From a virus, in IMG/VR virus record IMGVR_UViG_3300010938_000012, positions 1 to 64,000 of that record: a stretch of 64,000 bases of DNA; one strand, given 5' to 3'. The translations under genes and the position numbers were made by a program. Below are positions 1 to 64,000 of this stretch, piece by piece (the first letter of the stretch is position 1; every line of letters starts with the position of its first letter). Below the pieces are notes generated by a model, which saw only the letters and a list, made by a program, of their open reading frames with translations, searched no databases and had not been told where the DNA came from.

Positions 1-1
1 G

Positions 2-130
2 TTTGACCCAACCAGCGAACAAAGATACGCAGATGAAAAAGGAATCGCCCTCCCAGATGGGTATGTTGCACACTCTGCACGGGCTGATGCACAACTAACC
101 AGACTGGTTTGGCTATCCCTTAACCAATGA
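2..130 (+). CDS. C-terminal end of a possible DEDDh 3'-5' exonuclease (partial)
   Basis: This is the only convincing plus-strand coding sequence. It enters from outside the window and stops at TGA 128-130, giving 42 codons. Its end contains HSARADAQLT, which resembles motif III (HxAxxDAxxT) of DnaQ-family exonucleases. Only the tail is visible, so the family is a guess. It converges on the minus-strand nuclease gene and is followed by a hairpin with a T-run. Confidence 0.45.
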   Translation, partial: FDPTSEQRYADEKGIALPDGYVAHSARADAQLTRLVWLSLNQ

Positions 131-153
131 CCAAACGCAACCCGGCTGACTCG

Positions 154-186
154 CCTGTTCTACTTAACTGTGGGACAGGTTTTTTT
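154..186 (+). terminator. Rho-independent terminator after the plus-strand gene
   Basis: CCTGTTC (154-160) pairs with GGACAGG (173-179), including one G-U pair, around a 12-nt loop. Seven T follow at 180-186. It lies 24 nt after the plus-strand stop codon and overlaps the last codons of the converging nuclease gene. Confidence 0.7.
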
Positions 187-1801
187 GTGCAATCTCCCAA
201 CCTTCATCTAAATATTTTTGGGCTTCTGAATCTTTTACAGTAACAGTGATTTCCTCATACTCTTGTACGGTTTGCGAAAGGTGAATATCTCCGAGCATCA
301 CTATATCGAACCCGTCGAACACTGATGGGTGTACACCATGTTGAATAGTTATGAGGTCTGTCCTCGAACCTATTAAAGGGCCATGATGCAGCGCTATTTT
401 AAACTCACCTTCAATGTCTTTTGCATAGACCCACTTATCTGGGCTATCAGTTATTCCAAAATGAGAAAAGACAGTTCCATTTAGTTCGTAAACTCCACTT
501 GCTTTCCAATAGTGAAGATTTGGATGGTTCATAGCATCTACAACAGGAGTTAAAGCATCTAACCTGTTTTGGTTAGATATGTTACAGTTCCCGGAAATGA
601 ATATAGTATCACTATTCCTTATGAGCAAGTTACTATTGGGGACTTCAAGACAATAAACATAGTCATCGAATGGCACACTTTGGACTGTACTAATACTTGA
701 TGTATTTACTCTATTATTCAAATTTACATAAAGTACTAATTGTTTTTTTCCCGATTTATACCCACTTCTAAGATGCTCTGATTCTGAATAAACTGCTTTA
801 CCTCCACACAAATGCACAATAGTCTGTAACATTTTAACAGAAAATTGCGAAACTCCCACACATCTATACCCTCCACTACTATTCTTAGAACCACCACCAT
901 TTAAATACCCTATCAAAAAATTATTTAGAAAATAAAAATCATGTGTTAATATACTATTAGGAATTTCCTTAACTCCACTAAAAAATTCGTATATTCTTTT
1001 TGCTAACTGTCCATAGATGCAAATCGTTGTAACTCCGCTGTAAACCTTTACATTATACTCATAGTTTAAGTCTGTTAGTAAATTACACAGGTAAGTTATC
1101 TTTCTTTCTTTTTTAAACCTATATTGAATCCTTACTGTGCCAGTTTTAGCATTCTTTAAGACAAAAGTAGCATCAGCAAAACTAAACCCCAATAAAGCAG
1201 CAAAAGAGTCAACACTGTTTTTAGATATTACCCCATTCAAAGGTATCTTTGCTTTTTTTGGTAATATTAAAGCACTTTTTTTATAATATTTGTTAGGTTC
1301 ATTAAATTTATAAAGCATTTGGTGTGTGGGGGTTACTAACATATCAACATATTTCCCTTTGATGTGTATCATATCCCCTAAATACTTTCTTTTGATGTAG
1401 GATATAGGTTTTTGAAACTCCACTCTGCCTGTAGTTTCATTAAAGGTGGCTACTTCAAAATCATAGTTTTCATCAACAAAGTACTTCAAACTAACCCATC
1501 CGGCTTTCGTTAAAACTTCGTGGAAACCCTCAAAGCAATCATGGTTTCCGGGGATTATAACTGTTGTACAAGTATCAGCACAGTCCTTTAAGAACCTCGA
1601 AACTACTTGGAAAAGTTCTGGGGACATCTCTGTTTTAGAGTGCACAACGTCACCTCCTATGAATATTACCGAATTTTCGTCTTTGTGTTTTTGTACATAG
1701 AGTATAAAATTTCTAAGTACACTGTTAAATTCTTTGTGCCTTTGGTATAGCCGGAAGTGGATGTCACTAATGTGAAAGATTTGCGAAATTCTTGAACCCA
1801 T
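164..1801 (-). CDS. SbcD/Mre11-like nuclease subunit (T4 gp47-like) interrupted by an intein
   Basis: This is a calcineurin-like phosphoesterase of the SbcD/Mre11/gp47 family, which works with an SbcC/gp46 ATPase in end processing and recombination-dependent replication. Visible metal-site motifs are SDIH near residue 12, GGD at 49-51, GNHD at 85-88, ALHHGP, and LGDIH near the end. A 317-residue intein starts at Cys89, directly after GNHD, and ends before Cys406. The spliced extein would be 228 aa, clearly shorter than T4 gp47 (about 340 aa). The part after the GDIH motif is short, so the capping domain appears reduced or missing. The start is supported by the HISDIH motif close to the N-terminus. 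The upstream endonuclease gene overlaps the start by 35 nt. Confidence 0.88.
   Translation of the reverse strand: MGSRISQIFHISDIHFRLYQRHKEFNSVLRNFILYVQKHKDENSVIFIGGDVVHSKTEMSPELFQVVSRFLKDCADTCTTVIIPGNHDCFEGFHEVLTKAGWVSLKYFVDENYDFEVATFNETTGRVEFQKPISYIKRKYLGDMIHIKGKYVDMLVTPTHQMLYKFNEPNKYYKKSALILPKKAKIPLNGVISKNSVDSFAALLGFSFADATFVLKNAKTGTVRIQYRFKKERKITYLCNLLTDLNYEYNVKVYSGVTTICIYGQLAKRIYEFFSGVKEIPNSILTHDFYFLNNFLIGYLNGGGSKNSSGGYRCVGVSQFSVKMLQTIVHLCGGKAVYSESEHLRSGYKSGKKQLVLYVNLNNRVNTSSISTVQSVPFDDYVYCLEVPNSNLLIRNSDTIFISGNCNISNQNRLDALTPVVDAMNHPNLHYWKASGVYELNGTVFSHFGITDSPDKWVYAKDIEGEFKIALHHGPLIGSRTDLITIQHGVHPSVFDGFDIVMLGDIHLSQTVQEYEEITVTVKDSEAQKYLDEGWEIAQKNLSHS
587..1537 (-). mobile_element. Intein with a degenerate LAGLIDADG endonuclease domain
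   Basis: This in-frame protein intron covers residues 89-405 of the nuclease ORF. It begins with Cys and ends SGN followed by the +1 Cys. The C-terminal splicing block reads VYCLEVPNSNLLIRN, close to the usual intein F block. The penultimate residue is Gly rather than the common His, a variant known from some inteins. Two LAGLIDADG-like stretches are visible, LLGFSFADA and FLIGYLNGGGSK. The second lacks the usual acidic residue, so the endonuclease may be dead while splicing is intact. Removal restores GNHD-C-NISNQN without a gap. Confidence 0.88.
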
Positions 1802-2774
1802 TTTTATCTTTTTGAAAGATTATTTTGTAAGTGTATTTGTTTTGATTGCAGTAGTTTTCTCCCGCAATTATTTTTGCATTTAATTTGTCAACATCCTCTT
1901 CATACCCTTTAAGTTCTATTAACAATATTATGCCATCAACAAGGTTTATCAGGAAGTCAGGCCAATACTCGTGAACAACTCCATTAAACTCGTATTTTAT
2001 GAATATTTTATGTCTCTTAGTCCAAAATATCACATTCTCTTGTTTATCTAAAAACTTCATAAACCTAAGTTCGTAACCATAATGGTGGTACTCATTATCC
2101 TCTATATACTTGTTGAAATAGTTACCAACTTTAAACCTTTTATGGCTTTTGACACAGTCTGGATTTTCTTTTACATAGTTTGCTAATCTATTTTTATACT
2201 CTTCTGTGCTACATATAGGATTTAAACTTCTCGTATGTAAAATCTTAGCGATAGTTTCTTCCTTTGTAGTATCCTTTAGAGTCCAGTGGTTTTCTTTCAT
2301 TTTATTTTTTGTTTTGGCACTCTTAGGCTTTTTTGCCCTCTCGGATAATGCGTCCTTAAACTCTTGTGTATACTTTCCTTTTGGCATTTTGTAACTCTTG
2401 CCGTTTTTGTGCATATTTTCAAACTGCTTCTTACCATTTGAAGACAGTTCATCCTTTAGGTTGGGATTGTTTACATATTTAAACAGTTGGCCGCACTCAT
2501 AACTGCAACTTTTTTGAGTTTTGTATTTGCTTTCAAACGTACTATTACACACAGGACATACCCTACAATACATTGTTATACCCGTTCTTCTGTTTAACCT
2601 TGACTCTTTCTTTGCACACCCACAACTTTTTCTCCTTTTCAACTGTCCTGCTGTCTCGTAGACAATATTCCCACAATCACACAAACACTTCCACTTTTTG
2701 ATGTCATTAACGTATTCAACTTCTATGGTAGTTAATTTACCGAATCTAAGTCCTTCCGAAATTACTTCTTTCAT
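1767..2774 (-). CDS. Free-standing homing endonuclease, PD-(D/E)xK-like
   Basis: A 335-aa protein. Residues 1-60 hold a zinc-ribbon module (CLCDCGN ... SCGCAKKE) of the kind found in front of phage HNH/AP2 endonucleases. A second Cys cluster follows (CRVCPVCNSTF ... CSYECG). The middle is basic with NUMOD-like spacing. The C-terminus has the pattern E (YGYELRF), PDFLI and IELKG, matching a PD-(D/E)xK or Vsr/TnsA-like nuclease core. It sits directly upstream of, and overlaps, the intein-bearing nuclease gene, a typical position for a homing endonuclease. Confidence 0.75.
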   Translation of the reverse strand: MKEVISEGLRFGKLTTIEVEYVNDIKKWKCLCDCGNIVYETAGQLKRRKSCGCAKKESRLNRRTGITMYCRVCPVCNSTFESKYKTQKSCSYECGQLFKYVNNPNLKDELSSNGKKQFENMHKNGKSYKMPKGKYTQEFKDALSERAKKPKSAKTKNKMKENHWTLKDTTKEETIAKILHTRSLNPICSTEEYKNRLANYVKENPDCVKSHKRFKVGNYFNKYIEDNEYHHYGYELRFMKFLDKQENVIFWTKRHKIFIKYEFNGVVHEYWPDFLINLVDGIILLIELKGYEEDVDKLNAKIIAGENYCNQNKYTYKIIFQKDKNGFKNFANLSH

Positions 2775-2777
2775 ACG

Positions 2778-3185
2778 TTAATAATCTATTACTTTATATA
2801 TTAAATTATGTTTCTTTGCGTTGTCTATCATATTCTTTGAACCTGACGATTTTCCGTCCCAAAAAACTATGCAGTGGCTTGCTATTTTTGCCATCTCTTC
2901 GCTTCTAAGTGTCCCTGCTGCCGAGTTATATGGCTTTCCTTGTTTGTTATACTTTATCCAAACTTGAGGACAATCTAAGTTATCCCAGTCTGCTAGCATT
3001 TCTACCACTGGAAAATCCCATTCATGGGCGAACCTTTCTCCGAGGGTATCTGCGCCACTGGCTTTACCTGATATTATGGCTATTTGTCCGGGTTGACCAT
3101 CGTTTTCGAGGATAAACTTCATTACCTCTTCCTTTAAGAGGTCGTAGTCATTAAATTCCCTGCCCCCCGCTATTATTAGTTTCAT
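2778..3185 (-). CDS. DUF2493 / YspA-like SLOG-family protein
   Basis: A 135-aa Rossmann-like protein. It begins KLIIAGGREFNDY and has SGKASGADTLGERFA, both hallmarks of the DUF2493 branch of the SLOG superfamily, which is thought to bind nucleotides or nucleotide-derived ligands. It is common in phages and its role there is unknown. Its start overlaps the end of the upstream membrane-protein gene by 35 nt. Confidence 0.8.
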   Translation of the reverse strand: MKLIIAGGREFNDYDLLKEEVMKFILENDGQPGQIAIISGKASGADTLGERFAHEWDFPVVEMLADWDNLDCPQVWIKYNKQGKPYNSAAGTLRSEEMAKIASHCIVFWDGKSSGSKNMIDNAKKHNLIYKVIDY

Positions 3186-3348
3186 GTCTGTAAAAGATTA
3201 AAAGCAACAATACGAATATTGAGTATGAATAAAAGTTTGGAGGCAAGTAACCCCCTGAAAATAGCATTATAATACCAAGAAGTGCTGCTGTTACTAATCC
3301 AGCCGAAAAAGCAAGGGAAAAGTAAAACATCAGAGAGTTTTGTCTCAT
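3151..3348 (-). CDS. Small two-helix membrane protein
   Basis: A 65-aa protein with two hydrophobic segments (about residues 7-30 and 40-53) and a polar tail. Its ATG (3346-3348) follows the stop codon of the upstream gene with no gap, which supports both genes. No family recognised; a small phage membrane protein of unknown role. Confidence 0.6.
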   Translation of the reverse strand: MRQNSLMFYFSLAFSAGLVTAALLGIIMLFSGGYLPPNFYSYSIFVLLLLIFYRHETNNSGGQGI

Positions 3349-3600
3349 TTAAAATGGTTTGTAGTTGTTTATATGTAATGGGTCTGGGTTTAGCAACATC
3401 AAGTCGCAAACCTTAGCCCGGATTATTTTTTTCGTTTTATGTGTCTTCAAAAAACAATGAATCCCATCTGTATCAAAGCACTCAAGTACCCAAACACAAC
3501 CAGCATTAGCCCAAGATAGATGATACTTGTTCCCTATCGTAGGCTTTGTGATTTTTTCAAACTTGTCTCCGAGATTTTTGATTTTAATCAGTTGTCGCAA
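3349..3600 (-). CDS. Hypothetical protein, 83 aa, TTG start
   Basis: The reading frame starts at TTG and abuts the next gene exactly. It mixes basic and aromatic residues (for example HLSWANAGCVWVLECF) and has no recognised domain. It overlaps the end of the upstream zinc-ribbon ORF by 13 nt, consistent with coupled translation. Confidence 0.6.
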   Translation of the reverse strand: MRQLIKIKNLGDKFEKITKPTIGNKYHLSWANAGCVWVLECFDTDGIHCFLKTHKTKKIIRAKVCDLMLLNPDPLHINNYKPF

Positions 3601-3797
3601 ATGTCTTTTGTGAGTAGTTTGGAAATGTTTGAGTTTCCAGAACTCGAACCTTGGTGCGTTGCGTCAGTTTTTCCCTTTACTGCCGCTTTTCCAGTTTTAA
3701 CGTTTAAACCCCTTTCATACCCGATACAGTGAGGACATCGCCAAACAATCCAATCTCCGTCACGGTGACTGGTGCAACGGTGTGATTTTCCGTTGAT
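3588..3797 (-). CDS. Zinc-ribbon-like small phage protein without a standard start
   Basis: The frame encodes HRCTSHRDGDWIVWRCPHC followed by a YERGLNVKTG segment. I recognise this general pattern (C..H..DGDW..WRCP.C.GYER) from small phage proteins. No ATG, GTG or TTG lies between the in-frame stop at the end of the primase gene and the conserved part. The start codon may be mutated or the N-terminus frameshifted. Placed between the primase gene and the 83-aa gene. Confidence 0.45.
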   Translation of the reverse strand: MNGKSHRCTSHRDGDWIVWRCPHCIGYERGLNVKTGKAAVKGKTDATHQGSSSGNSNISKLLTKDICDN

Positions 3798-3802
3798 GGG
3801 TG

Positions 3803-4759
3803 TTATTTACACAACCTGCTCAATATGTTGAATTTGAAACTATCTGTTTCGGTTACCTTCTTTGCAGAATTTATGTGCTCCCATACCCTGTTGTGTCCGA
3901 GGCTGGTCGGGTCGTGGTACACGGGACGCCCTTCTTTTTTTGTCGCCCCCTCATCTAAAGGAAATTCTGTAATGAAAACCTCTATGCCGTGTTCTGCAAA
4001 CCATTTACTATATTTCATTATCTCTTTTACAGCATCACCGTCAAGACATAGGTAGATTACACTTACATTTTCGTCAAGTATCTTGTTAAAGAGCGACTTG
4101 CTTATCTGCTTGCCGTTCAACGGTACAGCGTTTCTCCTCACAACAATTGCATCCAGCCTTGACTCGACAAGCACAATAGGTTCAGACCAGTTAACCAACC
4201 CTTCGTCGTACACATGGTCTTTATCTACGCCTGTCGGCGCGGAGAAGGCGAACATTGGATTTTTAAGGTAACTTCTGGCCGTGAAATACACCAACGAACC
4301 GTTAACGTCATAAAACGGAAAAATTACCATGTCACGGTACTTCCCGGTCTCACAGTAGCCTATTCGATACTTGTAAAAGTCGAGGTCTGTCAAACCCCTT
4401 CCAAGCAGGTAATTTTTAGCCTTATCATAAAACAATCCTGCCCCCCCCTTCCAAAGAGGCTTATACTCTGGTGGAAGCGATAGGGCTGTTTTAGCGGACT
4501 GAAACTTTGAACTTGATTCCACGAACAGAGACTTGGCCTTAGATATGGCCGTGTTGGGGGCAGACAGTTTGTTTAGCAACACTGTGACCTTGCTCCCGTT
4601 TACCCCACAGACCCAACACTTCCATTTCCCGGTGCCAATGCTGACTCCGAGTTTTGGTTTGTGGTGATTGCAGAACGGACATTGAAATTGGTAATAGTCC
4701 CTGTTCGCTTTATGGCCTTGGCCAAGAAGCGACTCAAGTAGGATTAGTTTTTCGGGCAT
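3803..4759 (-). CDS. DNA primase (T4 gp61 / DnaG-like)
   Basis: A 318-aa primase. An N-terminal zinc ribbon is visible (CPFC near residue 27, CWVC near residue 49). A TOPRIM-like core follows, with PIVLVESRLDA supplying the acidic residue and IYLCLDGDAV the D-x-D-like element. It would make RNA primers for lagging-strand synthesis with a phage helicase encoded outside the window. The length fits the gp61 family. A Bacteroidota-type promoter lies directly upstream, so it may start an operon that includes the genes down to the gp47-like nuclease. Confidence 0.88.
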   Translation of the reverse strand: MPEKLILLESLLGQGHKANRDYYQFQCPFCNHHKPKLGVSIGTGKWKCWVCGVNGSKVTVLLNKLSAPNTAISKAKSLFVESSSKFQSAKTALSLPPEYKPLWKGGAGLFYDKAKNYLLGRGLTDLDFYKYRIGYCETGKYRDMVIFPFYDVNGSLVYFTARSYLKNPMFAFSAPTGVDKDHVYDEGLVNWSEPIVLVESRLDAIVVRRNAVPLNGKQISKSLFNKILDENVSVIYLCLDGDAVKEIMKYSKWFAEHGIEVFITEFPLDEGATKKEGRPVYHDPTSLGHNRVWEHINSAKKVTETDSFKFNILSRLCK

Positions 4760-4775
4760 GAAACGTCTTTTACCG

Positions 4776-4806
4776 CAAAAGTATAAACCTTCTGTTAAAA
4801 AACCAA
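4776..4806 (-). promoter_or_regulatory. Bacteroidota-type promoter for the primase operon
   Basis: On the minus strand TTG (4804-4806) is followed after 20 nt by TACTTTTG (4776-4783), matching TTG-N20-TAnnTTTG. It lies 17 nt upstream of the primase ATG, so the leader would be very short. Confidence 0.6.
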
Positions 4807-4941
4807 GCCATTAACAAATCTTTTGCAATCCCATAAGAATTTGTTCTCGACTCCCACACTCAATCAAAAAAACTTTCATATAACTTTAAACTGTCTAAAT
4901 CATGCCCCTTTCAAAAAATCACCTAAAATCACAGTAATATC

Positions 4942-5403
4942 CTATTTTAACATTGATATAATTAATTCTTTAAACTCGCTTGTAATTTTTACATTTCTAA
5001 ACTGGCCACTACCAATGGAATTGTTGTAGTAAGTGTCATCTGTTAGGACATCACATTTTATTTGATATATTATTTCGCACAGATTTGTCTGTCCCTTTGT
5101 TGGACAAAAGCAAATTATCTCAAATTCAAAGTTCTCCTTCCCAAACCTTTTAATGTCCTCAAGCAGCGGTTTACAACTGCCCATGTAATCGCGCCAGTTG
5201 CTCTCTGCGCGACTTTTTTTCTTTTGAGTCTTCTTTATCCCACTCTTCAGCGTTACGCGCTTGGTGGTCGTTTTAGCGGATGTTAGGTACTTCCTTCCGA
5301 TATATCTTTTTCCGTCCAGTTTTGAAGTTATTTTGTAGACAAACCCGAACGAACCTTCCGGTATCTCGAAGTCGTCAACCCCTTTGTAAGTCCAATTACT
5401 CAT
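4942..5403 (-). CDS. GIY-YIG endonuclease-like phage protein
   Basis: A 153-aa protein with a GIY-YIG core: GFVYKITSKLDGKRYIGRKY near residues 19-38, then ESNWRDYMGS and later FEFEIICF. Unlike a classical homing endonuclease it is only one domain. It could be a degenerate or domesticated homing nuclease, or a small structure-specific nuclease. Confidence 0.75.
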   Translation of the reverse strand: MSNWTYKGVDDFEIPEGSFGFVYKITSKLDGKRYIGRKYLTSAKTTTKRVTLKSGIKKTQKKKSRAESNWRDYMGSCKPLLEDIKRFGKENFEFEIICFCPTKGQTNLCEIIYQIKCDVLTDDTYYNNSIGSGQFRNVKITSEFKELIISMLK

Positions 5404-5426
5404 TGTTGCTTTTTTGGTGTTTAATT

Positions 5427-5978
5427 TTATTCTGGCAGCGCTATTCCCGCAAACCCTGTCAATACCCTTCTAACGTGTAGAGGGTATTTGTAAACTGTAA
5501 ATGTTCCGGGGATGTTGTCAAGCACGACCCCCCTATGCGATGCTTCTTTAGTTGGGGAAGATAATGCCCTTGCGTCGAGGGAAGCCAACAGGTTGTGCGT
5601 GTCTGTGCCCCAAATACTGCCACCCCCTTTGAATAAAACTTGTTCAGGTGTTTTTGACACGGGGGTGAGTATTGTGTTTGTAAACTTTTGATTGACCCAC
5701 ACAAAATTTCCATTCAAATCTGTGTGCCACATAGCAAACGGTATATCTTCGGTAGAGCCTTCTAAGATTTTTACACGATTTTCAAGTTCTTTGTTCTCTT
5801 TCTCAAGGTCATCTATCTTTTTGTACAACCTTTGTATTTCTTCGTTCAATCTCTGGTTTATTGTGTCGAAGTCTGTCCTCTTCTCTTTTTTTACGTTTGT
5901 GTAATAATCAAGTACTTTAAAGACAGCTCCACCGCCCAATGCAGTTGCTCCATACTCAAGCATAGTTTGTATATCCAA
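5427..5978 (-). CDS. Coiled-coil plus PAS-like domain protein
   Basis: A 183-aa protein. A short Gly-rich hydrophobic N-terminus is followed by a strong coiled coil (about residues 33-75, with IDDLEKENKELENRV). The C-terminal half has PAS-fold character (FAMWHTDLNGNFVWVNQKF). PAS domains usually sense small ligands or redox state and are unusual in phage proteins. The coiled coil suggests dimerisation. Function not known. Confidence 0.65.
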   Translation of the reverse strand: MDIQTMLEYGATALGGGAVFKVLDYYTNVKKEKRTDFDTINQRLNEEIQRLYKKIDDLEKENKELENRVKILEGSTEDIPFAMWHTDLNGNFVWVNQKFTNTILTPVSKTPEQVLFKGGGSIWGTDTHNLLASLDARALSSPTKEASHRGVVLDNIPGTFTVYKYPLHVRRVLTGFAGIALPE

Positions 5979-6099
5979 AACCTTCCTCCTTTTAACTTTT
6001 TTACAAAGTCTTGTATAAATATGTTAAAAAGAAGCCACTGCTCAACAATTTTAAATAAACAAACAAGTTAAAACATTGTTCACAATTAAGCATCCCATT

Positions 6100-6885
6100 T
6101 TACAGATATATAAATCTGCCCTTTTCTAATCTTGTTCTTATGTAAGTTATACTTTTTTTAAAATGAGTTGCTGCAACTTTTATAGACTCAAAAACTTCAC
6201 CAGTTTCTAAGTTTTTAATTTTTCTACTCCTTGCTTTACTTATTTTAAGTCTTGCTTCTTCTGAGTGTGTTTTTCCAAATAAAGGATGATTTATACCGGA
6301 TGTTAATCCCTTTCTATTTTTACTCATTTTTAAAATCGACTCTTCTTTATGATTCTTTCCAAACATTCCATTGTCAATACCTGTATTTGCTTTTGATATT
6401 TTTTGTTTAGTTGACTCTGACACTTCTTTTCCGTACATCGGATTTTTACTACCAATATTACTGCCTTTTCTAAGGTCGCTCATTTTTAATTTAGTTTTTT
6501 CGCTATGTTTATTGGTTCCATTTTTTATTTTTGTGGTTTTCATTTTATCAATAGATTCTGGTGTGAAAACTCTGCCTTTCATTGCTTTAGATAGTTTTTC
6601 TCTTAAATCAACAGGAGAATCTAACCACCTTTTTATATGATTTGCGGCATATATATTTCGTTTATATTCTATCGTGTTTTCTGAAAAACATTCAGCCAAT
6701 ATCAAATGAGCATCAAAATGGTCTTGATATGATAGTAGTATTATATTTTCTGCTTCATTACTTCCGCCCATGAATTTTGGTATTATATGGTGTCTGTGAG
6801 TATTAATGTTTGAATAATCTTTTAATGAGCATTCAGTCATAAAGCGACTATACTTTGTTATGTTAAATTCTTTGTATGTAATCAT
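6100..6885 (-). CDS. HNH homing endonuclease with NUMOD3 repeats
   Basis: A 261-aa protein. An HNH core is visible near residues 31-60 (HRHHIIPKFMGG ... LLSYQDHFDAH). It is followed by repeated NUMOD3-type DNA-binding motifs (GMFGKNHKEES, PLFGKTHSEEA, PMYGKEVSEST). This is the typical build of a free-standing phage homing endonuclease. It sits immediately downstream of the LamG-domain tail gene with a 6-nt gap. Confidence 0.9.
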   Translation of the reverse strand: MITYKEFNITKYSRFMTECSLKDYSNINTHRHHIIPKFMGGSNEAENIILLSYQDHFDAHLILAECFSENTIEYKRNIYAANHIKRWLDSPVDLREKLSKAMKGRVFTPESIDKMKTTKIKNGTNKHSEKTKLKMSDLRKGSNIGSKNPMYGKEVSESTKQKISKANTGIDNGMFGKNHKEESILKMSKNRKGLTSGINHPLFGKTHSEEARLKISKARSRKIKNLETGEVFESIKVAATHFKKSITYIRTRLEKGRFIYL

Positions 6886-6891
6886 GGTTAG

Positions 6892-8568
6892 TCAAGAGTC
6901 AAATTTTACTGTTATTGAAATATCCACGTCATCGCGCATTTGCAAAGGTTGACTCAATTTTGCTATGGCAACAAGTTCTCTCTTTTCGTTGTACAGCCCT
7001 ATCGCGGTCGCATAGGGAAATAGAGCGCCTTCGGCAAGGGAGCCTGTCATTTGGTCAATGATAAGGTCCGTGTACGGGTTTTTCAATGTGCTTGGGTTTT
7101 GAGACAGGTTAAAACTTCCGGCCGGTATCCTAACCAAACACTCATACGAGTAGATGACGTGTGTTGACCTAAATCTCAACGTCCAATCGCTCTCCATTAA
7201 ATCGCTGTAAGTTTTTGATGGAGAAGTCAGCACAATGTTGCCTGATTTATAGAACACGTTCCCAACTACGGCTGTCTGATACATGCCCATAGAAGAAGAG
7301 TCCGCCAAAGTTGTTACAGTAGACGGGGAAAGGCCTTTGTTGTATATCCTTATCTCGTCTAAGTGTCCAAAATACGCAGCGGTCTGGTCGAAATCGTCAG
7401 AGCCAAAAATCAGAGAGTGCTTATTGACCGGGTGCCCCTTTACCTCTTGTCCGCTCTGTACCGCAGCGCCGTCCTGATACATAGTAATCATAGAACCTGA
7501 CTTTACCGTGGCATAATGATGCCACCTGCCGTCACCTAAGTCAACAGAGCCGGACAATGTGAGCGTATTTATGCCATCGCTTCTGCTAAATCTTAGTATA
7601 TTTGAAATACCCTGTACTTCAAACCTGTATGGATATACTGGCGTAGTTAGCGCCTCTGTTGAAGAAGATACGTGGTATTGCTGTTGAACCAAATCATTTT
7701 GGTTGTATTTGTCAAGCAATCCATATACTTGTTTCTTTATTACGGTGTTCTTTGAAATAACGGTAGCGCTGTCGTTTCCGTGAGGCTCGTACTTCAACCA
7801 AAATGATATTGTAAAGTCATCATCTTTTGTAAAGTTAAAGTCATCTCTGTTGTCGGTGACAATGCTGCCCCCTCCATCAAAATAGGCGCAGAAACCGCTT
7901 GACGTGTTGTTCAAGGGCACTCCCGTACTGATACGTAAGCCCCTCGCCACCGAAGGCTCGTCCGGGGAAAACGTGTTTGACTTATATGGTATGGCCCTTT
8001 TTTCAAAAACAGCCCCCTCAATACTCTTTGCGCCCCTGAAAGAGTCGTTAAAGCCCCAGTACGCGACAAGGTTATAGTTGTCCGAATAAGACCCCGTACT
8101 TAAACCGGTGTCATATATGTTTCCGTTCTTGTCGTCTGTAAGATAGTATCCAGAGGCCGTAAACTCTACCGAACCCGGCTTAATCGATTCTCCGTAGTCG
8201 AGATACGGAACAGATATGATGGAAGCGCTCACTCCAAGATATTTGTACGTAAATCTTGGATTGGCGTGTTCAAGTGTCCTATATTTGTCGTATGGAAACC
8301 TGTAATACTGCGAATCTATGCTACTCCATACCACAGCCTTGTAAGAGCCGTCGAATGAGTTAGTCTGGTAAAGCTTTTGTGAGTCAGTTCCGAGTTTTAG
8401 TTTCCCCGATGGGTATGTCGCGCTCAAGAGTTTGTACCCACTTCCTGTTTGTGGCATTGAACCTGAATAGAACTGCGACCTACGCCACAAAAACTTCTTG
8501 TGAACTTTCACAGGGGTTAGCGTGAAGTCCTGTGGGTAAACAGTGCTATAAACGTGCGGTATTGCCAT
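6892..8568 (-). CDS. LamG-domain virion adhesin / tail protein
   Basis: A 558-aa protein. Residues about 210-425 form a LamG-3 (concanavalin-like) domain: DDDFTISFWLKYEP, WHHYATVKSGSMITMYQDG and YFGHLDEIRIYNKGLS are typical strands. LamG domains bind glycans, so host-surface binding is likely. The last ~100 residues (VRIPAGSFNLSQNP ... AIGLYNEKRELVAIAKLSQP) match the C-termini of the two larger proteins at 10339 and 12474, suggesting a shared virion-docking module. Confidence 0.75.
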   Translation of the reverse strand: MAIPHVYSTVYPQDFTLTPVKVHKKFLWRRSQFYSGSMPQTGSGYKLLSATYPSGKLKLGTDSQKLYQTNSFDGSYKAVVWSSIDSQYYRFPYDKYRTLEHANPRFTYKYLGVSASIISVPYLDYGESIKPGSVEFTASGYYLTDDKNGNIYDTGLSTGSYSDNYNLVAYWGFNDSFRGAKSIEGAVFEKRAIPYKSNTFSPDEPSVARGLRISTGVPLNNTSSGFCAYFDGGGSIVTDNRDDFNFTKDDDFTISFWLKYEPHGNDSATVISKNTVIKKQVYGLLDKYNQNDLVQQQYHVSSSTEALTTPVYPYRFEVQGISNILRFSRSDGINTLTLSGSVDLGDGRWHHYATVKSGSMITMYQDGAAVQSGQEVKGHPVNKHSLIFGSDDFDQTAAYFGHLDEIRIYNKGLSPSTVTTLADSSSMGMYQTAVVGNVFYKSGNIVLTSPSKTYSDLMESDWTLRFRSTHVIYSYECLVRIPAGSFNLSQNPSTLKNPYTDLIIDQMTGSLAEGALFPYATAIGLYNEKRELVAIAKLSQPLQMRDDVDISITVKFDS

Positions 8569-8571
8569 ACA

Positions 8572-10003
8572 TTATACTTCGGTCGATAATTCTCTTTCAA
8601 GGTCGGAAATACCGGCATCTATCTTTTTTCCTTTTGACTGGATATGTGGTATAAACTTCCCAAAGAAGTTAACAATTTTGCCCCAAACACCGCCCACCCC
8701 TTCTGTGGTGAAGGACACGCTCGCTTTGACTTTTCCTATTTTTTCAACGGCTTTGAGCTCTGCTAAAATCTTGGCCTTAACGTCTTGGTTTACCCATTCC
8801 ATTATTTTATCAATAACTTGTTCGTATTGGTAAGTTATTGGAGATGCCTGATGTCTGTTTATCTTCATCACAAGCCTTTCCAACTTCAATATCCTCGTCC
8901 CGTCTTTTTTCAACTCCTCTAAGAAATCCCACAACTGCTCTTTAAGGATTTCATCGGCCCTTCTTTGAATTGTGTCGAAATTAGTATTTTTCTTTATAGC
9001 CTCTATTTGTGCTTGGGCTGCTGCGAGTTGCTTTTGGAGTTCGCTTAGTTCCGTCAAGGCATCATTAATCTTTTTAGTGATCTTTGGGGCTTCGGTCAAG
9101 CTTGTCTTTTTCTTTTTAAACGACTCTTGTTTCGGCGCAAACTCTCTGACATAAGCCATATCGCCTATGACAACCACATGTCCGTCTTTTTGTAGATTTT
9201 CGAGCGCTGCTTCTACCATATTGCCGCCGCCTTGTGCTTGTAAAGTCCTCTTCAGCGCATCAACCTTTGCCCCCCTATACTTACAACCATATAGGTAGTT
9301 TATGACTGACGACCTTGTGTCGTCGCTGTCGTAATCGGAAAAATCCTCGCCAACCCTCTTAATCTCTTTCCTTATAAGCCTTTTTATCGTTTCTTCGAGT
9401 TTTATTGTCTTTTCCTTTCCAAGGTCAATTTCCTTTGGCTTTTCAGTATCCGGCGTTTTCTCCCTTTTATTTGGTTTTGGAGGAGTTGCTGCATCTGGAA
9501 GTTTGGTTAATTGGCCGTCCTTATCTCCAACAACAGTAAACCCTTTCATCATAGCAGCGTGTTTGGCAAGCTCTATGGTCTCGAACCCTACATTGGTAAT
9601 ACACTCTTCCTTATTGTTGTCGAGTTGTAAATATAACCAGTAGGTGCCGCCCTCTTTCTTTATTTTTACATCAATGCTCCTGTTGTCAACACCCTCTGAA
9701 ATACGCCTTTTCAGCACTTTCTTTATAGAATTTAATTCTCTCTTTGTTAGTTTCATGGTTGATTCCATTGTAGTTTGCTTGTCCCATGACTCGTTATCGT
9801 CTGGGTTCGTTCCATTTTGTGCGCAATATGACTTTGTTAGAACATTTACCACTGCACTGCTATCCAATTCGTTATTTTTTCTGTCAACGGCATCTTCCCT
9901 ATATTCAAACCCTTCTATTATTTTTCCGTTCTTAACAAGGTATAATTTATAATCTTTTTGGTTTATTTTTCTGATTGGCGCTTCCTTAACTTTTTTTTGG
10001 CAT
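8572..10003 (-). CDS. Lysine-rich coiled-coil virion-associated protein, apparently frameshifted at its 5' end
   Basis: The uninterrupted frame (8572 to about 9999) encodes a basic, helix-rich protein with a coiled coil (ELQKQLAAAQAQIEAIKK). An internal ATG at 9756 begins MKLTKRELNSIKK, the MKLK-type leader seen in several neighbours. The reading frame also continues upstream (DYKLYLVKNGKIIEGFEYR). The likely ATG at 10003 is out of frame by one base at an A8 run (9991-9998); with seven A it would join. Either two fused genes or one long gene is possible. Function unknown. Confidence 0.6.
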
Positions 10004-10057
10004 TAACTTTTCGACTCGTATTTTAACAATACCCCACTCTCTAAACTTAGCATTTTT

Positions 10058-10337
10058 TTATTTTAAACTATATTTTAAAGTGCTCATATCTATACCAAGT
10101 TGTCTCGATGCTAAGGTCACAATTCTTTTTTCGCGGTCATGGGCTTCCTTTCGATTTTGGCAATCTGCAATTATTTCTTTGGTAAAATTGTTTTTACCAT
10201 ACTTTTTAACCGCTTTCACAATGAGTGTCCCCTCCCATATAACCACCATTCAAGGTATTCGTCGAATGGATGCCTTAGTAGCATTTTCCGTTTACAAGAT
10301 TTGTTATCTTGTAGAAACAATTGTACTTCTTTTTCAT
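10058..10337 (-). pseudogene. Degenerate GIY-YIG homing endonuclease
   Basis: From ATG 10337 the frame gives FYKITNLVNGKCY, then TAA where family members continue Y-G-I-H-S-T. After the stop the same frame gives GIHSTNTLNGGYMG. A one-base shift in GGGAGGGG is then needed to reach GTLIVKAVKKYGKNNF, a normal GIY-YIG continuation, down to 10058. One stop and one frameshift make this a remnant. A related fragment lies at 32668-32760. Confidence 0.75.
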
Positions 10338-10338
10338 G

Positions 10339-11946
10339 TTATTCGTATTTTAAATCTATTTGGATCAAAGCCTCGTCAACATAACTTTTTAAAATAGGCT
10401 TACTGATTTTACCGACTGCGAGCAATTCTTTGTTTTCGTTATATAAGCCTACTTGCGTGATGTAGACTTTTGGGTTTCCGTAGAAGTCATCAACAATTTG
10501 GCCTTCACTTCCCGTTCGGTAACTTGGATTGTTTGTGAAGTTGTATTCTCCGTTCTTAACCCGTATGAAGTATTGCTCTATATACTCGTATTTGACCTTT
10601 CTGGCTTGAAATCCGAGGTAATCGCCGCTTGCGTCTGTGTACAGGGCTGAACCTGACAATGAAGTGAACAATTTCATGGCATTGTCCCCAGCCACATCAC
10701 TTCCCGTCACTGTCAAGAAACTGGATGACATGTCAAGCAGGTCTGCATCGAGCAATATTACTCCGAGCCTTGGGTATGACAGGCCATAAACATGGGGTTG
10801 GGATTTGTTGTAAACACCGTCCTCAAGCGTACCGGACACTATGTAGTAAATCTCCCCCCCACGACCCACAAGACGGGCCTTTGATTCGCTTACGGTCTGA
10901 TAGAACCCCGCGTATGCTTCTGCTGACAATTCTGTCTCTACGTTCAGTTTGGAGTCGTCTATCAACCTTAAGATATTCCCCGCTGCTCCGAGCCTTACAT
11001 TAGAACCGGTGTGAGCGTTCCTGTTTCCGTTGCCGGCAAGGAATTGTGAGCCGGACAGCGCGTGAAGGTTTAACTCCAAGTTCCCCTCATCCAATCTGTC
11101 TCCGAACCTGTCTCTGTTTACGTCAATGGCATAGAAGTGGTTTATTATCTTAGAGCCTATCCTGAAATGTCTTTCAGTTGGGCTTAGACACAGGCTTCTG
11201 TATTGTCCATAAACTGCATTACTTGGGGACATCCAATCATATCCGCCCAAGTCCCTGCTTCCGCTTCCATCAATGTGCCCGTATGCAATGGAAAAGTGTT
11301 TATTTGGCGCGCAGTGAGAGTTGCATGGCGTTTGATAAACAGTCCTTCTATAGCTTTCGCTTGTTTCCGTACTGCAAGTGAAGTAAGTGACCATATTTCC
11401 TACCGCACCTCCGGTTGCGTCCTGCCAAATGCCATAGTAAACCTTGTTTACCTGTGTCGGCAGTTTGTCCCCTGTCGTTAGCCTCGTGTAGACTTTACCA
11501 GAAGCAATCTCGACAGGAGGCGCCGGTGGCGTTGGTATTATTGGCGGAACTGGCGCTGATGGCGGTGGAGGCGGCGGTGTTGGCGGGATTATCACAGGCG
11601 GCTCTGGCTGTGTTGGTGGCGGAGGTACTGGAGCTGTCAATTCCAACATTAAATCGTCATAGTTAACCCCTCCCCTATAATCGTCAGCCTGTACTTGAAA
11701 GACATATTGCCCATTTATGGTTTCTATATCTGTTCTTCTTATATTATTAGAACTTACCCACTGTATTCCGTCATATTCCTGAACATTTATAGCCCAACTT
11801 GTCCCCTGTACAAATATAGGAGCTGTGTAAGTATCCGGGTATGTGCCGTTACCTGTTATCGCACCCGTTATCACAAACCTCTGTGGCTGGTCAATCGGTT
11901 GCGTAATCAACCTTACTGTCCAATTACCCTGTATGCTTATTGGCAT
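10339..11946 (-). CDS. Virion structural protein with proline-rich hinge, paralogue A
   Basis: A 535-aa protein. The N-terminal ~110 residues are beta-rich, then a proline-rich hinge follows (PPPPTQPEPP, PPTPPPPPPSAP). The remainder is closely related to the neighbour at 12474: SGTLEDGVYN, SGSALYTDASGD and the end VRVKNGEYNFTNNP ... GLYNENKELLAVGKISKP are shared. The last ~90 residues also match the LamG protein. A tail fibre or adhesin is the best guess. The hinge would separate a docking domain from a binding domain. Confidence 0.7.
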   Translation of the reverse strand: MPISIQGNWTVRLITQPIDQPQRFVITGAITGNGTYPDTYTAPIFVQGTSWAINVQEYDGIQWVSSNNIRRTDIETINGQYVFQVQADDYRGGVNYDDLMLELTAPVPPPPTQPEPPVIIPPTPPPPPPSAPVPPIIPTPPAPPVEIASGKVYTRLTTGDKLPTQVNKVYYGIWQDATGGAVGNMVTYFTCSTETSESYRRTVYQTPCNSHCAPNKHFSIAYGHIDGSGSRDLGGYDWMSPSNAVYGQYRSLCLSPTERHFRIGSKIINHFYAIDVNRDRFGDRLDEGNLELNLHALSGSQFLAGNGNRNAHTGSNVRLGAAGNILRLIDDSKLNVETELSAEAYAGFYQTVSESKARLVGRGGEIYYIVSGTLEDGVYNKSQPHVYGLSYPRLGVILLDADLLDMSSSFLTVTGSDVAGDNAMKLFTSLSGSALYTDASGDYLGFQARKVKYEYIEQYFIRVKNGEYNFTNNPSYRTGSEGQIVDDFYGNPKVYITQVGLYNENKELLAVGKISKPILKSYVDEALIQIDLKYE

Positions 11947-11960
11947 TTATGTTCTCTTAT

Positions 11961-12167
11961 TTAATATGACCAAGAATCAACTTTAGCACCTTTTAGCCCG
12001 CTTGCCCCACATCTATTGGCAGTATTAGCCCCTAAAGTGTTTCCATAATTTCCTGAATATGTTACGCTCTTTCCGCTCTCGTCGTAATTGCCCACCTTAT
12101 ATTCAACCCATCTGACTACAACATTGTTGGGCAGTTCTTTTGGCCCCTTACCTGCCCCTCGAACCAT
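11961..12167 (-). CDS. Hypothetical small protein, 68 aa
   Basis: A short frame 14 nt upstream of paralogue A. The Gly/Ser/Asn-rich C-terminal half (SGNYGNTLGANTANRC) resembles virion protein composition more than an enzyme. It could be a fragment of a larger structural gene, because the flanking DNA contains endonuclease debris. No family recognised. Confidence 0.4.
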   Translation of the reverse strand: MVRGAGKGPKELPNNVVVRWVEYKVGNYDESGKSVTYSGNYGNTLGANTANRCGASGLKGAKVDSWSY

Positions 12168-12189
12168 TCATCTGATTTAAAGGACTGGG

Positions 12190-12460
12190 CAGGCTATTTT
12201 ATAGTGCGTTTTTTGTCATTGGTCTTACAACTTCAACTAGTTTCATGTATTTACAGAAGGGTTTGATTGAAATCTAAGAACACGCCCACATTTCCTTGAG
12301 CAGGCGTTTTTGTTAGTTACATTTTCATTACATGTTGGACACAGTTTCCATAAAGGAGCGAAATCTGATACATTATTTTTTTAGATGTAGAGAAAATCCC
12401 CTTACTCCGAGATTTTCATCACATATTCTGCAAAGATGTTTTCCTGTTGGTTATTTTTTA
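12190..12460 (-). pseudogene. Remnant of a zinc-finger homing endonuclease
   Basis: No intact gene lies in this stretch. Two frames still encode zinc-binding clusters like the N-terminus of the HNH gene at 15016: HLCRICDENLGVRGFSLHL (about 12385-12445) and LCPTCNENVTNKNACSRKCG (about 12300-12350). Stops and frame changes separate them. It lies between two paralogous tail genes, where a homing nuclease would be expected. Confidence 0.5.
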
Positions 12461-12473
12461 TAGTTTTTCGTGT

Positions 12474-14033
12474 TTAAAACATTAACATTGAGGACAATAT
12501 AAATCCGATCCAAACAAATTCGAGTTTAAGCTTAATCAACGCCTCTTTTGTGAATTTCTTCTGTAATGGCTTGGACAACTTGCCCACTGCAAGCAAGTCC
12601 TTGTTGTCGTTGTACAACCCTACTGTTGTTATGTATGTTGTGGGGTCTCCGATCATAGTAGGTTCAGCCAAATCCCCCTCGCTTCCTGTGACAAATGTTG
12701 GGTTGTTTGTGAAGTTGTATTCTTGGTTTTTTACCCTCACGAAATAGTGAGTGGACTTGACCTTTTCACCACTCCTTCCTTGGAATCCAAGCCTGTCTCC
12801 GCTTGCGTCTGTGTACAAGGCTGAACCTGACAATGACAGGAATAGTTTATATGCGTTGTTTCCGGGGATTTCCGAACCTGTGACAGTCAGGAAGCTCGCG
12901 CTCATGTCCAACCTGTTTCCGTCGAGCACAATGACACCTAACCTTCTGTAAAGTTTGCCATAATAATGCGGCGCTGAACTGTTGTAAACACCGTCCTCAA
13001 GTGTGCCGGACACTATATTATAGACCTCTCCGGCTGTTGTCACATCTGCCGAAGCAATTCTACTGTCATCAATTAATCGGGTTACTGCTTGTGTCGGGAA
13101 CACTCTTACATTTGAACCTGTCCACGCATTTTGCGCCCCGCCGCCAGCAAGCCACTGTGAGCCGCTCAATCTCTGTAAGTTTATCTCAAGGTTTCCCTCA
13201 TCAATAAACTCCCGCATACGCGCCCTATTTACGTTTATCACATAGATAGAATCCGTCGCTTTTCCGCCAATTGTGAACCTTTGTTCGTCCGCCTCAAGGC
13301 ACAGTTGCTTGTACTGCCCATAAATTGCACGGCTTGGGGTATCGTTTATCTGCCCCCCCTCATCTGCTGAACCAGACCCCTGTTTGTGCCCCCACGCTAC
13401 GGAAAACTGCGGCTCACTTCCACACTCACCACTACCAGAGTTGTATATTTCGTAATAATACCTCTGCTGTGTGGCATTTTGTCCAGAAGACGTGTGGAAC
13501 GTCAACAAGTTGGATACGTTACCTGACCACAATGCGCGAGTAATTGTTTCCTGCTGGTTTGGGACAATGTCCCCTGCCTCGAACCTTGTCCATATCCTGC
13601 CCGACCCAAGATTGTTTGGCGGCAACGGGGCTGGGTACGTTGGGCTTGTTGGGACGATTGGCGGCACTGCCCCGCCTCCGCCCGTATCCCTTGGAGGAGG
13701 CGCAAAATCTCTTATAGGGGGAAACAAACCCCCACCTGTCTGCGGCTTTACTCCGCCTGTATCAATAGATGGGCCCGTTGGTACAACGTTGTGTACAACA
13801 TTGTTCTCGTCCAGCACCAAAAAATTACCTTTTGGGGTTTCAAATCCCGCAACAGAAACTCCGGGCATTATTTGCTTATTTACTGGTTGGGTGTTTTGCA
13901 ACACAGACGGGTCGTTAGACACGGGTACAAGCGTTATTCCCGCCTCCTCTATTTTAGCCTTTTGAGACTCGTCTACCTTTTGAACAGTTCCGCTCGACCC
14001 GGCTGCTGCCATCCCTTTTTGTATAAATGCCAT
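12474..14033 (-). CDS. Virion structural protein with proline-rich hinge, paralogue B
   Basis: A 519-aa paralogue of the 10339 protein over roughly its last 380 residues, with the same C-terminal module (VRVKNQEYNFTNNP ... GLYNDNKDLLAVGKLSKP). Its N-terminal ~110 residues differ, and a Pro/Gly-rich hinge lies near residues 115-145. It ends with a hydrophobic extra tail (VWIGFILSSMLMF) after the point where its relatives stop, suggesting a lost stop codon. Likely tail fibre or adhesin. Confidence 0.7.
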   Translation of the reverse strand: MAFIQKGMAAAGSSGTVQKVDESQKAKIEEAGITLVPVSNDPSVLQNTQPVNKQIMPGVSVAGFETPKGNFLVLDENNVVHNVVPTGPSIDTGGVKPQTGGGLFPPIRDFAPPPRDTGGGGAVPPIVPTSPTYPAPLPPNNLGSGRIWTRFEAGDIVPNQQETITRALWSGNVSNLLTFHTSSGQNATQQRYYYEIYNSGSGECGSEPQFSVAWGHKQGSGSADEGGQINDTPSRAIYGQYKQLCLEADEQRFTIGGKATDSIYVINVNRARMREFIDEGNLEINLQRLSGSQWLAGGGAQNAWTGSNVRVFPTQAVTRLIDDSRIASADVTTAGEVYNIVSGTLEDGVYNSSAPHYYGKLYRRLGVIVLDGNRLDMSASFLTVTGSEIPGNNAYKLFLSLSGSALYTDASGDRLGFQGRSGEKVKSTHYFVRVKNQEYNFTNNPTFVTGSEGDLAEPTMIGDPTTYITTVGLYNDNKDLLAVGKLSKPLQKKFTKEALIKLKLEFVWIGFILSSMLMF

Positions 14034-14058
14034 TTATTTTTCCTATTTTGTGTTGATA

Positions 14059-15012
14059 TTAAGGAAGTTTTATAGGCGCATTGCCTGTCAACGGAATGTT
14101 GGGAGTTGTGTTTGTTGTCACTTTCCTTACAGTTATGTTGATGACCGTGCTGCCGCCCGTCTCATTACCTACGATTGTCAGGGTAGTTGACCTCGCTGCA
14201 AGGTTCAACATGTTTGCAGTAATAACAACACTCTTACCCGAAACCGTTATCGATGCTCCGATCTCGCTTTCTGTCAATGGAGCAGGAACAAGGTTTCCGG
14301 TTCCGCCAAATTGCTGTCCCGGTGCTGCTTGGTCAACATACATAGAACATACGTCACTGTCAGCCAGCGTAAACGAATACCCAAACGTCGTGTTTCCGTC
14401 CGTGTAATTTATTGTCTGCGGCGTAATAGTGATTGACTGTCCCGGACTTAACGTGAACGAGGATTGTGGCACAGACACAACAGGTATCCTTACGGTCTTG
14501 CGAGGCAGTGTCACAAGTTTGTACTTCATATTTTGTGTTTCGTCGGGCACAGCCTCGGTTATGGGCATACTTTCGAGGACAATGCCGTAGTATGCGCTTC
14601 CGAGTGGGTGGTCTGGATTCCACAGCGAATAATCAATTTCATCGTCAGCAAGTGCGAAGTAAGTCACATTGAACTCATTACGTCCACGGCTGAGTAGTTC
14701 CCTGCCTTTACGAGTTAATCATTTTGTTATCCAAGAGGCTTTTTATCCTCTTGTTCTTACAATTTATTTCTTGTAAGGTCGGCGTACATTTTCAACCAAT
14801 TCATAATTTTGGTTGTCGGAGACTCTTGGAAGTTTTCTTGCTCTCTTATCGCTCAACTTCTACGCTCTACAAGGAATTTTGATTTAAACCCCTCTCGGTA
14901 TTGCCATTTCAGGTTTCACCGATTTTCCCCAATTTTTACCCTATCATTACTGATCGGGGCGACATTAACCTATCGCATCGACAGTTATACTTTGGTTAGA
15001 AAGATAACCCAT
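14059..15012 (-). CDS. Virion structural protein, gene split by a group I intron
   Basis: Exon 1 is 14972-15012 (MGYLSNQSITVDAI, split in the last codon). Exon 2 is 14059-14719 (LTRKGRELLSRGRNEF onward). Joined, the CDS is 702 nt, 233 aa. I recognise the start of a phage structural family of the form MGYLSN.SITVDAIL.KKGRELL, which confirms the join. Without splicing the second part has only an internal GTG start (14667). The C-terminal half is Thr/Ser-rich and beta-like, as in tail proteins. A free-standing HNH endonuclease gene ends 3 nt before this start codon. Confidence 0.85.
14720..14971 (-). ncRNA. Group I self-splicing intron (252 nt, no ORF)
   Basis: Exon 1 ends ...GCGAT and pairs with intron GTCGC, giving a 5-bp P1 with the canonical U-G at the splice site and an 8-nt loop AGGTTAAT. 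The loop's GTTAAT is exactly complementary to ATTAAC at the start of exon 2, a perfect P10. The intron ends in G (the omega G at 14720). Removal restores the reading frame of a recognised protein family. I did not fold the P3-P8 core. Confidence 0.88.
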
Positions 15013-15015
15013 ATT

Positions 15016-15966
15016 TTATTTGTCCTTTTCTATTTTATTTAAAATAATATTCTGTTTAAACACTTCAACTTCCTTGTTAAACGAATACATTGTTTCTTTG
15101 TTATTGTGTATTTTTGAATGACATGACCTGCATACAAATATTAAATTCTCAAAACTATCATTCTTTTTGTTTTCGTCTACATGATGAAGGCATAGAGTAT
15201 TGGTATCGTCTTTACATCTAAAACATTTTCCATCTTGCTGCTCTCTTAAAAAATACCTATACTGTTTATTATAGAATTTTTCAGTATATGGAACATCTTT
15301 ATTTGGATTAAACTTGTAGTGATTTTCACCCGCTATTTTTTCAATTCTATCATCAGTGAACTTATCTTTACCTCTATTCCACGGAACCAATACTCCTGAT
15401 GCAAACCTTTCTATTTTTGTTTTAGAAGCCCTACTTCCTATTCTACTATAAATATAACTAACGTCTTCTTTTGTCTTGTTGTTTGTAAAATGTCTTTTAC
15501 TCAAAGTACCATCTTCTGATTGTCTTATCTTTGTTTCTTGCATCTTTGCCCTACGCCTTTCCTTTTCCTCTGGGTTAGATAGTAACTCCTTCATGTATTT
15601 TGAACGCTTCTTCTTAGTTTCCTCTGAAAAAGTTGGTGGGTTATCTACCCTATATTCTTTTACAGATTTAGATATTTTAGAAACAGCAGTTTTATACTCT
15701 TCTGAGTCTTTGTCGTATTTTGTCTGCCAGTTCCCCCCACCAGAATGTCCAACATAGCATTCGTTAATTTTGTAACCGTTTACTTTTACTTCCTTTCCAC
15801 ATCCGCAAACACAAGTTGGCATTATTCCTTTGAGTATATGTGTTTTAGTATACGCTGTCTTATCAATTCCATGTTCGTCATGTATATGCTTTGTGAAACT
15901 TCCGACTGTTCGGTACTCTCTTTCGCATATTTTACATACTAAATCTGTTAATAAATTTTTTGCCAT
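15016..15966 (-). CDS. HNH homing endonuclease with N-terminal zinc finger
   Basis: A 316-aa protein. It has a C2H2-like finger near residues 10-30 (CKICEREYRTVGSFTKHIHDEH), a second Cys cluster (CVCGCGKE), a basic middle, and a C-terminal HNH with zinc ligands (CFRCKDDTNTLCLHHVDENK ... CRSCHSKIHN). It ends 3 nt before the intron-split gene, so it probably mobilises that intron or protects the site, although it lies outside the intron. Confidence 0.88.
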   Translation of the reverse strand: MAKNLLTDLVCKICEREYRTVGSFTKHIHDEHGIDKTAYTKTHILKGIMPTCVCGCGKEVKVNGYKINECYVGHSGGGNWQTKYDKDSEEYKTAVSKISKSVKEYRVDNPPTFSEETKKKRSKYMKELLSNPEEKERRRAKMQETKIRQSEDGTLSKRHFTNNKTKEDVSYIYSRIGSRASKTKIERFASGVLVPWNRGKDKFTDDRIEKIAGENHYKFNPNKDVPYTEKFYNKQYRYFLREQQDGKCFRCKDDTNTLCLHHVDENKKNDSFENLIFVCRSCHSKIHNNKETMYSFNKEVEVFKQNIILNKIEKDK

Positions 15967-15984
15967 CTTTCTTTAATTGTGAAT

Positions 15985-16188
15985 TTACTGCTGTGTTTTA
16001 ATAAAGTTTATAAAAAGCTCTATACTTCCTTCTTTACTACATTTATAAACAAGTGTACTATTTAGTGTATCATCATAATTATCATAAAGCCCTTTCAACC
16101 TACTAAGCATATCTTCTAAGTCTTCGTAGGAACCAATAAAGTATTGTTTATTATTTTGTTGCGATAATTTTTTTATAAGTGCAGGGAG
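15985..16188 (-). pseudogene. In-frame coding continuation after a TAA stop
   Basis: Directly after the TAA (16189-16191) of the upstream gene, the same frame stays open for 67 codons (LPALIKKLSQQNNKQYF ... LYDNYDDTLNSTLVYKCSKEG) and ends TAA 15985-15987. It has protein-like composition. The first ATG is at codon 26, so no start precedes the conserved-looking part. It may be the detached C-terminus of the upstream gene after a CAA-to-TAA change, or a separate gene that lost its start. Confidence 0.5.
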
Positions 16189-16872
16189 TTAGTAATCATA
16201 CTCTTCCTTATTTAGTTGATAAGATTTATCTCCATACATATCCTTCAAAGCCCTTCTAACTATCGGCCTGATAACCGCTCTAAGCCTGTTCTCAAGCATG
16301 ATTCTTCTATTGCTTTTTTTGCTTTCTCTCATACGTCTGTTTTCTTCCATGTCATCTTCTTCATCCTCTTGTTTTTCATCATCAATGGTGCTACCCTTTG
16401 GTATTACCCCTAAATCTCCAAGGTACTCTGCCAGACGGTCTAAATCTTGGTCTGGCTTGTACTTCAAGAACCCGCCCTCAATCATATCTTCAACCTGTTC
16501 GGTATCACAATCCCAAACCACATTGTCGTCATAGTCGTACAATGTAGCAGCGTACTCTCCCCTTTCGTCGAGGTCAACATTTAAGTAATAGTTTTGGTCA
16601 GCGTTGACATCTTCTTTTACATTAGACCTTTTTTTATTGTAAGTAGGGTCTATTATGTTCAAATCTATCATCTCATCCCGTATCAACTCCCTATCAAAAG
16701 AGTCGCCATAAAACTTATGGTTTGGGTTCTTTTTTAAGACGGCATCACACCCTTTTTTAATTTCTTGCCAAGTAATATCCTTCTTGTGCTTTTTGCAGGG
16801 ATAGATGCCGTTTGGGCCATAAAATTTATTGAAATATTTTACAAAATTTAAAGTTTTAGAGTTCATTTTCAA
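16189..16872 (-). CDS. Hypothetical acidic/basic protein, 227 aa
   Basis: Begins MKMNSKTLNFVKYFNKFYGPNG. It has an acidic middle (DDEKQEDEEDDMEE) and a basic C-terminus (NRLRAVIRPIVRRALKDMYG) of the kind seen in internal phage proteins. No enzyme motif recognised. The same frame continues past its stop for 67 more codons. Located in the virion-gene block. Confidence 0.7.
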   Translation of the reverse strand: MKMNSKTLNFVKYFNKFYGPNGIYPCKKHKKDITWQEIKKGCDAVLKKNPNHKFYGDSFDRELIRDEMIDLNIIDPTYNKKRSNVKEDVNADQNYYLNVDLDERGEYAATLYDYDDNVVWDCDTEQVEDMIEGGFLKYKPDQDLDRLAEYLGDLGVIPKGSTIDDEKQEDEEDDMEENRRMRESKKSNRRIMLENRLRAVIRPIVRRALKDMYGDKSYQLNKEEYDY

Positions 16873-16883
16873 ATCCTTTATTT

Positions 16884-17102
16884 TTAATCATAATCATTCT
16901 CATACTTAACAGTGTCTATGACATCACTCGGACTGTTCTTGCTTAAAATATCTCGAACTTCTTTCCACAATTTCTCTATTTGAGGCTTTTTGTTCCTTAT
17001 TTTAAAGTCATAGTCGTGTAGTTCGTGTGCTAGTTGACTTAGTTTGTTTGCCACAAAAGCAGCAGTTACCTTATTCCCAAAAACGGCTTCTTTAAGTTTC
17101 AT
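16884..17102 (-). CDS. Small helical protein with MKLK leader, 72 aa
   Basis: Starts MKLKEAVFGNKV and is predicted to be largely helical (FVANKLSQLAHELHDYDFKIR). The N-terminus belongs to the recurring MKLK class in this window. No domain recognised. An internal virion protein is possible from context. Confidence 0.6.
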   Translation of the reverse strand: MKLKEAVFGNKVTAAFVANKLSQLAHELHDYDFKIRNKKPQIEKLWKEVRDILSKNSPSDVIDTVKYENDYD

Positions 17103-17130
17103 TTAAAAATTCTCCTAACCTTTATAATTA

Positions 17131-18021
17131 TCATCTCCTAATCGTTTTCCGAAGTTGAGACAGTTCTTCTTTTATGGTGTCTTTGTTTTGTGTTGTTATG
17201 TCAAGGCGATTGTTTCGTGTTGGGTATTCGTCGGTCGCATCAAAGATGACTTTCTCCGAACCTTCTTCCAAGAACCTTACAGTTTTTATAGAATGCTGCT
17301 TCTGGACCTTGTTGGTCTGGTACTTGTATTCAGACCTCAAATAACCGTCTACTTGCAAAGTTATAGTGGTCTTAATAAGCCTATCTTCTCCCGGCACATT
17401 TACATTATCGTGCGTAACGTCTTGAATATTTGTCCTGAACGTATTAACATCCCCCCAAACATGGTCATTGGTGTTGTTTATGGAGTGAACTATGTGGTTC
17501 ATCTGCTCCTGCAAGTCAGTCCATATCATAAGCTCATAAGACACTCTAACATAGTCGGGAAAGTCAACGAGATAATATTCTACCGAATCTTTCTTTAGGT
17601 ACTGTCCCTCGGTTCTGTCCCATTGCATGCTCCTCGTTTTTTGAGGGAATAGTTTATAGGTCGGCTTGCCTTGGTTTGAATTATACATCGGAATCCTGCC
17701 GTCCGCCGCCATAGAAGTTCTACGAATAGTTATGACCGGTGATAACAACTTCCTTGCGCTGTCCCTTAAATACCCGTGTTGTCTAATTTGAGACCACTTC
17801 TCCCCGGTAGCGAACATGACAGGTACCGGTATTGAGGTGTCATTTTCTACAACCTGTAATTTAAGGCTGTTCACAAGGTGGTGATAAACTGCATAGTCGA
17901 TATCGTATAATGTCACCTTTGGTACAGTCACTTCGTCCACATCACGCCTGATCATGTCTGCTCGACTGTAATTAGGAGACGTTTTGCCTTCTTGATATGG
18001 TGTTATTGTTGGGTTTGCCAT
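17131..18021 (-). CDS. Candidate tail completion / sheath-stabilising protein (gp15-like)
   Basis: A 296-aa protein. The segments YDIDYAVYHHLVNSLKLQV and PVMFATGEKWSQIRQ recall a conserved myovirus tail or neck protein. Its place next to a neck-protein candidate and the size (T4 gp15 is 272 aa) suggest the gp15 role of closing the top of the tail. The assignment rests on position and general resemblance, not on a diagnostic motif. Confidence 0.55.
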   Translation of the reverse strand: MANPTITPYQEGKTSPNYSRADMIRRDVDEVTVPKVTLYDIDYAVYHHLVNSLKLQVVENDTSIPVPVMFATGEKWSQIRQHGYLRDSARKLLSPVITIRRTSMAADGRIPMYNSNQGKPTYKLFPQKTRSMQWDRTEGQYLKKDSVEYYLVDFPDYVRVSYELMIWTDLQEQMNHIVHSINNTNDHVWGDVNTFRTNIQDVTHDNVNVPGEDRLIKTTITLQVDGYLRSEYKYQTNKVQKQHSIKTVRFLEEGSEKVIFDATDEYPTRNNRLDITTQNKDTIKEELSQLRKTIRR

Positions 18022-18029
18022 TCATGTCC

Positions 18030-18578
18030 TTATAGGTTTTTTGGGAAACTTTTTACGGTGCTTATCGTGTTGACTCCCGACCTCGTTTCTACAAGATTTA
18101 GTTGCGATATTCTCGTCAAATGCGCCTGTGCGATCAGAGATATGTTGAACCCGAAACTGCTGTTACTCCTGCCCTCTACCTCTATGGGCAAAGTTTCGTT
18201 ATTCCTGCCCATCCAATACTGCTGGTCAACCACACTGTCTATTTCGTAATAATCTTCGTCAAATTTGATTATATCGCCCTCTGTCAACACTACATCAATG
18301 TCTTTTAAGTCGTCCCTAAGAAATTTGAACTGTATAGTTTGGGCAAAGTCCATTCCGGCATCCGTATCAGCGCTTGTTACTGGGTCTTTGTTCACCCAAC
18401 AGAACAATCGAACAGGGTTGTAGTAAACCTTTTTGCTACTTTCGTTGTAAAGGTTTATTTCCATTTCGGGCAATGCGAGTTTGTACAGGGCGCACTCTAT
18501 TGAAACGAACCTGTGCAACAGTTCCCTGTTCAGATGCCTCATCAACATCCTGTCTCTCTTACCTGCGAACAATGGCAC
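18030..18578 (-). CDS. Candidate neck / head-closure protein (gp14- or gp13-like)
   Basis: A 182-aa protein. NRELLHRFVSIECALYKL and INLYNESSKKVYYNPVRL match the style of T4-type neck proteins. It stands in the order expected next to the tail-completion candidate. The start ATG at 18578 overlaps the upstream gene end. It would connect the DNA-filled head to the tail. Confidence 0.55.
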   Translation of the reverse strand: MPLFAGKRDRMLMRHLNRELLHRFVSIECALYKLALPEMEINLYNESSKKVYYNPVRLFCWVNKDPVTSADTDAGMDFAQTIQFKFLRDDLKDIDVVLTEGDIIKFDEDYYEIDSVVDQQYWMGRNNETLPIEVEGRSNSSFGFNISLIAQAHLTRISQLNLVETRSGVNTISTVKSFPKNL

Positions 18579-18979
18579 TATTGATAAGACCTTATGCTTT
18601 TTGCTCTTTGGCTTAAAAAGCCAGCAACTTTTTCGTAAACCTCTGCCTGTTCGGTCAGGCCAAGCGCATCTGTTTGTTCTTCGCAGTAGTTGTTTATGGC
18701 ACTTGTCAACTCCATAATTTTTTGTCGGTCTCTACCTTCATTAAGGACACTTTCAACCATATCTCTTATTTTAGACCTAAGCCTGTCTTTTGCTGACGAT
18801 TTTTTCACCTTTTCGAGTTTCCTTATCTCTTCGTCAGTATACCCGAATTTCTTTTTAAGTATTTTTTTGGCCTCGTCTGCTGATAGGCCTCCTAAAAACA
18901 TGCCCTTTCTTGGATTTTTAACGGTATCAACAGCAATGTCGTGCTGTCTCTTGTCAACCGGGTTCGTGGGTCTCTTCAT
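18578..18979 (-). CDS. Conserved helical phage protein, 133 aa
   Basis: The N-terminal part (AVDTVKNPRKGMFLGGLSADEAKKI and KFGYTDEEI in separate stretches) looks like a small conserved module from marine T4-like phages. The rest is basic and helical. No biochemical function known. It ends where the neck candidate starts. Confidence 0.65.
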   Translation of the reverse strand: MKRPTNPVDKRQHDIAVDTVKNPRKGMFLGGLSADEAKKILKKKFGYTDEEIRKLEKVKKSSAKDRLRSKIRDMVESVLNEGRDRQKIMELTSAINNYCEEQTDALGLTEQAEVYEKVAGFLSQRAKSIRSYQ

Positions 18980-19006
18980 TCCGTAACTCCTTTTTTCATA
19001 AATATC

Positions 19007-22000
19007 TTAGTTTACAATTAAATTGCCTTCAACTACATTATCACCAACCTGCAACCTCTCTGGGGTCGTGTTCCAAACAGTTACGACCGGGCCTCCGTCT
19101 ATTGTGTTTGGAGAGTTTACGTTGAAATCTGGCCCTTCCAGTTTTGAGCCTCGGTATCTGTGGTTGTTTGAAACAAAGCATTCGTTGTTTTGATAATTCC
19201 CACAAGCAAGGCTTCGGCTGTAATACATTCCGTAACTCATTGAAACGGCGGTGTGCCATTGCTTCAAGTACCTGCTCCCATATTCGCCAGAAGACGAATA
19301 GTGGTATATCACCCTGCTGTAACAACAGTTCGGTGTTGGGTTTTCATAGTAACTTTGGGTTTCGCACCGGCTTCCGCTATACTCGTTCGGAACAATGTCC
19401 AACAGCCCGCAAAGAGATGATGTAGAATTTGTGTTAAAGTGGCTCACAATAGAGCCTGTTACCCTTGTTGGGCCTGCTATCGACCCAGTAGTATAGACGT
19501 ACCTTGACAAAACATTAACTGGGCCTACTATTGAACCTGTTATGTAGCTGTATCTCGATTGAAGCGTAATTTGAACAGACGCGCTTGATTCGAGGCCTGT
19601 GTATTCTCCGCTGCTTGTCGGAACATAACTTGGTATCGTTTTTTCGAGTTGAGATGCTTCCACCTCTGGCCTCTTAGCCACTATTACCTTGTTCCTGTGC
19701 AACACCGGGTCTTCTATGAGGATACCAGAAATAAGGTCTGCTCTTCCGGGAACTAACTGCTTTATTTGCTCAAAAAAGGTATAGTCGTACAAGGCGAGCA
19801 AACGGATCAGTGTGTTCACATCGTTGTTCCTTGCATACTTCTGAAAGTATTCGTACCTGAACCTTCGCAGTTCGTCATACCCCTCTTTAAACTGATATTC
19901 TGGGTCTCCTATCCAAGTGTCAAGTTCTGCATATCCGGTGTGGTTGTATATCTCGTTGTTTACTTGGTCGTTGGGCGCAAATACGATAGCAAGCCTGTTT
20001 GAGTCAAACCCCGCTTTGTCAAATGCGCTTTTCTCGGCGCGGTTTGTTGGGCTCAGGTCTCGCGCGAGTGTCGAATCTTCAAGGCGTATTTTTTCAGACC
20101 TTAAAAGATTTCCCCCCAGACTTGGAGTGTATATGTAGAACGTCTCGTTGTCAGACGGATATTGAAGCGATTCAGGATATGCTGTAAACCCTTTGAAAGA
20201 TGCAGTGGTGTCAAAACTTGCCCTTCTGTTTGGCTGGCTGCTCGATACCTGCGTGTACGATCCGTGATCCCACCTTTGGGTGTCTATGCCAAGCGGGTAA
20301 TATTTGTGCAGCGTATAGAAACTGGAAGTCTCGGTATTTCCGTTATATGCTGCCGGGTTTAAAACGTGACTGTCAAATACAGAACCGGATATTACTTCAA
20401 AATACTCTTTGTATGCCTGTATGTTTCCTATAAACCTCGTGCTAAGCCCTGTCCCTGTTGCGCTTCCTGTAGTACCGCCGAGCAAAACAATGCTTTGCGA
20501 AGGCCTAAACCCGTAATACTGTCCCCACGACCTGTAAAAGCCCCTCGATGCCGTTGGAGGTGTGAGCTGTATAGATGAGGTGTGAGAAATCCTACCATAT
20601 AAACAATCGTTGACCTGTGATACCGATAAGCGTATAGGAGAAGTCAGGTTAGAGCCTGTCAAAACAGAATCCACCCCTATTGCGACTGTCCAAAAGTCGT
20701 CATTGTATAGTGGGAGATATGAAGACGAAGCGACCACATTTGTAAAAGCAGAACCGCTGCTGTCATAAGCCAGCGCGCTCAATTTCAAATACCCGTATTG
20801 GTTTGAACCAGAATACGACTCCGAAAAAGGGGGCTTCGTCCTGATGTGCGCCAATTCAAGATTCATGTTGGTTTCGCCACTAATGCCGTCCTTTACAGCC
20901 CAGAGCGACATAGAAGCAGACGACGATATTTCGGTCTTAAATCTAAACTCTATCGTATCAGTAACGCGCTCGCTTCCTCCCCACGACCCAGAAGTGACAG
21001 AAACAGGCCTTCTCGGTATTTCTATGTACTGGCTGCCGCTAACCTTTAGGCTGTAATAATACCTGTCTTCTATAAGGGTCGGCCTATCTAATATAGGACT
21101 CGGCCCTCCGTACTCTTTTATCCCTATCAAGGTTTGGGGTATGCCATAAATTGACATCAACGCCTTGATTGAACGGGCCGTGCCTTTTGTTTTGAGCAAG
21201 TAGGGAAGGTTGTTGACAATCCTTCTCCAAATCATGTGGGTCTGGTCTTCGTGAGACAGAGAAAACATAGACCCGGTGGAAGCAAACTGTCCTTGGTCGT
21301 TAGTTCCGAGCTTGTACTTCCACAAGTCGGCCAATTGTCGGGTATTCTGCAACTCCCAGCCGAAACTGGATGCGATTGAAGACAACAGGCCGTTGCTCAC
21401 GCCTCGTTTGGGGTGTTCCTCCTTGGTGTGGATTTGTGGCAGCGCGTTGATGTAGGCATACAGCAGATCGAAGTGCTCCCCTATCATTTCTACAAAAAGA
21501 ACATAATCACTGTTGCCGGGATCCATATAAACGTGTTCTGGTATTGACCAATACAACCTGTTTACATTATCCTCGTCAAATCTGCTGGCAGATGTTAATA
21601 GGTTCTGATACCACGTGTTTGTTATAGAAGAAGACACAGACCAGTTTACCCAAGAGCCTGATATTAACCTTTTAGGCCACGGCGTTATTGAGCCACTGAT
21701 ATCGTGGCTGAACAGGCTTGATGTCGGCTCGTAATAAGACCACCTCTCAAAAGGAGTAAAATTGGTTGTGATCTGGTCTATGCGCCTTCTGTTGAGGTCT
21801 ATTGCCCCAGAGATATAATAAGTGTTGCTTGCCGTTGAATTTAACAGCACTGCGATTGAGGACGAATATTCTTCAATCTTGCTTACTTTGTAGTGGAAGT
21901 TCCTCAACCTCTCCTCGGCAGAGGAGTAGAACACAAAGTTGTCAAAAGAAGTATAGTCTATGTTCAGGACAACTCCCGAACCTGACAGTGTCTTGTCTAT

Positions 22001-22801
22001 AATCCTCTGTGAGGTGCTAAGGTTTGCGTCAAGCAGTTCATCCCAACTTTTGTATGTTGTAGAATTAGACGAATACAGTGACGTATCTATATCGAAATTA
22101 GGGCCGCGCAGTTGGTTGACCTTGCCCGCTGCCGTTGGGTTTACGAGCAGAATAGTGTCAAGATACGGGTCTATGACCTCGAAGTCGAACCACGCTCGGT
22201 CTTTTTCCCCAATCTCATCAAATATTGGACGGTAAAGTTTTAAGTAAAACACACCGCCTTCTTCTTCATCGAACCAAACGTTTACAACCTTTTGTATTCT
22301 GTTGAAACCAAAGTTTATAACAAGGTTGTTTAGTATGTTGTTGTCGGAAAGCGATCGAACATAAGCCTTAAAAAAAGGAAACTCGGATAAATGTTTCTTA
22401 TCCACAGAAACCTTTATCTCCGTCCTGTCAGGGCTGATCTCCTTTACAAAAACCTTCCTATTGTCGAAGTCTCCCCATACGGCTTTGAAGCAGTTAACTG
22501 CAATGATATAAGAGCCTCGGCTTATACCCGCTTCTGAAAAAGTAGTGCGAATATCAACAAGCAGACTATTACTTACAGGTTCTAAAAAAGAATACTGTGC
22601 TGAGTGGTTTCCGATGAGATAATCACCATAAAAAGAATACACATGAAGTTCAGAACGCTGATTGTTAACGATATTAGGATCGTGTGGGATTAGCACCACA
22701 TCGTCAAGTATAGACAAATCTTGGTCAGACCACAACTGTCCGTACTGGACTTGTAGTTCTGATAAAATCTTTTCCTTGTTGATATACCTCTCTAAACTCA
22801 C
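19007..22801 (-). CDS. Giant tail/baseplate structural protein, 1264 aa
   Basis: The largest gene. Around residues 420-560 lies YVLFVEMIGEHFDLLYAYI, then NNLPYLLKTKGTARSIKAL and SIYGIPQTLIGIKEYGG, which resembles the P2 gpI / tail-protein-I family that joins baseplate and tail fibres. A beta-rich, Ser/Tyr-rich region (about 590-800) looks LamG-like. The C-terminus is Cys- and Tyr-rich. A baseplate-to-fibre connector is the best inference. Confidence 0.75.
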   Translation of the reverse strand: MSLERYINKEKILSELQVQYGQLWSDQDLSILDDVVLIPHDPNIVNNQRSELHVYSFYGDYLIGNHSAQYSFLEPVSNSLLVDIRTTFSEAGISRGSYIIAVNCFKAVWGDFDNRKVFVKEISPDRTEIKVSVDKKHLSEFPFFKAYVRSLSDNNILNNLVINFGFNRIQKVVNVWFDEEEGGVFYLKLYRPIFDEIGEKDRAWFDFEVIDPYLDTILLVNPTAAGKVNQLRGPNFDIDTSLYSSNSTTYKSWDELLDANLSTSQRIIDKTLSGSGVVLNIDYTSFDNFVFYSSAEERLRNFHYKVSKIEEYSSSIAVLLNSTASNTYYISGAIDLNRRRIDQITTNFTPFERWSYYEPTSSLFSHDISGSITPWPKRLISGSWVNWSVSSSITNTWYQNLLTSASRFDEDNVNRLYWSIPEHVYMDPGNSDYVLFVEMIGEHFDLLYAYINALPQIHTKEEHPKRGVSNGLLSSIASSFGWELQNTRQLADLWKYKLGTNDQGQFASTGSMFSLSHEDQTHMIWRRIVNNLPYLLKTKGTARSIKALMSIYGIPQTLIGIKEYGGPSPILDRPTLIEDRYYYSLKVSGSQYIEIPRRPVSVTSGSWGGSERVTDTIEFRFKTEISSSASMSLWAVKDGISGETNMNLELAHIRTKPPFSESYSGSNQYGYLKLSALAYDSSGSAFTNVVASSSYLPLYNDDFWTVAIGVDSVLTGSNLTSPIRLSVSQVNDCLYGRISHTSSIQLTPPTASRGFYRSWGQYYGFRPSQSIVLLGGTTGSATGTGLSTRFIGNIQAYKEYFEVISGSVFDSHVLNPAAYNGNTETSSFYTLHKYYPLGIDTQRWDHGSYTQVSSSQPNRRASFDTTASFKGFTAYPESLQYPSDNETFYIYTPSLGGNLLRSEKIRLEDSTLARDLSPTNRAEKSAFDKAGFDSNRLAIVFAPNDQVNNEIYNHTGYAELDTWIGDPEYQFKEGYDELRRFRYEYFQKYARNNDVNTLIRLLALYDYTFFEQIKQLVPGRADLISGILIEDPVLHRNKVIVAKRPEVEASQLEKTIPSYVPTSSGEYTGLESSASVQITLQSRYSYITGSIVGPVNVLSRYVYTTGSIAGPTRVTGSIVSHFNTNSTSSLCGLLDIVPNEYSGSRCETQSYYENPTPNCCYSRVIYHYSSSGEYGSRYLKQWHTAVSMSYGMYYSRSLACGNYQNNECFVSNNHRYRGSKLEGPDFNVNSPNTIDGGPVVTVWNTTPERLQVGDNVVEGNLIVN

Positions 22802-22815
22802 TCATTTCTCCTAAT

Positions 22816-23484
22816 TTATAATGTTGTACTCCTCATATCATCCCCCCCATCTATCAACTCTCCGTTATAATACCCAACCTTTTCAAAATCAAAACCATGA
22901 AGAACGGCTATCTTCTGTTCAGGGAAATTGCCGTATGTCATGTAAACGGCTGCCTGACCTACCACTTCCGTAAATATAGCAGGAATTGCTTCTTTAGGAA
23001 GCAGTTTTGCGTGTAGATTATAAGCATTTAGTTCGCCTTTTCCAAAAGGAAAGCCCCCTTTTATGTGAATCAGATAGTCGTGTACAAACCTGAACACTAT
23101 GTTATCTTCCACAGAAAATAAAGGGTGGTCTGAATAATCTATTGAAACGTACAGCCTTCAGTTTTTTGAGTAGTCCTCTTTCATCTTTGCCTGATTGGGA
23201 TATGGCTCGGATGTTAAGTGAACGAGTTTGAAAGTTTTTGAACCTATCTTTATCTCGTCTTTTGAAACTGCGTTCTCTGAATAGAATATAAGTTCAACTT
23301 CGTTGCAAATCCTGTTAAACCACTGATAATTTGATTTGTTTAGAGCAACCCAATGCTTAGACACGCCCGGCTCTTTTAAGGGAGCAGCATTCTATGCGTC
23401 TGCTACGGCTTTAAGATAGTTTTATGGCTTTTTCACTACCACCTTTTCAAAAACTATCTCACTCAACAACTTCTTTAGTTTCAT
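22816..23484 (-). pseudogene. MKLK-leader virion-associated gene broken by TAA, TAG and TGA in frame
   Basis: One frame of 223 codons runs from ATG 23484 (MKLKKLLSEIVFEK) to the stop at 22816. It is interrupted by TAA (23422-23424), TAG (about 23392-23394) and TGA (23158-23160). Protein on both sides is recognisably one family: VSKHWVALNK, EPYPNQAKMKEDYSKN, then RLYVSIDYSDHPLF, VFRFVHDYLIHIKG and PAIFTEVVGQAAVY, which I know as a continuous phage protein. CAA, CAG and CGA codons would repair all three by single C-to-T reversals. It could also be read as separate small ORFs (23158-23364 and 22816-23112). Confidence 0.75.
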
Positions 23485-23492
23485 TAAACTCC

Positions 23493-23879
23493 TCACTCTT
23501 CTTGATATGGCTGATAATTCGGGTGTTTATATAAAAACCTGTTGCCTGAAGATGTTTTGATAGCGATTATATTCGCTGTCGAAATGCCAACTCCTCCCAT
23601 ACTACTTGAGTTGTGTACAAGGATTGGTATTTTTATCTGGCCAGAAGAGCGTCCCACTCTGCCGGTAATATCGTAACGGTCTCCCCAACTCTTGCCTGTC
23701 TTCGGGTCCCCAAGGTCAAGCGTAATCCTTCGTCCGCTCTGCCTAACTGCCTCAAGCACATCAATAACTGCTTGTGGCGTTTTTTTATCGTATGCTGTGC
23801 CGTTTACAAAGGTGTATTTGTCTTCTTCGGCTTCTTTGATTATTTGTTCGACAATGGCTTTTAATTTACTCATGGTCAA
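23493..23879 (-). CDS. Conserved hypothetical with KLK leader, 128 aa
   Basis: Begins MTMSKLKAIVEQIIKEAEE, similar to the MKLK leaders nearby. The body has RITLDLGDPKTGKSWGD, YDITGRVGRSSG and NSSSMGGVGIS, a Gly-rich conserved core. I do not recognise a named family. It lies in the group of leader-bearing genes between the giant tail protein and the Ala-rich protein. Confidence 0.65.
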   Translation of the reverse strand: MTMSKLKAIVEQIIKEAEEDKYTFVNGTAYDKKTPQAVIDVLEAVRQSGRRITLDLGDPKTGKSWGDRYDITGRVGRSSGQIKIPILVHNSSSMGGVGISTANIIAIKTSSGNRFLYKHPNYQPYQEE

Positions 23880-23969
23880 CTCCTTTAATAGTGTATTTTA
23901 TTTTTGTCATTTTTAATTCCTTGCATGGGTATTTCTAATATTATTATAATCTACTCAGTTATCGCCTTA

Positions 23970-24821
23970 TTAACTGCTTAATTCTGCAAGTTTTGCGTCC
24001 GCCTGCGCTTTGGCGGCTTCTGCTGCTGCTTGTGCTGCGTTTGCTTCTGCTATTGCTGCTTGGCTTGCGGCTTCTGCTGCTTTTGCCTTTGCCTCCGATG
24101 CCTGTGCCTCTGCTTTTGCTTTCTCTTCTGCTGCTTTAACTGCGGCGATTTGTTCTGCTGCTGCGGCTTTCGCCCCTTCTGCTATTGCTGCACCGGACTT
24201 TGTGTTTGCGTCAAGTTTCTTGAGCAGTTCAGCATTTGTCTTGTCACTAAAATCTTCTGTCCAAGCCCCAGACTTGTCTGGTATCTCTCCGTCCGCGTCT
24301 GTTGCCTCTTCTATCTGAATGCACTGCGATTCTGGTATAACCCTGACAGACAGCAACGTTATTCCGCGCTGTGCCATCATAACTTCGAGTGTTTTGTAGT
24401 TTGGTATCTTTCTCTTTTTCCCATCTTCGATAATCCAGTATGTATAGTCCTCCTTTGGCAGTGGGAGGGAGGTCTTGTCAAAACACCTGAATATCTGTCC
24501 CTCTATAAGGGTGAACCTGTCCGGTTCAACAACTGCTGGTGGGACAAAATACCCAAAACTTGTATCCGTGTAATCTTTAAGGTTTTGGTCAGTTACAAAC
24601 ACTTTCTTTGGGATGTAGTTAAGATAGACTTTTTCTTTGTCGGTAGGGAGTTCGTATGCCCCAGCCCCATTTCTCTTAGATAAGGTGTAGTTCCTTGCGC
24701 TTATTCCATCTTGCGCAACAAAGTCATAGGTCTGGCCTTCCTGCGGTATCAAATACTGCAAGAGTTTAGAGTTTGAGGTAAACTGGTCTAAGTATGTTAT
24801 TTCATTTATTGATAATGTCAT
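23970..24821 (-). CDS. Virion protein with alanine-rich coiled-coil tail
   Basis: A 283-aa protein. Residues 1-200 are a mixed globular part (QGQTYDF-like and PDRFTLIEGQIFRC). From about residue 205 it is a TolA-like helix of Ala, Glu, Lys and Gln (AAEEKAKAEAQASEAKAKAA). The codons GCT/GCC/GCA repeat without long exact repeats. A rod-like structural role is likely; the exact position in the virion is unknown. Confidence 0.65.
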   Translation of the reverse strand: MTLSINEITYLDQFTSNSKLLQYLIPQEGQTYDFVAQDGISARNYTLSKRNGAGAYELPTDKEKVYLNYIPKKVFVTDQNLKDYTDTSFGYFVPPAVVEPDRFTLIEGQIFRCFDKTSLPLPKEDYTYWIIEDGKKRKIPNYKTLEVMMAQRGITLLSVRVIPESQCIQIEEATDADGEIPDKSGAWTEDFSDKTNAELLKKLDANTKSGAAIAEGAKAAAAEQIAAVKAAEEKAKAEAQASEAKAKAAEAASQAAIAEANAAQAAAEAAKAQADAKLAELSS

Positions 24822-24912
24822 GCCTTAAATTCCTTCTCCTTCGTGCTGTTTGTCATATCCTTGCCATCAACAGTATGATTTGTCAATCCTGTGTTTGCTC
24901 CTTTTTTCAACC

Positions 24913-25195
24913 TTATTTCCTATCATCTGCTTGGTCTGTTTCAAGTTTAATTGTAAACGTTTTTACCTAATCTATGCCACTATTAGGCACTGTACACTGC
25001 ATTAACACTTCTATGTTTCCAGAATCTCCGAAATACTGCTGGGCTGCTTCTTTCTCATAAGCCCAAAATATGCCAAGATTAGTATTACCATTTAAGCCCA
25101 GATTCGTCAACAGACATAAATCTACATAAAACAATCTCATTACTCTTTATATAGTCATATAATCTTCCATATAACTCTTCAAATAATCCGCTCAC
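24913..25195 (-). pseudogene. Decayed ADP-ribosyltransferase-like gene
   Basis: From GTG 25195 the frame reads SGLFEELYGRLYDYIKS ... VLCRFMSVDESGL. A one-base shift then gives GNTNLGIFWAYEKEAAQQYF and NIEVLMQCTVPNSGID, then TAG (24967-24969) and VKTFTIKLE up to TAA 24913. The Arg, aromatic and WAYEKEAAQQYF pattern is reminiscent of ADP-ribosyltransferase folds. It follows in frame after the TAA of the MKLK gene at 25199, so leader and enzyme may once have been one protein, like T4 Alt. Confidence 0.45.
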
Positions 25196-25198
25196 ATA

Positions 25199-25366
25199 TT
25201 ATTTAAACTCTTCGGAGGATTTGTCAGGAATACTTTCGTCTTCAAAACCATCTGAAAACCCTCTTTGTGGGCTGTCCAAATCATTATCATTTCCCAACTC
25301 TTCGTACACCTCTTCAAAAGAAACGTCTTCTTTTAGTATCGTCTTTAAGGCTGTTTTTAACTTCAT
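25199..25366 (-). CDS. Small acidic protein with MKLK leader, 55 aa
   Basis: Starts MKLKTALKTILKED and continues acidic (EEVYEELGNDNDLD). It ends with TAA at 25199-25201, after which the same frame goes on into the ADP-ribosyltransferase-like remnant. It may be the detached N-terminus of that protein. The leader is one of the best examples of the motif in this window. Confidence 0.6.
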   Translation of the reverse strand: MKLKTALKTILKEDVSFEEVYEELGNDNDLDSPQRGFSDGFEDESIPDKSSEEFK

Positions 25367-25367
25367 A

Positions 25368-26492
25368 TTACTTCCTTACAATGAAAATGTAATTGTCATC
25401 GGTAATCCTTACCGTATCTCCACCATCAAACTCCGATTTGAATACGAACTTATAATATCTCTCCGGCATGAGGCTACTAATGTCGGCCTGAAACCAGTTT
25501 CCATTACTGTCACAGTTTATCTTTGTACCTAAATCGTCAAATGGAACAATGACCTCGCTCGTATCAACATCTTGTATTTGGTAGTACGAACTTGTTGGCA
25601 ATCTTTTGCTGTTCAGATATACGCTCGATGTTGCATACGCTTGGGCTGGGTATCGCTCCCTAACCCCAAGTCGAACCTTTGGCTTTTCTTCCTGCTTATA
25701 TGCGTCTCTTAGGTTCTTCGTGTACAAGACAAAATCATCAGTCCCTATCTCTGTGAATGAGCCTGTTCCTGATAAATTTGAACTGTCCCACACGACATCT
25801 AACCTTGGTGTAAATATTGTATGGCTTTCGACGCTAAAGAACTTTATGCTTCCAAATATTGTAGTGTCCTGTTCGAGCGTATCGCTAAGTTTGACAATAA
25901 ATCCGTTGTTTTGTATCGAGCCTGAAAGCCATCTTCGCACTATATCTGTCACATCCATCCTTACATCTGGAGACTCGTGATTAAAACTTTGACTGCAAAC
26001 AGAACTTGTGTACCAGTTACCGCCTCCCGGTACAGTGTTATAAGACCCCGTTGCTGTCGTGTTATATGAACCTGTTGACCACTGTATCGCACCGTTCTTG
26101 GAATCTCTATACTTCCAAGAAACCCCATCTGTGATAATAGGGTTGTTGTTGAAAAACCCCCTGCCGTCCGTCCAAGAGCCGGACACAGGATATGCGTACA
26201 GCGTATAGGCAATAGGCAGAGTTCTTGCCTCTGTTGCCCTCAAGTTCAAGTAGAACCTTGCGCTTGAGTTTATCTTTCCGCTAACAATTGAAGAGGAAAT
26301 GTCCGTAATATCGAATTGTATTAATAACCTGCTGTTGTATGTAGCGGAGTAATATACCGTGTCATCCCCTTCCAGCGAAGGCGCGCCGAGGGTGTTCTTA
26401 GAAACCTCTAAGATTTGGTCTTGAGAGGTGTTTTGCTCTGGACTTTTTGAGTATAGTGTGCTATCCTTAGTGGGGTACAAAATCTTATACAT
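25368..26492 (-). CDS. DNRLRE-type virion structural protein
   Basis: A 374-aa protein starting MYKILYPTKDSTLYSKSP. The N-terminal ~230 residues have the DNRLRE-domain pattern (RLLIQFDITDI, SWTDGRGFFNNNP, DVTDIVRRWLSGS), a beta-sandwich found in secreted and virion proteins. The C-terminal part is beta-rich. A tail surface protein is likely. The start lies downstream of the ParB-like gene. Confidence 0.7.
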   Translation of the reverse strand: MYKILYPTKDSTLYSKSPEQNTSQDQILEVSKNTLGAPSLEGDDTVYYSATYNSRLLIQFDITDISSSIVSGKINSSARFYLNLRATEARTLPIAYTLYAYPVSGSWTDGRGFFNNNPIITDGVSWKYRDSKNGAIQWSTGSYNTTATGSYNTVPGGGNWYTSSVCSQSFNHESPDVRMDVTDIVRRWLSGSIQNNGFIVKLSDTLEQDTTIFGSIKFFSVESHTIFTPRLDVVWDSSNLSGTGSFTEIGTDDFVLYTKNLRDAYKQEEKPKVRLGVRERYPAQAYATSSVYLNSKRLPTSSYYQIQDVDTSEVIVPFDDLGTKINCDSNGNWFQADISSLMPERYYKFVFKSEFDGGDTVRITDDNYIFIVRK

Positions 26493-26556
26493 GTTTCCAA
26501 CTCTCCCATTCTATATCAGTTGAGTTAATTCTCTTTTTACAAATTCTTGTAGCACC

Positions 26557-26943
26557 TTACTTTTCCATGTATTTTTCTACTTGTTTGTACGCTTTTATTG
26601 CCTCGTCCCTCGGCAGCCCAATCTTAATAACCGGTATCTCTGTGTCAGGGTCTATAACCTGATAAGCAAGTTGTCTGTGGTGTCCGTCAACTATATAATT
26701 ATCCTCCGAAATTACTATTGGAGGGGTGCTTAAACCTTTGCTAATTCTTCTCGTCAAGGCCATGACCTTCTTTTTTTCCACACTCTTCTGGGAATGTCTC
26801 AACCTTTGCGGAAGCATGTTAACAACCTCTACCGGTATCCCTGCCCCCTTCAAAATAGAAAAAGCATCCTTTAGGTCTGAACCTTGGATTTGAGGCATAT
26901 CTGCTCGGTTATATATTGACTCCAAAATGTTTTTTAGTTTCAT
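26557..26943 (-). CDS. ParB-like nuclease-fold protein with MKLK leader
   Basis: A 128-aa protein. Residues 1-20 form the leader (MKLKNILESIYNRADMP). The C-terminal half has PPIVISEDNYIVDGHHRQ and IPVIKIGLPRDEA, the ParB/sulfiredoxin-like fold with its DGHHR signature. Such domains act as CTPases or weak nucleases. With the leader it could be packaged in the capsid. Its stop is adjacent to the start of the metalloprotease gene's downstream end (shared base 26943). Confidence 0.7.
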   Translation of the reverse strand: MKLKNILESIYNRADMPQIQGSDLKDAFSILKGAGIPVEVVNMLPQRLRHSQKSVEKKKVMALTRRISKGLSTPPIVISEDNYIVDGHHRQLAYQVIDPDTEIPVIKIGLPRDEAIKAYKQVEKYMEK

Positions 26944-27752
26944 CAGTTGCCTTTCATTTTATCAATAAACAAATTAACCTTGTCGGCTAAGTTTGGAAAC
27001 TCTTGAGTGCCAAAGAAACTTAAAGCAAAGACCTCGGCAAACTGCTCACCATCGTGCATAGTGTCAGCCGTAGAGTATTTAGTAGTCGCCCACTGACTGT
27101 AAACAAACCAACTTGGGACTTTAACCTTGTATTCAAATCTGTGTCCAAGTTCGTGGATGATAATGTAAGGTAGACTCGCATATTTAGTAGAGTTTACCTC
27201 TCTCGTGTAAGTTTCCGAAATCCAAATTTCGTCCAATTGAGATTTGTAAGCGGCTTTTGCCCTAAGTTTATCAGCCTTAACAAATCGTACAACTAAATCC
27301 CCAACAAGAGCCTTTTTGTGAAAGCCGGACAACCTTGAAAGTAGGTTGTCTATTATGTTGGCAGTTTCTTTGAACCTCTTCTCTGCCATAAGTGATTCGT
27401 TCACAAAAGTCGCAGACTTTAACTTCAACTCGGACACTGTATTAGCAGCATCCTTCTTTGAAAATATGTTATCAACGATACTATCTATATCTTTTTCCTT
27501 CCAGTAATAAAAAGTTGCGTATACAGGCTGTGGCAATTTATTGTAATCTTTGTAAAACTTAACCGAGTCTTTTAAATACTTTATCCTATCGAACAGGTCT
27601 TTGAACCCTCTCGGTGCTTTGCCAGTAGTATTGAAGTTTGAAATCCAATCAACAAACAAATCTGCCTTCGAGTCGTCGAAAGGTATTAGTTTATATCCTA
27701 TCTTTTTCATCTCATCAGAAGTTATTTCCGACAACAAGGCTTTTAGTTTCAT
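26943..27752 (-). CDS. HELGH zinc metalloprotease with MKLK leader
   Basis: A 269-aa protein. I chose ATG 27752, which overlaps the upstream stop as ATGA and starts MKLKALLSEITSDE. The zinc motif YIIIHELGHRFEYK lies near residue 205, and a downstream DGEQFAEVFALSFFG offers the third ligand Glu, as in gluzincins. The N-terminal 140 residues are helical. The leader plus protease suggests an internal or injected virion protein. The substrate is unknown. Confidence 0.8.
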   Translation of the reverse strand: MKLKALLSEITSDEMKKIGYKLIPFDDSKADLFVDWISNFNTTGKAPRGFKDLFDRIKYLKDSVKFYKDYNKLPQPVYATFYYWKEKDIDSIVDNIFSKKDAANTVSELKLKSATFVNESLMAEKRFKETANIIDNLLSRLSGFHKKALVGDLVVRFVKADKLRAKAAYKSQLDEIWISETYTREVNSTKYASLPYIIIHELGHRFEYKVKVPSWFVYSQWATTKYSTADTMHDGEQFAEVFALSFFGTQEFPNLADKVNLFIDKMKGN

Positions 27753-28151
27753 ATCATCTCCAATTCGATGAAGTAAGAAAACATATCCCAACCATCATCG
27801 TTTAATTTTGCTGACTTTTTGATATTCTCTTCCCACGGAATAAATCTCAAGTTTCTTATATCTCCTACCACACTTGCAGGTATCCCATTTATAAACCCTT
27901 GTTTTATTGAATAAACATGGTCTAAGTGATATGCTCCTGCTACACCCGCTAATCCTCTTTTTTCGTAATTTTCCAAAAGTGTTATAGGTTGTTGGTTGGT
28001 GTGTTTATTTACTTCAATTCTATACTTCTTAAACTCTGATTTAGTGCTTAAATACTCCTCGTAAGTTATCCCATATTCTCTTAAAATACCTAACACTTTT
28101 CCATTTAACTCCCCAAATCTCCCAAGACCTGTTTTTGCGTTTTTTTCTCAT
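27749..28151 (-). pseudogene. HNH-type homing endonuclease with a poly-A frameshift
   Basis: From ATG 28151 a run of seven A (28140-28146) puts the frame off by one. With one A fewer the protein reads NAKTGLGRFGELNGK, then LREYGITYEEYLSTK, YHLDHVYSIKQGFINGIP and NLRFIPWEENIKKSAK. That end is typical for a DHI-type phage HNH endonuclease. The portion from GTG 28096 is open. It lies between the baseplate gene and the metalloprotease gene. Confidence 0.7.
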
Positions 28152-28157
28152 AGGTTA

Positions 28158-30044
28158 TTAAATTTCAACACTTCTTATCAAAATGTCACGTTTTGGGTAG
28201 GGTATCCTGAACATACTTGGGTCGAGGCTTGGGTACAATATGTCTCCCCTTATTGCTGCCTTTATGTCGTACTGGTTTCCCGCATACCCCTCGTTTGTGT
28301 TTACCTTGTTTACAAACTCTATCTTTTGAATGGACTGTACACCATCTATTTTGTCAAGTTCGTTCCTTATGGCAGACAACAGTATCGGCTGGTTTATTTG
28401 CAACCTCTCAGGCTTGAACAGTTCTATCAGTTTTTCGCTGCATTTGAGCAAAACCTCGTTACTGTTTTCGTTTGGCCTGACAATCACATCTACATTTATC
28501 CCAAGGTCAATGAGGAACGGGTCTTTGATGTTAACTGCGTCGGTCATAAGCCTATACTGTCGCAAGTACTGCCTCAAGTTCTCTTTTATTGCTTCGTTTG
28601 CTGGAATTGGGTTTCCAAGGTTGTCGGCGGCAAGGATATATAGATTTAGCGCGAACGGGTTTGGTGTCCTCTCCTCGTTCCATTGTCCGAGTTGAAAGTC
28701 TTGTTCGACGTATGCTTTCGATATTCCGCCATATTTTGCTGGCATGGCAAAGCACCGTAGTATGTAGTCTTCTTTTGTCACGGCGCGGTTCTGTGCGGCA
28801 AAATTGGCCATAGCCTCTTGACGTATGCTGTCAAGCGGTTTCCTGTTCTGGCCGCCAAATGCGGGGTACGGGTTGTTCACAGAAAGAGATCCCCTTATTG
28901 TATTCAAAACCGTGGGGTCTGTGGTATCGATCGGGTCTACAATTTCACTGGACACTATCTCTGTGATTAGGTTAGAACCAACGTTGTCAAGTACGCCGTT
29001 TGCTGTGGCATATTGTACTGTCAATAGCGTGTTTGCTGGCGCGCTTCCGTATGTGCGAGTATATAAGAAGTTCATAGGGTCTATGCTCACATCTGCCACC
29101 CTTTCAAAATAATCAAGACCTAACCCGACGTTCATGGGATTTGGCACGATTTCTTCGTCCGCTTCGCTGCTCAACCCGGAACCGAATTGCAGCTCAAACA
29201 AATCGTCTTTTCTTAGCCTCGTGACAAACCTTCTCTCTGTTTGTTTGTAACACAACATATACGGCACAGAACTTCTGTACTGTGCCAGTTTTGGGTCGTT
29301 GTACGGTGTGTTTCTCACGGAAATTGGTACAAGGTCTTGAGAAAGGTACGGCACTTCGTACCAAATGTTGTTGTCACTGTCCGTAACTTTTATCACCTCG
29401 GTAACATTGTTCTCCGGGATAACTATTTTATCGTAAATCTTAGGGTCTGTAAATTGAAAAGTTCTCGTATTGATTTCCCCACTAACCGCTCTAACTTTTT
29501 TCTTTAGTAGATAATATTCGATAGAGCCGTCCCCGGTAACACTGTACACAGTGATAGTGGTAGGGTCAAAGCTTGAGGAAAACCTAAAGTCTACTGCTTC
29601 TTTTGTGTAGAACGGTATTGCGTCTTTGTCCGAGGTTTGAACCCGCATCCCCTCTTTTACATAAAGGCCGTACCTAAAGTCTGGTCTTGTGTTTGCTCCA
29701 GAGCCTACTGACGGTATCAATTGGAATATGTCGAGGTCAACCGATGCCGGTACAACAGTCTTGGCCTTGTACCCCATGCCCTGTGACAAGTTGTACAAGT
29801 TGATTCGCTCTTCTACATTTGAAAGGAAGGACTCTTGCAGGTTTACGTCTGCAAAAAAGGCGAGCGCGTCTCCTACATAACTCGCCATCTCGATCATCAT
29901 TGTCCCGGGGCTCGCTTCCGAAAAATCATTATATGTATTTGGGAAGTATTGCTTTGCGTGGTTTATCAAAGCTATCCTAAACTCGGCAAAATCTTTGTTG
30001 ACGTAACTAACATTACGTTTGTACCTGCTATTCAACATAGCCAT
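28158..30044 (-). CDS. Baseplate wedge protein, T4 gp6-like
   Basis: A 628-aa protein. The start region (NHAKQYFPNTYNDFSEASPG and MMIEMASYVGDALAFFADV) is a hallmark of gp6 / baseplate J-like proteins, as is SRVTKEDYI-like AVTKEDYILRCFAMPAKYGG in the middle. gp6 dimers form the baseplate iris that changes shape on sheath contraction. Its gene overlaps the small upstream gene by 17 nt and lies close to the gp25-like gene, as in T4-type gene order. Confidence 0.9.
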   Translation of the reverse strand: MAMLNSRYKRNVSYVNKDFAEFRIALINHAKQYFPNTYNDFSEASPGTMMIEMASYVGDALAFFADVNLQESFLSNVEERINLYNLSQGMGYKAKTVVPASVDLDIFQLIPSVGSGANTRPDFRYGLYVKEGMRVQTSDKDAIPFYTKEAVDFRFSSSFDPTTITVYSVTGDGSIEYYLLKKKVRAVSGEINTRTFQFTDPKIYDKIVIPENNVTEVIKVTDSDNNIWYEVPYLSQDLVPISVRNTPYNDPKLAQYRSSVPYMLCYKQTERRFVTRLRKDDLFELQFGSGLSSEADEEIVPNPMNVGLGLDYFERVADVSIDPMNFLYTRTYGSAPANTLLTVQYATANGVLDNVGSNLITEIVSSEIVDPIDTTDPTVLNTIRGSLSVNNPYPAFGGQNRKPLDSIRQEAMANFAAQNRAVTKEDYILRCFAMPAKYGGISKAYVEQDFQLGQWNEERTPNPFALNLYILAADNLGNPIPANEAIKENLRQYLRQYRLMTDAVNIKDPFLIDLGINVDVIVRPNENSNEVLLKCSEKLIELFKPERLQINQPILLSAIRNELDKIDGVQSIQKIEFVNKVNTNEGYAGNQYDIKAAIRGDILYPSLDPSMFRIPYPKRDILIRSVEI

Positions 30045-30315
30045 CTGTCGTATCCTCCAATTTCCATACTAATTTCCTAATAAATATCGGAATTTTCAAG
30101 TCGAACTCTTTTTCTATTTGTCGCCTGTTCTTTGGATATGGCAGGTACTTGTATTTGTTTTCCTTTACATGTTCAAAAGGGCTTTCGGACTCAAACTCGA
30201 AACTGTGCAATTCTCTGTATTCAATGTTTGGCTTTTTTACAGACGTATGGAAAAACTTTTGTGGCTCGAACCTTTGTTGGGGGGTACCATAAAGCGTAGC
30301 CTTTATTTTTGTCAT
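30028..30315 (-). CDS. Small protein between gp25- and gp6-like genes, 95 aa
   Basis: The likely start is ATG 30315, which overlaps the gp25-like stop as ATGA. The protein is basic (YGTPQQRFEPQKFF, KNRRQIEKEFDLKIP). Its position suggests a baseplate wedge part, perhaps the role of T4 gp53, but it is shorter and I see no clear motif. Confidence 0.6.
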   Translation of the reverse strand: MTKIKATLYGTPQQRFEPQKFFHTSVKKPNIEYRELHSFEFESESPFEHVKENKYKYLPYPKNRRQIEKEFDLKIPIFIRKLVWKLEDTTDGYVE

Positions 30316-30776
30316 GTTATGTCGTAACTTATCCTTCCACCTTTTTGAAAGAGCGTTATTGTTTTGTTTGCTCCGGCTTCTGTAACAGAAAAGGTTATCA
30401 CTATTTGAAGTGCGTTTTCTGGGTCTCCCGCAAGGCCGGGAACATCGGCCTTTGGCCTTACTTCTATGTTGTGGTTTATTATGTGTGGAAGCCAAATACT
30501 CGCCTGTCTGTATATTTCAGATTCAAGTCCCAGCCTCAAAGAATCTACATTTTGCTCAAACAGGTAAAACTGTATCCCTATCCCGAACTCTGGCTGCATA
30601 TACCTCTCCCCCTTCTTTGTTAAGAGGAGGTTTATATAATTTGAAACAGCCTGTTCCTCGGTTGTTTTTGACATAGCAAAAAAGCCGTCAGATGCACGGT
30701 CTGGTCGGCCATTCATAGGTAGCAAAATCCCAAGAGTGTTGTTTAAATCATCCTCTGGGTAATACTTCACAGGCAT
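30312..30776 (-). CDS. Baseplate wedge protein, T4 gp25 / GPW family
   Basis: A 154-aa protein with LLTKKGERYMQPEFGIG and FLFEQ-like FYLFEQNVDSLRLG, the core of the gp25/W family (LxTxxGERxxxPxFG). gp25 connects the baseplate to the sheath and nucleates contraction. ATGA overlap with the next gene and a one-base junction with the previous gene show a tight operon. Confidence 0.9.
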   Translation of the reverse strand: MPVKYYPEDDLNNTLGILLPMNGRPDRASDGFFAMSKTTEEQAVSNYINLLLTKKGERYMQPEFGIGIQFYLFEQNVDSLRLGLESEIYRQASIWLPHIINHNIEVRPKADVPGLAGDPENALQIVITFSVTEAGANKTITLFQKGGRISYDIT

Positions 30777-31375
30777 TATTGAACCTCATTTAACCAAGTC
30801 ATGTCTTCCTCTTCACCGGAGAAAGGCTCTACTGCTGGGAAACCTGTCATTGATTTTGAGGGTTGATTTTGTGTCGGCATATGATCATCACGCTCCATCA
30901 TGGCGACTACACTTTCTCTAAACTGACTTCTTGTGTTCGTTGTTGGGGCTTTTCTCTTGTTTTGTGCGAACATACCAGAGTAGTCTCTGTTCATCGCTTC
31001 GATAACGTGATCCACATTTGCGTTACTGAAAATTATCCTCCCATTTGCGTCAACTGGTAGGTTGATGTTATCCAACAGCCCAGCCTGTTCTGCTCCTCTC
31101 TCAGCCTCTTCTATGGATACGGTTTCTTGTAGTATAGAGTTTAGTAATGGGTCTCTACTCAACCTTCTGTTCTGGGCTTGATTTGTTGGCTTGAAACTAT
31201 TCCTAAAATTCTTATGCACCTCAGTTAACCTATCGGTGGGCTGAGGTGCAACTTGTTTTCTAACTGGTTGTGGTGAGTAACCTTCTTGGAGCAGCTGTTT
31301 CTTGAATGCTCCAAGTTCTTTGCGGACTACTTTTGTGATTATCTCCACGAGTATCGTGGCTTCTTTTTGGGTCAT
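30776..31375 (-). CDS. Hypothetical virion-region protein, 199 aa
   Basis: A helical N-terminus (LVEIITKVVRKELGAFKKQL) is followed by a Gln/Pro/Asn-rich low-complexity middle and an acidic end (SGEEEDMTWLNEVQ). It lies in the baseplate operon. Similar disordered proteins accompany baseplates in marine T4-like phages. Function unknown. Confidence 0.65.
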   Translation of the reverse strand: MTQKEATILVEIITKVVRKELGAFKKQLLQEGYSPQPVRKQVAPQPTDRLTEVHKNFRNSFKPTNQAQNRRLSRDPLLNSILQETVSIEEAERGAEQAGLLDNINLPVDANGRIIFSNANVDHVIEAMNRDYSGMFAQNKRKAPTTNTRSQFRESVVAMMERDDHMPTQNQPSKSMTGFPAVEPFSGEEEDMTWLNEVQ

Positions 31376-31387
31376 TTTCCATTCTCC

Positions 31388-31567
31388 TTATTTCATTACA
31401 ACAGAGCCTTCTATGGCTTTTATGTCTGCGGGAGAGATTCCGAACTGTGTCAACAAACCGCGATACACCTGTGCTGTCTTAAGACAGTACTTGTCTTTAT
31501 CTTCGGCATAGGCCATTTTCTTATGTCTTTCTTTAGCCTTTTTCAAGGCTTCTGTCAGTTTGCTCAT
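31388..31567 (-). CDS. Small helical protein, 59 aa
   Basis: Starts MSKLTEALKKAKERHKKMAY, ends at TAA 31388-31390. Its ATG overlaps the end of the OB-fold hub gene by 4 nt. The first residues resemble the MKLK leader group. No family recognised. Confidence 0.65.
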   Translation of the reverse strand: MSKLTEALKKAKERHKKMAYAEDKDKYCLKTAQVYRGLLTQFGISPADIKAIEGSVVMK

Positions 31568-32589
31568 GGCATCTTAAATTTTTGGAAGTCTGCTTGTTGT
31601 AGTTGCGTGTACTGCGCTACCGAGGTGGCGGTCGCAGTTGGCCCTGCTGCTGTGCTGTATTGAGAGCTTCCCTGTGCCAGTTTAACATCTTCTCCGAGCC
31701 ATTTCTTTAACCATTCCATCAATTCGTCGAGGTCAACCTTATATTTGTCGCTTTGCAGCAAAACCTTCTTCCCCGTTAATATTGCTTTGTTTTTTCCGAT
31801 TAAAAATAGGGTGTCGTCGTATGCGTTTACAACTACTCTCTTTGAGTTCACGACAATCTGGGCTATTGACTTTTGTCCAAGTTGTTTTACGTCCGTGTTT
31901 TTATCAAAACCTCCCTTCAACTTTGATAGACTTTGAAGAGATGTCATATAAATACTCGACTCGTCCTTCCCGATATCCTCTATGGCGTACTTCTTTCCGT
32001 CTCCTGACGGTTTGGCTACTCGAAGTATAAGTATCGGGTCGCCATTACCTGAGCCTTTCCAAGTGGGCTTCTTGTCGTAAGAACTTTCCCCACCTTGTAA
32101 GGTAGTTCCAAACCTTATTGATTGGCCCCCTCTCCCTTCCCACAAATCGTCTCCCTCGAACGGCTGCAATCGGTCAATCGGTTTTGGGTTCTTTAGCCAA
32201 GAATATACGGGGTCTTCTTTGTCGCTTTTTCTCTCTGCTCCGCCAAGTGAAATAGACGCTTTTCTTTTCCATATTCGAGGAAATTGATGAGAAGCAAGGT
32301 CGTCAACAGTGTTAAGCGGACTAAAATATAGAAAACCGGCGTTTTTAACCTTACTCGTGCTAAAATCGTTTGTAGGGGCTGGTATAACCCACACAATGTC
32401 TCCGATATGGGGGACGCGCCTCTGAAAAACGGCAGGCCTTGCAAAAACAGTCCTAACTTGTCCTAAATTATTTTCGTGCGAGCCTATGCGCAACTGTATA
32501 GAGCCTATCGGAAGAAGGTCTCCCGTGTCCGGGTCTTTTTGTCCTGTTTTAAAAGAAAATTTCGTCTCTACAACCTCTGCTACAAACAT
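31564..32589 (-). CDS. Baseplate hub / spike OB-fold protein (gp5-like candidate)
   Basis: A 341-aa protein. VPHIGDIVWVIPAP is an OB-fold strand pair as in gp5/gpV spike proteins. The later IVVNSKRVVVNAYDDTLFL resembles the repeats leading into a spike. No lysozyme domain is visible, unlike T4 gp5. The C-terminus is Gln/Thr-rich. A good Shine-Dalgarno-like AGGAGG precedes the ATG. Confidence 0.6.
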   Translation of the reverse strand: MFVAEVVETKFSFKTGQKDPDTGDLLPIGSIQLRIGSHENNLGQVRTVFARPAVFQRRVPHIGDIVWVIPAPTNDFSTSKVKNAGFLYFSPLNTVDDLASHQFPRIWKRKASISLGGAERKSDKEDPVYSWLKNPKPIDRLQPFEGDDLWEGRGGQSIRFGTTLQGGESSYDKKPTWKGSGNGDPILILRVAKPSGDGKKYAIEDIGKDESSIYMTSLQSLSKLKGGFDKNTDVKQLGQKSIAQIVVNSKRVVVNAYDDTLFLIGKNKAILTGKKVLLQSDKYKVDLDELMEWLKKWLGEDVKLAQGSSQYSTAAGPTATATSVAQYTQLQQADFQKFKMP

Positions 32590-32667
32590 AAAAAACCTCC
32601 TACATATTTCCAGTTTAAAAACTTTGGACTAATATTTAAAATTCTTTCAGAAACTAACTTCATCGTA

Positions 32668-32760
32668 TTATTTAAACACGCGGATGCCATAGTAATACTT
32701 GCCGTTTACAAGATTAGTTGTCTTGTAGAATCGGTTGTGTTTCTTTTCCATGTCATTCAT
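32668..32760 (-). pseudogene. Truncated GIY-YIG endonuclease remnant
   Basis: A 30-codon frame (ATG 32760, stop 32668) reads NRFYKTTNLVNGKYYYGIR and then ends. This is the first strand pair of a GIY-YIG domain, almost the same sequence as the remnant at 10337. The rest of the gene is missing. It overlaps the upstream gene's stop as ATGA. Confidence 0.65.
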
Positions 32761-33151
32761 CTGACACAGGGCTGCCGTGAACCTCTCTCGCTTGTCGGGC
32801 CTGTTCCATGAGCATCTTTCTTTCATCTACTGAAATTAAACTATCATCGAGGCCGGAATCTTTAGCCTTTGCGTTTTTAATTCTTTGTACGATAGCGGCC
32901 ATCTTCACCAACATGTCGTCATTAGCAATAGCGGCCTTATGCATATCAACCAATATGGGCATCATAACTACCATGTCATTAAGTGTCTTTGTTAAAGACA
33001 TTATCCTCTCCGCTGTGGCAGCTATGTTATGGTTCTTCTCTTCCGCATTTACATAAATCTTCTTTAAGAGGTCTTCAAACCCCACTTCCTGCCCGTCATC
33101 CAGCGTAAACAAGGGAGTCGAACTGTTCTGCGATTTCTTCGTGTATTTCAT
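32753..33151 (-). CDS. Helical protein downstream of the late sigma factor, 132 aa
   Basis: I chose ATG 33151 (MKYTKKSQNSST), inside the end of the sigma gene. The protein is helical with heptad-like stretches (NIAATAERIMSLTKTLNDMV). T4-like phages often keep a small co-activator or baseplate gene here; no specific match seen. Confidence 0.6.
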   Translation of the reverse strand: MKYTKKSQNSSTPLFTLDDGQEVGFEDLLKKIYVNAEEKNHNIAATAERIMSLTKTLNDMVVMMPILVDMHKAAIANDDMLVKMAAIVQRIKNAKAKDSGLDDSLISVDERKMLMEQARQAREVHGSPVSDE

Positions 33152-33857
33152 CTGCTTCTGTCTCCTCATGGAAATGCAACAGAAAATTGTTCCAGTTGTA
33201 TGTACCTGTTTTTTGATATTCGGCAAACATCGCCCGTTGCAAAGGCTTCATGATCTTTATTACATCGGTTATGTGCTGTGTCTTTACGTCAACTTGCTCT
33301 CTGACCATGATGTACAATGCCTTCTTGTTGTAAATATCAAGTCTTTTCACATTTTTGAAGAGGTTGAAAATAGCCTCTCCTACCTGCTTTTCCCGATTTG
33401 ACAAAAACAAGTGGTCTAAGTGGGCGATACCCCACCCGGACCACTTGATACAGAAATCCTCCAGATCCTCAACATGGCTCTCATTTGAGAGTTCAGTCAA
33501 AACGTTCCTGCGGAGGTCTATTTCTTCGATATCTCCGTGAAACTGTCGTTCTTCTTTAATCTTTTTCATTTCAGCCCAAACCCAGTTAATAGAGATTCGG
33601 TTGAAATAGGAAAAAGCACTTCCTTTGCTGCGGTTATACTTTTCTAACCTTGAGTGAAGGTGTATGACGCACTCGTGCTTCTTGTCTTCATAAGAATTAT
33701 ACCCGTATTCTTGAAACTTCTTGGCGTAGATTTGATTCTCTGCCAATTTATTCAGTGCCGGGTATATTGTCTTAGTGAATATCCTTTCTTTGTGTTTCGG
33801 ATTATCGGATGTATTATATTCGACTATCGCCTCTTCCACTAGCTTGCCGAAATACAT
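33096..33857 (-). CDS. Late-transcription sigma factor (T4 gp55-like)
   Basis: A 253-aa protein. RLEKYNRSKGSAFSYFNRI and INWVWAEMKKIKEERQF correspond to the region-2-like helix that binds RNA polymerase and opens the promoter in gp55-type sigma factors. It would direct host polymerase to late (virion) promoters. The length is somewhat greater than T4 gp55 (185 aa), as in other non-enteric relatives. Confidence 0.75.
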   Translation of the reverse strand: MYFGKLVEEAIVEYNTSDNPKHKERIFTKTIYPALNKLAENQIYAKKFQEYGYNSYEDKKHECVIHLHSRLEKYNRSKGSAFSYFNRISINWVWAEMKKIKEERQFHGDIEEIDLRRNVLTELSNESHVEDLEDFCIKWSGWGIAHLDHLFLSNREKQVGEAIFNLFKNVKRLDIYNKKALYIMVREQVDVKTQHITDVIKIMKPLQRAMFAEYQKTGTYNWNNFLLHFHEETEADEIHEEIAEQFDSLVYAG

Positions 33858-33864
33858 CTCTTCG

Positions 33865-34212
33865 TTATTTTTCAGTTTTTACCTCCTGTTCGATTTCAAC
33901 CGAACCAAGCCTTTCCTTTAAGGAAGCAATTGCGGCTAATATTACTCTGAAAGCGAAACCAACTTCGTCATCAGAGCTAAAACTTCCGCGCTTGTCAACT
34001 CTTTGGAGCTCTTGGTAGGTTTGCGTTAACAATTCGAGAAAGTATTTGTGGTACTTTATCGCTTCATCTTCTACTGACTCTATCTTGTTTGAGTAAATCT
34101 CTAAATTTTCATTCAGAGTGTCGTTTTGTTTGAGCAGGTTTCTTATCGCAACCCCCATAACAATAACTAAGATTGTCAGAACGGACACGATTGCTGCCAG
34201 TAACGTTACCAT
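33865..34212 (-). CDS. Single-pass membrane protein with coiled coil, 115 aa
   Basis: An N-terminal transmembrane helix (residues 3-24, LLAAIVSVLTILVIVMGVAI) is followed by a helical cytoplasmic or periplasmic part (LKQNDTLNENLEIYSNKI). A strong AGGAGG site precedes the ATG. A conserved small protein next to gp55 in T4-like phages has this build; function unknown. Confidence 0.65.
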   Translation of the reverse strand: MVTLLAAIVSVLTILVIVMGVAIRNLLKQNDTLNENLEIYSNKIESVEDEAIKYHKYFLELLTQTYQELQRVDKRGSFSSDDEVGFAFRVILAAIASLKERLGSVEIEQEVKTEK

Positions 34213-34221
34213 TAAACCTCC

Positions 34222-35001
34222 TTATTCCATTTCTTTGAAGACCTTTGCAAACAGGTCGAGATGTTGTTTGTTTGCTGTTGCGACCGGTGCGGCGACCGTT
34301 TTGTGTCGTGGATCAGCAGAACCGTTATACAAGTCAAACTTACCTGTTGCTATAGCCCACTTTTCAAACTCACAGCGCGCTGCCATCAAATCGGCGTGGT
34401 GTAGTATCATTCCGATAGTGTTCCTCAACTTCTTTTCGAGTTCGTATGAAATAAGATAAGTTTTGTTGTTCTCATTGTACAGCCCATCAGTCAACTGAAT
34501 AGCAATTTGTTCATTTTCGGAGTACGGAATCCTATAATGGTTAAGCAAATATAATGTCCTGTCTGTGGTCTCCATGTGTACAAGGTTAGGGTTTATTTGG
34601 TAAACCTTGCCTTGGTTCTTTCTGTGCCACTCGCTGTTGTTCTTTTGGTACAACTCCCTGTTGTCTCCCGGCATACCTAACTTTCCGAGGTCGTGGTGTA
34701 TTGCGGCGAACGAGAGTTCTTCAAGTGTGAAGTTGTCGACCACCATGCCAGAAGACTTCCATAATTCGTAGTGAGCAAGTGCGTTTTTATAAACCCTCAA
34801 AACGTGGTCTATGTATCCGCCGGGAATTGCATTGTGGAAGTAATCGATTGTAGATGCGGGGGCCATAACAATCCTTGGCTCAAGTTCATCGTACATCCTG
34901 TTCATTTCTACTTTGCGGCTGGGCGATATTTCGTTTACAATATCTCTGAAAGTTTCCCAGTTGCGTTTGATCTGTTGTGCGGTAAGCAAATAATCTGCCA
35001 T
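34222..35001 (-). CDS. HD-domain phosphohydrolase
   Basis: A 259-aa protein. The HD residues are visible as GGYIDHVLRVYKNAL, AAIHHDLGKLG and ILHHADLMA. These coordinate a metal for hydrolysis of nucleotides or nucleotide second messengers. It could degrade a host alarmone or cyclic-nucleotide defence signal, but the substrate cannot be read from sequence. Confidence 0.82.
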   Translation of the reverse strand: MADYLLTAQQIKRNWETFRDIVNEISPSRKVEMNRMYDELEPRIVMAPASTIDYFHNAIPGGYIDHVLRVYKNALAHYELWKSSGMVVDNFTLEELSFAAIHHDLGKLGMPGDNRELYQKNNSEWHRKNQGKVYQINPNLVHMETTDRTLYLLNHYRIPYSENEQIAIQLTDGLYNENNKTYLISYELEKKLRNTIGMILHHADLMAARCEFEKWAIATGKFDLYNGSADPRHKTVAAPVATANKQHLDLFAKVFKEME

Positions 35002-35079
35002 TATAATGTAATGTTGTGGTTTAGTTCAATTTTGTTTCTTTTGAAAGGGTTTTGTTCGTTCTTTTTTGGTGCTGTCATT

Positions 35080-35613
35080 TTATAATTGTTCTATTTTTAT
35101 CCCAAGTTTTTCAAGTTCTGCGAGCGGTAGAAGGTTTCCTTCGTTCAGTTTCCAATAATCGTCAACAAACCTTTGCATAAACCTTTTATAAGAGTCTGGT
35201 TTTTCAAGTAGGTTATTCAAAGTGTCGTGAAGTTTTGTTTTTGAATACTGTACTTGGCAGGACTTATTTACGTAAACCATGTTCTGAATGAACAAGTGGA
35301 TGAAGTCAAAGTGAATTATGCCCCTAAAAACTATCGTAGTTCGTTGTGTGAGGTCTTTTATGTAGTCGGCGAGCAAACCCGCGTCTTTTGACGGGACGTT
35401 GCCACAGACCAAATATAGCGTAAATTCAAAGTCATCAGGTTTGTCCTTCAAAAACTCTCGAACCCTTGAGGTCATAGAGTATAAAGTCTCTGGCTCTGAC
35501 AGGTTCAACTCAAGTACATTTCCGTATTCTTCTTGGTCTGGATTTATGTATTTGGTTGAAGTACCTGTTGTTGTGCGCCTGTCCTCCTCTTCGTATAAGT
35601 TAAACGGCTTCAT
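35080..35613 (-). CDS. Conserved hypothetical, possibly degenerate ClpP-like
   Basis: A 177-aa protein. The middle part (FTLYLVCGNVPSKDAGLLADYI) has the strand-helix layout of Clp/crotonase folds, but no Ser-His-Asp triad is evident. The C-terminus is basic and helical (MQRFVDDYWKLNEGNLLPLAE). The fold guess is weak. Confidence 0.55.
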   Translation of the reverse strand: MKPFNLYEEEDRRTTTGTSTKYINPDQEEYGNVLELNLSEPETLYSMTSRVREFLKDKPDDFEFTLYLVCGNVPSKDAGLLADYIKDLTQRTTIVFRGIIHFDFIHLFIQNMVYVNKSCQVQYSKTKLHDTLNNLLEKPDSYKRFMQRFVDDYWKLNEGNLLPLAELEKLGIKIEQL

Positions 35614-35674
35614 AGATTATCCCTTTCCCATGCTCTTATTTCTTGATGGGACATTATTTTCCTTTGAGAATCGG

Positions 35675-36835
35675 TTAGTCTTTTTTTTTACTGAGGCTGT
35701 CTGACAGATGTGCTGCTAAATCTTCTGGGAGGCCCATTTCGACCACTTTTCTTTTCCTTGGCTTCTTAGGGTTTTCTGGTTTTTGCTCTTCGATAGGCGC
35801 AACTTCGACAGGTGTTTCGATAGTGGCGAAGTTATCACCGGGTTCGAGCCCTTCTATTTGAATGTCGAAGGTTTTTGGATAGCCCATTTCTGTGTCATCC
35901 GGTACTTTCTTCTCTCGCTTTCTCTTCTGCTTTCGTACCTTTGCGAACTCTTCTGCTCCATTAGCCTCATTAACTGATATAGGCTCTGTTTGAACTATTG
36001 GTTCTTGTGTATCCTCTGGTCTTACACCATCCTTCCTGCCAAATGCGAACAATGCAGCAAGTATTAAGGCAACAGCAAGCGGTTGAAATACTACCATAAT
36101 CAAGAGTAAAAACACATTGACCACGACATCCATCCCATACCCAGTTAAATTGGAGACGTATTTCAAAGCACCAAGTTCAACCGCTACATCATTGTTAGCC
36201 TGAACTTCTATTATTTTTATCTCGTATGTCGAAACGGAATCATTAAGCCTGTCTATCTTTTCAGACAGTTCATCGCTTTTTAAAGTCGAAACATCAAGTT
36301 GCGCCTTTACGCCTTTCTTTGGAGTAGAATGGATCTGGGTGAGAACGTTTCCGTTTCTATCAACTGTCTGATATTGGTTGTCAGTTGACAATGATTTTCT
36401 CAATGCAGAGATGGAAGTATTAATTTCGTCCCTTTCCTTCTTTAAATCTAAAACTTGTAACTCAAACCTCTCTTTCTTCTTCTTGAGAAGGTCTGATTTG
36501 GCTTGAACAACCTTGTCTTTGTTGTTGGTCATTTGGTAACCGTCAGACAAAAAGCCATAAATACCAATGGAAGTGATGATAGAAAGTATAACAACTGCAG
36601 AGCACAGGTAGTTTCTGAGCGATTTTGGCAAATCGTCCCAATAAAGTTTAAGAGACGACGCAGTGACGATGTTACCAAATTCCAATGCAAATGCCATAAC
36701 GATAGCGCCGATGTGGTGCCCTGCAAAGATTTTACCGATTCCGTAAATTGAATAGTAAGAGCCCGTAACAGACACAAGTATGGCTGAAAACGCAATGACG
36801 TATGGAAAAACCTTGCGGAGTTGGTTCATGGGCAT
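35675..36835 (-). CDS. Polytopic membrane protein with central coiled coil, 386 aa
   Basis: Three hydrophobic helices in the first ~100 residues, a long coiled coil (about 108-215, KKKKERFELQVLDLKKERDE), another membrane segment (about 235-265, VVVNVFLLLIMVVFQPLAVA), then a charged tail with KRKRE-type basic runs. Head-proximal promoter and a 150-nt structured leader lie upstream. Function unknown; a host-membrane remodelling role is possible. Confidence 0.7.
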   Translation of the reverse strand: MPMNQLRKVFPYVIAFSAILVSVTGSYYSIYGIGKIFAGHHIGAIVMAFALEFGNIVTASSLKLYWDDLPKSLRNYLCSAVVILSIITSIGIYGFLSDGYQMTNNKDKVVQAKSDLLKKKKERFELQVLDLKKERDEINTSISALRKSLSTDNQYQTVDRNGNVLTQIHSTPKKGVKAQLDVSTLKSDELSEKIDRLNDSVSTYEIKIIEVQANNDVAVELGALKYVSNLTGYGMDVVVNVFLLLIMVVFQPLAVALILAALFAFGRKDGVRPEDTQEPIVQTEPISVNEANGAEEFAKVRKQKRKREKKVPDDTEMGYPKTFDIQIEGLEPGDNFATIETPVEVAPIEEQKPENPKKPRKRKVVEMGLPEDLAAHLSDSLSKKKD

Positions 36836-36904
36836 AGAATGGGGAATATTAACAATACTATATTAAACTTAATATTGTTAATTGTAGTTACAAAACACAT
36901 TTTC

Positions 36905-36949
36905 GAGCAGTAGCCTGCTCTCAATGGAGCGAAATTAAAAATTTCGCTC
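36905..36949 (-). promoter_or_regulatory. Two tandem hairpins in the leader of the membrane-protein gene
   Basis: GAGCAG-TAGC-CTGCTC (36905-36920) and GAGCGAAATT-AAA-AATTTCGCTC (36927-36949) are both perfect stems sharing GAGC/GCTC ends. They lie between the promoter at 36994-37024 and the ATG at 36835, so would be transcribed as a leader. Function could be RNA stability or translational control. Confidence 0.6.
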
Positions 36950-36993
36950 GTACCTTGGTTCTTGTTATTTTTTTATAAAATTAATAATAAGCG

Positions 36994-37024
36994 CAAAGTT
37001 ACAAGAAATTTTTGACATCTGCAA
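36994..37024 (-). promoter_or_regulatory. Bacteroidota-type promoter upstream of the membrane-protein gene
   Basis: Minus strand TTG (37022-37024), 20-nt spacer, TAACTTTG (36994-37001). A match to TTG-N20-TAnnTTTG. It starts a ~150-nt leader. Confidence 0.65.
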
Positions 37025-37102
37025 GCTTTTGTCAAGTAAATACGAGTTAACGATGTGTTAAAGATTGTAAGTGTGGTGTTTTTTGGCCATATTAAAGCAA
37101 AA

Positions 37103-37134
37103 AAGCCGCTTATGCGCGGTTGCACAAGCGGCTT
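37103..37134 (-). terminator. Intrinsic terminator after the 37156 gene
   Basis: AAGCCGCTT (37126-37134 on the complement) pairs with AAGCGGCTT (37103-37111 complement) as a perfect 9-bp stem. On the minus strand the stem runs into TTTTTT. It lies 22 nt after the stop of the 84-aa gene and upstream of the next promoter, so it separates two transcription units. Confidence 0.75.
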
Positions 37135-37155
37135 GGTTTGTTTTTTGTTTTTGGT

Positions 37156-37410
37156 TTAAAGCCCGAATCGGTACTTTTGGTAGAATATCACCTTTGCGTT
37201 TTGGCAGGTTTCGATGATCCTATCCAACTCTGCCAACGTGCATTCAAACTCCTTTCCTCCGATTAGGAGTTTTCCTGCCCTTGTATCCATCCTCTTTGCT
37301 TCGAGGACTGCTTGGGAGATTGAGTTTACTTCAAAATCTATTGACCCAAAATAGTTTCCAAATTTCTTTACTTTGTTTTGGTCAATCGCGTGCCGATTAT
37401 TAACGCTCAT
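37156..37410 (-). CDS. Hypothetical protein, 84 aa
   Basis: Starts MSVNNRHAIDQNKVKKF. A compact alpha/beta pattern (GKLLIGGKEFECTLAELDRI) and no recognised domain. It is the last gene of its unit and is followed by a terminator. Confidence 0.65.
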   Translation of the reverse strand: MSVNNRHAIDQNKVKKFGNYFGSIDFEVNSISQAVLEAKRMDTRAGKLLIGGKEFECTLAELDRIIETCQNAKVIFYQKYRFGL

Positions 37411-37421
37411 ATAAGATTAGT

Positions 37422-38117
37422 TTAGTTGTAACCGCCAATATGGACAGTCAACTTGTAAATATCTTGAAGCCTTGTATAATCTACTGTAAACCTTGTGTTG
37501 TCGGGCACATTTTGGAACAACTCGCTGAACGGATAATCTAAAAAACCTTCCATCGAGTCCATATTTGACGCTAATACGAAAATAATCGCTCGTTTTGTGG
37601 TGTTTATTGCGTGGTTTAAAGTTTTGTTAAAAACTTCCCACTTATCTTGTCCGTGGTCTTCGTTCAATGTCCCTATGCAGATTGTGTAGTCTGTAACCAA
37701 GTCGGAAGTGAGGTAGTCTTGTTGTATTAGATTCAGGTTTTCATATTTCTGTTTTCCTGCCAACACCAGACTATCCTTTGCTTCAAATCCCGTGTATGTG
37801 GGGATGGGGGATGTGGCAAGTGGTCTTCTGAAAACTAAATGTCCGTAAAAATCGCCCCTCCCTGCGCCGAGGTCTTTTATTGAATATATGCCTCCCATAG
37901 GCAAATCTTCTGCAACCCAGTTGTATATCAACTGTTGCATTTCTGCGGACGGGTATCCCACAACCTCCGGGTCGTTGACCAGATAGTCTGGTAGTTTTAA
38001 ATCCAACGTCCCCTCTTCTCTGTCCTGAACAGTTTCCTTCAACCCTTTGCTTGTATGTTGTGTTGGCGCGTCGTTTGTTGGTGAAGTTTTCTTATTCAGC
38101 AGGTCTTCTAATTTCAT
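37422..38117 (-). CDS. SAM-dependent methyltransferase-like protein with MKLE leader
   Basis: A 231-aa protein. Residues 1-20 look like the MKLK leader (MKLEDLLNKKTSPTND). Motif I is SIKDLGAGRGDFYGHLV and a later acidic position is in TYTGFEAKDSL, as in class I methyltransferases. A catalytic motif for DNA bases (DPPY or PC) is not evident, so the substrate may be protein, RNA or a small molecule. Confidence 0.65.
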   Translation of the reverse strand: MKLEDLLNKKTSPTNDAPTQHTSKGLKETVQDREEGTLDLKLPDYLVNDPEVVGYPSAEMQQLIYNWVAEDLPMGGIYSIKDLGAGRGDFYGHLVFRRPLATSPIPTYTGFEAKDSLVLAGKQKYENLNLIQQDYLTSDLVTDYTICIGTLNEDHGQDKWEVFNKTLNHAINTTKRAIIFVLASNMDSMEGFLDYPFSELFQNVPDNTRFTVDYTRLQDIYKLTVHIGGYN

Positions 38118-38322
38118 TCTTTCGCTTGTTTAGTTTTTCGGACAGTTCTATGAGTATGTGAAAAGGTTTTTCTATGTCCTCGGTTACATTTTCCATCAAG
38201 TGCCCCCTTTCAAGATATATGTTGTAGTAAACTACTCCTTTTCTCTTAAATCTTTTTTGAACTACTCCAACTTCCTTGCGCCCTCTATTGGACACGACGG
38301 CTATCATGTTTGCTTTTATCAT
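38092..38322 (-). CDS. Hypothetical basic protein, 76 aa
   Basis: Starts MIKANMIAVVSNRGRKEV; the first half is a beta-rich barrel-like segment (VGVVQKRFKRKGVVYYNIY), the second a helix. It overlaps the methyltransferase start by 26 nt. A small nucleic-acid-binding or regulatory protein is possible. Confidence 0.6.
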   Translation of the reverse strand: MIKANMIAVVSNRGRKEVGVVQKRFKRKGVVYYNIYLERGHLMENVTEDIEKPFHILIELSEKLNKRKNEIRRPAE

Positions 38323-38350
38323 TTTGTTATTTTTTGTTATTTTTTTGTTA

Positions 38351-39286
38351 TTACAGGGAAAGTATTAAATCAATAACGCCGGGCTGGGGGGTTATGTCCC
38401 ATTTTTCATAATCTCCATACTTGTTTTTTGGTGAAACGTTTGTATGTGCAAACAGTCCCTTTGCTTTTCCGGACACAATGTTCGGGTCATAGTCAAAAGC
38501 GGCAAATGGGCCTGTCTTTTTTATTCGTTCTTTCAACCCTTGAGTGATGTCTATTCCGGTTTCCGTTGAGATTTTTACAATTAAAAACTTCAAAGAATTT
38601 AACTGGGATTCCGTGTATTTGTGGAAGTATCTAAATCCCCTAAACTCTTTGCCCAAGTCGCAAACCTCGGAAGGGTTTACGATCGGGCCTTTGCCCGGAA
38701 CGATTTTACCTTTTGAGTCAAGGCTAACGTAAGTCTTGAAATCGTTGCCATCTTTTAAAAGCCACCCAAAGTTGCAGACCTCTATACCTATGCTTGCCCT
38801 GTGAACAACCGTATTTCCAATGCCCAAGTGCCAGCCATAATTTTTATGGCTGGGGTAGCATTGGACAATCTTACCGTCATGTTTTGAATCCAATGTTTGA
38901 AGGTGCCTGCCGCCTATGACATATTGTGCGCCCACTTTTCCCCTTGTGTCTGACTCCCACGAATCGACCACAGCAAAAGGATTGTTCCACCCGGCTGTGT
39001 GGTGTAAAAACAACCACTCTTTCTTTTCACCTGTCGTATAATATTCGTCAGGTTTTAATAAGTATTTGCTTATTGTATGAGATACTTCGCTTAAATCGGT
39101 AGTGATTAGCCCTTCTTTGCTGTTTTTAAATAACAGTTCTTTCGTAGCGTTATCAACTGCCCCTGTAACCGGTATCTTGTTCTTCTGCTGGAAGTTTCTT
39201 ATAGCCGCTTCCGTAAACTCGTCATACTCTCCAGTTAGCGGTACGTTCAACGCTTGCTGAACTTCTTTTGTTTCTGCCGTTGTCAT
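38351..39286 (-). CDS. Endolysin: peptidoglycan-binding domain plus amidase
   Basis: A 311-aa protein using ATG 39286, which follows a good AAGGAG site; an earlier ATG at 39304 would overlap the previous gene. Residues 1-60 are a PG-binding-1 domain (VQQALNVPLTGEYDE, IRNFQQKNKIPVTG). The rest is an Amidase_2-type N-acetylmuramoyl-L-alanine amidase, with the zinc His in WLFLHHTAGWNNP and a second in GLFAHTNVS. It would cleave the host wall at lysis. No signal peptide, so a holin or similar export is expected. Confidence 0.88.
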   Translation of the reverse strand: MTTAETKEVQQALNVPLTGEYDEFTEAAIRNFQQKNKIPVTGAVDNATKELLFKNSKEGLITTDLSEVSHTISKYLLKPDEYYTTGEKKEWLFLHHTAGWNNPFAVVDSWESDTRGKVGAQYVIGGRHLQTLDSKHDGKIVQCYPSHKNYGWHLGIGNTVVHRASIGIEVCNFGWLLKDGNDFKTYVSLDSKGKIVPGKGPIVNPSEVCDLGKEFRGFRYFHKYTESQLNSLKFLIVKISTETGIDITQGLKERIKKTGPFAAFDYDPNIVSGKAKGLFAHTNVSPKNKYGDYEKWDITPQPGVIDLILSL

Positions 39287-39296
39287 CCATATCTCC

Positions 39297-39977
39297 TTAT
39301 ACAAGATATTTTATATTTCTAACCTTGAAAGCCTGTTTGCTTATGTTGTTAGTCGGTTTAAGGACACCTTCAAACACAAAAGGGACGCTTTTTTTGCTTC
39401 TCATCTGTGAATACGCTTGCGATACTTTCCCTATCGTAAGGCTGTTTCCTATCTTGTCCATACTTCCATCTTTGTATACAAGGTATATGCCCGGTTGTGG
39501 GTCTTTTGTGTCGTCTTCTTTTGCTCCGCCAGCAAATGTAAACCCTTTGCTGTTGAATTTGACATCATCAGAAACGAGACCGACTAAAACAGCGTCTTGG
39601 TTGAACTTCCGACCTATGTCGCCGCAAAAGCCTATAAAATCTCTCTTTGACATATCCTCTGGCCTTGTGAACAATACTGATTCCTCCACAGAGTCTTGCA
39701 AAGTTTCCGGGTCTGCATCTTTATATTCTACTCCGTCAGGCGCTTCCTGCCAGTGCCCGATCAAAGAGTACCCTCCCATCTTTTTTGAGGCAAGGGTAGA
39801 ATTAAGTTCTTTGTTTAACTGTCTATTTTGTTGCAAGGTGTTTCCATATCTGAAACCGGTGGCTATGCAAAAGTCTCTTTTACTTGCCATGTTTAAAAGC
39901 CTTGACAAACTGGCCTCACATATAGCCCCTATCCTGCCTGTCGTAATTTCTTGATAAACGTCTTTTAGTCTTAACAT
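39297..39977 (-). CDS. Hypothetical protein with RLKD leader, 226 aa
   Basis: Starts MLRLKDVYQEITTG, similar in spacing to the MKLK leaders, with an E at the position expected for prohead-protease cleavage. The body contains ASKRDFCIATGFRYGN and KMGGYSLIGHWQE. A conserved phage family of unknown role. Confidence 0.65.
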   Translation of the reverse strand: MLRLKDVYQEITTGRIGAICEASLSRLLNMASKRDFCIATGFRYGNTLQQNRQLNKELNSTLASKKMGGYSLIGHWQEAPDGVEYKDADPETLQDSVEESVLFTRPEDMSKRDFIGFCGDIGRKFNQDAVLVGLVSDDVKFNSKGFTFAGGAKEDDTKDPQPGIYLVYKDGSMDKIGNSLTIGKVSQAYSQMRSKKSVPFVFEGVLKPTNNISKQAFKVRNIKYLV

Positions 39978-40017
39978 AATCTCTCCGTATTTTTATATAA
40001 ATATCTGTAAAAAATAA

Positions 40018-40515
40018 TTAAGGAAGCGCTTGTAGCAGCGCGCCGCTCCAAGGAGAAACAACTCCGGGAACAACGCTCGAAACATATTGACCTGTCAAAG
40101 TCATAATATGGGTTCTGAAACAAGTTACCATCATGTTTAGCATGATGTTGAAATCAAGGTTCTGAACCACGGGTACGCCTACCCATGTGCCCGGACTTAG
40201 CACTGTCACGACCCCAGTAGGCCCGGTGATGACAATCCCTGTCCAATACGAGAGTATGAAAGGCCCAATTTGATTCAGTATGTGCACTTCGCTTTGAGAC
40301 GCAAGGTTGGCGTTACATTGTGCCAGTATCTGTTGATTCAGTATGGGAAACTTGGGAGCGTTGTTAATTATAGTGCCGCCCGCTGTCATGGTGTCAAAAT
40401 GTAACGATACGGCCTGATGGTAGGCATCAGAGATAGTCTGGGCAAACTGTGGCACTGATATGTGCTGTTGCCCAGTTAATACCATACATTTTGTCTTAAA
40501 CAGACTCCAAGACAT
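40018..40515 (-). CDS. Hypothetical structural-type protein, 165 aa
   Basis: Starts MSWSLFKTKCMVLTGQQH. Contains hydrophobic Gly/Pro/Val strands (GIVITGPTGVVTVLSPGTW) and repeats of LTGQ near both ends. No family recognised. Composition is like a capsid decoration or tail protein. Confidence 0.6.
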   Translation of the reverse strand: MSWSLFKTKCMVLTGQQHISVPQFAQTISDAYHQAVSLHFDTMTAGGTIINNAPKFPILNQQILAQCNANLASQSEVHILNQIGPFILSYWTGIVITGPTGVVTVLSPGTWVGVPVVQNLDFNIMLNMMVTCFRTHIMTLTGQYVSSVVPGVVSPWSGALLQALP

Positions 40516-40569
40516 TATTTATTCCCTCGGATAAACCGCTTGGTTTTGGTATTTTTACTTTTGTCGTTG

Positions 40570-41256
40570 TTAAAAGTCTTTGCGGTTAGGGTCTGCCACA
40601 GAAATTACGTCAAGTTTAATTTCGTGAGTTAGCGTTTCGTTTAGGTGTACCCCTCCCTTTATGAACATTTGACCCGAATACTCACAGTTTGTGCATTGGG
40701 CGTTTTGTGTAACCTCTGCTTGGTCTTTAAGTACGCAGTTGTCTATTATAGACTCTTTGTTTACACGAGAGCCGTGAAACATTTTAGAGTTCGTTACTGT
40801 CGATTTTCCATTTACGCGCGCTGCGTTATGGAGATATGAGCTGTTTACGACCGAAAAGCCAGATACGTCAACATTATCTCCGACAAAGCTGTCCCTGACA
40901 ATTGAAGAGCCAAAAACCCTTGCCCGTCCGGCAACGGTAGAGTTTGTTACAGTAGCATTGTCACACACCTTTGCGCCCTCAAGAACAACCGAGTCGTGCA
41001 GCACTGCGTTCTCAAACACGTGCGCTGTGTTGAATACCCAACTATTGTCATCTTGAGGAAGGTTCGCCTCTGATTGAACGAACCCCCCAATCTCCCCTTC
41101 CTTTACGATTATCTTCCTGTCCACATATCCGTTCCTCTCCGACCCTTTTATAACCACCTCGAATGTTTTCAAGGCGTAAATTTTAAATACTTTAACGGGC
41201 AACCCTTTTGTTCCCGTAATCTGGCTGTATTCCCCTGTCAGTAGCTTATACTTCAT
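40570..41256 (-). CDS. Left-handed beta-helix (hexapeptide-like repeat) protein
   Basis: A 228-aa protein. From about residue 50 it shows repeating V-x-[D/N/G]-x-A/S-x-V units such as HDSVVLEGAKVCDNATV and RARVFGSSIVRDSFVGDN, which fold as a beta-helix. Families with this pattern include the polymer-forming and YdcK-like groups. It could be a tail spike fragment or a regulator of surface polysaccharide. AGGAG site before the ATG. Confidence 0.7.
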   Translation of the reverse strand: MKYKLLTGEYSQITGTKGLPVKVFKIYALKTFEVVIKGSERNGYVDRKIIVKEGEIGGFVQSEANLPQDDNSWVFNTAHVFENAVLHDSVVLEGAKVCDNATVTNSTVAGRARVFGSSIVRDSFVGDNVDVSGFSVVNSSYLHNAARVNGKSTVTNSKMFHGSRVNKESIIDNCVLKDQAEVTQNAQCTNCEYSGQMFIKGGVHLNETLTHEIKLDVISVADPNRKDF

Positions 41257-41370
41257 TCACATCTCCTAAATGAGTGTTATTTGTGCCAACACATAAGCCA
41301 ACTATATGTTGAGCATAGGCACTGTTGACAATATTATCAGCACCGTTATGGCTGTTGCTGAATATTTAAC

Positions 41371-41502
41371 TCAAAAATCCCTACTGTTGACCAGCCTACA
41401 ATCGTCTATGTTTGGGTACGTTTTAACAAGGCAAGTCAACAGCAAGGATATGAAAGGTGGCGCAAGGTGCGTCGAGCACATTGTCACCTGTGGTGTGTGC
41501 AT
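41371..41502 (-). CDS. Possible small protein coupled to the RNase H-like gene, 43 aa
   Basis: The ATG (41500-41502) overlaps the upstream stop as TGATG. The peptide has a hydrophobic centre (PFISLLLTCLVKTYPNI). After its stop the same frame encodes another hydrophobic run. It may be a membrane peptide or simply a chance frame. Confidence 0.3.
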   Translation of the reverse strand: MHTPQVTMCSTHLAPPFISLLLTCLVKTYPNIDDCRLVNSRDF

Positions 41503-42137
41503 CACAACCCTCGGCACAGGTGGTCAGCATATCGGCAAGACCTCTGTATGTCCGTCCAGTCTTCTGGGTGGACTGGCCGCCCATGTGCGTCTAATTCTGG
41601 GTTTCCAAGACATACCATGTCTTCAACAGGTGTCTTTTTGGGCTTAACATGGCTGTGCGGTATTTTGCACAAGTGCTGGTATCCAGAGTAGTCTGCCCAG
41701 CCCTTGGCCATACCAATCAATTTGTTCGATAGCTCCTTCGGCACTTCGTTGTAGTCGAACTCAACTATAACGTCCTCTATGTCGAACACTTTGTTTTGAA
41801 CAAGGTAGTCCGCCAAGGCCATTGTCATCTCACACTCCCTGTGCAGTTTTTTGAATATTGAGTCGAGTTTCTGGCCTTTGTCTCTGGATGCAGTGCCTTT
41901 TATAGAATCTTTGGCGTAAATACAGTGAACACCTCTCCTACCATTACAGAATGAGATAACCACAAAGTAGTGTATCGTACCTGCTGTTGCAATGGAGTCA
42001 CAGCCTATGAAAGCCTTTAAATTGGCGTGCCTTGACTTTATTTCAAGGCAGTGCTGGACCAAGTCAACAGGTACATTGTTGTGCTTGAATACTTGGTTCT
42101 CAACAATAAACTTGTTTTCCATTGCAGAAAATTTCAT
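41502..42137 (-). CDS. RNase H-like YkuK/DUF458-type protein
   Basis: A 211-aa protein. LKAFIGCDSIATAGTIHYFVV supplies the first Asp of an RNase H fold, and VIVEFDYNEVP the second. This is the layout of the DUF458/YkuK family. Whether it is active is not clear. It overlaps a downstream micro-ORF by a TGATG junction. Confidence 0.65.
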   Translation of the reverse strand: MKFSAMENKFIVENQVFKHNNVPVDLVQHCLEIKSRHANLKAFIGCDSIATAGTIHYFVVISFCNGRRGVHCIYAKDSIKGTASRDKGQKLDSIFKKLHRECEMTMALADYLVQNKVFDIEDVIVEFDYNEVPKELSNKLIGMAKGWADYSGYQHLCKIPHSHVKPKKTPVEDMVCLGNPELDAHGRPVHPEDWTDIQRSCRYADHLCRGL

Positions 42138-42147
42138 GGTTGTCTAA

Positions 42148-42582
42148 TCATGCTTCGTCTTCTTCGTTTTTCTCCTCTGTGATTATGACTGTATTCAATG
42201 TTTCGTCGCGCTCAAACTCGTACTGTGGCTCTGTCAACAGGAACTTGTGTATCCTAGCCATAAGTTTGCGATGGGGCATGTCCACTATTATGCTCTCGCC
42301 GCTGGTGAGGAGAATCATGGACATGTTGTTGTTCTCAGGGTACTCCATTATCCTGAAAATATCCATTATGTCGTCCCTCTTTACCCACTCCCAGAGTATT
42401 ACTCCGGGCTTTACGCCCTCGTTTTGGGCGATAATTTCTACTGGCGACCCCACTCTGTCCGCTATGTCCCTTATGTTCTTTGGGTACATGCTTTCTTGGT
42501 AGGTCGGCAAGTCCAACCACTCGTTGTTTTTCAACCAAATTCCTCCGTCATTTGTAGATTGATGCGGTATCTTTAGGGACAA
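42148..42582 (-). CDS. Hypothetical protein, 144 aa, TTG start
   Basis: The only start near the beginning is TTG at 42582, overlapping the upstream ORF end. The protein has an HTH-like helix pair (YPKNIRDIADRVGSPVEII) near residue 35, a beta hairpin and an acidic end (TEEKNEEDEA). It could bind DNA or a partner protein. No family recognised. Confidence 0.6.
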   Translation of the reverse strand: MSLKIPHQSTNDGGIWLKNNEWLDLPTYQESMYPKNIRDIADRVGSPVEIIAQNEGVKPGVILWEWVKRDDIMDIFRIMEYPENNNMSMILLTSGESIIVDMPHRKLMARIHKFLLTEPQYEFERDETLNTVIITEEKNEEDEA

Positions 42583-42761
42583 TTATCGACATGACAGTAT
42601 AATATGCCTTTGTAAAAAGCCTCATTTTCTCGATATAGCCTTTTAGTACGCTGAACCTGATACAATGCCGCTCTCAAACACTTCCTTGCTTGGTGGGTGT
42701 CCCAAGCCATATACACACGGCATTGGGCAGTGCTAAACGCACGTCCAAATAACGAATACAA
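42573..42761 (-). CDS. Possible small protein, 62 aa
   Basis: Frame from a TTG at 42761 (or ATG 42710). The second half is basic and Tyr-rich (RRTKRLYRENEAFYK-like). It overlaps the next gene by 10 nt. Expression is uncertain because no ATG lies at the front. Confidence 0.4.
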   Translation of the reverse strand: MYSLFGRAFSTAQCRVYMAWDTHQARKCLRAALYQVQRTKRLYRENEAFYKGILYCHVDNCP

Positions 42762-42846
42762 GTGTGCAATGCGCAGTGTTAACGTTGGCTGGCCGTTACA
42801 CTATTGACTGTTGTTTAGACCCTTCTGGGTCATCACATAGGTTACT

Positions 42847-42876
42847 TTGGCAATTTTTTTGATTGCCAAGGCAATC
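42847..42876. promoter_or_regulatory. Mutually exclusive hairpins after the 42883 gene
   Basis: TTGGCAAT (42847-42854) can pair with ATTGCCAA (42862-42869), while GATTGCC (42861-42867) can instead pair with GGCAATC (42870-42876). The two stems compete for the middle segment, as in an attenuator. They lie just past the stop codon of the membrane-protein gene. A second hairpin, GACCC-TTCT-GGGTC, is ~25 nt further on. Confidence 0.5.
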
Positions 42877-42882
42877 TTCTTC

Positions 42883-43197
42883 TTAATGGTGTTCGTCATC
42901 ATCATGTCCGTATCTGTCGCTTGGGTCTATGTGAAAATTACCCGCACGGGATATAATCACAAACACAGCAGCGAGTATTATAAAAATAAGCCCACACTTA
43001 CCGTTAAAGTTATTTATGTCTAAGAATTTTTTAGGAAGTTCAAATACACAGAACCCCGCCAACATCATGCAGATGATCGATAAAAGCGGAGAAGAGGTTA
43101 CAGTGACGTTTTCGTCAACTGCCCTTTGTGCCCTGAACTCTTGGTAATCTTCCCAATCTCGGTGGGAAAGGGTTATTTTTTTTCTTGTTCTAAACAT
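42883..43197 (-). CDS. Small membrane protein with two helices, 104 aa
   Basis: I use ATG 43197 (MFRTRKKITLSHRDWED), because the promoter -7 box lies inside the longer ORF. Two transmembrane helices follow (PLLSIICMMLAGFCVF and CGLIFIILAAVFVIIS). The end is His/Asp-rich (GHDDDEHH) and may bind metal. Confidence 0.65.
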   Translation of the reverse strand: MFRTRKKITLSHRDWEDYQEFRAQRAVDENVTVTSSPLLSIICMMLAGFCVFELPKKFLDINNFNGKCGLIFIILAAVFVIISRAGNFHIDPSDRYGHDDDEHH

Positions 43198-43227
43198 GAT
43201 AATTTTGTTTTGCGTTAAAAGGTGGCC

Positions 43228-43259
43228 CAAAGGTACATCAGTAAATATCAATTCTCCAA
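43228..43259 (-). promoter_or_regulatory. Bacteroidota-type promoter
   Basis: Minus strand TTG (43257-43259), 21-nt spacer, TACCTTTG (43228-43235). It lies 30 nt before the ATG at 43197 and supports that start. Confidence 0.6.
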
Positions 43260-43699
43260 ATTTTTTCGGAGTTTACTTGTTAATATTTTCCCAACGGGTG
43301 CATCAGGCTGCTCCAGTGGGCTGTCCCATTTGAACTCGAACCAGTCAATTCCAAAGTAATCCGCTAAAAATGAACCAATTGCACCGCTTCTTGATACTCC
43401 CATTGTAAAGTGTAGTACCAAAGCCTTAGCACCTTTGTTCGCTTCTACGAACTTAATAACAGCATCTGCTGTTGCTTCGTCGAACAGAACAGGCTCTGTT
43501 TGTGGGTTGTACCCCCTTCTTCATCGAATCAAAGGTTCAGGACATTGGGGGCGTATTCCAGTATGTTCGGCACAACCCCCTAAAATTTTATTACGAGGTT
43601 CGCGGACGGGTATCGCTGCGCATTGGTCTTTTAGACCTTTAGCACCATCAAACATCTCTATAAGGCTGCCCTTGGCATTACTTTAATGTGATTTTTCAT
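43248..43699 (-). pseudogene. Broken tyrosine/dual-specificity phosphatase-like gene
   Basis: From ATG 43699 three frames are needed: KNHIKVMPRAAL, then EMFDGAKGLKDQCAAIPV, then EPVLFDEATADAVIKFVEA to the stop 43248. The signature loop reads VLHFTMGVSRSGA. The catalytic Cys of HCxxGxxR is replaced by Phe. Two frameshifts plus loss of the nucleophile argue for real decay. It overlaps the next gene's stop as ATGA-like. Confidence 0.65.
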
Positions 43700-44274
43700 A
43701 GGCAGTACAAAATGGTTGATGCGTTCTTCTTTATCTCAATGTTCTCAGCAAACTCTCCGGCAAGGGAAAGTTGTCGGGTGTCGAACGGTACGGTTATCAG
43801 ATGTGTGCCGGACTTGGATTCGAGAGTGGCAACCACGTTATTCTCGTAGCCGGACTGACATTGGTTTATTTTTCCTGTGAGAGCGGCCACGTCCACCTTC
43901 TCCAAGTCATCAACGTCAACGACCCAGTACTTTACTCCATTGCCTTGAACAGAGTCGTGAGCATGGCTCAATATAGATATTGGGTTGCTCGCGCTTGTCT
44001 CAAGCCTTTCCAACATGCTCCTAGCGACTTTCCAAGACACGTCCCTGTCTGACTTTGGGTTCAGGTTTATGTAGCACCTAGCGTTGTACGCTTGGCAGAG
44101 AACCTTTATCCCCTCCATGATAAATTCTAGTTTATCCTCAGAAGATACAAACCATTCAGCAACCTTTCTGGTAGCACGTTCATGTCCGTCCTTGGAGCGT
44201 TGCAGAACCTGAACGTGGTAGGAGCCGAGGTCAAACCTCAACAGTGGCAGTATCAGGCTTAGGTTGTTTTTCAT
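43696..44274 (-). CDS. Hypothetical protein, 192 aa
   Basis: I use ATG 44274 (MKNNLSLILPLLRF); a TTG lies 9 nt earlier. The core reads CYINLNPKSDRDVSWKVA and YWVVDVDDLEKVDV. It has the strand pattern of a small primase/polymerase (AEP) palm, with DVDD as possible metal site, but this is only a fold guess. Confidence 0.55.
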   Translation of the reverse strand: MKNNLSLILPLLRFDLGSYHVQVLQRSKDGHERATRKVAEWFVSSEDKLEFIMEGIKVLCQAYNARCYINLNPKSDRDVSWKVARSMLERLETSASNPISILSHAHDSVQGNGVKYWVVDVDDLEKVDVAALTGKINQCQSGYENNVVATLESKSGTHLITVPFDTRQLSLAGEFAENIEIKKNASTILYCL

Positions 44275-44472
44275 GGTTGTCAATTATTTCGTGCATTTCG
44301 CCAAGTAATCTCAGCATGTTGTCCACAGACTCTTCGATTTTATCGGCCTGTTTCAATCGTTCAAGATTCCCTCCCTCGATGTTGTCGAGCAGGGTGTCCA
44401 GTTTGCTTTGCGCGGGGTCTCCCCCATCTGGGACGTTAACTCAGCAACGAGCTTTTCAATCTTACTTCTCAT
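44231..44472 (-). pseudogene. Small helical protein with one frameshift
   Basis: From ATG 44472 (MRSKIEKLVAELTSQMGET) the frame breaks in CCCCGCGC and resumes as AQSKLDTLLDNIEGGNLERL and NMLRLLGEMHEIIDNH to TGA 44231. Both parts are clearly one coiled-coil-like protein. One base too many or too few separates them. Confidence 0.6.
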
Positions 44473-45212
44473 ACTTTTTGAGCAGTTGGCTTCAACCACA
44501 ACTTGTCGAAGATGTAGTTGAAGAGTGGCGGGTTCATCTCCCGGAAGGCATACAGCCTGTCCAGAGTCCTGCTCGTACTGAACCTGAACATCTTGTCCAG
44601 TTCTTCCCGGACGCGCTCCGTAGGTACTGTTTCCTTGAACCTCTCAACGTCAAGGCCCTCTATCCCAGAAACTATGTCGCTTGAAAGGTTGAACCCTTTC
44701 GTGATGGAAAACCTCAACGCCCTAAGAACTCGCAGCGGGTCATCGTTAAAGGAAGTGGCTGCATCAACAGGGCAAGTAAGCAACCTCCTCCTCAAAGCAG
44801 TCTGTCCGTCGAATGGGTCAATGATAGTCCCATCAATGTCACGGGCGATTGCGTTTAGAGTGAAGTCTCTACTTCTCAAATCATCTTCCAATGTGCCCAG
44901 TTCGATGTTCAGTGGCCGACGAGCGCCTTCTATAAAACCAGACTCCTTACGAGCCAGCACAAAGTCCGCCACAAGTCCTTGGTGCTGGTGTCCCTTTGGG
45001 AATTTTGCCCTGATAGTAAACACATCGGGCGCGCACAAGAACACCTCGTACCCTTCTCGGACTATTTCTGCACGAAACCAGTTGAATGCAGTTACAGCAT
45101 CAACGGTAGGGTCATCAGAAGACACGACCACAGTGTAGTCGGTGTCCTTAGACCTCAAGCCCAACAGCGAGTCCCGCACCGCTCCGCCTACTTCGTACAG
45201 TCCGTATGTCAT
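44469..45212 (-). CDS. CCA-adding enzyme / poly(A) polymerase-type nucleotidyltransferase
   Basis: A 247-aa protein. YEVGGAVRDSLLG and KDTDYTVVV form the GG-x(n)-RD and DxD-like active site. EDDLRSRDFTLNAIA and DDPLRVLRALRF are the B/D motifs of class II tRNA nucleotidyltransferases. It is shorter than cellular enzymes, lacking much of the tail domain. In a phage with many tRNAs it could add or repair CCA, since most of its tRNA genes do not encode CCA. Confidence 0.88.
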   Translation of the reverse strand: MTYGLYEVGGAVRDSLLGLRSKDTDYTVVVSSDDPTVDAVTAFNWFRAEIVREGYEVFLCAPDVFTIRAKFPKGHQHQGLVADFVLARKESGFIEGARRPLNIELGTLEDDLRSRDFTLNAIARDIDGTIIDPFDGQTALRRRLLTCPVDAATSFNDDPLRVLRALRFSITKGFNLSSDIVSGIEGLDVERFKETVPTERVREELDKMFRFSTSRTLDRLYAFREMNPPLFNYIFDKLWLKPTAQKV

Positions 45213-45215
45213 GGC

Positions 45216-45385
45216 CTATCCTTCTTTGAAATCGTTAGAAAACGTGTAGCCAAGTTCAATTAAGCGAAGGTAGTAGCGAGTTTTACCAAACCCTGACCAC
45301 ACAACAACAACATGTCGTACTTGTATCCGACTTCGTTGAAGGCTATTTCGTTGACATCGCGCGGTTTGCGGATTTTTAATCTCAT
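45216..45385 (-). pseudogene. Small phage protein with one frameshift
   Basis: From ATG 45385 the frame reads RLKIRKPRDVNEIAFNEVGY, then shifts by one base in GACATGTTGTTG to continue VVVVWSGFGKTRYYLRLIEL to TAG 45216. Both halves match a single small phage protein. A 17-codon micro-ORF (MKHIAQVLSHKFSHPDG) lies just upstream. Confidence 0.55.
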
Positions 45386-45456
45386 GCCCCTAACCTCGTA
45401 TGCTTATTATCCATCAGGGTGGGAAAACTTGTGGCTTAAAACCTGTGCTATGTGTT

Positions 45457-46533
45457 TCATAATCGTTCGCATTCGGGTTCGATCTGTTTCCAAATGTGTT
45501 TAGAGCAATCCTTGTCGTTAAACATAGAAAACACAGCGCTGCGATGAGGATATTTGGAGATACGCTCTGCAAATGCTTTCCTCGCGTCGTGTTCTGACAA
45601 CCCGTGCAAGTTTATCATATTGTCGTAGAAACGTTTTTCTATTAAATATCTTGAACGAATATCGGCCTCAAGGTCGGCATACTCTTTTCTCAAGGACTCT
45701 TCGTATTCGTGAACCTTTTCATAGAACTCGTCAGGCACGTCGCCGAGTATAGATGAAACCGGTTCGCCGTTGGCCAATGCTTGCCATATTGAGCGAGTAG
45801 AAAGGTTCGTCATTTGACGGTGCAGTTTGATATACTCCTCAAACTTTATCTTACAACGCTGTCCGTTAGAAAACCTGACCACAAACCCTTCTGCGTTTTT
45901 CCAGTTCAGTTCCTTGATTTTTTTCCAGTCGAGGCCGTCAAACTTTTTGACAATTGGAACGGAGTCAAACAGCAGGCCGTCAGTCGCATAGTTTAAAGAA
46001 AGTTCTTTTCCGTCTTGGAAACAGCCAGTAGCCACTAAATCACATACTGGGTACGAAACTACAATCTGCTCAAATCCGATCAACTCAAAGCAAAAAGTAA
46101 CATTTTTGAGTTGCAGATGGCGCAGGTATTTCTCAAACTTTGGATACTTTTCATCCAACAGTCTCTTGGCCTCAAGTGCATGAGGAGAGGTAAACGAGCC
46201 GCGAGACGCAACAATCATTTGACCACCATACCAGAACACGAGTATGAGCGAACCGTCCAACTTCTCGAATACTTCAAAGTCGTCAGTTGCTTCGTGCTTC
46301 TCCTCTTCCATGTTGAAGAATCGGTCAAAAGATTTAGCTACAACTTCATAATTGGAGTTGTAAACTAAGGCTCTGTATTTAAGCAAATTTTCATCCCACA
46401 GATTTTCATAAGTTACTTTTTCAGAGTAATTTATGATTTTCAAGTCCAGTGTTGGATGAGTTTGTATTCTTACTAACCCTTGTTCTTGATACTTTTGCTC
46501 AAGTTCTTTTGTGATAAGTTTATTCGCATCCAT
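45457..46533 (-). CDS. rnlA: RNA ligase 1 (T4 Rnl1 family)
   Basis: A 358-aa protein. Nucleotidyltransferase motif I is EKLDGSLI near residue 90 (the Lys forms the AMP adduct), motif III-like FCFELIGF, IV-like TDGLLFD and V-like RCKIKFEEYIKLHR. The N-terminus with YENLWDENLLKYRALV matches Rnl1. It seals cleaved tRNA anticodon loops, a known counter-defence. The homing endonuclease gene upstream overlaps the start by 61 nt. Confidence 0.9.
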   Translation of the reverse strand: MDANKLITKELEQKYQEQGLVRIQTHPTLDLKIINYSEKVTYENLWDENLLKYRALVYNSNYEVVAKSFDRFFNMEEEKHEATDDFEVFEKLDGSLILVFWYGGQMIVASRGSFTSPHALEAKRLLDEKYPKFEKYLRHLQLKNVTFCFELIGFEQIVVSYPVCDLVATGCFQDGKELSLNYATDGLLFDSVPIVKKFDGLDWKKIKELNWKNAEGFVVRFSNGQRCKIKFEEYIKLHRQMTNLSTRSIWQALANGEPVSSILGDVPDEFYEKVHEYEESLRKEYADLEADIRSRYLIEKRFYDNMINLHGLSEHDARKAFAERISKYPHRSAVFSMFNDKDCSKHIWKQIEPECERL

Positions 46534-46991
46534 TTTAAATTGTATAGTAGTTGAACTGGAAGGTTGAACTTCTTACTTAACTCAGACAGTGAGTATGTAC
46601 TTGAGACATCTAATTTCAGAACTCTGTCATAAACTTTTTTAGTAGAAAGTTGTGTTTTATAGAGTAGGTACGATTTAGCAATATGTCTGTATTTCCCACG
46701 AGGGTATATTGGATTTTTGTAAATCATATTGGACACTTTAAAAGCCTTGACTCCACTGAATGTAAGTTGGTGTAACTTATTTTTAATGTTGCTTATGTGT
46801 CCTTTTATAGGAAGCCTGTCGTTGACAGCACAAATAAACTCCATAGTTCCAACTACTGACAAGTGTAAGCAATAAGTTCCATTACCATTGTTGTATATCC
46901 CTATACGTCCATCCCCTTCAATATACCCTTGCAAAAAAGAAAAGAACTGTTCATCTGATGCAAATGTAGGAAGTGTGTATGTATAGGTCTT
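46473..46991 (-). CDS. LAGLIDADG homing endonuclease overlapping the ligase start
   Basis: The conserved frame (FASDEQFFSFLQGYIEGDGR) extends upstream of the TTG at 46934 to about 46970. The motif LQGYIEGDGRIGIY is a LAGLIDADG helix with its acidic residue intact. ATG 46991 is one frame off (two bases in a CA repeat). The same frame also follows directly after the TGA of the gene above. It is a free-standing homing nuclease inserted at the start of the RNA ligase gene. Confidence 0.7.
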   Translation of the reverse strand, partial: KTYTYTLPTFASDEQFFSFLQGYIEGDGRIGIYNNGNGTYCLHLSVVGTMEFICAVNDRLPIKGHISNIKNKLHQLTFSGVKAFKVSNMIYKNPIYPRGKYRHIAKSYLLYKTQLSTKKVYDRVLKLDVSSTYSLSELSKKFNLPVQLLYNLKWMRINLSQKNLSKSIKNKG

Positions 46992-47201
46992 TCATGTTGT
47001 ATCTGTATTTTGTCTTGTTTTGAGCGGGAAGTTAGTCAGCTCAAAGAGGTAAACATCGCCAGAGTATGTTCGCCCATTGCTCGTGTGCGCCGCTTCGCAC
47101 ATCTTCTGGATGCTACCTCCAAAGAACAGTTTGTCGCCGATTTCCGCAAAGGCAACAAAGTGCTTACCGAAGGTTCGGTTTTTAGTGGTTGACGGTTTCA
47201 T
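46992..47201 (-). CDS. Small conserved protein, 69 aa
   Basis: Begins MKPSTTKNRTFGKHFVAFAEIG and ends with the TGA at 46992. It has a beta-rich core (KLFFGGSIQKMCEAAHTSNG). No family recognised. The stop overlaps the start of the homing nuclease as ATGA. Confidence 0.6.
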   Translation of the reverse strand: MKPSTTKNRTFGKHFVAFAEIGDKLFFGGSIQKMCEAAHTSNGRTYSGDVYLFELTNFPLKTRQNTDTT

Positions 47202-47344
47202 TTTTTAAAGATTTGAAGGGGCCAAGTAAGTGCTTTTATAAAAATTCCATCAAACTCGCCGTAGTCTGACATCATTGCTTGTATTGGTAGTGAGACAATG
47301 AACCCAGCGAACCAGACATACGCTGCTATTGTTAGGATGTTCAT
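47198..47344 (-). CDS. Small membrane protein, 48 aa
   Basis: One transmembrane helix (LTIAAYVWFAGFIVSLPIQA) at the N-terminus and an amphipathic end. ATGA overlap with the next gene. Missed by length filters but well supported by spacing. Confidence 0.6.
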   Translation of the reverse strand: MNILTIAAYVWFAGFIVSLPIQAMMSDYGEFDGIFIKALTWPLQIFKK

Positions 47345-47478
47345 ATTTCTGATTTAGGACGTGCAACAATTGTGAATGATGGAAAAAAGATAAGGTCTCA
47401 GTCCATACGAACCAAGCCCTACCATACGAATATAACCCCCAAAAACGGAATAAAATATTTAAAATTTTTCATAACTGT

Positions 47479-48324
47479 TTAGATATGGAAGTCGATTGCG
47501 GTAATAAGAGAGTTGTAGTGAATTTTGTCCCAGATTGCGTAAAAGGTTTCCGTCCAATTTTCGTCCTCGTCCTTTGAAATACCGAACCAGCCCATTCGAC
47601 CTTTTTGAATCCACTCCCCGTTGATGACAATAACATGCGGAACAAAAGATTCACGTGCGCGAATTTCCGCATACTGTTCAGCCGTCAGGTCGTTGAAATC
47701 TTCAAGGTCAAACTCCCAAGTATTTAAGAGGTCTCGCTGAAATTGCGTCAATTCTTTGTTTGACTGAGCCTTTTGTAAGGCGAGCAGTGCTGGCTGGTTG
47801 TGGTACACTTTTCCTCTTTCGCCGAGGTTATCGATGTGAAACAAGTCTTTCCACAAGGTTTCTACCTTTGGGATTTTACCATCAGGGAAGCAATTAGCAA
47901 CAGTGTTGTAGTAATTGATAGCCTTTTCGTAAGATTTCGTTGTCATGGCCTTTAAGTCAATGTCGCGCTTGCGACACACGTTTGCTTTCTTTCCGTTTTT
48001 GAGCGTAAAGTAGCCGTCCCATCGTCCGCCAACTTCGTACCAGTCCCATTTTGAATCCGGGTTATAAGTTGACCAATTCTCCCAAACACCTTGTTCATTG
48101 GGCTTCCAATCATTTCCGTTCCAGTCTTCGCCGTGTTCGGCGTAAAGTTGCTCAAATGTTTGGTTTGAGAGTCCGTACTCTTCTTGGTAGTGTTTTACGA
48201 ACATGGCCTTTTCTTCTTCGGAAACAGTGCCAGTGATGTAAGGTTCAACACCAATACGTTCATCGTACTTTTCAAGTTGGCTTTGTACGTTTGCGCCAAC
48301 AACAAGTCCTACAAAGTGAGACAT
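47479..48324 (-). CDS. Conserved phage protein starting MSHFVGLVV, 281 aa
   Basis: I use ATG 48324 (MSHFVGLVVGANVQSQLEKY); the ORF extends further but the family begins here. It contains DWYEVGGRWDGYFTLKNGKK, a conserved motif also known from hypothetical proteins of bacteria and phages. No activity known. A truncated relative of its N-terminus lies at 48394-48531. Confidence 0.7.
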   Translation of the reverse strand: MSHFVGLVVGANVQSQLEKYDERIGVEPYITGTVSEEEKAMFVKHYQEEYGLSNQTFEQLYAEHGEDWNGNDWKPNEQGVWENWSTYNPDSKWDWYEVGGRWDGYFTLKNGKKANVCRKRDIDLKAMTTKSYEKAINYYNTVANCFPDGKIPKVETLWKDLFHIDNLGERGKVYHNQPALLALQKAQSNKELTQFQRDLLNTWEFDLEDFNDLTAEQYAEIRARESFVPHVIVINGEWIQKGRMGWFGISKDEDENWTETFYAIWDKIHYNSLITAIDFHI

Positions 48325-48328
48325 AGCT

Positions 48329-48397
48329 TTAATTGTTCGATTCGTTATAGTTTTCCCAGTCACTTTTCGCAGCTTTGCGAAGGATTGAGGGTTTCAT
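48329..48397 (-). CDS. Micro-protein, 22 aa
   Basis: MKPSILRKAAKSDWENYNES between two ATGA-like junctions. It begins within the stop of the 48394 gene and ends 4 nt before the next ATG. The exact fit between neighbours suggests it is translated. Confidence 0.45.
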   Translation of the reverse strand: MKPSILRKAAKSDWENYNESNN

Positions 48398-48531
48398 TGT
48401 TTTAACAACTGTTTACGCCTTTCTCCGAAAAGCCCCTTATAGAGAGGAATTTGAATTTCCAGATGTTCGCTTTATTTTCGGAGACTTGCCTCAAGGTTCT
48501 CTCTGACCACTAATCCGCAAAAATGTGACAT
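48394..48531 (-). pseudogene. MSHF-type small gene with an in-frame TAA
   Basis: ATG 48531 starts MSHFCGLVVRENLEASLRK, then TAA, then SEHLEIQIPLYKGLFGERRK to TGA 48394 in the same frame. The first nine residues mirror the start of the 47479 protein. One nonsense change separates the halves. Confidence 0.5.
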
Positions 48532-48548
48532 ATTACAGCGGTTAACAG

Positions 48549-48683
48549 CTAAGAGTTCATGTCTTCATACCACTCTCTGTCGTATCTGGCAGATTGGCGA
48601 AGGTTTTCGCGTTTTACCATTTTTTTGAAGAGGGCCGGGCCAAGAGAGCTGGCAGCAATGATAAATATTCCTGTTAATAACAT
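48549..48683 (-). CDS. Small membrane protein, 44 aa
   Basis: N-terminal transmembrane helix (LLTGIFIIAASSLGPALF), then a basic, Tyr-rich tail (KRENLRQSARYDREWYED). Typical of phage micro-membrane proteins; function unknown. Confidence 0.6.
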   Translation of the reverse strand: MLLTGIFIIAASSLGPALFKKMVKRENLRQSARYDREWYEDMNS

Positions 48684-48703
48684 GGTGTTGGTGTGGTTTA
48701 AGT

Positions 48704-48844
48704 TTAGTCCGCTTTGCGGACTTTTTTTGTTGAATTAATTCCGCTGTTGAAGGCGTGATTAAGCATCTGCTTCAACTTTGGGTTTGCGTTACAGCATTTC
48801 TGACAGTCGTGGGACAGGGTGAGGAAATGCTGTTCAAGAGTCAT
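48704..48844 (-). CDS. Small Cys-containing protein, 46 aa, ending in a hairpin
   Basis: MTLEQHFLTLSHDCQKCCNA, with a CxxCC cluster. The last codons and stop lie inside a perfect hairpin AGTCCGC-TTT-GCGGACT (48706-48722). On the plus strand this hairpin is followed by seven T, so it would terminate antisense rather than sense transcription. Confidence 0.6.
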   Translation of the reverse strand: MTLEQHFLTLSHDCQKCCNANPKLKQMLNHAFNSGINSTKKVRKAD

Positions 48845-48921
48845 CGGTTTTTACTTTTTTTTTGAAAAACGGCTTGACCTGCTGACCTTACGTTTTCGGC
48901 CAAGCACATAAACATCATTAA

Positions 48922-49722
48922 TCAATTCAAGACCTCAAATTCAGCGTCTTGAACTGTTGCGTATGAGAGTGCCAACTGGAACAACTCTTGGTTGAACTCT
49001 ATGTCGCGCACCGCAGATGCCATCGGACGGCCTTTGCGCTTCATCCCGTCCACTTTGAACCCGCCTATGGTACAGGCTTCTTGTACCCTGTTATAGACAA
49101 CCCACAGGTTGTTCCCCTCGTCTTCTGGGCGAAGGACTTGCGCCACACCAGAAACATCGGCAGCGGGCGAAACGGTCTTCCAGCGCAGGGCAATTGCTTG
49201 GCGGGTAAATCTCTGGACCTGCTCATCGGACAAGGTTACAGAAGCCATTTCTTTCTGCCTGTCCACGGCAATTTTCAAGTTGTCAAGGAAGCCCATGGCA
49301 ACCTCGAACGCCGCGCTTTCTGGTGTACCCATGTGACGTACAGAGAATTGACCAAACTCTTTGGTCGCAATGACCAAACCGTTTGAGCAAATCAAGCGGT
49401 AAATGCCGACATAAACCTGCAATCGGCTCGAACCGTCGTATGAGTTGACGATAACGACTTCTGGCTTCAACAGGTCGCCGCCGATTTCTACGGCTTCGAG
49501 CGCCCTGAGCTTTACAACGTGCTTTCCGCGGCCTTTGTTGTCGGCCTTTGCAGCACGAGCTTTGCGAACGCTGACGGAAACCAACTCAAACATCCCCAAC
49601 CGCAGGATGTTGTCCACCAAGGTACGGGTGTCCATTGTTTGATAGTGTTTGGACATTGCCTTGGAAGTTTGGAGTTCCGGGTTCAGCAGAGATACGTCTG
49701 TGGTTGCAAAAACATTGGTCAT
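48922..49722 (-). CDS. DUF932 phage/plasmid protein
   Basis: A 266-aa protein with start ATG 49722. The core EVVIVNSYDGSSRLQVYVGIYR and LICSNGLVIATKEFG (in separate stretches) is diagnostic of DUF932, found on plasmids and phages. The role is not known; it is often linked to DNA or host-takeover functions. Base composition is slightly more GC-rich than the tail region. Confidence 0.78.
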   Translation of the reverse strand: MTNVFATTDVSLLNPELQTSKAMSKHYQTMDTRTLVDNILRLGMFELVSVSVRKARAAKADNKGRGKHVVKLRALEAVEIGGDLLKPEVVIVNSYDGSSRLQVYVGIYRLICSNGLVIATKEFGQFSVRHMGTPESAAFEVAMGFLDNLKIAVDRQKEMASVTLSDEQVQRFTRQAIALRWKTVSPAADVSGVAQVLRPEDEGNNLWVVYNRVQEACTIGGFKVDGMKRKGRPMASAVRDIEFNQELFQLALSYATVQDAEFEVLN

Positions 49723-49733
49723 ATGTTCAACAA

Positions 49734-50096
49734 TTAACAATTAGAAATAAACAATTCGAGACGTTTCAGCACGTCGGCCCCCGTATGCCCGTCGAAATAC
49801 GGGTTTACGTCGTGCGTTTCGATGCCGTCCAAACTCGCCCAAAACTTTTCAGGCAAATGGAACGTGATCTGTCTCCCTGCTTGCGGCTGGATTCCGCAGA
49901 CAAACCAGCCTTCCCATTTTTGCCCGTCCGCGTTTCGGGAAGCCCGCCAAGACTTCGACTTGTGCGCCTGAATTAAGGCGACGAAAAGCAGACACCTTGC
50001 CTCGTACAACTCTCCAAAGGTGTGGTAGCCGTCCGAAATCATGTTTCGGTCAATTTCGGCGGCGGCGATCGCGGCGTTGATTTCGGCTACCGTCAT
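49734..50096 (-). CDS. Conserved phage protein, 120 aa
   Basis: Starts at ATG 50096, overlapping the upstream stop as ATGA. Motifs DGYHTFGELYEARCLLFVAL, GWFVCGIQPQAGRQITFH and YFDGHTGADVLKRL form a recognisable phage family of unknown role. The DNA is GC-rich relative to the rest of the window. Confidence 0.75.
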   Translation of the reverse strand: MTVAEINAAIAAAEIDRNMISDGYHTFGELYEARCLLFVALIQAHKSKSWRASRNADGQKWEGWFVCGIQPQAGRQITFHLPEKFWASLDGIETHDVNPYFDGHTGADVLKRLELFISNC

Positions 50097-50311
50097 TTCG
50101 TTTCTTCGGCCACTACCCGCCCGCCAACGGATTCCCAATCAAAGTCCGGGCGGCGGCTCTCCCAAACTTCGTAACCGCCTTGGTTCCAGCGGTTGTACCG
50201 TATTTTTTGCCACTCGCCGCCGCGCAAACGGCGGTAGATGTAGCCTTTTGTTGATACCTGTTGTGCGGCTATAATCGCAACCGCAAAAACTGCAACAATA
50301 ATGTAGGTCAT
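50093..50311 (-). CDS. Small membrane protein with basic tail, 72 aa
   Basis: N-terminal transmembrane helix (TYIIVAVFAVAIIAA) then an aromatic and basic segment (YRRLRGGEWQKIRYNRWNQ). Preceded by a promoter and a strongly structured leader at 50340-50402. Confidence 0.65.
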   Translation of the reverse strand: MTYIIVAVFAVAIIAAQQVSTKGYIYRRLRGGEWQKIRYNRWNQGGYEVWESRRPDFDWESVGGRVVAEETK

Positions 50312-50339
50312 TTTTTTAAAGTTTAGTTGTTAAAAAATT

Positions 50340-50402
50340 GACAACCCCGCTTCGTCGGCTGTGCCTCGAAAACCTCGCACAGCGTCGAAGCGCCGAGTTG
50401 TC
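50340..50402 (-). promoter_or_regulatory. Structured 5' leader (long imperfect hairpin)
   Basis: Three nested stems: GACAAC (50340-50345) with GTTGTC (50397-50402), GCTTCG (50349-50354) with CGAAGC (50386-50391), and GCTGTGC (50358-50364) with GCACAGC (50377-50383), around a 12-nt loop. It lies in the transcribed leader between the promoter at 50424 and the ATG at 50311. It could be a regulatory RNA or a 5' stabiliser. Confidence 0.7.
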
Positions 50403-50423
50403 GTTTGGTTGTGAACGATGGGG

Positions 50424-50454
50424 CAAAGGTACAGACAAGTTAAATAAGTTGCAA
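50424..50454 (-). promoter_or_regulatory. Bacteroidota-type promoter
   Basis: Minus strand TTG (50452-50454), 20-nt spacer, TACCTTTG (50424-50431). It drives the structured leader and the GC-rich gene pair below it. Confidence 0.65.
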
Positions 50455-50533
50455 GATCGTTAACACTTTATTTGAAATTATCCGCCATACCGAGCAGTCC
50501 CGGCGTTTACAACAGCATCAGGAAACTTTTCAA

Positions 50534-50845
50534 TCAGTTCCGAAAAAAATCTTTGAATTGTTCTTTGATTCGGTTGTGTGTGCTAAGAGTATCGACCCAG
50601 TTTACGGGAATAGCAAGGTGTCCTAGGTAATCATCACACCAGAACCCTTTATCAAAGTCAATTTTATCCACTTTGTAGTCATATGTGGAGATGTTGATAA
50701 ACCCCTCGTCAACGCCTATGTGACACATATCTTCATTCTCGACGTGTTCAACAACAAGTTTCTCAACAAAAGTCAGGTCTGAATCAAATGTGAATTTTTC
50801 CAGTTTTTTGCCGCAATCAGTGCAGTATTTTGCACCTACTCGCAC
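50534..50845 (-). CDS. Zinc-ribbon protein, start uncertain
   Basis: From GTG 50845 the protein is 103 aa with CTDCGKKLEKF. The same frame extends upstream as LKFGCENHPDNDV, which would supply the missing first Cys-His half of the zinc ribbon, but no start codon precedes it. The 5' end is therefore probably frameshifted or mis-started. The body is acidic and aromatic. Confidence 0.6.
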   Translation of the reverse strand: MRVGAKYCTDCGKKLEKFTFDSDLTFVEKLVVEHVENEDMCHIGVDEGFINISTYDYKVDKIDFDKGFWCDDYLGHLAIPVNWVDTLSTHNRIKEQFKDFFRN

Positions 50846-50959
50846 ATCGTTGTCTGGGTGATTTTCACATCCGAATTTTAAGGTTTGTGACTATGTATGG
50901 ACTGGTATCTGAACCAGAGCGCATTTTTAGAGTGATGTTGATACTGACATAGTTTTTAT

Positions 50960-51484
50960 TTAAGAGATGAGATAGCGGTAGTGTGGGGCGATAACTGGCA
51001 CTTCTGCTACGATGGTATATGCCCTAACGGTTTTAGTCCCGTCAGTTATTGTCGTGTTGATGTTGACACCGATACTGGAATCTGTCACCGTGATGTTGTG
51101 TAGGTTAAGTCCCTTGCGGATGATTCGGTCAGCCAGTTTTTTGATTGAGTTTTCGTAGTGCGTGATGGCGCGTTTCTCTGACTTTGCGATGTGTTTTTCC
51201 AATCCACCACAAACCGCAGAGCGCGCACCCTCCCTCAAACGACGGTAAGTTCTCGACTCTTTGGTATTGTAGAAATTTTTCGGAAAAGACAAGAACTCGC
51301 TACGAGTGCCGACGTTTACAGGACGAGGTTCAAGCCCAAAATATTTGCACCAATCAACTTCCTTCCACTTCACCATCTGTTCCATACGAGCAAATTCCCG
51401 AACAGCATACTGCCTTGTTTTTTCAAGGTAGATGGATTTTAGGCTTTGTGTGGCCTCGGATAGCTGTTTAACAAGGTTCTTCAT
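50960..51484 (-). CDS. Hypothetical protein, 174 aa
   Basis: Starts MKNLVKQLSEATQSLKSIY. A helical basic N-terminal half (REFARMEQMVKWKEVDW) is followed by beta strands (NITVTDSSIGVNINTTITDG). No domain recognised. Confidence 0.65.
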   Translation of the reverse strand: MKNLVKQLSEATQSLKSIYLEKTRQYAVREFARMEQMVKWKEVDWCKYFGLEPRPVNVGTRSEFLSFPKNFYNTKESRTYRRLREGARSAVCGGLEKHIAKSEKRAITHYENSIKKLADRIIRKGLNLHNITVTDSSIGVNINTTITDGTKTVRAYTIVAEVPVIAPHYRYLIS

Positions 51485-51564
51485 ATTAATTTGATTTGCG
51501 AGTGGTGGTACAATAGTAAGGGAGTGTTATACGCTATGCAAGTCCCTTGCCAGATGTTAACAAA

Positions 51565-51773
51565 TTATTCACAATTGTGTACAACCTCGCCGTTGTACGA
51601 TTCTACCCATGCTTGGGTCCCGTTGTTTATGAACAGGCTGTCTCCCAACTCATCTACTGTAAGGGTGTGGTTTTCGTCTGCAAACTGGATAGCGTCTTCC
51701 AATATATCGAAATGGTATTCGATAACCGGGTCAGACCAGTTGTTGTGCCAATTCTTGAGATATACCGTGAACA
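51565..51773 (-). CDS. Small acidic protein, 69 aa
   Basis: I use ATG 51773 (MFTVYLKNWHNNWSDPVIEY); ATG 51785 is possible. It is acidic with EDAIQFADENHTLTVDELGD. The longer open frame upstream is in another gene's shadow. Function unknown. Confidence 0.6.
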
Positions 51774-51839
51774 TGGTGTGTAACATGGTGTGTTGTTTTA
51801 TGAATGATAGGACAAAAGCGCATTCAAGCACAATACCGC

Positions 51840-52694
51840 TCAATAGTTGAAATTCTTGATTTGGAGGTTGGTGTTTAGGAACGCTCCAAAGTCTCTCTTG
51901 TGGTCGAAGTTGAAGTCCATTGCGAACATCAACTCGTCTGTGATTCCGTTGATTTTCTCCTTCCAAATTTGGAAAGCAGAGTAAACTGCGGGGGAAAACA
52001 GGCTGCTGTCGGAGAATCTGGTGTCGAGTTGTCCTGACAGTTCGTTCCAAGACTTCAAAGACGGGTTGTTGAAAAATGTTTGAACGCTTTCGTCCAGAGG
52101 TACGGTGTTGTTAACCTTGCTTTGGTATTCGCCAATCTTCTCCATGATGCGGTCTTTGTAGCGGAGAAGGTTTTTGAGGGCTGTCTCAACCCGTTTGCGT
52201 TGTTCGGCGGAGTTGAGCGCATTCCATTCCGACCCGTTCAAAGTGTCGAGGAATGCGCCGTATGCGTTTGACTCGAACGCCTCGTTCAACGATGCCACAT
52301 ACTTCTCTACCATGTTCTTGTCGAAAGATTGGTCTGCAAGGTCGTTTTCTACTGAAAGGAAAACCTTGCGAACCAAAGCAACCTTGTTGGCAGTGGGCTG
52401 TTCCTCGGAGGGGGCAGCTACAACTTCCGGCCATTTTCGCACACCTTTTGCGATTTCTGTCATGCCGTATTTTATATTGGCGAGGGACAGGTCATAATAT
52501 TTGTCCCCAACAGATGTAAGTCCTCTTCTTACACTCTGTTTTAAAGCATTCCATTGTGAGATGGACAGTACATACTCTTGTCGGTTTACGTCCGACCCTT
52601 CGAGGAGCGCGTAAGCAGCATCAAGGTCGTTTGCTGCGAGGAGATCTTCAAACTGTTGCATAATGGTCTGTAAGTTATTGGGCGACGTATTCAA
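51840..52694 (-). CDS. Hypothetical helical protein, 284 aa
   Basis: Helical throughout (QQFEDLLAANDLDAAYALLE, YKDRIMEKIGEYQSKVNN). It overlaps the end of the secreted-protein gene by 20 nt; ATG 52661 is an alternative start. No recognised family. The length and helical content are like a structural or scaffold protein. Confidence 0.65.
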   Translation of the reverse strand: MNTSPNNLQTIMQQFEDLLAANDLDAAYALLEGSDVNRQEYVLSISQWNALKQSVRRGLTSVGDKYYDLSLANIKYGMTEIAKGVRKWPEVVAAPSEEQPTANKVALVRKVFLSVENDLADQSFDKNMVEKYVASLNEAFESNAYGAFLDTLNGSEWNALNSAEQRKRVETALKNLLRYKDRIMEKIGEYQSKVNNTVPLDESVQTFFNNPSLKSWNELSGQLDTRFSDSSLFSPAVYSAFQIWKEKINGITDELMFAMDFNFDHKRDFGAFLNTNLQIKNFNY

Positions 52695-53301
52695 ATTGAT
52701 ATTGACAACCTGCCGGCAAGTAATAAGCGTATGCGCGGCAAAATTCCGGGTATCTTTGTTTCAATAGAACAGTCGCCTCTCTTGCTTCTGACTTGCCTGT
52801 GTACTTTCCGTAGTGGACTACCCAGTAGTCCTTAATCTCTTGTGCGTTGTTTTGTGCCATTGCCCCATCTGGGAGCTTTGATACAAGACACCCGGCTGGC
52901 CGAGAGTTCGGGGGATATACCATTAGCTCCATTCGCACTGTCCAATACCCCTCGGTCGGAGCAGCGCTTGCGACGTACACCCTCTTTTGACTTGCTACGA
53001 CCGTGTCGCGCGACAACTCCCTTACCTGTGCAGAACAGTTGTCCGGGTCAATGAGGGTTTCTACGACGACCCTTATCTGTTTTTTAATTTCCAGATACTC
53101 CGGTGTTGCAGAGATTGTTGGCCGCTTCTCCGTCCCGTAGTATGGTAGGGCATCGCAGGGGTCTGGCGCGAGCGGAATGTTGAAAGAATGCTCTGCCGGG
53201 ATTGGGACTCTTTCTGTGATCGCCCCACAGGGAGCAGATGTCTGTTGTGCTGAAAGCAAGGTGCTGCTAAACAGCAATAAAATCGTCAGCGGTTTGTTCA
53301 T
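52675..53301 (-). CDS. Secreted protein with SPOR-like C-terminus, 208 aa
   Basis: A signal peptide is visible (KPLTILLLFSSTLLSAQQ). Four or more Cys follow. The end YWVVHYGKYTGKSEAREATV has the SPOR-domain strand-helix pattern, which binds denuded peptidoglycan. A periplasmic wall-associated role during lysis or superinfection exclusion is possible. Confidence 0.65.
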   Translation of the reverse strand: MNKPLTILLLFSSTLLSAQQTSAPCGAITERVPIPAEHSFNIPLAPDPCDALPYYGTEKRPTISATPEYLEIKKQIRVVVETLIDPDNCSAQVRELSRDTVVASQKRVYVASAAPTEGYWTVRMELMVYPPNSRPAGCLVSKLPDGAMAQNNAQEIKDYWVVHYGKYTGKSEAREATVLLKQRYPEFCRAYAYYLPAGCQYQFEYVAQ

Positions 53302-53521
53302 TTTTCTTGAACACGTTGTAAACTGTTTTACCTTTTTGTGGGATGTTGTTTATGCTGTGGATTGTTCCCCTTCCGATAAAAGTATGCCCGTGATAAACAT
53401 CGGATGTTTCTGATATCAGGTCATACTCGACAATCCTGCCATCTTCGAGCAGTGCTTTGCGGGATGTTATTTTAACACGGCCCCATTCCCACAGAAGGCC
53501 TTTTTCATCTTTGTGAATCAT
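53267..53521 (-). CDS. Small beta-barrel-like protein, 84 aa
   Basis: Beta-rich (LLWEWGRVKITSRKALLEDG, YHGHTFIGRGTIHSI). It overlaps the start of the secreted-protein gene by 35 nt. No family recognised. Confidence 0.6.
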   Translation of the reverse strand: MIHKDEKGLLWEWGRVKITSRKALLEDGRIVEYDLISETSDVYHGHTFIGRGTIHSINNIPQKGKTVYNVFKKNEQTADDFIAV

Positions 53522-53674
53522 ATTGTGAGTGCTTTTTTAAGTGAAAATTAAAGTGTTAGTACCGGTGGTGCTATTTAGGCCGCGACAACAAACCACATTG
53601 GGGGTTTTCGTGAGCGCCTGCCGTATGCGCTGTTGTAAACAGGTGGGCTCAAGTCCAAAAGTCAGTTGTCACTG

Positions 53675-53926
53675 TCATCTGAATATAGGGTGAATTTTTG
53701 AAAAAAGGTCGTATGCGATACAACCTCTCCAATTCTCTTTTATCCAACTGTCGCCCGTGAGTTTTATGTGCACGAAACGCTCTACATGGGAAAGCGAACA
53801 ATATCCGCCAAAGAACCACCAGTGAACAACTACCAAAGCAATACCAATGTTGCCAGTAAGGTTCATAAACGTTACAGCAATTGTCCAGTGCAGTGCCAGC
53901 GTAAAAGCGTACAAAAGGTATCTCAT
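53675..53926 (-). CDS. Membrane protein, 83 aa
   Basis: Two hydrophobic helices (LLYAFTLALHWTIAVTF and IGIALVVVHWWFFGGY), then a His- and Trp-containing tail. The 150 nt upstream up to 53522 show no gene. Confidence 0.55.
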   Translation of the reverse strand: MRYLLYAFTLALHWTIAVTFMNLTGNIGIALVVVHWWFFGGYCSLSHVERFVHIKLTGDSWIKENWRGCIAYDLFSKIHPIFR

Positions 53927-54086
53927 ATATTGTTAAATCTATTTTAGTTCAGAGGGGATAGGCACATTGTGAGCGCGGTGTCAAGTCGTGCCCCGTGTCT
54001 GTTGCCCTTCGTCTGAATAGGCAACGTCATATACCCTGCCCTTTCTGTTTAGAAAAGGGCGAAAGACTAAACCTCGGTTGCCTTTT

Positions 54087-54264
54087 CTAAAGTTTTGTTG
54101 TCAGTGTTGCGTACATTACCCAAATCAAAAACAGTGTGTATAGCGCATCAAAGACCCCATCAGTCCAATCTGTCCTTCTTTTGGGCGGTTCTGTGCCATC
54201 CAGTTCGCAATGGTTGTTCTAACGATCTGAGTTGCCGCAAATACAATTACAGCATAAGTATCAT
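54087..54264 (-). pseudogene. Small membrane protein with two frameshifts
   Basis: From ATG 54264 the frames AVIVFAATQIVRTTIANWMA and WTDGVFDALYTLFLIWVMYA need one-base shifts at both ends to form a single protein ending at TAG 54087. Both parts are hydrophobic and fit one membrane protein. Confidence 0.5.
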
Positions 54265-54268
54265 GTCT

Positions 54269-54517
54269 TTATTTTTTCTTGAAGGTGTATTCGTTGAGGT
54301 TCGGTTCGCACGAGTCGAAGTAGAATCCCTCATCAAATAGAAGCCTGTTTATTTTCTGCATAGACGATTTATACGCGCCCCCTTCGTATCTAATGGTTAC
54401 TTCGGTGATGCCTATGTCTTCCCGAAAAACCGCCGAATGGCCAGAAGTGGCGCTGACAAACACGCGACAGTTGTTGGTGTTTTGATGGGACAGTATCTTT
54501 AAGATAATGTTAGTCAT
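54269..54517 (-). CDS. Hypothetical protein, 82 aa
   Basis: Contains CRVFVSATSGHSAVFREDIG and EVTIRYEGGAYKSSMQKINR. Looks like a small alpha/beta protein with a surface-exposed loop. Its ATG overlaps the upstream stop as ATGA. No family recognised. Confidence 0.6.
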   Translation of the reverse strand: MTNIILKILSHQNTNNCRVFVSATSGHSAVFREDIGITEVTIRYEGGAYKSSMQKINRLLFDEGFYFDSCEPNLNEYTFKKK

Positions 54518-54637
54518 TGCTTTAAGTTTGCCATGAGGTTGTTGTTACAAAGGTTCTCAAACCACTTCTCACATTCCAGTATGGTGTGGCAATATTTTAC
54601 CTCGACAGATTCTTGCTTAGGCTGTATCTGGGACATG
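54515..54637 (-). CDS. Small protein, 40 aa
   Basis: MSQIQPKQESVEVKYCHTIL followed by a Cys/Trp segment (ECEKWFENLCNN). Stops where the next gene begins. Length and ATGA junction support translation. Confidence 0.5.
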
Positions 54638-54739
54638 TGGTATGTGTTTAATGGGTGCCATAGAAAGGACTTTTTGGGCAAAAAAATTGTCCGCGAGTAG
54701 AGAACAGGTATTAGCGGGGAGCGCAGGACGCAAAAACAC

Positions 54740-54860
54740 GCAAAATGACCCTAAATTAGGGGGGGTCTAACCCCCCTTTGACCCCCGGCACAGCCCCCCC
54801 CCTGTTTTTGACACAATTTGTGTCGGGAAAGTGGGGGTATGGTCGCTTCGCGACGATCGC
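54740..54860. other. Palindrome- and G/C-tract-rich non-coding segment
   Basis: No gene is visible from 54638 to 54871. The segment holds TTAG-G-run / C-run inverted tracts (around 54763-54778), a perfect palindrome GACACAA-T-TTGTGTC (54810-54824) and a hairpin GTCGC-TTC-GCGAC (54842-54854). It could be a terminator cluster, an operator or a replication or recombination site. Confidence 0.5.
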
Positions 54861-54871
54861 GCCCAGCAAGA

Positions 54872-55198
54872 TTACTCGCACCCGCAAGAGTTTGGGTACT
54901 GTGCTTGAAAGAATATCCAGTATTCATCACCATCTGTTTTCCAGCGCGTATCTAAGGCACGAGCCTCGGCTAACCATGCTGTTGTGTCACATGATGACAT
55001 GAATGTTGTGTCTGTTGTGCCATTGTACGACAACACTACAAGGGAACTGTCTGTGGGCGATTTAACGCATACTACACAGGAGTTATTGATTGTGTGCCAG
55101 CACTTGCTGGTCGTTCCTTCGCAAGGTTCGACCTTGTTGCACGACGAACTGGCCCAAATGGCCGTGATGGTGATGGTTGCAATTATTAGTTTTTTCAT
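54872..55198 (-). CDS. Cys-rich lipoprotein, 108 aa
   Basis: Signal peptide with lipobox (ATITITAIWASSSCNK), so likely an outer- or inner-membrane lipoprotein. At least nine more Cys residues follow, suggesting disulfides. A promoter lies directly upstream. Superinfection exclusion or lysis are possible roles. Confidence 0.65.
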   Translation of the reverse strand: MKKLIIATITITAIWASSSCNKVEPCEGTTSKCWHTINNSCVVCVKSPTDSSLVVLSYNGTTDTTFMSSCDTTAWLAEARALDTRWKTDGDEYWIFFQAQYPNSCGCE

Positions 55199-55225
55199 TG
55201 TCAGTGTTTTTTAAATTTTACGGCA

Positions 55226-55257
55226 CAAAGGTACGTACCTCTACAAAACAATGCCAA
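55226..55257 (-). promoter_or_regulatory. Bacteroidota-type promoter
   Basis: Minus strand TTG (55255-55257), 21-nt spacer, TACCTTTG (55226-55233), followed by TGCCG. It is 28 nt before the lipoprotein ATG. Confidence 0.65.
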
Positions 55258-55285
55258 AAAATTAACAACCGTTAACATATTATTA

Positions 55286-55369
55286 TCAATCGCCTGTCTC
55301 GATAGAGGTAAACACGAAGATGGCTGTAAGCTCGCCAGTGGCGCAAATAATCTTCTGTGCGGTATTCAT
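55286..55369 (-). CDS. Micro-protein, 27 aa
   Basis: MNTAQKIICATGELTAIFVF ending TSIETGD. Its ATG overlaps the stop of the 55366 gene as ATGA. It is hydrophobic in the middle and may sit in the membrane. Confidence 0.5.
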   Translation of the reverse strand: MNTAQKIICATGELTAIFVFTSIETGD

Positions 55370-55581
55370 TGTTGTTGAGTTCCTATTTGTATTTCGTCCA
55401 GAACCTTCACACGGTCGATCAGGTCTGTGATCGCCGCAGGCGATAGCAAGTCAGCAAGGTAGTCGAGCGGCATCCACAGACAGCCTTCAAAATCCTCCTC
55501 GAAGGCCGCCATCGGGAAAGGTTCGTCACAGTATTTTAACAACCAACTTACGAACGCAGGTATTGATACAAACTCTCTCAT
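55366..55581 (-). CDS. Hypothetical acidic protein, 71 aa
   Basis: Starts MREFVSIPAFVSWLLKYCDE at ATG 55581. Contains AFEEDFEGCLWMPLDYLADL. No family recognised. An upstream extension of the frame is probably not translated. Confidence 0.6.
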   Translation of the reverse strand: MREFVSIPAFVSWLLKYCDEPFPMAAFEEDFEGCLWMPLDYLADLLSPAAITDLIDRVKVLDEIQIGTQQQ

Positions 55582-55665
55582 TGCTTGGGCAGTTGTCGAG
55601 GTACGCCACGGCCAAGGGGTCGAACCTTGATTCCCTTGACGTGCCCCCATTTTTGAAGGTTGCAA

Positions 55666-56136
55666 TTAATAGCTTCGTTTTGCTTCGTAAGACAACGTCC
55701 TTGCCTTGGTGGACTCAAACTTCCACTCTTTGGCGGCACAGTCATACCACACATGACCAAACGGCATACCGTTGGACCCCCCGTCCCAAGAACGGTAGCA
55801 CAGGTACAAAGACCCCCAAAACCTTTCAGGGCTTCCAGAGAAACCAAAGAAAGAGACAACGGCCTCGCGGACAACGGCCTCAAAAATACCGGACTGTCCT
55901 ACGAGGTTGGGGCATACTATAATGGGGCGCTCCTCCGAGAAATCGATAGAAAACTCAACAGAAGTCCCCAATACTTTGTTTATGAAATCGAACATGGGAG
56001 TCCAATCGATGAACAAATATTCCGTGTTGTTCTCGTGGAACTTTTTGTACCCCAATTCTTCGCACTTCGAGACATCAGTCCCAGCGGGAAAAGTAACCAC
56101 ACTTGATGTGGCCTTGTTGAACATATTAATTTTCAT
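55666..56136 (-). CDS. Hypothetical protein, 156 aa
   Basis: Start ATG 56136 is 18 nt after the promoter box. The core KCEELGYKKFHENNTEYLFI and RSWDGGSNGMPFGHVWYDCA suggests an alpha/beta fold. No named family. The 55582-55665 gap downstream holds no clear gene. Confidence 0.6.
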   Translation of the reverse strand: MKINMFNKATSSVVTFPAGTDVSKCEELGYKKFHENNTEYLFIDWTPMFDFINKVLGTSVEFSIDFSEERPIIVCPNLVGQSGIFEAVVREAVVSFFGFSGSPERFWGSLYLCYRSWDGGSNGMPFGHVWYDCAAKEWKFESTKARTLSYEAKRSY

Positions 56137-56153
56137 GTAATTGTTGTTTGGCA

Positions 56154-56184
56154 CAAAGGTATGGCAGCCCCAAACAATCCACAA
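56154..56184 (-). promoter_or_regulatory. Bacteroidota-type promoter
   Basis: Minus strand TTG (56182-56184), 20-nt spacer, TACCTTTG (56154-56161), then TGCC. The remaining 56185-56539 stretch shows no convincing gene; it holds short inverted repeats such as CTTTG-CGAAA-CAAAG. Confidence 0.65.
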
Positions 56185-56539
56185 GCCCGTTAACATTTTA
56201 TTGTGGATTTTAACAGCGGTAAACTTTTTGTTTCAAAAGACTGTCCCCGTGAAACGGATTGTTTCAACGCTATTATTCGCAGGAAAATTACATTCTGCGA
56301 AGGAGGGGCGCATTATACGTACTGAACTCTCAAAAAAACTTGTGTTGGCCGTATTTTCACGAATCTTTTTTAGTTACAAAGCACAATCGCTGTTCAAAGC
56401 GCTTTGTTTCGCAAAGTAACCACACTGGCTGTTTATGTTCGCTCACATCTGGGTCATTTGCTTCCCAGCAGGACACTCCCCGACATCCGTACAGCGAGTT
56501 GTCCCTCTGTGGCAATGTCTGACAACATTTTGGCGGGGT

Positions 56540-57085
56540 TCACTTGTCTAGTTCTGTTAGGTTGTACCGTTTTATTATGTCCAACGGCTGTCTTGGGTCG
56601 CACAGGTTGTAGTTTGACAGCAGTTGTACCCATTGTTCCGTGTCGAGGTTTGACGTTTCGTGGCTGATGGTCGATACGGTTTTTGAGAAGTCTCTGAAAC
56701 TTTCCCATGCCGTACCGTACTTTTTGATGGGCAATTCTCCCCTATATTCTATTGCTTGACCTTCCCACCCTTCGTCTGGTTGTAGTTTGAACAGGTTGTG
56801 GTGGCTTGGGTGGTCGTACCATTCGGAGTTGCTCGCTGCAACGGACAGGATGACCGATGCCGGTATCTTGAATTTCTTTGATTCAGATACTGCGATCGGC
56901 GCGAACCTTTTGATAAACTGTTCGCGCCATTCGCTGTCTGTCAACTGTACTGTGTTTGGCGGCGCCGTGTTTACCTTTACATTTGGCTCAGGTTGGGCTT
57001 TCTCTGTTTTGGGCATGTCCCACAGCATGAGAGATATTCCCAGCGACAGGAGGGACATTAGGAGTATCTTTGCTTTGTTTGACAT
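56540..57085 (-). CDS. Membrane-anchored glucosaminidase / FlgJ-type muramidase-like protein
   Basis: An N-terminal anchor (ILLMSLLSLGISLMLW) is followed by a Pro-rich linker and a lysozyme-like fold: RFAPIAVSESKKFKIPASVI and NLFKLQPDEGWEGQAIEYRG fit the glucosaminidase/FlgJ family (Glu in the first helix, substrate loops later). It may act as a second lysis enzyme or in DNA entry. Confidence 0.65.
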   Translation of the reverse strand: MSNKAKILLMSLLSLGISLMLWDMPKTEKAQPEPNVKVNTAPPNTVQLTDSEWREQFIKRFAPIAVSESKKFKIPASVILSVAASNSEWYDHPSHHNLFKLQPDEGWEGQAIEYRGELPIKKYGTAWESFRDFSKTVSTISHETSNLDTEQWVQLLSNYNLCDPRQPLDIIKRYNLTELDK

Positions 57086-57093
57086 GTCTCTGT

Positions 57094-57213
57094 TTAGCGG
57101 GCGATTTGAGTATCGGGGGTTGTCGTTTCCTTTTTTTGCTGTCTGGCACAGAACAGCAAACCCATGCCTGTTATAAAACAGGCCAGCAACATTATTTTAA
57201 GTTTATTGCTCAT
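57094..57213 (-). CDS. Small membrane/lipoprotein-like protein, 39 aa
   Basis: MSNKLKIMLLACFITGMGLL then FCARQQKK. It shares its first residues with the glucosaminidase-like protein (MSNKAKILLM), hinting at a duplicated N-terminal anchor or a remnant. Confidence 0.55.
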   Translation of the reverse strand: MSNKLKIMLLACFITGMGLLFCARQQKKETTTPDTQIAR

Positions 57214-57304
57214 AGTCTTTACGTTTGTTCCAATGGACGACCCATTTGGTGGGACATGGTTGTCTATCATCATCGTTCCAATGTCCTTTTGGGCAATATG
57301 GAAT
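57203..57304 (-). CDS. Possible small Cys/Trp protein without standard start
   Basis: Frame from ATT 57304 reads IPYCPKGHWNDDDRQPCPTK, then WVVHWNKRKD. Two CP pairs suggest metal binding. No ATG precedes it, so the start is unclear. It overlaps the next ATG by 11 nt. Confidence 0.35.
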   Translation of the reverse strand: MPYCPKGHWNDDDRQPCPTKWVVHWNKRKDYEQ

Positions 57305-57309
57305 GACTT

Positions 57310-57469
57310 TTAGTTGAGATGGGACAGCGTTGCCTCTGTAACAAGGACGAACCTTGGGGTGTCAATGCCCTTAGAATCTTTAAGATAGTTGAGGTATCTC
57401 TTCGCTGTCTGCTGTGGGCACTGTTGCCGGTGTCTGGCGCACCCTTACTGTGGTAAAAAACTCGCTCAT
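57310..57469 (-). pseudogene. Small conserved gene with one frameshift
   Basis: ATG 57469 gives MSEFFTTVRVRQTPATV, then a one-base shift in GTGCCCACAG leads to QQTAKRYLNYLKDSKGIDTP and ends at TAA 57310. The second half looks conserved. ATGA overlap with the upstream gene supports the start. Confidence 0.6.
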
Positions 57470-57681
57470 AAGTTAAAAACGGGCTCGTCAGCGCCTGTTT
57501 CGTAGTTAGAGGTTAGCCTGCCCTCGGCGAACCCTTTGTAAATGTTCTCCATCTGCTCTCTAAACCAGTCCATTTCCTCGGCATCGCAGTGCTGTTCGTC
57601 GAAAGGGCTGTCAACTGTGTAGGTGCGGGGCGATATTCCCGCACTTGGGTCTCCTTGGTCGGTGATGTGCAACTTGATCAT
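57466..57681 (-). CDS. Hypothetical acidic protein, 71 aa
   Basis: I use ATG 57681 (MIKLHITDQGDPSAG). Contains EEMDWFREQMENIYKGFAEG. No family recognised. The longer ORF start would not have a leader. Confidence 0.6.
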   Translation of the reverse strand: MIKLHITDQGDPSAGISPRTYTVDSPFDEQHCDAEEMDWFREQMENIYKGFAEGRLTSNYETGADEPVFNL

Positions 57682-57731
57682 GGTTTGTATTTTTTTGAGT
57701 TGAGCATATTGTCTGATAGGGCAAAGTTTGC

Positions 57732-57821
57732 TTATGGCGCTATTGCCCAATCGTCGTCTTTTGGCCTATCTTATGGGCTTTTGTGCGCCTTTACGTTCTT
57801 TAGGCCGAACCTTTCTGTCAA
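57732..57821 (-). pseudogene. Micro-gene with an in-frame TAA
   Basis: From TTG 57821 the frame reads LTERFGLKNVKAHKSP, TAA (57771-57773), then DRPKDDDWAIAP and TAA 57732. Both parts look like one short protein. A 10-base C run lies just upstream at about 57830-57840, so nearby sequence may also be unreliable. Confidence 0.4.
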
Positions 57822-58134
57822 ATAACCCCGCCCCCCCCCCACAGGATGCCGTCAGAATCAAATTAACGGGCACAGAATCAATTCTATTTGCCCAGCAGCC
57901 CAAACTCTTCGTATAAGCCCAAAAGTTCTCTGTGGGATCGTTGCGGGCTATCTCAAGCCACATATCAATCCAAGCCTTATTGAGGGCGTATTCTTGCGTT
58001 TTACAGCCTTTTGGCGGTATTGGCACGTTCTCGGCTTTGGCGTGTTCAAAGTTTTTCCGCCTATGTTCTCTAACGGCAGGAAACCTTTCAGGGCTTGCTG
58101 CGCAGCGCTTGTGCCGCCCTTTATAATCATCAAA
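57766..58134 (-). CDS. Conserved frame without a start, possibly fused to the gene above by a frameshift
   Basis: The frame reads FDDYKGRHKRCAASPERFPA and AWIDMWLEIARNDPTENFWA. No start codon opens it. If one G of AAGG at the end of the 58130 gene is removed, the two join as VRK-FDDYKG. The 3' end is uncertain because of a long C run at about 57830-57840. Confidence 0.5.
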   Translation of the reverse strand, partial: FDDYKGRHKRCAASPERFPAVREHRRKNFEHAKAENVPIPPKGCKTQEYALNKAWIDMWLEIARNDPTENFWAYTKSLGCWANRIDSVPVNLILTASCGGGAGLFDRKVRPKERKGAQKPIR

Positions 58135-58258
58135 CCTTCCTGACAGTAACCATACGCTCTAATGCAAACGGGAAAGTTGTGCCAGCAGGTAAATTCCGCC
58201 CGTACACTGTGCCCGTGCAATCAAGGTCAATCCTCCAAGTTTTAATAACCGCCCCCAT
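58130..58258 (-). CDS. Small protein, 42 aa, likely N-terminal half of a frameshifted gene
   Basis: ATG 58258 gives MGAVIKTWRIDLDCTGTVYG, ending RMVTVRKV at TGA 58130. Its ATG overlaps the upstream gene end. See the 57766 frame for the probable continuation. Confidence 0.5.
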   Translation of the reverse strand: MGAVIKTWRIDLDCTGTVYGRNLPAGTTFPFALERMVTVRKV

Positions 58259-58589
58259 CGTCAAGGACACCATAATCTTCAAGTTCCTCCGGGTCTTCTA
58301 CTTCAGATAGGCCGAGGTTCACGAGTGCTTCGGGAGATAGGTCTTCGAGAAACCCCTCTTCGCCCGTATCTGGGTCGGTGTAAAACATCTCAAGGGCAGT
58401 ACCGTTCATCATTGCTACTTGGTACTCTGAATTGGTGAGAAAGACGTGACCGGAGTTTAAGTTCATCATAATTTCAACCCCGTCATCTTCAAACCCTTCT
58501 GGTAAACCGTCTTCGTTCCAAGCGCGCAGCAGTTCCCCTGCCATCTCGCGCTCTCTGCGCCCAAACTTTGTTAAATCAGTTGTGGTCAT
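58242..58589 (-). CDS. Acidic protein, 115 aa
   Basis: Contains EMAGELLRAWNEDGLPEGFE and many Asp/Glu residues to the end (EDPEELEDYGVLDDGGGY). A DNA-mimic or small regulatory protein is possible, but this is only based on charge. Confidence 0.65.
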   Translation of the reverse strand: MTTTDLTKFGRREREMAGELLRAWNEDGLPEGFEDDGVEIMMNLNSGHVFLTNSEYQVAMMNGTALEMFYTDPDTGEEGFLEDLSPEALVNLGLSEVEDPEELEDYGVLDDGGGY

Positions 58590-58613
58590 TTTAATTGTTG
58601 TTTTTCTCTTGTA

Positions 58614-58842
58614 CTATTTGTTATATCCGTCCCATAACTTGTCCCGCAAGTCACCCCCGTACAAAACGTCTTCTTGATCGCAGAATACAGTTCCGTGCTT
58701 GCGGACATAATCAGTTCGGCCTCTGGGCATGTTCTCAACAATCAGAAAACTGTGACCACATAACCTCAATGTCCAGCTTAATATATCTCCGCCTGTCGTT
58801 TATGTATTTCAACCACATTCCCTCGTATAGTGTTGGAAACAT
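58614..58842 (-). pseudogene. Small conserved gene with one frameshift
   Basis: From ATG 58842 the frame reads MFPTLYEGMWLKYINDRRRY ... LDIEV, then a one-base shift gives GHSFLIVENMPRGRTDYVRK and GGDLRDKLWDGYNK to TAG 58614. Total length 229 nt is not a multiple of three. The ATG follows the stop of the upstream gene without a gap. Confidence 0.6.
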
Positions 58843-59175
58843 TTAGTTGTTCGACTCCCCCGAATAAGGGGATTTTGATTTTAACTTTTTAACGAGTTTG
58901 AATATGGCCTCGTCGTTTTCTTTTACAATTTTCAAGTCTTGGCTGTACACCGGCACCCTTTGCCCATCTTCCCATTGAACTACTGACATCGGTATCTGGA
59001 CACCGAGCATTTGTTCAAGGCCGTAACTGTGCGTCTGCACTTCGATGATACCCACTGTGCCTTTCTCTGGGACTTTGTAGGAATATAGCTCTCCACCATT
59101 CTCTACAGAGAACCTTACCACGTCTCCGACATTGAACCTTCCCATCATGTCATCATCTGCTACTTGTACTGTCAT
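58843..59175 (-). CDS. Small beta-barrel-like protein, 110 aa
   Basis: GRFNVGDVVRFSVENGGELY and PEKGTVGIIEVQTHSYGLEQ look like an SH3 or KOW-type barrel. The end is Ser/Lys-rich and disordered. Role unknown. Confidence 0.65.
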   Translation of the reverse strand: MTVQVADDDMMGRFNVGDVVRFSVENGGELYSYKVPEKGTVGIIEVQTHSYGLEQMLGVQIPMSVVQWEDGQRVPVYSQDLKIVKENDEAIFKLVKKLKSKSPYSGESNN

Positions 59176-59185
59176 GCCATCTCCT

Positions 59186-59500
59186 TTAGTGCGGGTTTCC
59201 TATGGACAGGCTTGCTGGCCCAAGAGTTATTTGAATATAAAACAAACCGAAATGTGCCAACATAAGCAGCACCCCCGCTATGCCAACGTAGCAAGCGAGT
59301 CGGCTATTTTTCCAATATCTTTTCAGCGCATTCAGCATAGCCTGTTTCAACAATTCAAACCAATTATTAAAGTATTTGTACAATTCTCCGCTTCTTTCAT
59401 GTTTGCCACAGTGGTGGAGCATAAAGTCTTTGTAGTTTTGCGCCCTGTCCGCAATCAACATCTGTTTCACCTCTTCGCAAGAAAATCCAACAACTTTCAC
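59186..59500 (-). CDS. Helical protein with C-terminal membrane anchor, 104 aa
   Basis: A helical N-terminal part (KQMLIADRAQNYKDFMLHH) and one transmembrane helix near the end (LACYVGIAGVLLMLAHFGLF). A tail-anchored protein of unknown role. Confidence 0.6.
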   Translation of the reverse strand: MKVVGFSCEEVKQMLIADRAQNYKDFMLHHCGKHERSGELYKYFNNWFELLKQAMLNALKRYWKNSRLACYVGIAGVLLMLAHFGLFYIQITLGPASLSIGNPH

Positions 59501-59865
59501 TGGATGAGCATATAGACCTTTTTGCAGTCCTCTTTGTACCTTAATAATAAATATCTTACTGTTTTGTTTATATTGAATTTCTGCTCTTCTAAATCTAAGC
59601 TAACCCACTCCCCATTTTCATATATTGACAGGGAAATTTCATCAATATTTCTGTCAAGTTCTACTGACTTGACGAAAGTATCCTCCTTCAATTCTATGAT
59701 ATATGTGATCGTAAACGGCAGAGGATATAAAACAACTATATTTGAACCTTCCTTGGCAATCTTACACGGGTCGAACTCGGTGATTGAATAGATGTCACCG
59801 ATAACCTGTGACTGTGCAGGTGTCAGGAAGGCTGCAAAAAGCAGGAGTAAAAGAAATTTCATCAA
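59497..59865 (-). CDS. Secreted protein, 122 aa
   Basis: Signal peptide MMKFLLLLLFAAFLTPAQSQ, cleavage likely after AQS. The mature part is beta-rich (ITYIIELKEDTFVKSVELDR) with two Cys. No family recognised. Confidence 0.65.
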   Translation of the reverse strand: MMKFLLLLLFAAFLTPAQSQVIGDIYSITEFDPCKIAKEGSNIVVLYPLPFTITYIIELKEDTFVKSVELDRNIDEISLSIYENGEWVSLDLEEQKFNINKTVRYLLLRYKEDCKKVYMLIQ

Positions 59866-60020
59866 GGTTTCAGTATTTGGAGCAACCTGTCTATGTTGCT
59901 TATTATCTTGTCAAATTGTTTGTTGAAAACTTCGCCTGTCTCTTGTGGGGTTGGCATTTTTACCCCTTTCTTCGACTTTTCAAATTCCCTTGCTTGCTTT
60001 TCAAATTCCCTGTCTTTCAT
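59862..60020 (-). CDS. Small charged helical protein, 52 aa
   Basis: I use ATG 60020 (MKDREFEKQAREFEKSKKGV). The longer ORF start lies upstream of the previous gene's stop and is unlikely. Helical, basic/acidic alternating. Function unknown. Confidence 0.55.
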   Translation of the reverse strand: MKDREFEKQAREFEKSKKGVKMPTPQETGEVFNKQFDKIISNIDRLLQILKP

Positions 60021-60030
60021 TGTATTTTTT

Positions 60031-60369
60031 TTAATTACAGTATAATTGAACAACATCTCTTTCAGAAGGCTCTTCCCATAGCAAGTTATTGACGGTGTCG
60101 CGGTGCTGTATTGTGGCTATTGTGACAACTTCCCACATCTTAGGGCCATTCCTCCAACTATTACAGCGCTTTCTTCTTCCAATGTTGTGGTATATTCGAC
60201 CAGTTCTCAAATTTTGTACAGACACGTGGAAATGTCTTGGCGGGTCAACACCGATAATTTTATATTTGTCTTCCGCCCAACCAACTATGACAGAGCGGCT
60301 CTCACGATATGTACCTTCCCCGGCGCATGAAAATAGGGCAAGTGCGCCCAAGAAAATTATAAATTTCAT
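60031..60369 (-). CDS. Lipoprotein, 112 aa
   Basis: Lipobox LALFSCAGEG at residues 9-18. The mature part is basic and beta-rich (RHFHVSVQNLRTGRIYHNIG). It sits at the edge of the tRNA array and directly follows the tRNA-Arg gene. Confidence 0.65.
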   Translation of the reverse strand: MKFIIFLGALALFSCAGEGTYRESRSVIVGWAEDKYKIIGVDPPRHFHVSVQNLRTGRIYHNIGRRKRCNSWRNGPKMWEVVTIATIQHRDTVNNLLWEEPSERDVVQLYCN

Positions 60370-60382
60370 TTTTTTGTTTTAG

Positions 60383-60453
60383 TACCCCCGGCAGGACTCG
60401 AACCTGCGCTCCTGCGTCCGTAGCGCAGAGGTCTTCCATTAGCCTACGGGAAT
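60383..60453 (-). tRNA. tRNA-Arg (anticodon ACG)
   Basis: 71 nt. Acceptor ATTCCCG/CGGGGGT, anticodon stem CTGCG/CGCAG with loop CTACGGA, T-arm GCAGG-TTCGAGT-CCTGC, discriminator A. CCA not encoded. The D-stem has a weak pair. Confidence 0.85.
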
Positions 60454-60474
60454 AGGTGAGGCCTAAGCCTCTTT

Positions 60475-60621
60475 TTACTTTCTTATCACAACATAAATCG
60501 TGTCTCTCACGACCCCACCAGTATGCTCCACCTCCCTGACTCGTCCTGTCCAACCTCTTTCGTGTTGAACGATGTCCCCTGCTTTAAGACCTTTAGAGTT
60601 GTTTGGCTTGATGTCGCTCAT
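60475..60621 (-). CDS. Small basic protein, 48 aa
   Basis: I use ATG 60621 (MSDIKPNNSKGLKAGDIVQH), overlapping the upstream stop as ATGA. It looks like a small SH3-type barrel (GWTGRVREVEHTGGVVRDTI). Confidence 0.6.
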   Translation of the reverse strand: MSDIKPNNSKGLKAGDIVQHERGWTGRVREVEHTGGVVRDTIYVVIRK

Positions 60622-60851
60622 ACAGTTAGTTTCTGGAATCCGTGTGTGAATGAAATACAAACTACCTCTGCTTCCTTTATGTCCCCAAGGGATACGTTTT
60701 TACACAGCGTAGCGTCACTTTTTCGGTTCCATTTGCGGGCTTTTTGAAGGGATTTATCCCAGCCAAAGCGGGCAAGATAACCGAGGGTAGGATGCTTTAT
60801 CACCCACATCTTTAATACCTCTGGGAGAGGTTCAGATTCACTTATTTTCAT
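60618..60851 (-). CDS. Small protein, 77 aa
   Basis: I use ATG 60851 (MKISESEPLPEVLKMWVIKH), because the longer ORF runs through the tRNA-Val gene. Contains WDKSLQKARKWNRKSDATLC. No family recognised. Confidence 0.6.
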   Translation of the reverse strand: MKISESEPLPEVLKMWVIKHPTLGYLARFGWDKSLQKARKWNRKSDATLCKNVSLGDIKEAEVVCISFTHGFQKLTV

Positions 60852-60865
60852 ATTAATTTGCTTTG

Positions 60866-60938
60866 TGCTCCGTGAGGGACTCGAACCCACGGATGCTGGT
60901 ATGTAAAACCAATGCAATAGCCGCTATGCGAACGGAGC
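60866..60938 (-). tRNA. tRNA-Val (anticodon TAC)
   Basis: 73 nt. Acceptor GCTCCGT/ACGGAGC perfect, anticodon loop TTTACAT, T-arm GTGGG-TTCGAGT-CCCTC with one mismatch, discriminator A. Confidence 0.85.
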
Positions 60939-61131
60939 AAAAATGGGGCGATTGAGGTTCGCCCCCGACCTGAATCCCGAACCTGCTCAACACAATTTCA
61001 ACCGTTTCACGGATACCGAAATAAAAGGTACGCGCACCTATTAACCACAGACAATCTCCATTGCCGCCTCTATCCGTTCCCGGTGTGCGGCCTGCCCCAA
61101 TAGCGCCGAGCGATTGCGGTTGGGTTTTTCG

Positions 61132-61200
61132 TGGACTATGTGGGCATCGAACCCACCTGTTGTTCCTCTGTGCAAGAGAGGCGACCACTCCGAGCAGTCC
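61132..61200 (-). tRNA. Atypical tRNA, probably Ala (TGC)
   Basis: Anticodon stem CCTCT/AGAGG with loop CTTGCAC and T-arm GTGGG-TTCGATG-CCCAC are good. Acceptor GGACTGC/ATAGTCC has one mismatch. Only ~12 nt separate acceptor and anticodon stem, so the D-arm is reduced. A Cys reading (GCA) is possible with a weaker stem. Confidence 0.5.
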
Positions 61201-61219
61201 CACAGCCCATTATATTTAG

Positions 61220-61293
61220 TAACTCTGACGGGAGTCGAACCCGTAGTTTATGGGGCTTAAACCCATTGTGTCTGCCAATTCCACCACAGAGCC
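61220..61293 (-). tRNA. tRNA-Leu (anticodon TAA) with a short variable loop
   Basis: 74 nt. Acceptor GGCTCTG/CAGAGTT (two G-U), Leu-like D-arm (GTGGAATTGGCAGACAC), anticodon stem ATGGG/CCCAT with loop TTTAAGC, T-arm ACGGG-TTCGACT-CCCGT. Only five variable-loop bases, unlike normal class II Leu tRNAs. Confidence 0.85.
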
Positions 61294-61357
61294 AAAATAA
61301 ACTCACACCCCTTATCCCCCAACAGTCCGCCAAATACACTGTTTTTATGTGAGTTTG

Positions 61358-61430
61358 TAGGGAAAACGCGACTCGAACGCGCATTCTCTTGCTCCCAAAG
61401 CAAGCGGACTGACCATTCTCCCATTTCCCT
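61358..61430 (-). tRNA. tRNA-Pro (anticodon TGG)
   Basis: 73 nt. Acceptor AGGGAAA/TTTCCCT perfect, anticodon stem CTTGC/GCAAG with loop TTTGGGA, T-arm closing with TTCGAGT, discriminator A. Confidence 0.88.
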
Positions 61431-61442
61431 GTTTGGCGAACT

Positions 61443-61616
61443 TTATCTGGGATACAACTTACCAGAAAGGTGTTTCTCATTATAGTCGCCAATGCCATGC
61501 TGCCCACCCCAAACAAGTTTCCGCACCGCAATAGGTCGAGCCTTGTAAAAGCTGTCGTTTCGGGTTAGCTCCGAATATGGCATTGCCTTTGAAAAATTTT
61601 TGAAGTATAGGCACAT
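61443..61616 (-). CDS. Small conserved protein, 57 aa
   Basis: Frame from ATG 61616 (or 61583). The stretch YSELTRNDSFYKARPIAVRK and GGQHGIGDYNEKHLSGKLYP is a recognisable small phage protein pattern (LTRNDSFY). It fills the gap between two tRNA genes. Confidence 0.55.
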   Translation of the reverse strand: MCLYFKNFSKAMPYSELTRNDSFYKARPIAVRKLVWGGQHGIGDYNEKHLSGKLYPR

Positions 61617-61756
61617 CGTTGTCAGCAAGAACTGCTGGTTAAAACCCAAGGAGACCTGATATATCAAGAGCATTGTGTGCCCCACCGCTTGTATCGTTTG
61701 TCAACCCACCACAAACTCACCTTCCCAAGTCAACAGCCGTATCCGACTTCAAACCT

Positions 61757-61936
61757 CTAAAGGTATGGTCTTTCCTTCATTGCACAACCTACCGCCTTAT
61801 AAGTTCCCGGCAAAGAGAGGAAGAACGAGAACAGCAACAGTCCCCAGCCCTCCGCTCCTTTGAGCATGATGTATATTGCGCCACCTAACTGGACAATAGA
61901 AAATATCACTGCCAATATTGCTAAAAGTACTCTCAT
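61757..61936 (-). CDS. Small membrane protein, 59 aa
   Basis: I use ATG 61936 (MRVLLAILAVIFSIVQLGGA). Two hydrophobic helices (the second GWGLLLFSFFLSLPG). Role unknown. The 61937-62271 stretch to the next tRNA holds no convincing gene. Confidence 0.55.
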   Translation of the reverse strand: MRVLLAILAVIFSIVQLGGAIYIMLKGAEGWGLLLFSFFLSLPGTYKAVGCAMKERPYL

Positions 61937-62271
61937 TCGTCGTTTTTGTTGAGGGGGCAGTCCAAGCACACTAACATGCCTCTGCATATCCCTAAATTAC
62001 ATGTGATAGAGGTTTGAAGTCCTTTTCCCGTCTGGTTAAACCTCGAAGCAAAGGTTCACACTCTGCTTGTGTCTGGAATAGCCCAAACCAAGAACAATAG
62101 TGCGGCGGTGCAACTCTTTCGTACAGTTTTTTGTCCCCACTGTCTCTCCGACCAATTGGCAAAACAACCTTGTAAAAAGTGGCTGTGTGAATACCTAAAA
62201 TTAGGGATTTTAACCACAAACCTATCGAACACAAGCACTATCGTGTCACTCCTTTTTCAATCCTCATCTTG

Positions 62272-62341
62272 AGCGGAATCTCGGAATCGAACCGGGTTCT
62301 TAGACTTGGCAAGCCCACACATTACCTTTTGCCTATCCAGC
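62272..62341 (-). tRNA. tRNA-Gly (anticodon GCC)
   Basis: 70 nt. Anticodon stem TGGGC/GTCTA with loop TTGCCAA. One mismatch in the acceptor (GCTGGAT/ATTCCGC) and one in the T-stem, so it may be decaying. Confidence 0.7.
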
Positions 62342-62349
62342 AAGTTTTG

Positions 62350-62430
62350 TACTGGCGGAGGGACTCGAACCCCCGTTTTCAACTTACCGCTACGAGTATA
62401 GATGATATAAGCATCCATCGGTACGCCAGC
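62350..62430 (-). tRNA. Atypical tRNA-like gene (anticodon arm reads TAT)
   Basis: 81 nt. Acceptor GCTGGCG/CGCCAGT and T-arm GGGGG-TTCGAGT-CCCTC are good. A perfect anticodon-type arm GGATG-CTTATAT-CATCT lies only 7 nt after the acceptor, leaving no D-arm. A D-arm-like ACTCGTAGCGGTAAGT appears on its 3' side instead. Isotype uncertain (Ile if TAT). Confidence 0.5.
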
Positions 62431-62632
62431 ATTTTATACTGCACTGAACTTATGTTCCCTTTTCTATGCTTTGTATATTTTGTTTTTTTAAAACAATATG
62501 ATCATCAACAGCTCCCCGCGTAAAACTCATTTTGATATAAGTACCAAAAGTTTTACAAAAAAAGAATCGGTTGCACTGACCAATTGTGATAATGGCCCAT
62601 GTCTGCACAAATATTTTAATGCTTTATTTTTG

Positions 62633-62703
62633 CATACCCCAAGAGACTCGAACTCTCAACGTTAGTTTTGGAGACTAAAATGTTACCATTACACCAAGGG
62701 TAT
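62633..62703 (-). tRNA. tRNA-Trp (anticodon CCA)
   Basis: 71 nt. Acceptor ATACCCT/GGGGTAT, anticodon stem TTAGT/ACTAA with loop CTCCAAA, T-arm GAGAG-TTCGAGT-CTCTT, discriminator G as expected for Trp. Confidence 0.88.
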
Positions 62704-62776
62704 GTAAAATTTACTGACATATATTTGCCAGTTTGTTTTCAACCACCACACCCGCCGCCAGTTAAGTTATAATTTG

Positions 62777-62862
62777 AGCCGAGTGTCAGACTCGAACTGA
62801 CGCGGAGAACATTATCTCGACGGATTACAAATCCGCTGCCTTCGCCACTTGGCTAACTCGGC
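62777..62862 (-). tRNA. Class II tRNA with a Thr anticodon (TGT)
   Basis: 86 nt. Acceptor GCCGAGT/ACTCGGC perfect, Ser-like D-arm (GCCAAGTGGCGAAGGC), anticodon stem GCGGA/TCCGT with loop TTTGTAA, long variable arm with stem GAGA/TCTC, T-arm GTCAG-TTCGAGT-CTGAC. The body resembles Ser or Tyr tRNA while the anticodon reads Thr. Confidence 0.8.
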
Positions 62863-62949
62863 ATAAACGGAATAAAGGCTCTGCCTGTTAAAAAATCACA
62901 AAAAACCAGTGCAGCCTCATTCCGGCAAGTGTCGTTTTTATCTTTGTGT

Positions 62950-63042
62950 TTACCTGTTCGTGACTTCTTTTACCCAAGCCACGATTTGAGGTTGAAACTT
63001 TGCAATAAGGTAGCCTGATGCTATCCCAATAAGTAATACCAT
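62950..63042 (-). CDS. Micro membrane protein, 30 aa
   Basis: MVLLIGIASGYLIAKFQPQI then VAWVKEVTNR. One short transmembrane helix followed by an amphipathic segment. Clear ATG and stop; a known style of phage microprotein. Confidence 0.6.
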   Translation of the reverse strand: MVLLIGIASGYLIAKFQPQIVAWVKEVTNR

Positions 63043-63178
63043 AGTGCTTGTTTTTAGTGGTTTAATTGAATCCTACATCCCTTGAACACCGTTGTTGGTG
63101 ATTCCCAGAGTGTAAGAAATTCTTTAAAAAAAGTTATCCTAAGAGGCCATCCTGCCCCGATTTCATTGAACATTCTTG

Positions 63179-63252
63179 AGCGTCTCACGGGAATCGAACC
63201 CGCACCTAAAGTTTGGAAGACTATCATGCTGACCGTTGAACACCAAAGACGC
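63179..63252 (-). tRNA. tRNA-Gly (anticodon TCC)
   Basis: 74 nt. Acceptor GCGTCTT/GAGACGC, anticodon loop CTTCCAA on stem ATAGT/ACTTT (one mismatch), T-arm GCGGG-TTCGATT-CCCGT, discriminator T. Confidence 0.85.
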
Positions 63253-63367
63253 GCTAAATTCGGCAGTGCTGATGACTATTACCCCACTTGTTAACCCGGC
63301 CACTTGCCAGCCAGTAGTGCTTTCTCTCTTGATTACCTTGTAGTACAGTCCTTCGTCAAGAGTTTTG

Positions 63368-63439
63368 AGGGAAGGCTGGGACTCGAACCCAGACCTCGCA
63401 AATTAACAGTTTGCCGCTCTACCATTATGCTACCTTCCC
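63368..63439 (-). tRNA. tRNA-Asn (anticodon GTT)
   Basis: 72 nt. Acceptor GGGAAGG/CCTTCCC perfect, anticodon stem GCAAA/TTTGC with loop CTGTTAA, T-arm CTGGG-TTCGAGT-CCCAG. Well formed throughout. Confidence 0.9.
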
Positions 63440-63447
63440 AAAAATTT

Positions 63448-63500
63448 GCCGAGACTGGGGGACTCGAACCCCGACCTAACCATTATACGACAGCCTCGGC
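63448..63500 (-). pseudogene. tRNA remnant lacking the anticodon arm
   Basis: 53 nt. Acceptor GCCGAGG/TCTCGGC, a Gln/Glu-like D-arm (GTCGTATAATGGTTAG) and a T-arm GGGG-TTCGAGT-CCCC are present, but the anticodon arm is missing. Probably an internal deletion of ~18 nt. It cannot decode. Confidence 0.7.
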
Positions 63501-63506
63501 ACTAAT

Positions 63507-63665
63507 CTACTTAGTAAATCCAGTTTTCGACCATTTGATGTAGTCTTGCACCCACATCTCAAGTATTGGTGCAAGGACTTCGGAAGAATATGAGTCCACA
63601 AACTCGTGATATGACTCCTCATTTCCTTGAAACCTAAAGCGCACTACAAATTTTACAAAGTTCAT
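63507..63665 (-). CDS. Small protein, 52 aa
   Basis: ATG 63665 to TAG 63507: MNFVKFVVRFRFQGNEESYH, then VLAPILEMWVQDYIKW. A compact helical protein at the upstream end of the tRNA array. No family recognised. Confidence 0.6.
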   Translation of the reverse strand: MNFVKFVVRFRFQGNEESYHEFVDSYSSEVLAPILEMWVQDYIKWSKTGFTK

Positions 63666-63742
63666 TTTTTTACGTTTTGCGGTTTTTAACTTTCTTGAGC
63701 GACAGGCAAGTGTCCATCCAGACAGACCATGAACCGTCTTTG

Positions 63743-63958
63743 TTAATACTTCTTAAAGAACCCAGCAATCCACTTATTTAAACTATATCCGTTGAACCAC
63801 ATTATAGTGGCTACGCCAGCATAGATCGGAAGCAACAACACAACCGCTGCAAGCCACTTCCCAACTATCAGACACATTACGAGCATAATAACCAACATCA
63901 ATGTTGGGAAACCTAAAATAAGGTTTATGGCCAAGTCAAAAAAATTGTTGCTGTTCAT
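63743..63958 (-). CDS. Small membrane protein, 71 aa
   Basis: Two long hydrophobic helices (ILGFPTLMLVIMLVMCLIV and WLAAVVLLLPIYAGVATIM). A holin or other membrane protein is possible from the topology alone, but it is not next to an endolysin. Confidence 0.6.
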   Translation of the reverse strand: MNSNNFFDLAINLILGFPTLMLVIMLVMCLIVGKWLAAVVLLLPIYAGVATIMWFNGYSLNKWIAGFFKKY

Positions 63959-64000
63959 TTTATTTTTCTACCTTTAACCCAACCTTTTTCAAATTCATTC

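Follow-up and report, generated by a model that had tools for sequence, protein, structure and literature searches.

A very probable ORF-less group I intron interrupting the 5' end of a putative phage tail gene, adjoined by a free-standing HNH endonuclease gene

In a virus record of 99 kb (IMG/VR record IMGVR_UViG_3300010938_000012), the minus strand very probably carries a small self-splicing group I intron, free of any open reading frame (ORF) and of IA2-type anatomy, at the 5' end of what is probably a phage tail gene. The stretch analyzed, termed “the window”, comprises the first 64,000 nucleotides of that record; its features are collected in Table 1. The anatomy of the intron, the covariation in its helices, the existence of empty sites and its membership in a family of phage introns are established directly, and we infer that the 252-nt intron in the window is spliced. 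This member, its insertion site and its pairing with an endonuclease gene (HEG) are new, and the kind of element is already known. The finding gives back to a conserved phage gene, which is truncated in ORF calling, what is likely its true start.

The interrupted gene opens with an exon (15012-14972) whose translation is MGYLSNQSITVDAI, its final codon being split by the insert; joined to exon 2, it gives a 233-aa reading frame. A preliminary description of this DNA had placed the splice sites by means of a P1 helix with a U.G pair, a P1 loop exactly complementary to the start of exon 2 (P10) and a terminal intron G, and had described a small intron without an ORF lying next to an HNH gene 3 nt upstream. 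All of these observations were reproduced. P1 and P10 form as described, the last base of the intron is the G at 14720, no ORF is contained in 14720-14971 (minus strand), and the HNH stop codon (15016-15018) closely precedes the exon 1 ATG at 15012. In the unspliced RNA, the internal guide GUCGC would hold the exon end GCGAU via P1, and a guanosine bound by P7 would attack after the terminal U of exon 1. With exon 2 aligned by P10, the released exon 1 would then attack after the terminal G, and the uninterrupted 233-aa frame would result.

An unconstrained fold of the intron contains P1, P2, P3, P4, P5, P6, P7.1/P7.2, P8, P9 and an extra 3' hairpin (z = -4.35; 0 of 200 shuffles did as well). 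P7 does not appear in it; this helix was absent from every folding input, and a pseudoknot is invisible to such folding. Its strands, GAGCGUA and UACGCC, hold what we take to be the usual bulged A and G-C pair at the guanosine-binding position. Among seven copies of the intron found at this site, P7 pairs in 100% of cells, with an exchange of G-C for A-U in three of them (loci L278, L291 and L300); the same exchange occurs in the wider family alignment in Bacillus phage PJN02 (L095). P1 also pairs in 100% of cells, and the U.G pair is at the splice site in all seven copies. P10 is a perfect 6-bp helix in the window copy only and is weaker in the other six, such that 77.5% of its cells are paired over all seven. 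For the seven-copy alignment as a whole, 97.7% of cells are paired and both partners have changed in 22 of 64 pairs, a result that none of 500 shuffles equals, and pairing falls to 32-43% when the register is slid. The wider alignment, comprising 25 family introns of which most are from other genes and other phages, has 95.5% of cells paired and both-side changes in 18 of 33 pairs (again 0 of 500 shuffles). P7.1, P7.2 and an extended P9 are named as IA2 features in a survey of IStrons (PMC4227781), and the window intron has them: the P7.1/P7.2 insertion lies between P7 and the 3' strand of P3, and the extended P9 domain consists of two hairpins, both with covariation.

Table 1. Positions of the intron, its helices, the flanking exons and the associated endonuclease genes (window coordinates unless a locus is named).
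Feature	Position	Strand	Remarks
Exon 1	14972..15012	-	41 nt; MGYLSNQSITVDA plus first two bases of an Ile codon; 3' end GCGAU
Group I intron (very probable)	14720..14971	-	252 nt; without ORF; last base G (omega-G)
Exon 2	14059..14719	-	completes the Ile codon, then LTRKGRELL...; 219 aa; stop 14059-14061
P1	14959..14976	-	exon GCGAU 14976-14972 with intron GUCGC 14963-14959; U.G at 5' splice site
P10 strand in P1 loop	14964..14969	-	GUUAAU, exact complement of exon 2 AUUAAC 14719-14714
P2 hairpin	14939..14958	-	both-side changes in 5/7 pairs (7 copies)
P3	14816..14932	-	14932-14927 with 14821-14816; G-C/C-G and U-A/C-G/A-U exchanges
P4 enclosing P5	14895..14922	-	P4 14922-14917/14900-14895; P5 14913-14912/14905-14904
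P6 region	14868..14894	-	hairpin from folding; highly variable in the family and left out of covariation scoring
P7 pseudoknot, guanosine-binding	14781..14867	-	14867 and 14865-14861 with 14786-14781; bulged A 14866
P7.1/P7.2 insertion	14829..14860	-	stem 14860-14856/14833-14829; both-side changes in 5/6 pairs (25 family members)
P8 hairpin	14793..14815	-	both-side changes in 6/7 pairs (25 family members)
P9 hairpin	14756..14777	-	both-side changes in 3/7 pairs
Second P9-domain hairpin (P9.1 or P9.2)	14732..14753	-	both-side changes in 6/7 pairs
Free-standing HNH endonuclease gene	15016..15966	-	316 aa; intact; 3 nt upstream of exon 1
Predicted HNH catalytic region	15103..15225	-	residues 248-288
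C2H2 zinc-finger-like N-terminus	15868..15939	-	common to a second HEG type that intron-less phages have close to this position
Second HEG type	L007:3805-4977; L360:199-1272 and 2189-2479		in phages without the intron, at this site or close to it

Inserts of 248-257 nt occupy one and the same codon position in seven distinct phages. Besides the window, these are L004, L005, L008 (with the near-identical L009), L278, L291 and L300, the last being a 292-kb phage contig whose interrupted gene is ~46% identical. The copies were located by scans of IMG/VR using the gene, the core motifs and the HNH protein; a scan for the exon-junction pattern returned mostly chance sites and, after filtering, one useful new locus (L278). 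In every copy, a U precedes the insert, and the terminal G and the P1 guide are conserved. The insert is optional at this position, and its removal restores the frame in each copy. Two metagenomic phages (L002 and L003) have uninterrupted 233-aa homologues that begin MGYLSNQSITVDAILTRKGRE and align end to end with the spliced product at 94-95% identity. The preliminary description had named homologues that continue through the proposed intron as evidence that would count against it; among the ~80 loci inspected there were none, and the uninterrupted genes join exon 1 directly to exon 2.

An alternative explanation is that the insert does not splice, and that the gene is split or N-terminally truncated, with translation beginning at an internal start such as the GTG at 14667 (202 aa). 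This GTG is present. However, exon 1, its start codon and P1 are retained in all seven copies, even though exon 1 would be useless in a split or truncated gene. Further, the helices are maintained by compensatory changes, and an internal start drops residues of which several are invariant in the gene family. We therefore regard a non-splicing insert as very unlikely.

The intron belongs to a family that extends well outside this gene. R1, a covariance model trained on 20 introns, all from outside this gene, scores the window intron at 125.8 bits (E=7e-27). It also recovers the six other same-site copies and finds nothing in the uninterrupted homologues tested (L002, L003, L006 and L007). Related introns were found in Firmicute and other phages by DNA similarity, motif scans and R1; they reside, for instance, in tape measure genes (L083, L094, L096, CBP1 and TPWB06) and in the ribonucleotide reductase gene of Clostridioides phage pCD1602_4. 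R1 has no match in T4 or SPbeta, and thus the introns of those phages are not close relatives of the window intron. We also note that some records hold two or three family members (L139, and L385-L387 in pCD1602_4). A 21-nt match at positions 88577-88597 of the record was considered as a further intron and was rejected by R1.

The preliminary description had suggested a covariance search with the group I model. R1 recognized the intron, but the Rfam model RF00028 has no match to it in gathering or E-value mode, up to E=10. RF00028 also misses eight other related loci, L008 included (those named are L083, L084, L085, L087, L093-L096 and L008). In T4 (L102), it gives td 40.3 bits and nrdB 35.7 bits, both below its 50-bit cut-off. 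Because these T4 introns also fall short, we do not count the miss against group I membership; a match to RF00028 tests against a library and does not define group I introns. Because the clade is invisible to the standard Rfam model, counts of phage introns that rely on it are probably underestimates. The lack of an Rfam call might also be taken to mean that the insert is another structured element (a riboswitch, an attenuator, a non-coding RNA or a transposon) or that the assembly is at fault. This notion, to which we assign a negligible probability, is already refuted for practical purposes by the same-site copies, the covariation and the R1 model. The insert has a complete group I anatomy including the P7 pseudoknot, it is without an ORF, the same insert is present in independent metagenome assemblies, and the frame is intact in every copy once it is removed. 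The original call of a group I intron is thus upheld: loci occur both with the insert and lacking it, the core is complete and includes P7, its helices covary, and a covariance model derived from introns in other genes recognizes it.

The HNH gene is under purifying selection, with a dN/dS of ~0.11-0.17 and synonymous sites near saturation. Its product matches PHROG HNH families with E-values down to 4e-9; the Pfam HNH match over residues 248-288 falls short of the cut-off in the window (E 0.0015) and narrowly passes it in L004. Six of the seven same-site intron loci have a related HNH gene immediately upstream, with gene divergence down to ~46% identity; the exception is L278, where the intron lacks an upstream HNH gene. 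Among the uninterrupted homologues examined, none has an HNH gene of the window type beside it. When ten intron-less records were searched whole, the shared N-terminal region was found in two, and the record of L061 had one weak HNH-like match. The end of the HNH frame varies in position: in the window, L004 and L005 it precedes exon 1, and in L291 and L008 it falls inside exon 1. In L300 (minus strand; oriented 567-1391), the frame spans exon 1 and 36 nt of the intron, with its stop in the P2 region.

A second HEG type occupies the same or a nearby spot in the intron-less phages L007 and L360; upstream of position 5001, it is decayed in L002 and a remnant in L003. Its protein shares the zinc-finger/CxCGCG N-terminal region with the HNH protein and differs from it in the C-terminal domain, which is not of HNH type. 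By eye, we take the nuclease of L007 to be EDxHD-like; an AlphaFold model of it, made without an alignment, was uninformative (pLDDT 34.5).

The HNH gene is probably a partner in the mobility of the intron. The enzyme would cut alleles that lack the intron, at the insertion site or close to it; a genome with the intron would be shielded by it, and repair would copy the intron and/or the HNH gene, a process known as collaborative homing. The window has an ORF-less intron adjoining an intact HEG, as such a process calls for. It also calls for the HEG to occur only with the intron, because otherwise its own genome would be cut; the co-occurrence of HNH gene and intron described above is as collaborative homing predicts. 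On the gene tree, there are at least four changes of intron state and at least three of HNH state. HNH and intron were gained or lost together in three of four independent pairs, a number (n=4) too small for significance; all informative independent pairs agree, with three of three HNH changes accompanying the intron.

Sequence divergence gives a different picture. The window intron is 98% identical to those of L004 and L005, with the core identical or nearly so, and even loops in which family members from other genes differ show no changes. In the same comparisons, synonymous differences are 65-70% in the HNH gene and 68-86% in exon 2. The near saturation of these neighbors argues that the intron and HNH gene have not recently moved as one block. 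Most likely, the intron has spread or been homogenized among these phages more recently than the genes around it; alternatively, strong constraint on the RNA could account for the identity. The earlier proposal that the HNH nuclease serves the mobility of the intron is thus supported in part: the co-occurrence is strong, but the divergence speaks against a recent joint move. On balance, we lean slightly toward collaborative homing with the adjacent HNH enzyme.

There is a substantial possibility, short of an even one, that the intron splices and the HNH gene is merely its neighbor. The 5' end of the gene would then be a hot spot for HEGs, and the pairing would stem from HEG turnover: an intronic HEG was lost, a free-standing one arrived, and the intron spreads by recombination or on the cuts of other enzymes. 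The second HEG type at or near the same place is in keeping with such turnover, as are the solitary intron of L278 and the unequal divergence of intron and HNH gene; turnover has also been proposed for the similar terminase locus of ICP1 (PMC10448857). It accounts less readily for an HNH gene that stands beside nearly all of the same-site introns, across genes as little as ~46% identical, and beside none of the intron-less homologues examined. A more doubtful idea is that these loci represent steps between free-standing and intron-encoded HEGs. Two HEG types, with a common N-terminal DNA-binding-like region and different nuclease parts, would compete for the spot, and the intron would spread on cuts made by either. 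The series of same-site loci, with the HEG before, overlapping or extending into the intron, a rival HEG, or an intron without a HEG, lends itself naturally to tests of how endonucleases are gained or lost by mobile introns.

Comparable arrangements are known in other phages. The introns of phages CBP1 (Caldibacillus), TPWB06, ROSA (Staphylococcus) and pCD1602_4 (Clostridioides) have the same core sequence and helices as that of the window. The tape-measure and ribonucleotide reductase introns differ from it in host gene and insertion site, and some relatives (L083 and pCD1602_4) carry an internal HEG ORF, whereas the window intron has none. The psbA intron of cyanophage S-PM2 is mobilized by collaborative homing, with F-CphI cutting the intron-less gene (PMC6083498). 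There too, a free-standing HEG adjoins the gene interrupted by a group I intron; however, F-CphI has an Endo VII motif and demonstrated cutting activity, whereas the window protein is a predicted HNH enzyme with a zinc-finger-like N-terminus. In the large terminase gene of ICP1, a T5orf172 HEG is adjacent to the N-terminal exon, splicing was demonstrated by RT-PCR, and collaborative homing has been discussed (PMC10448857). The short N-terminal exon, the HEG-less intron and the HEG directly beside exon 1 recall the window, but the nuclease family and the gene are others. Capsid and tail genes of Cluster J mycobacteriophages have introns that are probably of group I, with demonstrated splicing (PMC3706429). 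These also lie in virion genes, as the host gene of the window likely is, but they are distinct introns, and the one in the LittleE capsid gene has an HNH gene of its own. IStrons (CdISt1 and relatives) share the IA2 anatomy, P7.1/P7.2 and the extended P9, but have transposon genes in their 3' part, which the window intron lacks (PMC4227781).

The preliminary description had assigned the interrupted gene to a known structural protein family and called it a virion gene. This assignment is plausible from the gene neighborhood and weak profile matches, and the gene is likely, though on slender grounds, a virion gene and probably a tail gene. The spliced product has no convincing match in Pfam or PHROG; three of 19 family members match a tail collar fibre family, with a best E-value of 0.003. 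Two cultured phages, Microcystis phage Mel-JY01 and Flavobacterium phage immuto, have the gene in uninterrupted form; in immuto it follows a baseplate wedge gene and is itself followed by tail fibre and spike genes. A structural model of the product (mean pLDDT 58.8) is good only in a C-terminal beta-sandwich, whose structure matches are Ig-like with low TM-scores. Downstream of exon 2, the genes at 10339-11946 and 12474-14033 of the window are apparent paralogues of each other, with shared stretches GSALYTDASGD and FVRVKN.EYNFTNNP / FIRVKNGEYNFTNNP; neither belongs to a Pfam family, and the second is also without a PHROG match. Elsewhere in the window, nine tRNA genes lie within 3 kb on the minus strand (60383-63439).
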